Program-made: the position numbers and the translations under genes
Assembly: GCA_002401565.1 (NCBI GenBank)
Contig: NVTL01000057.1
Coordinates: forward strand, 1 to 11,510
DNA from: Rhodospirillaceae bacterium
GTDB taxonomy: Bacteria; Pseudomonadota; Alphaproteobacteria; Rhodospirillales; Magnetovibrionaceae
DNA length: 11,510 nucleotides
Direction of reading: 5' to 3'
Notes under the pieces: model-generated
The model's input: the letters and a program-made list of their open reading frames with translations, nothing else
Told to the model about the DNA's origin: nothing
The model's database searches: none
Shown: one piece after another, positions 1-11,510 of the stretch
Layout of the letters: each line of letters starts with the position of its first letter
How positions within the stretch are numbered: the first letter of the stretch is position 1

Positions 1-379
1 AAGACCTGCTCATAATTACTCAAAATTGACAGATATAATAAGCAACCGAAGTCACTCATCATAAATGCACAAACGTTACATATATGTACACAACACTGAT
101 CAAAACTTCATCCGAAGATAAACAATCAATCAACGTCGTATTCTATAGAACGATGCACAAATTAAGTTCTTACGAACAGCTCCGAAAATTGGACTAAAAC
201 CAATGATCGCCGCCTGCGCATCTCTTCCAAATCATCAACAATGTAAAAGAACATTTCCACCTCAACAGCCTTAAAGAAAAGCCCTAGAGACAAAAAACCG
301 AAACCACTTAAGCTTCGAAAGTGTGAAGCGTCAGTTCGTTTCGACAAGCCGGGTTTTAGGCCTAGCCCGTCTGATTGTC

Positions 380-415
380 AAACCATAAAATTCAAAAAAT
401 AAAATTAAATGGTTT
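380..415. repeat. 7-bp inverted repeat, AT-rich loop
   Basis: AAACCAT (380-386) and ATGGTTT (409-415) form a perfect 7-bp inverted repeat around a 22-base, almost purely A/T spacer. It lies directly beside the bulged hairpin at 421-473. On the plus strand the right arm runs into TT then AAC, a poor U-tract, so a terminator of an upstream plus-strand gene is possible but weak. Confidence 0.35.
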
Positions 416-420
416 TTAAC

Positions 421-473
421 GCTCTCTGGTGTCTAATAAGAGACTACTGTGCGTCCCTTTAGACCAGCAGAGC
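421..473. repeat. Long bulged hairpin (possible structured RNA)
   Basis: The two arms pair in four blocks. GCTCT 421-425 pairs with AGAGC 469-473. CTGG 426-429 pairs with CCAG 464-467, leaving C468 bulged. TCTAA 432-436 pairs with TTAGA 459-463, leaving T430-G431 bulged. AGAGAC 439-444 pairs with GTCCCT 453-458, with one A-C mismatch. About 19 pairs close an 8-base loop (445-452). Neither side is followed by a clean T-run, so it is not an obvious intrinsic terminator. Position upstream of the lipoprotein gene would suit a leader structure or a small RNA. The pairing is seen directly; any function is a guess. Confidence 0.5.
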
Positions 474-599
474 CGTTGATTATAGCCATGTTCGGCTTAA
501 ATATCAAGTTATCGACTTTGTGGATAAAAAGATCGCGTTTCAAGCCTGAAAAATCAAAAAATCTATCTGCAATATTTAAATTCTGGGGACTAAATACAA

Positions 600-1133
600 A
601 TGGCTATGCCAAAACATACGAATCTACTCACGACAGCGACTCTTGCCCTTTTTTTAGGGGCCTGCGCCCAAGGCACCAGCCTTTTCCCATCATCTTCAAC
701 AAGCATGGACGCGCAAACACAGGCTTCTACTCAAAATGCAGGCCAAGGCGGCGCGACACAATCATCCGTGCCACCGAAATCCTTTAACCGTTTCCCTGAC
801 ATTCCGGTTCCTTCCGGAGCCAACATGGATATGACGCGGACCATCGTCTTTGGCAGTGGAGAAAGCTGGTACGGACAATTGGGCCTTGCCACTTCTCATG
901 ATGCAAATTCAATGTTTGATTTTTACAAACAGGAATTACCCAGTTTTGCCTGGATCGAGATCACATCGGTGCGCGCCCCGACCAGTGTTTTAACGTATGA
1001 GCGCCAAGGCCGGGTGATTTCCATTCAATTGGAACCTGCCACATTGGGCGGCACCAAGGTGACCTTGACCATTTCACCTCGCGGTGGAGCGGTGGCTCCG
1101 ACAATGGCCCCTGCCCCGGCTCCGATGAACTAA
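600..1133 (+). CDS. Small lipoprotein, unknown function
   Basis: This 177-residue protein begins with a lipoprotein signal peptide: a Lys/His-containing start, a hydrophobic run, and a lipobox LGAC ending at Cys22. The residue after Cys22 is Ala, so outer-membrane sorting by the Lol system is expected. Residues about 25-60 form a Ser/Thr/Gln-rich linker. Residues about 61-160 look like one compact alpha/beta domain, with an FPDIPVPSGA entry, a GSGESWYGQLGL strand pair and an FYKQELPSFAW segment; the last 15 residues are Pro/Ala-rich. I recognise the general look of a periplasmic domain seen in alphaproteobacterial lipoproteins but cannot name the family. The ATG at 600 has GGGGA (585-589) 10 bases upstream; a second in-frame ATG at 606 is possible and leaves the signal peptide intact. 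The gene stands alone and ends at a strong terminator. Confidence 0.85.
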   Translation: MAMPKHTNLLTTATLALFLGACAQGTSLFPSSSTSMDAQTQASTQNAGQGGATQSSVPPKSFNRFPDIPVPSGANMDMTRTIVFGSGESWYGQLGLATSHDANSMFDFYKQELPSFAWIEITSVRAPTSVLTYERQGRVISIQLEPATLGGTKVTLTISPRGGAVAPTMAPAPAPMN

Positions 1134-1154
1134 GCTCACATTACACAGACAAAC

Positions 1155-1190
1155 AAAAACGGCGGCTCATAACTGAGCCGCCGTTTTTTT
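1155..1190. terminator. Bidirectional Rho-independent terminator
   Basis: AAAAACGGCGGCTCA (1155-1169) and TGAGCCGCCGTTTTT (1174-1188) form a perfect 15-bp stem with a TAAC loop. The plus strand continues into a T-run (1184-1190), and the minus strand reads out into a run of U's from the A-rich left side (1151-1159). It lies between two convergent genes, ending at 1133 (+) and 1218 (-), and can serve both. Confidence 0.93.
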
Positions 1191-1217
1191 GTTGGTTTTT
1201 TTGCTCCGTGAAAGAAC

Positions 1218-2672
1218 TTACCCGAAGTTGATGGTGGTCGGGTCACAATATTGACGCTTTGCCTTAAGCTTGCGACACAAAGCCTTTGCGTCACCATTGC
1301 TGGGTAAGGGGCCTGCTTTCAGACGGTAAAATACGCCTTTGCCATCGCCCAAGTTCACCCGTTCAATGCTGGTTTCTAAATTCCCCAACAAGGAACCATA
1401 GCGTTTTTGCAATTGGGACCAGCCCTTAAGCGCTGCGCTCTTTTGCCTGTAAGACGACAAATGCACGGCGGGCTGAAAGCCAGATACGGCCTTGGGGACC
1501 GCAGCGGGGGCCTTACCCGGTGTTAAAGTCATCATGCCAACGCTCTGCGTTCGCGCCGCTGCTAAGGAAGCTGAGCCCGCGGGTTTCATCGATGTTTCAA
1601 TGGCCGCGCGTTCTTTTTGATATTCACCAGCCGTAATCAAATCGGCCTTTTGCAACATTTCCAAACGCCGCACCGCATCGGCGGCTTGCATCAAGCCCTT
1701 AGGCGGCGGAGCTGGATTTGCTCTGGACGCCGGGTTTTGCGGCATCAGAGCATCAACAATCATGGTGCGTTCAGCGGTATGTTGCGCTGGTGACAGAGCC
1801 CTCATTTCCAAAGCCCGACCAATCGCCCGCAAGCGTCCGGAAATTTGCACCAGCGGTGGTACTGGGCGATCAAGGCCCACGGCAGCCGGCGGCGACGTCA
1901 ACGGCAGCAAAGCCCCGACATTCACTTTACGGCGAATTAAAAATTCATCCTGCGTTAAAAGACCTTGGTCCAAAAGCGAGCGCAAGGTCTTAAACCGGGC
2001 CACAATGTTTAAATCCACATCCTTAAACAACGGACCATTGGCCATCTGTTGAGGTTGCATGGATTGAGGTTGCATGGATTGGGAGCGAATGGGCTGAGCC
2101 TGCACCGATTCTAGCGTTGGATATTGGTGTTGAGGCTGAAGCTGGGCCTGGCTCTGAACCATACCGCCCCCCCTGCCCATCTGCGCCGTCACGGGCTGAG
2201 GTTCAGCCGTGCCCACGGGCATGCCCATCGATGTTTGCACCATGCCGCCGCTGTTGAGCAACTGCATATTCACTTCGGCGACATCGACAATGGGATGCGT
2301 TTTTTTATCGGCCCAAATCAGAATTTCTTCGCTGGGCACCGGATGAATGGCCAAAATACGTTCATACAAACGTCGAGCCTGATCGGGCTGACCTGCGTTT
2401 TGATGCACCAGCGCCATACCGTACAGAGCATGGACATCGGTTGCATTGGCATTCAGGGCTCGTTCGAAATAGGTTTGAGCCCGGAAATTATCGCCCTTCG
2501 CCATTTCGGCCAGTCCCAATTCGGCCAAGTTATTCACGCTGCCTTTGGCAAAGGAATCAAGCATTGGCTTAAAGAACTGGCTGTCTTCGATCAGGCTACA
2601 AGCCGACAGGCTTCCTGTAACAATGGCAATTGCGGCTATACGCGTACAAATGCGGTTCGCGGTACGGTTCAC
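1218..2672 (-). CDS. TPR- and SPOR-domain lipoprotein
   Basis: This 484-residue envelope protein has an N-terminal lipobox LSAC ending at Cys25; the next residue is Ser, which suits outer-membrane sorting. Two consecutive 34-residue TPR repeats (about 47-80 and 81-114) fit protein-protein contacts. A Gln/Met/Pro-rich linker (about 145-212) includes QSMQPQSMQPQ, encoded by an exact 15-bp tandem repeat. Two short helical motifs follow, similar to each other (RFKTLRSLLDQGLLTQDEF about 226-244, RRLEMLQKADLITAGEY about 335-351); they resemble SHOCT-type motifs. A C-terminal SPOR domain (about 404-484, with HLSSYRQ, FYRLKAGP and ALCRKL) is the class that binds denuded peptidoglycan glycan strands, so a role in the cell wall or at division sites is likely. 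The start is GTG (2672-2670), supported by AGGGGA a few bases upstream. A run of seven G's in the coding strand (2167-2173) is noted. Function beyond this is unknown. Confidence 0.88.
   Translation of the reverse strand: MNRTANRICTRIAAIAIVTGSLSACSLIEDSQFFKPMLDSFAKGSVNNLAELGLAEMAKGDNFRAQTYFERALNANATDVHALYGMALVHQNAGQPDQARRLYERILAIHPVPSEEILIWADKKTHPIVDVAEVNMQLLNSGGMVQTSMGMPVGTAEPQPVTAQMGRGGGMVQSQAQLQPQHQYPTLESVQAQPIRSQSMQPQSMQPQQMANGPLFKDVDLNIVARFKTLRSLLDQGLLTQDEFLIRRKVNVGALLPLTSPPAAVGLDRPVPPLVQISGRLRAIGRALEMRALSPAQHTAERTMIVDALMPQNPASRANPAPPPKGLMQAADAVRRLEMLQKADLITAGEYQKERAAIETSMKPAGSASLAAARTQSVGMMTLTPGKAPAAVPKAVSGFQPAVHLSSYRQKSAALKGWSQLQKRYGSLLGNLETSIERVNLGDGKGVFYRLKAGPLPSNGDAKALCRKLKAKRQYCDPTTINFG
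2051..2080. repeat. 15-bp tandem repeat, two copies, inside the SPOR lipoprotein gene
   Basis: GAGGTTGCATGGATT occurs at 2051-2065 and again, identical, at 2066-2080. Because 15 is divisible by 3 the frame is kept, and on the minus strand it encodes repeated Gln-Ser-Met-Gln-Pro units in the flexible linker. The similar neighbouring codons suggest slippage expansion of a low-complexity spacer. Confidence 0.9.
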
Positions 2673-2724
2673 AGTGTGTCCCCTTTGGTGGTGGCGTGCG
2701 GGTCAGTTAACCCTGCTTAACGCC

Positions 2725-2748
2725 CCGAATCGTATCTACTATATTCGG
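2725..2748. promoter_or_regulatory. Candidate promoter/operator of the SPOR lipoprotein gene
   Basis: The 121-bp gap between the secreted-protein gene and the SPOR lipoprotein gene holds CCGAAT (2725-2730) and ATTCGG (2743-2748), a perfect 6-bp inverted repeat with a 12-bp spacer. A good -10-like hexamer on the minus strand, TATAGT (2743-2738), overlaps the repeat. No convincing -35 box is visible at the right distance. The arrangement would suit a promoter with an operator on it, but this rests on pattern alone. Confidence 0.25.
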
Positions 2749-2793
2749 TTAATGTTAGCGCGCGAGTCTTAAGGGTTTCTTTCTATTTTGATT

Positions 2794-3339
2794 TTATTGC
2801 CCGCCGCCAGCTTCTTTGCCGCCCAGTGCACGATTTTTCATCAGATCGATAAACTCTGAAGCAACACGAGAACAGCCGCGCGCTCCGGGGAATCTGGCCA
2901 TCACGCCTTTGCGGATGCCTTTGTCCGGGTCCCTGAGCAAAATATTGACTTCGCTGACCAAAGCCGCGTGCAGGCGACGATTGACGTACTTGGCAATCAT
3001 GACTTTTTGTTTTTCCAAGGCCTTAACGTCAATGTGGCCGTTGCGCAAAAGCTTGGCGGGGTTTTTACTGAAAAACTTAATGATGGCTTCTTTAACATTG
3101 GCTTCGCGCTGGCAAACTTTGGCAAGGATTCCATCGGAAACATTTAATTCCGGCACCGTCAAAATGGGAAATACGGCCCGTGTCATGGGCATCAATTTTC
3201 CGGGACTATAGATCGCAATCATCGTCGGGCTGATGCGGGCATGAGAATCGGTCACGCCCTTTTTTCCTGCGGCCTGAGCTGGATTAACCAACATCAAAGC
3301 CGTTAAAAGTGCGAATAGGGGGAAAATGTGTGTTTTCAT
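2794..3339 (-). CDS. Secreted small protein, unknown function (weak FliL-like look)
   Basis: This 181-residue protein has a clear Sec signal peptide (MKTHIF, hydrophobic run, cleavage likely after AQA at residue 23). The mature part starts AGKK and holds a mixed domain with two cysteines (76 and 156) that could form a disulfide in the periplasm. Residues about 55-135 show a strand, then a helix (VKEAIIKFF), then KLLRNGHIDVKALEKQKVMI, then a helix (VNRRLHAALVSEVNIL). That order faintly resembles the periplasmic domain of FliL-type proteins, but no flagellar genes are nearby, so I do not assign it. The ATG start is supported by GAGGT (3351-3347) seven bases upstream. It lies between the PhzF gene and the SPOR lipoprotein gene on the same strand, with gaps of 83 and 121 bp, and is probably transcribed separately. 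Confidence 0.75.
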   Translation of the reverse strand: MKTHIFPLFALLTALMLVNPAQAAGKKGVTDSHARISPTMIAIYSPGKLMPMTRAVFPILTVPELNVSDGILAKVCQREANVKEAIIKFFSKNPAKLLRNGHIDVKALEKQKVMIAKYVNRRLHAALVSEVNILLRDPDKGIRKGVMARFPGARGCSRVASEFIDLMKNRALGGKEAGGGQ

Positions 3340-3422
3340 AGAATCGACCTCAGTTTAAATATGTGCAATCTTACCATATGTAAAAGTATGAGACCATCAG
3401 CCTGAACTTCTGCTGAATAATT
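3340..3422 (-). promoter_or_regulatory. Weak promoter candidate before the secreted-protein gene
   Basis: On the minus strand TTTACA (3384-3379) and TATTTA (3361-3356) are 17 bp apart; the first is close to a -35 consensus, the second a poor -10. No intrinsic terminator for the six-gene cluster ending at 3423 is visible here; only a 5-bp stem (TCAGC/GCTGA) with a 10-base loop was seen. Read-through from the PhzF gene is therefore possible. Confidence 0.2.
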
Positions 3423-4220
3423 TTACAGGGAAATTTCGCCCTTCATATACAGAACCGCCCGCCCCGATAGTTTCACCCGGTCGCCGTCCAATTCACACAG
3501 CACTTCACCGCCGCGTGCGGATATCTGTTGAGCTTTAAAGCTATCCTTTTTCAGGCGTCTGGCCCAATACGGTGCCAAGACTGTGTGGGCTGAGCCTGTG
3601 ACCGGGTCTTCGACAATGCCCACTTGCGGGGCGAAAAAACGCGAGACAAAATCAACATCGCCCTCACCTTTGGCCGTGACGATAAACCCAAAGCTTCCCA
3701 TTTGGGCGATCGCTCTGAGATTAGGTTTGAGGTTTCGCACAGCTTCGGGTGAGCCCAACACCGCCAAACGCATGTCATTGCTGGCCACGCAAAAGTCCAA
3801 AGCCGGACCGCCCAGCGCGTGGGTCAGTTCATCGGGATGCGGAGCAGGTTTTAAGGTGCATTTGGGAAAGTCCATGGTCAGCAGGCCGTCTTCACCTTGC
3901 GATACATACAAAACGCCGCTGCGGGTGGTGAAGCTGACCACGTCTTTGGCCCAGTTCAGTTCGTTAAACAGCACCCAAGCCGTCGCCAACGTCGCATGTC
4001 CGCACAGATCGACTTCGGCGGCGGGTGTAAACCAGCGCAGGCCAAAATCAGCCTTGCCTGTTTTGTCCGGCACCACAAACGCCGTTTCCGACAAATTGTT
4101 TTCCGCCGCCAAGCTTTGCATCAAATCATCAGAAAGCCATTCGTCCGTTGGACATACGGCGGCGGGATTGCCGCGAAAAATTTCGGTGGCGAAGGAATCA
4201 ATTTGGTAAAGCGCAATCAT
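3423..4220 (-). CDS. PhzF-like isomerase/epimerase
   Basis: This 265-residue cytosolic protein belongs to the PhzF family (diaminopimelate-epimerase fold, two similar halves). Visible hallmarks are GNPAAVC (17-23), NLSETAF with the catalytic-type Glu exactly at residue 45, DLCGHATLA (the first-half loop) and VEDPVTGSAH in the second half. PhzF itself isomerises trans-2,3-dihydro-3-hydroxyanthranilate in phenazine synthesis, but most family members have unknown substrates, and no other phenazine genes are present here, so only the fold and isomerase/epimerase chemistry are called. It is the last gene of the six-gene cluster, starting 2 bp after the AlaX stop codon, with AAGG seven bases before its ATG. 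Context suggests a small amino-acid-like substrate, but this is inference. Confidence 0.9.
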   Translation of the reverse strand: MIALYQIDSFATEIFRGNPAAVCPTDEWLSDDLMQSLAAENNLSETAFVVPDKTGKADFGLRWFTPAAEVDLCGHATLATAWVLFNELNWAKDVVSFTTRSGVLYVSQGEDGLLTMDFPKCTLKPAPHPDELTHALGGPALDFCVASNDMRLAVLGSPEAVRNLKPNLRAIAQMGSFGFIVTAKGEGDVDFVSRFFAPQVGIVEDPVTGSAHTVLAPYWARRLKKDSFKAQQISARGGEVLCELDGDRVKLSGRAVLYMKGEISL

Positions 4221-4222
4221 GG

Positions 4223-4936
4223 TTAAGCCTTTTCGTCGAACAAGATATTAATACGGCGGTTTTGCTTGCCTTTGTTTTCGATTTTGCCAATCCGCACCGG
4301 ACCGATTTCCCCCGTGGATTTCACATGGGTTCCGCCGCACGGCTGCAGGTCCACGTCCGCGATTTTAATCATGCGAATACGCCCCGATCCTCTGGGCGGT
4401 TGCACCGACATGGTGCGGACCAGATCAGGATTGGCGTCCAGTTCGTCTTCCGTAATCCAGCTGTGGTTTAAGGCATGGTCTTCATTGATGAGTTTGTTGA
4501 GCGCTTCGCCCAAGGCGACCTTGTCCGGTTTTTCGGGGATGTTAAAATCCAGACGGCTTTTGGCTTCACCGACTTGACCGCCGGTGACATCGCCTTCGAC
4601 CAGTGCACAGACCAAATGCATACAGGTGTGCATGCGCATTAATATATGACGGCGGTCCCAGTCTAAATTCACGGTGACTTCGTCGCCTACGCTTGGCATA
4701 TTTTGAACAGAGGCACCTTCTTCGAGAACATGCAAAATTCCGTTTTCGCCTTTGCGCGTATCAACGATGCTAACTTCCCCAGATAAAAACGTCATCAGGC
4801 CGCTGTCGCCCGGCTGTCCGCCACCGGACGGATAAAAAACGGTTTTGTCGAGCACGATGCCTTCCTCTGATACAGCGGTCACAACGGCCGTACAGTTTTT
4901 CAGGTAGCTGTCTTCGCGAAAGAGCTCTTCGGTCAT
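4223..4936 (-). CDS. alaX: Alanyl-tRNA editing protein AlaX
   Basis: This 237-residue protein is a free-standing relative of the AlaRS editing domain, which hydrolyses Ser (and Gly) wrongly attached to tRNA(Ala). The N-terminal part carries the Gly-rich FYPSGGGQPGD (35-44), as in the medium-length AlaX class. The zinc-binding residues are visible: H103 and H107 in HTCMH, then C200 and H204 in CGGTH. Nothing essential appears missing, and its length is normal for AlaX-M. The ATG at 4936 overlaps the stop of the upstream dehydratase gene (ATGA), implying translational coupling. The PhzF gene follows after 2 bp. An aminoacyl-tRNA editing enzyme sharing an operon with a Ser/Thr dehydratase points to control of serine (or threonine) excess; that link is inference. 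Confidence 0.93.
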   Translation of the reverse strand: MTEELFREDSYLKNCTAVVTAVSEEGIVLDKTVFYPSGGGQPGDSGLMTFLSGEVSIVDTRKGENGILHVLEEGASVQNMPSVGDEVTVNLDWDRRHILMRMHTCMHLVCALVEGDVTGGQVGEAKSRLDFNIPEKPDKVALGEALNKLINEDHALNHSWITEDELDANPDLVRTMSVQPPRGSGRIRMIKIADVDLQPCGGTHVKSTGEIGPVRIGKIENKGKQNRRINILFDEKA

Positions 4937-5919
4937 GTGTTTTTTCCAATTCTGTCCAAGACCTTGGCAAAAGTCGCCCGGTCGGCGTTGCCACCGGACA
5001 AAATCAAGCCGATTTTTTTCCCCGCCTGTTTGTCTTTTTCCTGCATCAGGCCCGCCAGCGGTGTGGCGGCGGCGCCTTCGGCTATATTATGGGTATCGGT
5101 GAAATATATGCCCATGGCGTCCATAATTTCATCTTCGCTGACCCGCAAAATACGCGCCGCACCGTCTTTGATGATTTCGAACGCTTCTGGACTTGGCACC
5201 CGGCACGCCACGCCATCGGCCAAGGTATTCGCCGTTGCGGTTTCGACAATTTCACCTTTTTCAAAGGACAAGGCATAGGCCGGCGCATGTTCAGAGACCA
5301 CGCCGATGATTTCGGTTTTTAAATTCAAGGCATCGCGGACCTTAATCAATCCACAAATGCCCGACCCCATGCCGATGGGCACGTACACGGCGTCTAACTT
5401 GCCAACCTGTTCAAACAGTTCCAAGGCATAGGTGCCAACGCCGCGCATCAAGGGCTTTTCAAACGGGCCAATCATGAACAGGTTTCGTTCCTTGGCGAGA
5501 CCTTGGGTGTATTCCAAGGCTTCTTGAAAGTCTTCGCCGTGAACAATCAGTTCCGCGCCTAAGGCTTTGATCGCGGCATTCTTATCGGGACAGTTGCCCT
5601 TTGGCACGATGATGACGGCTTGAAGCCCAAGCTTTTTTGCGGCAAAGGCCAAGCTTTGACCGTGGTTACCCCGCGTTGCGGAAATCACGCCCTTTAAATC
5701 GGGCTGGGTGGCTTTGAGACCCGACAAATAAACCAAGCCGCCACGGACCTTAAACGCTCCGACGGGGGTATGGTTTTCGTGTTTCACCCAAACATCGCAA
5801 CCCGTGCGTTGGCACAATAACGGCCAGTTATAGGTCGGCGTTGCGTTCATATGCCGATAAACAATCGCGCGCGACGCATCCAATTCGGCAATCGTCGCGT
5901 TCAGCATTCCGTCGTCCAT
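4933..5919 (-). CDS. Threonine/serine dehydratase (PLP fold type II)
   Basis: This 328-residue enzyme of the tryptophan-synthase-beta family (fold type II) converts threonine to 2-oxobutyrate and/or serine to pyruvate plus ammonia. The PLP lysine is K57 in GAFKVRG; SATRGNHGQS (80-89) is the substrate loop, GMGSGICG the phosphate-binding loop, and SGGN (308-311) the cofactor-ring contact. There is no C-terminal ACT regulatory domain, so it resembles the short catabolic or racemase/dehydratase type rather than biosynthetic IlvA. Related family members include EutB of ectoine breakdown, serine racemase and hydroxyaspartate dehydratases, so the substrate is uncertain. AAGGAT (5932-5927) lies seven bases before the ATG. 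It sits 20 bp after the EamA gene at 5940-6818 and overlaps alaX by 4 bp. Confidence 0.9.
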   Translation of the reverse strand: MDDGMLNATIAELDASRAIVYRHMNATPTYNWPLLCQRTGCDVWVKHENHTPVGAFKVRGGLVYLSGLKATQPDLKGVISATRGNHGQSLAFAAKKLGLQAVIIVPKGNCPDKNAAIKALGAELIVHGEDFQEALEYTQGLAKERNLFMIGPFEKPLMRGVGTYALELFEQVGKLDAVYVPIGMGSGICGLIKVRDALNLKTEIIGVVSEHAPAYALSFEKGEIVETATANTLADGVACRVPSPEAFEIIKDGAARILRVSEDEIMDAMGIYFTDTHNIAEGAAATPLAGLMQEKDKQAGKKIGLILSGGNADRATFAKVLDRIGKNT

Positions 5920-5939
5920 AATTTACATCCTTAAAAAAA

Positions 5940-6818
5940 TTAGCCTTTGGTGACCAGCGCCACACCGATGACCACAATGCCCATTCCGCCCAACGCCATC
6001 AGGCCCAGGGATTCTCCGAACAAGGCCCACGCAAAAATGGCGGTCACGGGCGGCACCAAATAAAACAAGCTCGCAATCTTAGCCGCCCCGCCGCTGCGGA
6101 TCAGTAAAAATAATAAGGTCATGGCCCCCAACGACAAAACAATAACCAACCAGCCAAGGGCGAAAACGAATTCACCCGTCCAGTGCACGTCACGCGATTC
6201 GAAAAACCACGCCAATAGGCCCATGGGAATCGCGGCCACGGCAAATTGTATGGCTGAGCCGGATCTGAGATCCATCGCGTGTCCATGGCTTTTTTGATAA
6301 AGCGTGCCCACCGTAATGCCCAACAAGGCGATCACCGCATACATAATGCCGTAAATATTTTCCATGTCTAAGCTCAGTTTGTCGCCCAACACCAAAAGGA
6401 CGCCGACCAGCCCCAAGGCAAAACCCAGCCATTGACGTTTTGTGATGGTTTCATCCAAAAACAATCCGGCGCCCAAAGCCGTCAACAAAGGCTGCAAGCC
6501 GACAATGACCGCCGTAATGCCCGCTGGCACGCCCACGGAAATGGCGGCAAATACGCCGCCCAAATAAGCCCCGTGCACCAACAACCCGACCACACTTAAG
6601 GTGGTCATTTCGGCCCAAGTTTTAGGCCAAGGCGCGCGAAAGGCCAAGGCAATCAAAATCAGCAAGACCGTTAAGATCGCAAAACGCAAAAACAAAAACG
6701 TAAAGGGTTCCGCGTACGGCAGGCCTAACTTGGCGCCGATGAACCCGGTGCTCCACAACAACACAAAGGTTGCGGGCATGGCCAGAACCCATGCTGAGGA
6801 ATTATTTTCAGTGGTCAT
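5940..6818 (-). CDS. EamA/DMT-family transporter (second copy)
   Basis: This 292-residue, very hydrophobic inner-membrane protein has about ten predicted transmembrane segments in two similar EamA halves, the usual layout for drug/metabolite transporters. Typical features are LLWSTGFIGAKLGL in the first helix and a Pro/Gly-rich helix before the second half, with APWPK and ITKRQW as cytosolic loops. Known family members export amino acids (RhtA type: threonine, homoserine), cysteine metabolites or other small molecules; the substrate cannot be read from sequence. The site before its ATG is weak (TAAG about seven bases upstream) and the preceding EamA gene ends 20 bp away, so translation may partly depend on coupling. 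Its place directly before the dehydratase gene favours an amino-acid-related substrate, by inference. Confidence 0.9.
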   Translation of the reverse strand: MTTENNSSAWVLAMPATFVLLWSTGFIGAKLGLPYAEPFTFLFLRFAILTVLLILIALAFRAPWPKTWAEMTTLSVVGLLVHGAYLGGVFAAISVGVPAGITAVIVGLQPLLTALGAGLFLDETITKRQWLGFALGLVGVLLVLGDKLSLDMENIYGIMYAVIALLGITVGTLYQKSHGHAMDLRSGSAIQFAVAAIPMGLLAWFFESRDVHWTGEFVFALGWLVIVLSLGAMTLLFLLIRSGGAAKIASLFYLVPPVTAIFAWALFGESLGLMALGGMGIVVIGVALVTKG

Positions 6819-6838
6819 TAAATAATCTTAGGCTGGGC

Positions 6839-7729
6839 CTATCCCTTTCTGGAAAAATAAACGCCTGCAACAATTAAAAAGGCCGAACAGACCAGCATTA
6901 TGGTCAGGCTTTCGCCAAAGACAAGCACAGCCAACGGCAAGCCCACAACCGGCATTAAAAACTGCATCGGCGCAATGCGGGTGATGCCGCCATGCGCCAA
7001 CGCCCAATACCAAGCAATATAAGCCACCAAAGTCGCGCCCAATGATAAATACGCCAAGGCCGCCCAGCCGCTGAGGCTGACCGCCATCACGTCTTGCAAA
7101 TCCCAAACGTACAAAATAAGGGGAATTTGCAAGACGGAAGCGACAAAGACAGCCCAAAACGTCACGGCCAGGGTGCCGATCTGTTTTGCTAAATGGCTGC
7201 CACTGACATACCCAAGGCCCACAAACAGTGCGGACAGCAAACATAAAATATCGCCCATCATGCTGGATGAACCTTGTGCCGCATCTTTGGATGCAACGAT
7301 ATACACCACGCCCGCAAAAGAAATCGCCATGCCCAAAAACCATTTTTTATTCGGCATAAGCCGAACCGCAAGGACTCCGAACAACCCGGTAAAAAAGGGG
7401 TTCATGGAATTGATCAGGGTGCTGTGCAGGGGCGACGTCAGGGAACTGCCGACACTGAACAACAACGTAAAGCCGACAAACCCACACAACGCCACCACCG
7501 CCAAAGACTGCCATTGCTGGCGGCCTTTGGGCCTTGGAAAGCTGGGCCGGAATATAAATGGAGCCACAAACAGTCCGGCCAACAAGGTGCGCATAGCCCC
7601 CGCCGCCAAAGCATCCATATCCAAAACCGCAATCTGCGTGACCGTGGGCATTGCTCCCCAGATGAGGATGGTCAACGAAGCCGCCAAATAAGGCTTCAGC
7701 AGGTCCGGTTTGGAGAGGGTGGCGTCCAT
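6839..7729 (-). CDS. EamA/DMT-family transporter (first copy)
   Basis: This 296-residue protein has about ten predicted transmembrane segments and two EamA halves. The first helix carries LTILIWGAMPTVTQIA, and a charged cytosolic loop (RPSFPRPKGRQQW) follows the second helix. Sequence similarity to the next EamA gene in the cluster is low by eye, so the pair is unlikely to be a recent duplication; the two may transport different compounds or work as a heteromer. The ATG follows the DUF1127 stop after a single base and has no strong ribosome binding site, so it is probably coupled to the DUF1127 gene. Inner-membrane export of an amino acid or related metabolite is the likeliest role; the direction and substrate are unproven. 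Confidence 0.9.
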   Translation of the reverse strand: MDATLSKPDLLKPYLAASLTILIWGAMPTVTQIAVLDMDALAAGAMRTLLAGLFVAPFIFRPSFPRPKGRQQWQSLAVVALCGFVGFTLLFSVGSSLTSPLHSTLINSMNPFFTGLFGVLAVRLMPNKKWFLGMAISFAGVVYIVASKDAAQGSSSMMGDILCLLSALFVGLGYVSGSHLAKQIGTLAVTFWAVFVASVLQIPLILYVWDLQDVMAVSLSGWAALAYLSLGATLVAYIAWYWALAHGGITRIAPMQFLMPVVGLPLAVLVFGESLTIMLVCSAFLIVAGVYFSRKG

Positions 7730-7730
7730 T

Positions 7731-7994
7731 TTAAGCTTGCCAGAACGGTTTTCGAAATTCTTGGCGCGCTTGTTCGCGGGTCAGGCCAATGTCATTCAAC
7801 AGACTGTCGTCCAAGCAAGACAATTGGTGACGACTGATCGAACGATGACGCCACAACACAAATGTTGGAAATGCGCGAACAATCTCTGCCCGAACCAAGT
7901 TTTTGCCATCCAAAACCCAACCCTGCCATGTGAGGGACAAATCAACAGACAAGCCGGGCTTATCAATTGTATCGATACATTTGTGCGTATTCAT
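7731..7994 (-). CDS. DUF1127 (YjiS-like) small protein
   Basis: This 87-residue basic protein has the DUF1127 motif in its C-terminal half (about 44-85): WRHRSISRHQLSCLDDSLLNDIGLT followed by EFRKPFW is close to the family pattern (Trp/Arg-rich stretch, L..LDD..L.DIGL, KPFW end). The first 40 or so residues are unlike the family and of unknown role. At least one alphaproteobacterial DUF1127 protein binds RNA and affects RNA turnover, but no general function is known. AGGAG (8005-8001) lies six bases before the ATG, the best ribosome site in the cluster, and this is the promoter-proximal gene, 78 bp from the divergent MocR gene. The first position suggests a regulatory or coupling role for the operon; this is inference. 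Confidence 0.88.
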   Translation of the reverse strand: MNTHKCIDTIDKPGLSVDLSLTWQGWVLDGKNLVRAEIVRAFPTFVLWRHRSISRHQLSCLDDSLLNDIGLTREQARQEFRKPFWQA

Positions 7995-8055
7995 CGGACT
8001 CTCCTGTCTCTAATTAGGTACAATTGAAGGCTACACTTGACACAATAGGGGGTCA

Positions 8056-8076
8056 ATGCGAATATTGTCACCATGA
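8056..8076 (+). other. Possible six-codon leader ORF coupled to the MocR gene
   Basis: ATG at 8056 opens a six-codon frame (MRILSP) ending in TGA (8074-8076), whose stop overlaps the MocR start as ATGA. An SD-like AGGGGGT (8047-8053) sits just before it, although only 2-3 bases from the ATG. The same SD is 20 bases from the MocR ATG, too far for normal use. It would matter only if transcription starts upstream of about 8045; if it starts at 8073 the frame is not transcribed. Confidence 0.2.
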
Positions 8077-8082
8077 CAATAT
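8062..8082. promoter_or_regulatory. Perfect 9-3-9 palindrome over the MocR start codon
   Basis: ATATTGTCA (8062-8070) and TGACAATAT (8074-8082) are exact inverted copies with a CCA spacer (8071-8073); the start codon ATG (8073-8075) sits at its centre. It overlaps the likely -10 box and transcription start of the same gene, an ideal site for autorepression. As RNA it could also form a small hairpin holding the start codon. Symmetry is seen directly; the binding protein is not known. Confidence 0.65.
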
Positions 8083-9530
8083 ACACACCCAACACCAAAG
8101 ACCGCACAGGCCCCAAATATAAGATCATTGCGGATGCCATCACCGATGACATTCATGACGGCCACCTGGCTGCCGGCGTTAAACTGCCCACCCACCGGGA
8201 CTTGGCCTATCGTTTGGGGGTCACGGTTGGCACCGTCACCCGTGCCTATGCGGAATTGCACCGCCGCCGTGTTGCCGACGCCCGCGTGGGCAGTGGCACC
8301 TATGTGTTAGACATCGCGCGCCAAGCCCAAGTGTTTTCCCCTGTATCAAACATCACCAGCCATGAACCGCTTCATCGCAGCGACAATCGTCCGACTTTGG
8401 AACAGCCCCGTGATGGTAATATTGATCTGTCTATGAACCGTCCGCCACCGGGACCGGAAACCGAAGCGTTGGCCGGAACCTTAAGGCAATTGTCGGGGCG
8501 CAATGACCTGTCGATACTCACCCAATACAATCCCGCCCCCGGCATGCTGCATCACCGCAAAGCCATGGCGCGGTTGTTAAATACAATTGGTTTAGAGTGC
8601 GAAGGCGACGACATTATTTTGACCAGCGGCGCGCAGCACGCCATGGCGGCGTGTGCTTTGGCCTTGTTAAATGCGGGCGATGTTTTGCTGACCGAAAATC
8701 TGACATATCCCGGCATGACGTCATTGGCGTCGCATTTGGGTGTGCGCATGCGCCCGGTGATGATGGATGAATATGGTATGCGGCCCGATGATTTAGAAGC
8801 CGCCGTGCGCGAAACCGGGGCACGGGTGGTGTACATTATTCCCATCATGCAAAACCCCACCACCGCGACCATGAACCAAGAACGCCTGCAAGCCATTGCC
8901 GCCATCGCCAAGCGTCATAACCTGATTATTATGGAAGATGATGTTTATGGGTTTCAGCCGAAAAACAGAAACCCACCCTTGGCTCAATTGATTCCCGACA
9001 ACACTATTTACACCAACGGCTTTGCCAAAAGCATCGCACCGGGGCTGCGCGTGGGGTGCATGAAAGTGCCCAAAACCCTGTTCAGTGCGGTCACTCAGGC
9101 CGTGCAAATTACAGGCTGGATGATTCCGCCGCTGATGGGGGAAATCGCCAGCCAGTGGATTGATTCAGGATTGGCGCAGCACATTATCGACTGGCACCAA
9201 GACGAATGCATCGCCAGAAATGCTCTTGCCGCAGAAATTTTCAAAGGCTTTTCGTTTCAAAGCCAGCCCGAATGCCTGCACATGTGGCTGGACTTGCCCG
9301 ATGGTCATCATGCCGACGATACCCTGCGTAATCTTCGTGATCAGGGCGTCATTTTGGCGGGACCGGAATCGTTCATCACGGCACAGGCCGATGTGCCACG
9401 GTCGTTGCGATTGTGTCTGGGCAGCACGCCAACACGCGAACGCCTGAAAGTCGGGCTGGACCGCATTCACAAAGTCCTGACCGAACAACCCGTCACGGGT
9501 TTTGCGCGCATGGAAAATATGGTTATTTAG
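8073..9530 (+). CDS. MocR-family transcriptional regulator (GntR-aminotransferase fusion)
   Basis: This 485-residue protein combines an N-terminal GntR winged helix (about 15-80: KLPTHRDLAYRLGVTVGTVTRAY is the DNA-reading part, RVGSGTYV the wing) with a C-terminal fold-type-I aminotransferase domain (about 115-475). The PLP residues are kept: TSGAQHA (185-191), N261 in QNPTT, D289 and Y292 in EDDVYG, Schiff-base K319 in FAKSIAPGLRVG, and an Arg-rich carboxylate-binding tail. Such proteins sense PLP or amino-compounds rather than act mainly as enzymes (GabR, PdxR, TauR, EnuR). It is divergent from the six-gene cluster, the usual target layout. The ATG at 8073 is the only standard start before an in-frame TAG at 8046 and lacks a well-placed ribosome site. 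Its 3' end overlaps thiD, convergent, by 8 bp. Effector unknown. Confidence 0.93.
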   Translation: MTIYTPNTKDRTGPKYKIIADAITDDIHDGHLAAGVKLPTHRDLAYRLGVTVGTVTRAYAELHRRRVADARVGSGTYVLDIARQAQVFSPVSNITSHEPLHRSDNRPTLEQPRDGNIDLSMNRPPPGPETEALAGTLRQLSGRNDLSILTQYNPAPGMLHHRKAMARLLNTIGLECEGDDIILTSGAQHAMAACALALLNAGDVLLTENLTYPGMTSLASHLGVRMRPVMMDEYGMRPDDLEAAVRETGARVVYIIPIMQNPTTATMNQERLQAIAAIAKRHNLIIMEDDVYGFQPKNRNPPLAQLIPDNTIYTNGFAKSIAPGLRVGCMKVPKTLFSAVTQAVQITGWMIPPLMGEIASQWIDSGLAQHIIDWHQDECIARNALAAEIFKGFSFQSQPECLHMWLDLPDGHHADDTLRNLRDQGVILAGPESFITAQADVPRSLRLCLGSTPTRERLKVGLDRIHKVLTEQPVTGFARMENMVI

Positions 9531-10308
9531 AAAAGGTGTGGGCGTGATTGAGCGGACCGTGGCCCTGTCCATAACCGGGCGCGGTTTTAATGGCTTGCAA
9601 CACATAAGCCCGGCCACGTTCAACCGCCGCCGCCATGTCTAAACCTTGGGCCAAACCACAGGCAATTGCGGACGCTAATGTGCAGCCCGTGCCGTGGGTA
9701 TGGGGTGTATCAATGCGCGGGCCTTCGAATCTTTGCACGTCCCCCGCTTGCCACAAAACATCGGTCAAAACATCGCCGTCCATGTGACCGCCTTTAACCA
9801 AGACGGCCTTTGCACCGATGGCTTTGGCCACTTTTGGAAAATCTTCAACGCTGGAAATTTTCAGGCCCGTTAAGGCTTCGGCTTCGGGAACGTTGGGCGT
9901 GACCAACGCGGCCATCGGAATTAAGCGTTCTTTCATCGCCGTCATAGCGTCTGGCTCTAACAAAGCATGACCGCCTTTGGCCATCATCACCGGGTCCAGA
10001 ACCAAAGGCGTGTCCGGAGCCAAACGTTGCAACACATCGGCCACCGCATGAATAACACTGGCACGGTGCAACATGCCGATTTTAATGGCATCGGCGCCCA
10101 AATCAGCAAGCACGACTTCGATTTGTTGGGTGATGAAATCTTCGGGAACGTCATGAATGGCGTGAACACCCAATGTATTTTGAGCCGTCAACGCCGTCAA
10201 CGCCGTCATGGCAAAACCATTCAACGCCGTGACGGTTTTTAAATCGGCCTGAATGCCCGCACCGCCGCCGCTGTCCGATCCGGCAATGATGAGCACGCGC
10301 CCGTTCAT
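9523..10308 (-). CDS. thiD: Hydroxymethylpyrimidine/phosphomethylpyrimidine kinase ThiD
   Basis: This 261-residue ribokinase-family enzyme phosphorylates HMP and HMP-phosphate to the pyrophosphate used for thiamine synthesis. Visible marks are [14 protein letters not shown] (9-22), DPVM (105-108), [10 protein letters not shown] (137-146), VKGGH (171-175) and GTGCTLASA (206-214), which holds the anion hole and Cys209. Length is normal. Some relatives also phosphorylate pyridoxal, so a PLP-salvage activity is possible but less likely. Its ATG overlaps the glmM stop as ATGA, so translation is probably coupled, and no separate ribosome site is strong. A short 9-bp tandem repeat (GCCGTCAAC, about 10184-10209) encodes Ala-Leu-Thr repeats (residues 35-41). 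It converges on the MocR gene with an 8-bp overlap and no terminator between them. Confidence 0.95.
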
Positions 10309-11510
10309 GATTTTTGAGCGACCTGTTCAATCAGGTCAGCCAATTGGCCAACCACGTCTTTGACCAAAGCGTCGTCTTCGGCTTCGGCCATGACCCGGAT
10401 CAGGGGTTCGGTTCCTGATTTTCTGATCAGCAAACGACCTTTGCCTTCCAGGCGTTGTTCGGCAGCCGTAATGGCTTTTTTCACGTCTTCGGATTCCATC
10501 GGTGAAACGCCTGAAAAACGCACGTTTTGCAAAAGCTGCGGGAACGGATCGAACTGACGACAAATTGCCGAAGCAGCTTGGTCGCTTTCGGCCAACACGG
10601 CCAAGACCTGTAAAGCCGCGACCAAGCCATCGCCCGTGGTGGAATAATCGCTGAGCACGATGTGCCCCGATTGCTCGCCACCAACGTTGCAGCCGGATTT
10701 GCGCATTTCATTGACCACATAACGGTCGCCCACTTGGGTCCGGGTAAGGCCGAGGCCTTCGCCCTCTAAAAATTTCTCTAATCCTAAATTTGACATCACG
10801 GTCGCGACCACGGCTCCGCCGGTCAGCAAACCTTGACGGTGGCGGTCCACCGCAATCATGCCCATCAATTGATCGCCATCAATCAGCTGGCCTTTTTCAT
10901 CGGAAATCAAAACCCGGTCGGCATCGCCGTCCAAGGCAATTCCGATATCGGCTCCATGTTCAAGCACGGCTTGTTGCATGGCCTCTGTCGCCGTGGACCC
11001 GCATCCGTCATTGATATTTTTACCATCTGGTTGAACACCGATGGTGATAATTTCCGCGCCCAATTCCCACAATACTTCGGGGGCAACTTTATAAGCCGCA
11101 CCATGAGCACAATCGATCACAATTTTCAGGCCATCCAACGTCAGACCTTTGGGAAAGGTTCTTTTGACAAATTCGGTATACCGACCAATGGCATCATCCA
11201 AACGTTTGGCGCGCCCTAAATCGGCAGATTCTGCCAATTGCGGGGCCATGTCGGTTTTCATGCGGGCTTCGATTTCCGTTTCCACAGCATCAGACAGCTT
11301 AAACCCGTCGGGGCCAAAAAATTTGATGCCATTGTCTTCGTACGGATTATGAGACGCCGAAATCATCACGCCAAAATCAGCCCGCAACGACGTCGTCAAC
11401 ATGGCCACACCGGGCGTGGGCACAGGTCCAACCAAAATAACATCCATGCCGCACGACAAAAAACCAGCCGTTAAAGCATTTTCCAACATATAGCCCGACA
11501 ATCGCGTGTC
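10305..11510 (-). CDS. glmM: Phosphoglucosamine mutase GlmM, N-terminal part missing at the window edge
   Basis: The open frame runs from the window edge to the stop at 10305, giving 401 residues; the full protein is usually about 445-450, so roughly 50 N-terminal residues lie beyond 11510. It converts glucosamine-6-phosphate to glucosamine-1-phosphate for UDP-GlcNAc, and thus peptidoglycan and lipopolysaccharide. Marks in order: DTRLSGYM at the edge, [20 protein letters not shown] with the phospho-serine (visible residue 53, about 102 in the full protein), the Mg-binding DGDADR (about 194-199) and the phosphate-binding [12 protein letters not shown] near the C-terminus. The TTG at 11501 is an internal codon, since DTRLSG continues upstream. 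It is followed directly by thiD with a 4-bp overlap, so the two are one transcript. In relatives glmM commonly follows folP and ftsH; these would be expected beyond the edge. Confidence 0.95.

Follow-up and report, generated by a model that had tools for sequence, protein, structure and literature searches.

Regulons of MocR-type regulators that include PhzF and DMT transporters, as well as MocR regulons that include COG5457, were described in 2016 (Suvorova and Rodionov, PMC5320631). The PdxQ and unnamed regulons of that study share with the locus presented here a MocR protein, a PhzF-like epimerase and DMT or LysE-type transporters, COG5457 being frequent and threonine dehydratase present in some; in contrast to this locus, AlaX, DUF1127 and tRNA are not named in its main text, and PdxQ regulons hold a pyridoxamine-phosphate oxidase, for which no match was obtained among the selected neighbour proteins scanned here. 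A second point of comparison is provided by the ectoine regulators EnuR, EhuR and EutR, which include the closest model to the MocR protein of our locus and likewise have a PLP-lysine sensor, and whose regulons contain COG5457 and EutB, also a fold-type-II PALP protein (PMC5320631; available portion of PMC8739950). Furthermore, the canavanine operon is a PLP-lyase operon with an adjoining stand-alone tRNA-editing protein, CtdA, which shields translation against the very amino acid handled by the operon; it differs in editing fold (B3/B4), tRNA (Arg) and lyase, and our cluster would work like this system without being a member of it (available portion of PMC10018355). Finally, AlaX (AlaXp) trans-editing proteins have an editing domain with intact zinc motifs, as does the protein encoded here; Ser-tRNA(Ala) is a known target of family members (PMC3158927, PMC10018355), and in 2017 the activity of AlaX from bacteria had yet to be probed (PMC5409826), according to the available portions of these reports.

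In this work, we analyzed a window of 11,510 nucleotides from a Rhodospirillaceae bacterium (contig NVTL01000057.1, assembly GCA_002401565.1), which harbors a gene cluster whose exact gene set, according to the initial annotation, is not known to have been described as one system. This proved partly wrong, since related MocR regulons had been published (PMC5320631); no counterpart for AlaX, this PRK06110-type dehydratase or the operator layout emerged from the literature searched, and the orthologue group may already be listed in the motif figure or supplement of the 2016 study.

Gene content and family assignments

Recomputed open reading frame coordinates agreed with the initial annotation in gene set and order, with DUF1127, EamA, EamA, dehydratase, AlaX and PhzF co-directional and MocR divergent (Table 1), and its junctions were exact to the base (1, 20, 20, -4 and 2 bp, with 78 bp between DUF1127 and MocR). 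The DUF1127 family is the one that we take to be COG5457. Every family call also exceeded the Pfam gathering score (PF06568, 40.6 bits; EamA, 132.7 and 97.8; PALP, 233.7; tRNA_SAD, 56.6; PhzC-PhzF, PF02567, 219.9 with a cut-off of 27; GntR, 53; Aminotran_1_2, 99.8), and the labels "Thr/Ser dehydratase" and "AlaX" need softening, given a single model pass for the former and a sub-cut-off AlaXM score for the latter. An Rfam scan of the window at the gathering cut-off gave no matches, and no tRNA genes were found in it.

Table 1. Genes and predicted regulatory sites of the MocR-linked cluster (window coordinates).
Feature	Position	Strand	Basis
PhzF-family isomerase/epimerase	3423..4220	-	PF02567, TIGR00654
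AlaX-type editing protein, zinc motifs HTCMH (103-107) and CGGTH (200-204) intact	4223..4936	-	tRNA_SAD, alignment
Fold-type-II PLP enzyme, PRK06110 "threonine dehydratase" subfamily, K57, R83	4933..5919	-	PRK06110 model, PALP
EamA/DMT transporter 2, probable exporter	5940..6818	-	Pfam EamA
EamA/DMT transporter 1, probable exporter	6839..7729	-	Pfam EamA
Small DUF1127 protein of 87 aa, encoded by the first operon gene, operator within first codons	7731..7994	-	PF06568
Operator 2 (predicted), ATTGTATCGATACATT, within DUF1127 coding sequence	7966..7981		Pattern search
Predicted sigma-70 promoter of MocR, TTGACA-18-AATATT	8037..8066	+	10/12 consensus matches only
Predicted operon promoter, GTGACA-18-TATTGT, first hexamer probably inside operator 1	8042..8071	-	9/12 consensus matches only
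Conserved box GGTCAATG, upstream of operator 1	8051..8058		Column conservation
Operator 1 (predicted), ATTGTCACCATGACAAT, spanning the MocR start codon	8064..8080		Genome pattern search and start-anchored conservation
MocR-type regulator, GntR DNA-binding and aminotransferase-like domains, predicted PLP lysine K319	8073..9530	+	PF00392, PF00155

The regulator belongs to the MocR/GabR family, with an N-terminal PF00392 domain at residues 16-78 and PF00155 at 117-465, both above the gathering score, and its best NCBIfam model is EhuR, at 440.8 bits and under the cut-off of 480. Position 319 is a lysine in 62 of 63 aligned homologues, the remaining one having a gap; K319 is the predicted PLP-binding lysine and a candidate sensor residue.

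The dehydratase passes only one model, PRK06110 "threonine dehydratase" (490.4 bits, cut-off 317), and displays the PALP fold, with K57 at the catalytic lysine position and a GNH loop at 84-86; it is not EutB (179.6 bits against a cut-off of 413). The Ala or Ser that precedes GNH in 1tdj and 1v71 is absent and replaced by Arg83, residue 83 being Arg in this subfamily, Ala in threonine dehydratases/IlvA and Ser in 1v71. R83 was found in 33/36 cluster-type homologues (including the duplicate locus L068) versus 0/39 other PALP proteins, the motif being unreadable in 1 and 3, respectively, and as a sequence feature it argues against a simple transfer of the "threonine dehydratase" specificity.

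In AlaX, the HxxxH and CxxxH zinc motifs are present, with H103, H107, C200 and H204 invariant in 19/19 aligned sequences. Unlike known AlaX proteins, it is clustered with probable exporters and a PLP enzyme and reaches 226.6 bits with the AlaXM equivalog NF040865, short of the required 300, which argues against simply transferring known AlaX specificities to it. All 8 genomes checked, of which 5 carry AlaX and 3 lack it, retain intact AlaRS editing motifs; the idea that AlaX replaces a lost AlaRS editing function was therefore rejected, and AlaX would be a second line. PhzF also passes TIGR00654 (143.3 bits, cut-off 76.2), its best-scoring solved relatives being 1s7j and 4dun. The EamA proteins scored under the cut-offs of TIGR00950 (EamA 1, 72.5 bits, cut-off 230.2) and a YedA-like model (EamA 2, 71.1 bits, cut-off 270), and not all EamA/DMT proteins are exporters.

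Conservation and linkage across genomes

The gene-neighbourhood search proposed for Alphaproteobacteria revealed that the gene order is shared by relatives rather than unique to this genome. Within the family, the same arrangement recurs with drop-outs, flanked by ThiD-GlmM and a SPOR gene; this recurrence, together with the lack of the gene set at 19 control MocR paralogues, indicates that the arrangement exceeds chance. Genes added or swapped in the relatives' clusters encode a LysE-type exporter, GNAT acetyltransferases and, in three clusters, PLP decarboxylases.

For the taxonomic order, 37 AlaX loci were taken, omitting fragments in G012 and G029, and MocR and AlaX occurred together at 23 of them; four of the 14 loci without MocR (L031-L034) stop short of the MocR position. 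AlaX and the dehydratase, which overlap by 4 bp in the window, lie at most 200 bp apart in 17/37. At class level, we analyzed 40 MocR loci, namely 34 of the 39 best places (G193, G129, G320, G288 and the second place of G066 were skipped by hand) and six chosen for absent or unlinked AlaX, which biases the sample against AlaX: DUF1127 was present at 23, PhzF at 22, the dehydratase at 11, AlaX at 7, and none of the families counted at 10. The controls were 20 paralogues from lower-scoring places, one of which gave no match and was dropped; the 19 counted displayed DUF1127 at 1, the dehydratase at 3, and PhzF and AlaX at none. At a distance of up to 300 bp from MocR, the nearest divergent gene was DUF1127 at 20/23 loci of the order and 23/40 class-wide, versus 1/19 control loci. 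L068, a similar locus of Magnetovibrio blakemorei MV-1 that duplicates G007, was excluded from the MocR linkage, operator, K319 and AlaX-locus counts.

Free-standing AlaX was found in 39/60 genomes, our own included, as read from the search matches. Outside the order, the best 80 of 594 confirmed AlaX stretches were considered, and the resulting frequencies are therefore not unbiased: a low-scoring PALP gene lay within 4 kb of AlaX in 34/79 loci (counting L083, whose gene is broken by a contig end), and a MocR of this type in 0/79. Both PALP proteins checked there were cysteine synthases; other neighbours examined included two MscS-type and two rhodanese proteins, a trypsin-like protein, a hydrolase, LpxC, a MaoC-like protein and one without a match. 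On the AlaX tree the MocR label changes 18 times, 7 of them forced by well-supported branches, which is not proof of repeated recruitment, since truncation at a contig end led to a MocR-less label, and the CysK label of L033 derives from an incomplete gene.

Candidate operators and promoters

The pattern ATTGTCANNNTGACAAT of operator 1 occurs exactly once in the 3.03 Mb assembly, with two further sites at one mismatch. Anchoring at the start codon was possible for 49 of 63 upstream regions, and the conservation of operator 1 was seen in these 49 loci; in the adjacent box, columns -20 to -16 carry 0.95-1.51 bits versus a mean of 0.09 bits at -160 to -61. Operator 2 is the sole match in the assembly to ATTGTATCGATACAAT with up to 2 mismatches, and a copy with up to 3 mismatches was present upstream of MocR in 35/63 loci, compared with a mean of 0.1 in mononucleotide-shuffled sequences. 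The exact form ATTGTN6ACAAT has 9 forward places in the genome and none on the window's contig, because operator 2 carries one mismatch. As predicted sites, these two conserved palindromes tie the regulator to the operon.

Across 60 genomes, 16 of 20 exact operator 1 palindromes lie over the MocR start or up to 20 bp before it, and allowing one mismatch gave 54 forward matches versus 3 for a reversed control. We inspected 16 of the 33 non-MocR palindromes at this threshold: 7 precede exporter genes, 2 adjoin MarR genes, and for the other 7 no clear target was apparent. The exporter genes comprise a distant EamA gene (G000, G002, G009 and G017, with one mismatch), a LysE/RhtB-type gene (G043) and MFS genes (G033 and G053). 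By eye, a degenerate palindrome also precedes the distant EamA gene in G001, G003, G007 and G011, and none was visible there in G005, G008 and G012, all of which have MocR. The palindromes beside MarR genes (G021 and G024) were judged to be sites of other regulators; no convincing target was found for C52:30021 in our own genome, nor a clear one for the sites in G009 C36, G045 C7, G033 at 3.63 Mb, G058, G049 C66 and G023 C374.

The predicted position of the MocR promoter would yield a leaderless or near-leaderless mRNA. By consensus matching, 11 promoter-like sites were counted in 5.6 kb versus 4.4 in shuffles. Attenuation of the kind described for a DUF1127 gene of Sinorhizobium (available portion of PMC12218461) was set aside as unlikely, as an upstream open reading frame would hardly fit into the 78-bp gap.

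Proposed function and alternative readings

The cluster is very probably a single MocR-controlled unit, and a role in amino-compound detoxification or overload appears likely. On balance we lean slightly towards a local MocR regulon handling a harmful or surplus amino compound, and our best reading is an export-and-detoxification regulon with a translation safeguard. This reading draws on the class-wide linkage seen against paralogue controls, the conserved palindromes, the sites preceding exporter genes, the related nature of the genes added or swapped in relatives, the closeness of AlaX to the dehydratase and the canavanine/CtdA precedent; it is opposed by the palindromes lacking a clear target, by the distant EamA genes of G005, G008 and G012 with no visible site, and by the AlaX loci outside the order, which have PALP genes nearby in 34/79 but never this MocR. 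Without inducer, PLP-bound MocR would sit on the start-codon palindrome and on the DUF1127-internal palindrome about 99 bp away, and this occupancy would silence both divergent promoters, with self-repression and possibly a DNA loop. The amino compound would react with the K319-bound PLP to give an external aldimine, releasing the operon; the two EamA proteins, joined in this family by the distant third one, would export the compound, the fold-type-II PLP enzyme would destroy it, PhzF may interconvert an isomer, and AlaX would clear tRNA-Ala of a mischarged residue, either Ser or an analogue resembling Ser or Ala. What endures of the initial proposal is the conserved MocR-linked unit, whose components are suited to detecting, exporting and degrading an amino compound and to proofreading tRNA against it; its suggestion of serine or threonine is weakened by Arg83, the PLP decarboxylases and the presence of AlaX at just 7/40 MocR-selected loci. 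Given this low frequency and that of the dehydratase (11/40), the MocR-DUF1127-PhzF core may do something else and be merely joined by AlaX.

Two versions of the preferred regulon differ in the compound handled. The first, the plain serine/threonine overload response originally proposed, is possible but doubtful: it draws on the known Ser-tRNA(Ala) target of the AlaX family, on the PRK06110 model name, and on an E. coli AlaRS editing mutant slowed by serine far more than by glycine (available portion of PMC6918089), and is opposed by R83 in place of the Ala/Ser of IlvA and 1v71, by bacterial AlaX being unprobed as of 2017, and by most MocR loci lacking AlaX or the dehydratase. Serine is a plausible handled compound, but L-serine itself as the main inducer is less likely than not.

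The second version, which we consider rather unlikely, is that the cluster protects against a naturally occurring toxic amino acid, for instance a Ser/Ala analogue from a competitor or plant, instead of against overload by ordinary serine; the analogue would be edited from tRNA-Ala by AlaX, removed by exporters or acetylated by GNATs, and cleaved by the PLP enzyme. The exporter and GNAT additions, the unusual R83, the patchy distribution of the cluster and the canavanine/CtdA precedent are consistent with this, and the intact AlaRS editing motifs should already cover ordinary Ser; conversely, the cluster has no established link to a toxic amino acid, and the PALP genes often found near AlaX elsewhere, cysteine synthases in the two checked, suggest a housekeeping context.

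Outside the preferred regulon, a PdxQ-type regulon for vitamin B6/PLP homeostasis, in which a compound related to B6 would be the substrate of PhzF, would account for the transporters and COG384/PhzF that PdxQ regulons hold (PMC5320631), but is improbable, as AlaX and the dehydratase do not fit and no oxidase was matched among the selected neighbour proteins scanned. An ectoine-type (EutR/EhuR/EnuR) regulon, in spite of EhuR being the closest model and of COG5457 occurring in most Rhodobacterales EutR regulons, is largely refuted and was rejected on the sub-cut-off EhuR score and on EutE not being found in the assembly (86% complete); EutE was found in only 9/60 genomes, above the model cut-off in 4, no ectoine gene lies in the window, and the dehydratase is not EutB. 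It is equally improbable, to a very high degree, that genes without a common function are parked at a conserved chromosomal spot by ThiD-GlmM, since, even if the spot itself is conserved, the operators are conserved, the paralogue controls lack the gene set, and MocR-DUF1127-PhzF also occurs with neither ThiD nor GlmM within seven genes on each side (L155, L158, L161, L172 and L174).

The most specific form of the preferred regulon, in which MocR senses an amino acid through PLP and one transcript supplies exporters, a destroying enzyme and tRNA proofreading, with a Ser/Ala-like compound and the Arg83 enzyme, is offered tentatively, as less probable than not by a wide measure. If right, cells would regulate tRNA editing jointly with exporting and degrading the amino acid at fault, and the retention of stand-alone AlaX by bacteria whose AlaRS edits would become easier to understand. 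The regulator, its two candidate operators and the candidate sensor lysine constitute handles on the inducer of a widespread MocR group, and would allow the roles of PhzF and DUF1127 beside MocR to be tested directly.

The gene cluster and its conservation

The six-gene run reads DUF1127, two EamA transporters, PALP dehydratase, AlaX and PhzF, with junctions of 1, 20, 20, -4 and 2 bp, and the divergent MocR gene lies 78 bp from DUF1127. All families of the cluster exceeded their Pfam cut-offs, and the gene set, strands and spacings of the initial annotation were reproduced to the base.

Features in the window and in two compared loci
Feature	Location	Strand	Remark
181-aa protein	window 2794-3339	-	no Pfam match; downstream of PhzF; retained in many family loci
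PhzF gene, end	window 3423	-	last gene of the run
DUF1127 gene	window 7731-7994	-	first gene of the run
Operator 2 (predicted)	window 7966-7981		inside DUF1127 gene
Operator 1 (predicted)	window 8064-8080		over MocR start codon
MocR gene, start	window 8073		divergent from the run
MocR-ThiD overlap	window 9523-9530		convergent genes, 8 bp
NMT1_3- and DctM-matching genes	L163:13657-16649		class-level MocR locus
Second DUF1127-EamA pair, exact palindrome, MFS gene	L239:3919-6556		genome G033

A free-standing AlaX, distinct from AlaRS, was found in 39 of the 60 genomes of the order (the window's own included), and 37 of the 39 loci were fetched for comparison. MocR is present in 23 of these 37, and in 20/23 the divergent side opens with DUF1127 at no more than 300 bp; four of the 14 MocR-less loci are cut off by a contig boundary, with MocR on another contig in three of the four genomes concerned. 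Within the family, the block keeps its gene order and its flanks, ThiD-GlmM on one side and a SPOR-domain gene on the other, with parts lost or swapped. The cluster is a real, conserved unit, its order recurring in relatives while parts drop out or are exchanged. MocR homologues (E <= 1e-60), the weaker of which may be paralogues, occur in 34/60 genomes of the order and 66/289 of the class.

Among 40 MocR-selected loci (six chosen because AlaX was absent or unlinked; divergent side within 8 kb), we counted DUF1127 in 23, PhzF in 22, the dehydratase in 11, AlaX and GNAT genes in 7 each, EamA in 5 and a tartrate-dehydrogenase-like gene, its family identified on locus L090, in 4. The 19 control loci of MocR paralogues held DUF1127 once, PALP three times and LysE once, and PhzF, AlaX, EamA and GNAT in no case. 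Given these counts, MocR-DUF1127-PhzF looks like the oldest core; the dehydratase and AlaX occur as a pair more often in the window's order. The genes added or substituted share one theme, though not all fit: a LysE-type exporter adjoins EamA in L052 and, assigned by clustering, occurs in L061, a locus where no EamA was found; GNAT genes overlap or adjoin AlaX in some loci; and PLP decarboxylases sit between MocR and PhzF in three (L152, L165, L179). Off-theme additions include a citrate-type transporter and a histidine kinase. In L163, the NMT1_3- and DctM-matching genes, the latter presumably a TRAP-type transporter, follow dehydratase-AlaX, possibly as a variant for uptake rather than export.

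Dehydratase, AlaX and PhzF

PRK06110 was the only model passed by the window's dehydratase. Its Arg83 aligns with Ala of threonine deaminase 1tdj and with Ser of 1v71, which we take to be serine racemase; this residue is kept in 33/36 cluster-type dehydratases, a set with one unreadable sequence and one genome entered twice, and was seen in none of the 39 further PALP proteins from AlaX or MocR neighbourhoods, three of which could not be read there. With Arg83 in this place, the label "threonine dehydratase" gives weak evidence of the substrate; the arginine may engage an acidic side chain. The zinc motifs of AlaX are intact, and since AlaRS retains its own editing motifs in all eight genomes examined, AlaX would be a back-up editor or have another target. 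Strauch et al. in 2015 are said to have placed a plant amino-acid racemase in the PhzF family, so that PhzF as an isomerase of amino compounds would be a reasonable reading.

Among 79 AlaX loci not of the window's cluster type, from the best 80 of 594 AlaX stretches, 34 carry a low-scoring PALP gene on the same strand within 4 kb, and none of the 79 has a window-type MocR. Both low-scoring PALP proteins that were checked are cysteine synthase A, and the AlaX neighbours examined elsewhere include MscS-type (2) and rhodanese (2) genes, plus unrelated ones. More than one context thus places AlaX next to enzymes related to cysteine or serine, an arrangement compatible with proofreading against serine-related residues but one showing that such proofreading does not need MocR; a separate sulfur-amino-acid context in other Alphaproteobacteria is possible. 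Loci of the latter with PALP, MscS-type channel or rhodanese neighbours are L080, L134, L146, L101, L105 and L112. Two records have unexpected labels: L120, assigned to the Firmicute Oceanobacillus and possibly mislabelled, has AlaX and a low-scoring PALP resembling those of Alphaproteobacteria; and L094, a MAG labelled Woeseia, shows the GlmM-ThiD-PRK06110-AlaX arrangement of the window's order, which may come from mis-binning or transfer.

Predicted operators and their distribution

Alignment of 49 loci at the MocR start gave the common pattern GGTCAATG...ATTGTCACC and then ATGACAAT; many shared columns reach 0.8-1.75 bits versus a mean of 0.09 farther upstream, the first MocR codons being also protein-constrained and the upstream columns free of such constraint. 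The pentamer ATTGT was counted 143 times across 63 upstream regions, whereas dinucleotide shuffles gave 18.5. In the window, a second palindrome, ATTGTATCGATACAAT, falls within the coding part of DUF1127. Upstream of MocR, 35/63 loci carry a version of it with no more than 3 mismatches (mononucleotide-shuffled mean 0.1), and 19 of the 35 copies start 102-108 bp ahead of the MocR start. In the window's genome, whose assembly is 86% complete, the first palindrome is exact only once and the second has no other match at up to 2 mismatches. By consensus matching, promoter-like hexamers put the MocR transcript start at or beside its ATG, and the first hexamer of the predicted operon promoter falls within operator 1. 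Together, operators and predicted promoters suggest that MocR may be a self-repressing regulator silencing both divergent promoters; a loop may join the two predicted sites, about 99 bp apart.

Across the 60 genomes, ATTGTCANNNTGACAAT with up to one mismatch has 54 forward places versus 3 for the reversed control. MocR genes account for 21 of the 54, and for 16 of 20 exact sites, 14 of them spanning the start codon and the other 2 no more than 20 bp ahead of it. Of the 33 other places, 16 were examined: 7 precede exporters, 2 lie beside MarR genes and 7 have no clear target. The seven exporter sites comprise one before a LysE/RhtB-type gene (G043), two before MFS genes (G033, G053) and four before an EamA gene distant from the cluster, in G002, G009, G017 and the window's genome; in the last of these the site begins 89 bp ahead of the EamA start. 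In G033 the site and its MFS gene follow a second DUF1127-EamA pair. Fourteen homologues of the distant EamA were found in 21 genomes: three have a one-mismatch site, four a site degenerate by eye (G001, G003, G007, G011), and none is visible in family members G005, G006, G008 and G012 or the more distant G021, G022 and G024. G005, G008 and G012 have MocR and therefore count against the generality of this site; in G006, neither a MocR homologue nor a free-standing AlaX was found in the profile of 60 order genomes.

Relation to known systems

We take COG5457 to be DUF1127. MocR regulons with PhzF and DMT transporters have already been reported, and that paper also places threonine dehydratase in some MocR regulons and COG5457 in EutR and other MocR regulons (Suvorova and Rodionov, 2016; PMC5320631). 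In the open-access literature searched, PhzF and MocR occur together only in this paper and AlaX and MocR in none; none combines the term alanyl-tRNA editing protein with serine and operon, and the three papers with DUF1127 and GntR concern other subjects, judged from the listing. A precedent for combining tRNA editing with a PLP enzyme is CtdA: this tRNA-editing protein, found next to a PLP-lyase operon for breaking down canavanine, shields cells from that compound (PMC10018355).

The cluster, sharing PhzF and exporters with the MocR regulons of PMC5320631, is a variant of this known kind. It had been proposed as a serine/threonine overload response; the conserved unit stands, serine or threonine is a possible signal, and the best-supported reading is that the cluster would be an inducible regulon for exporting and detoxifying an amino compound while safeguarding translation.
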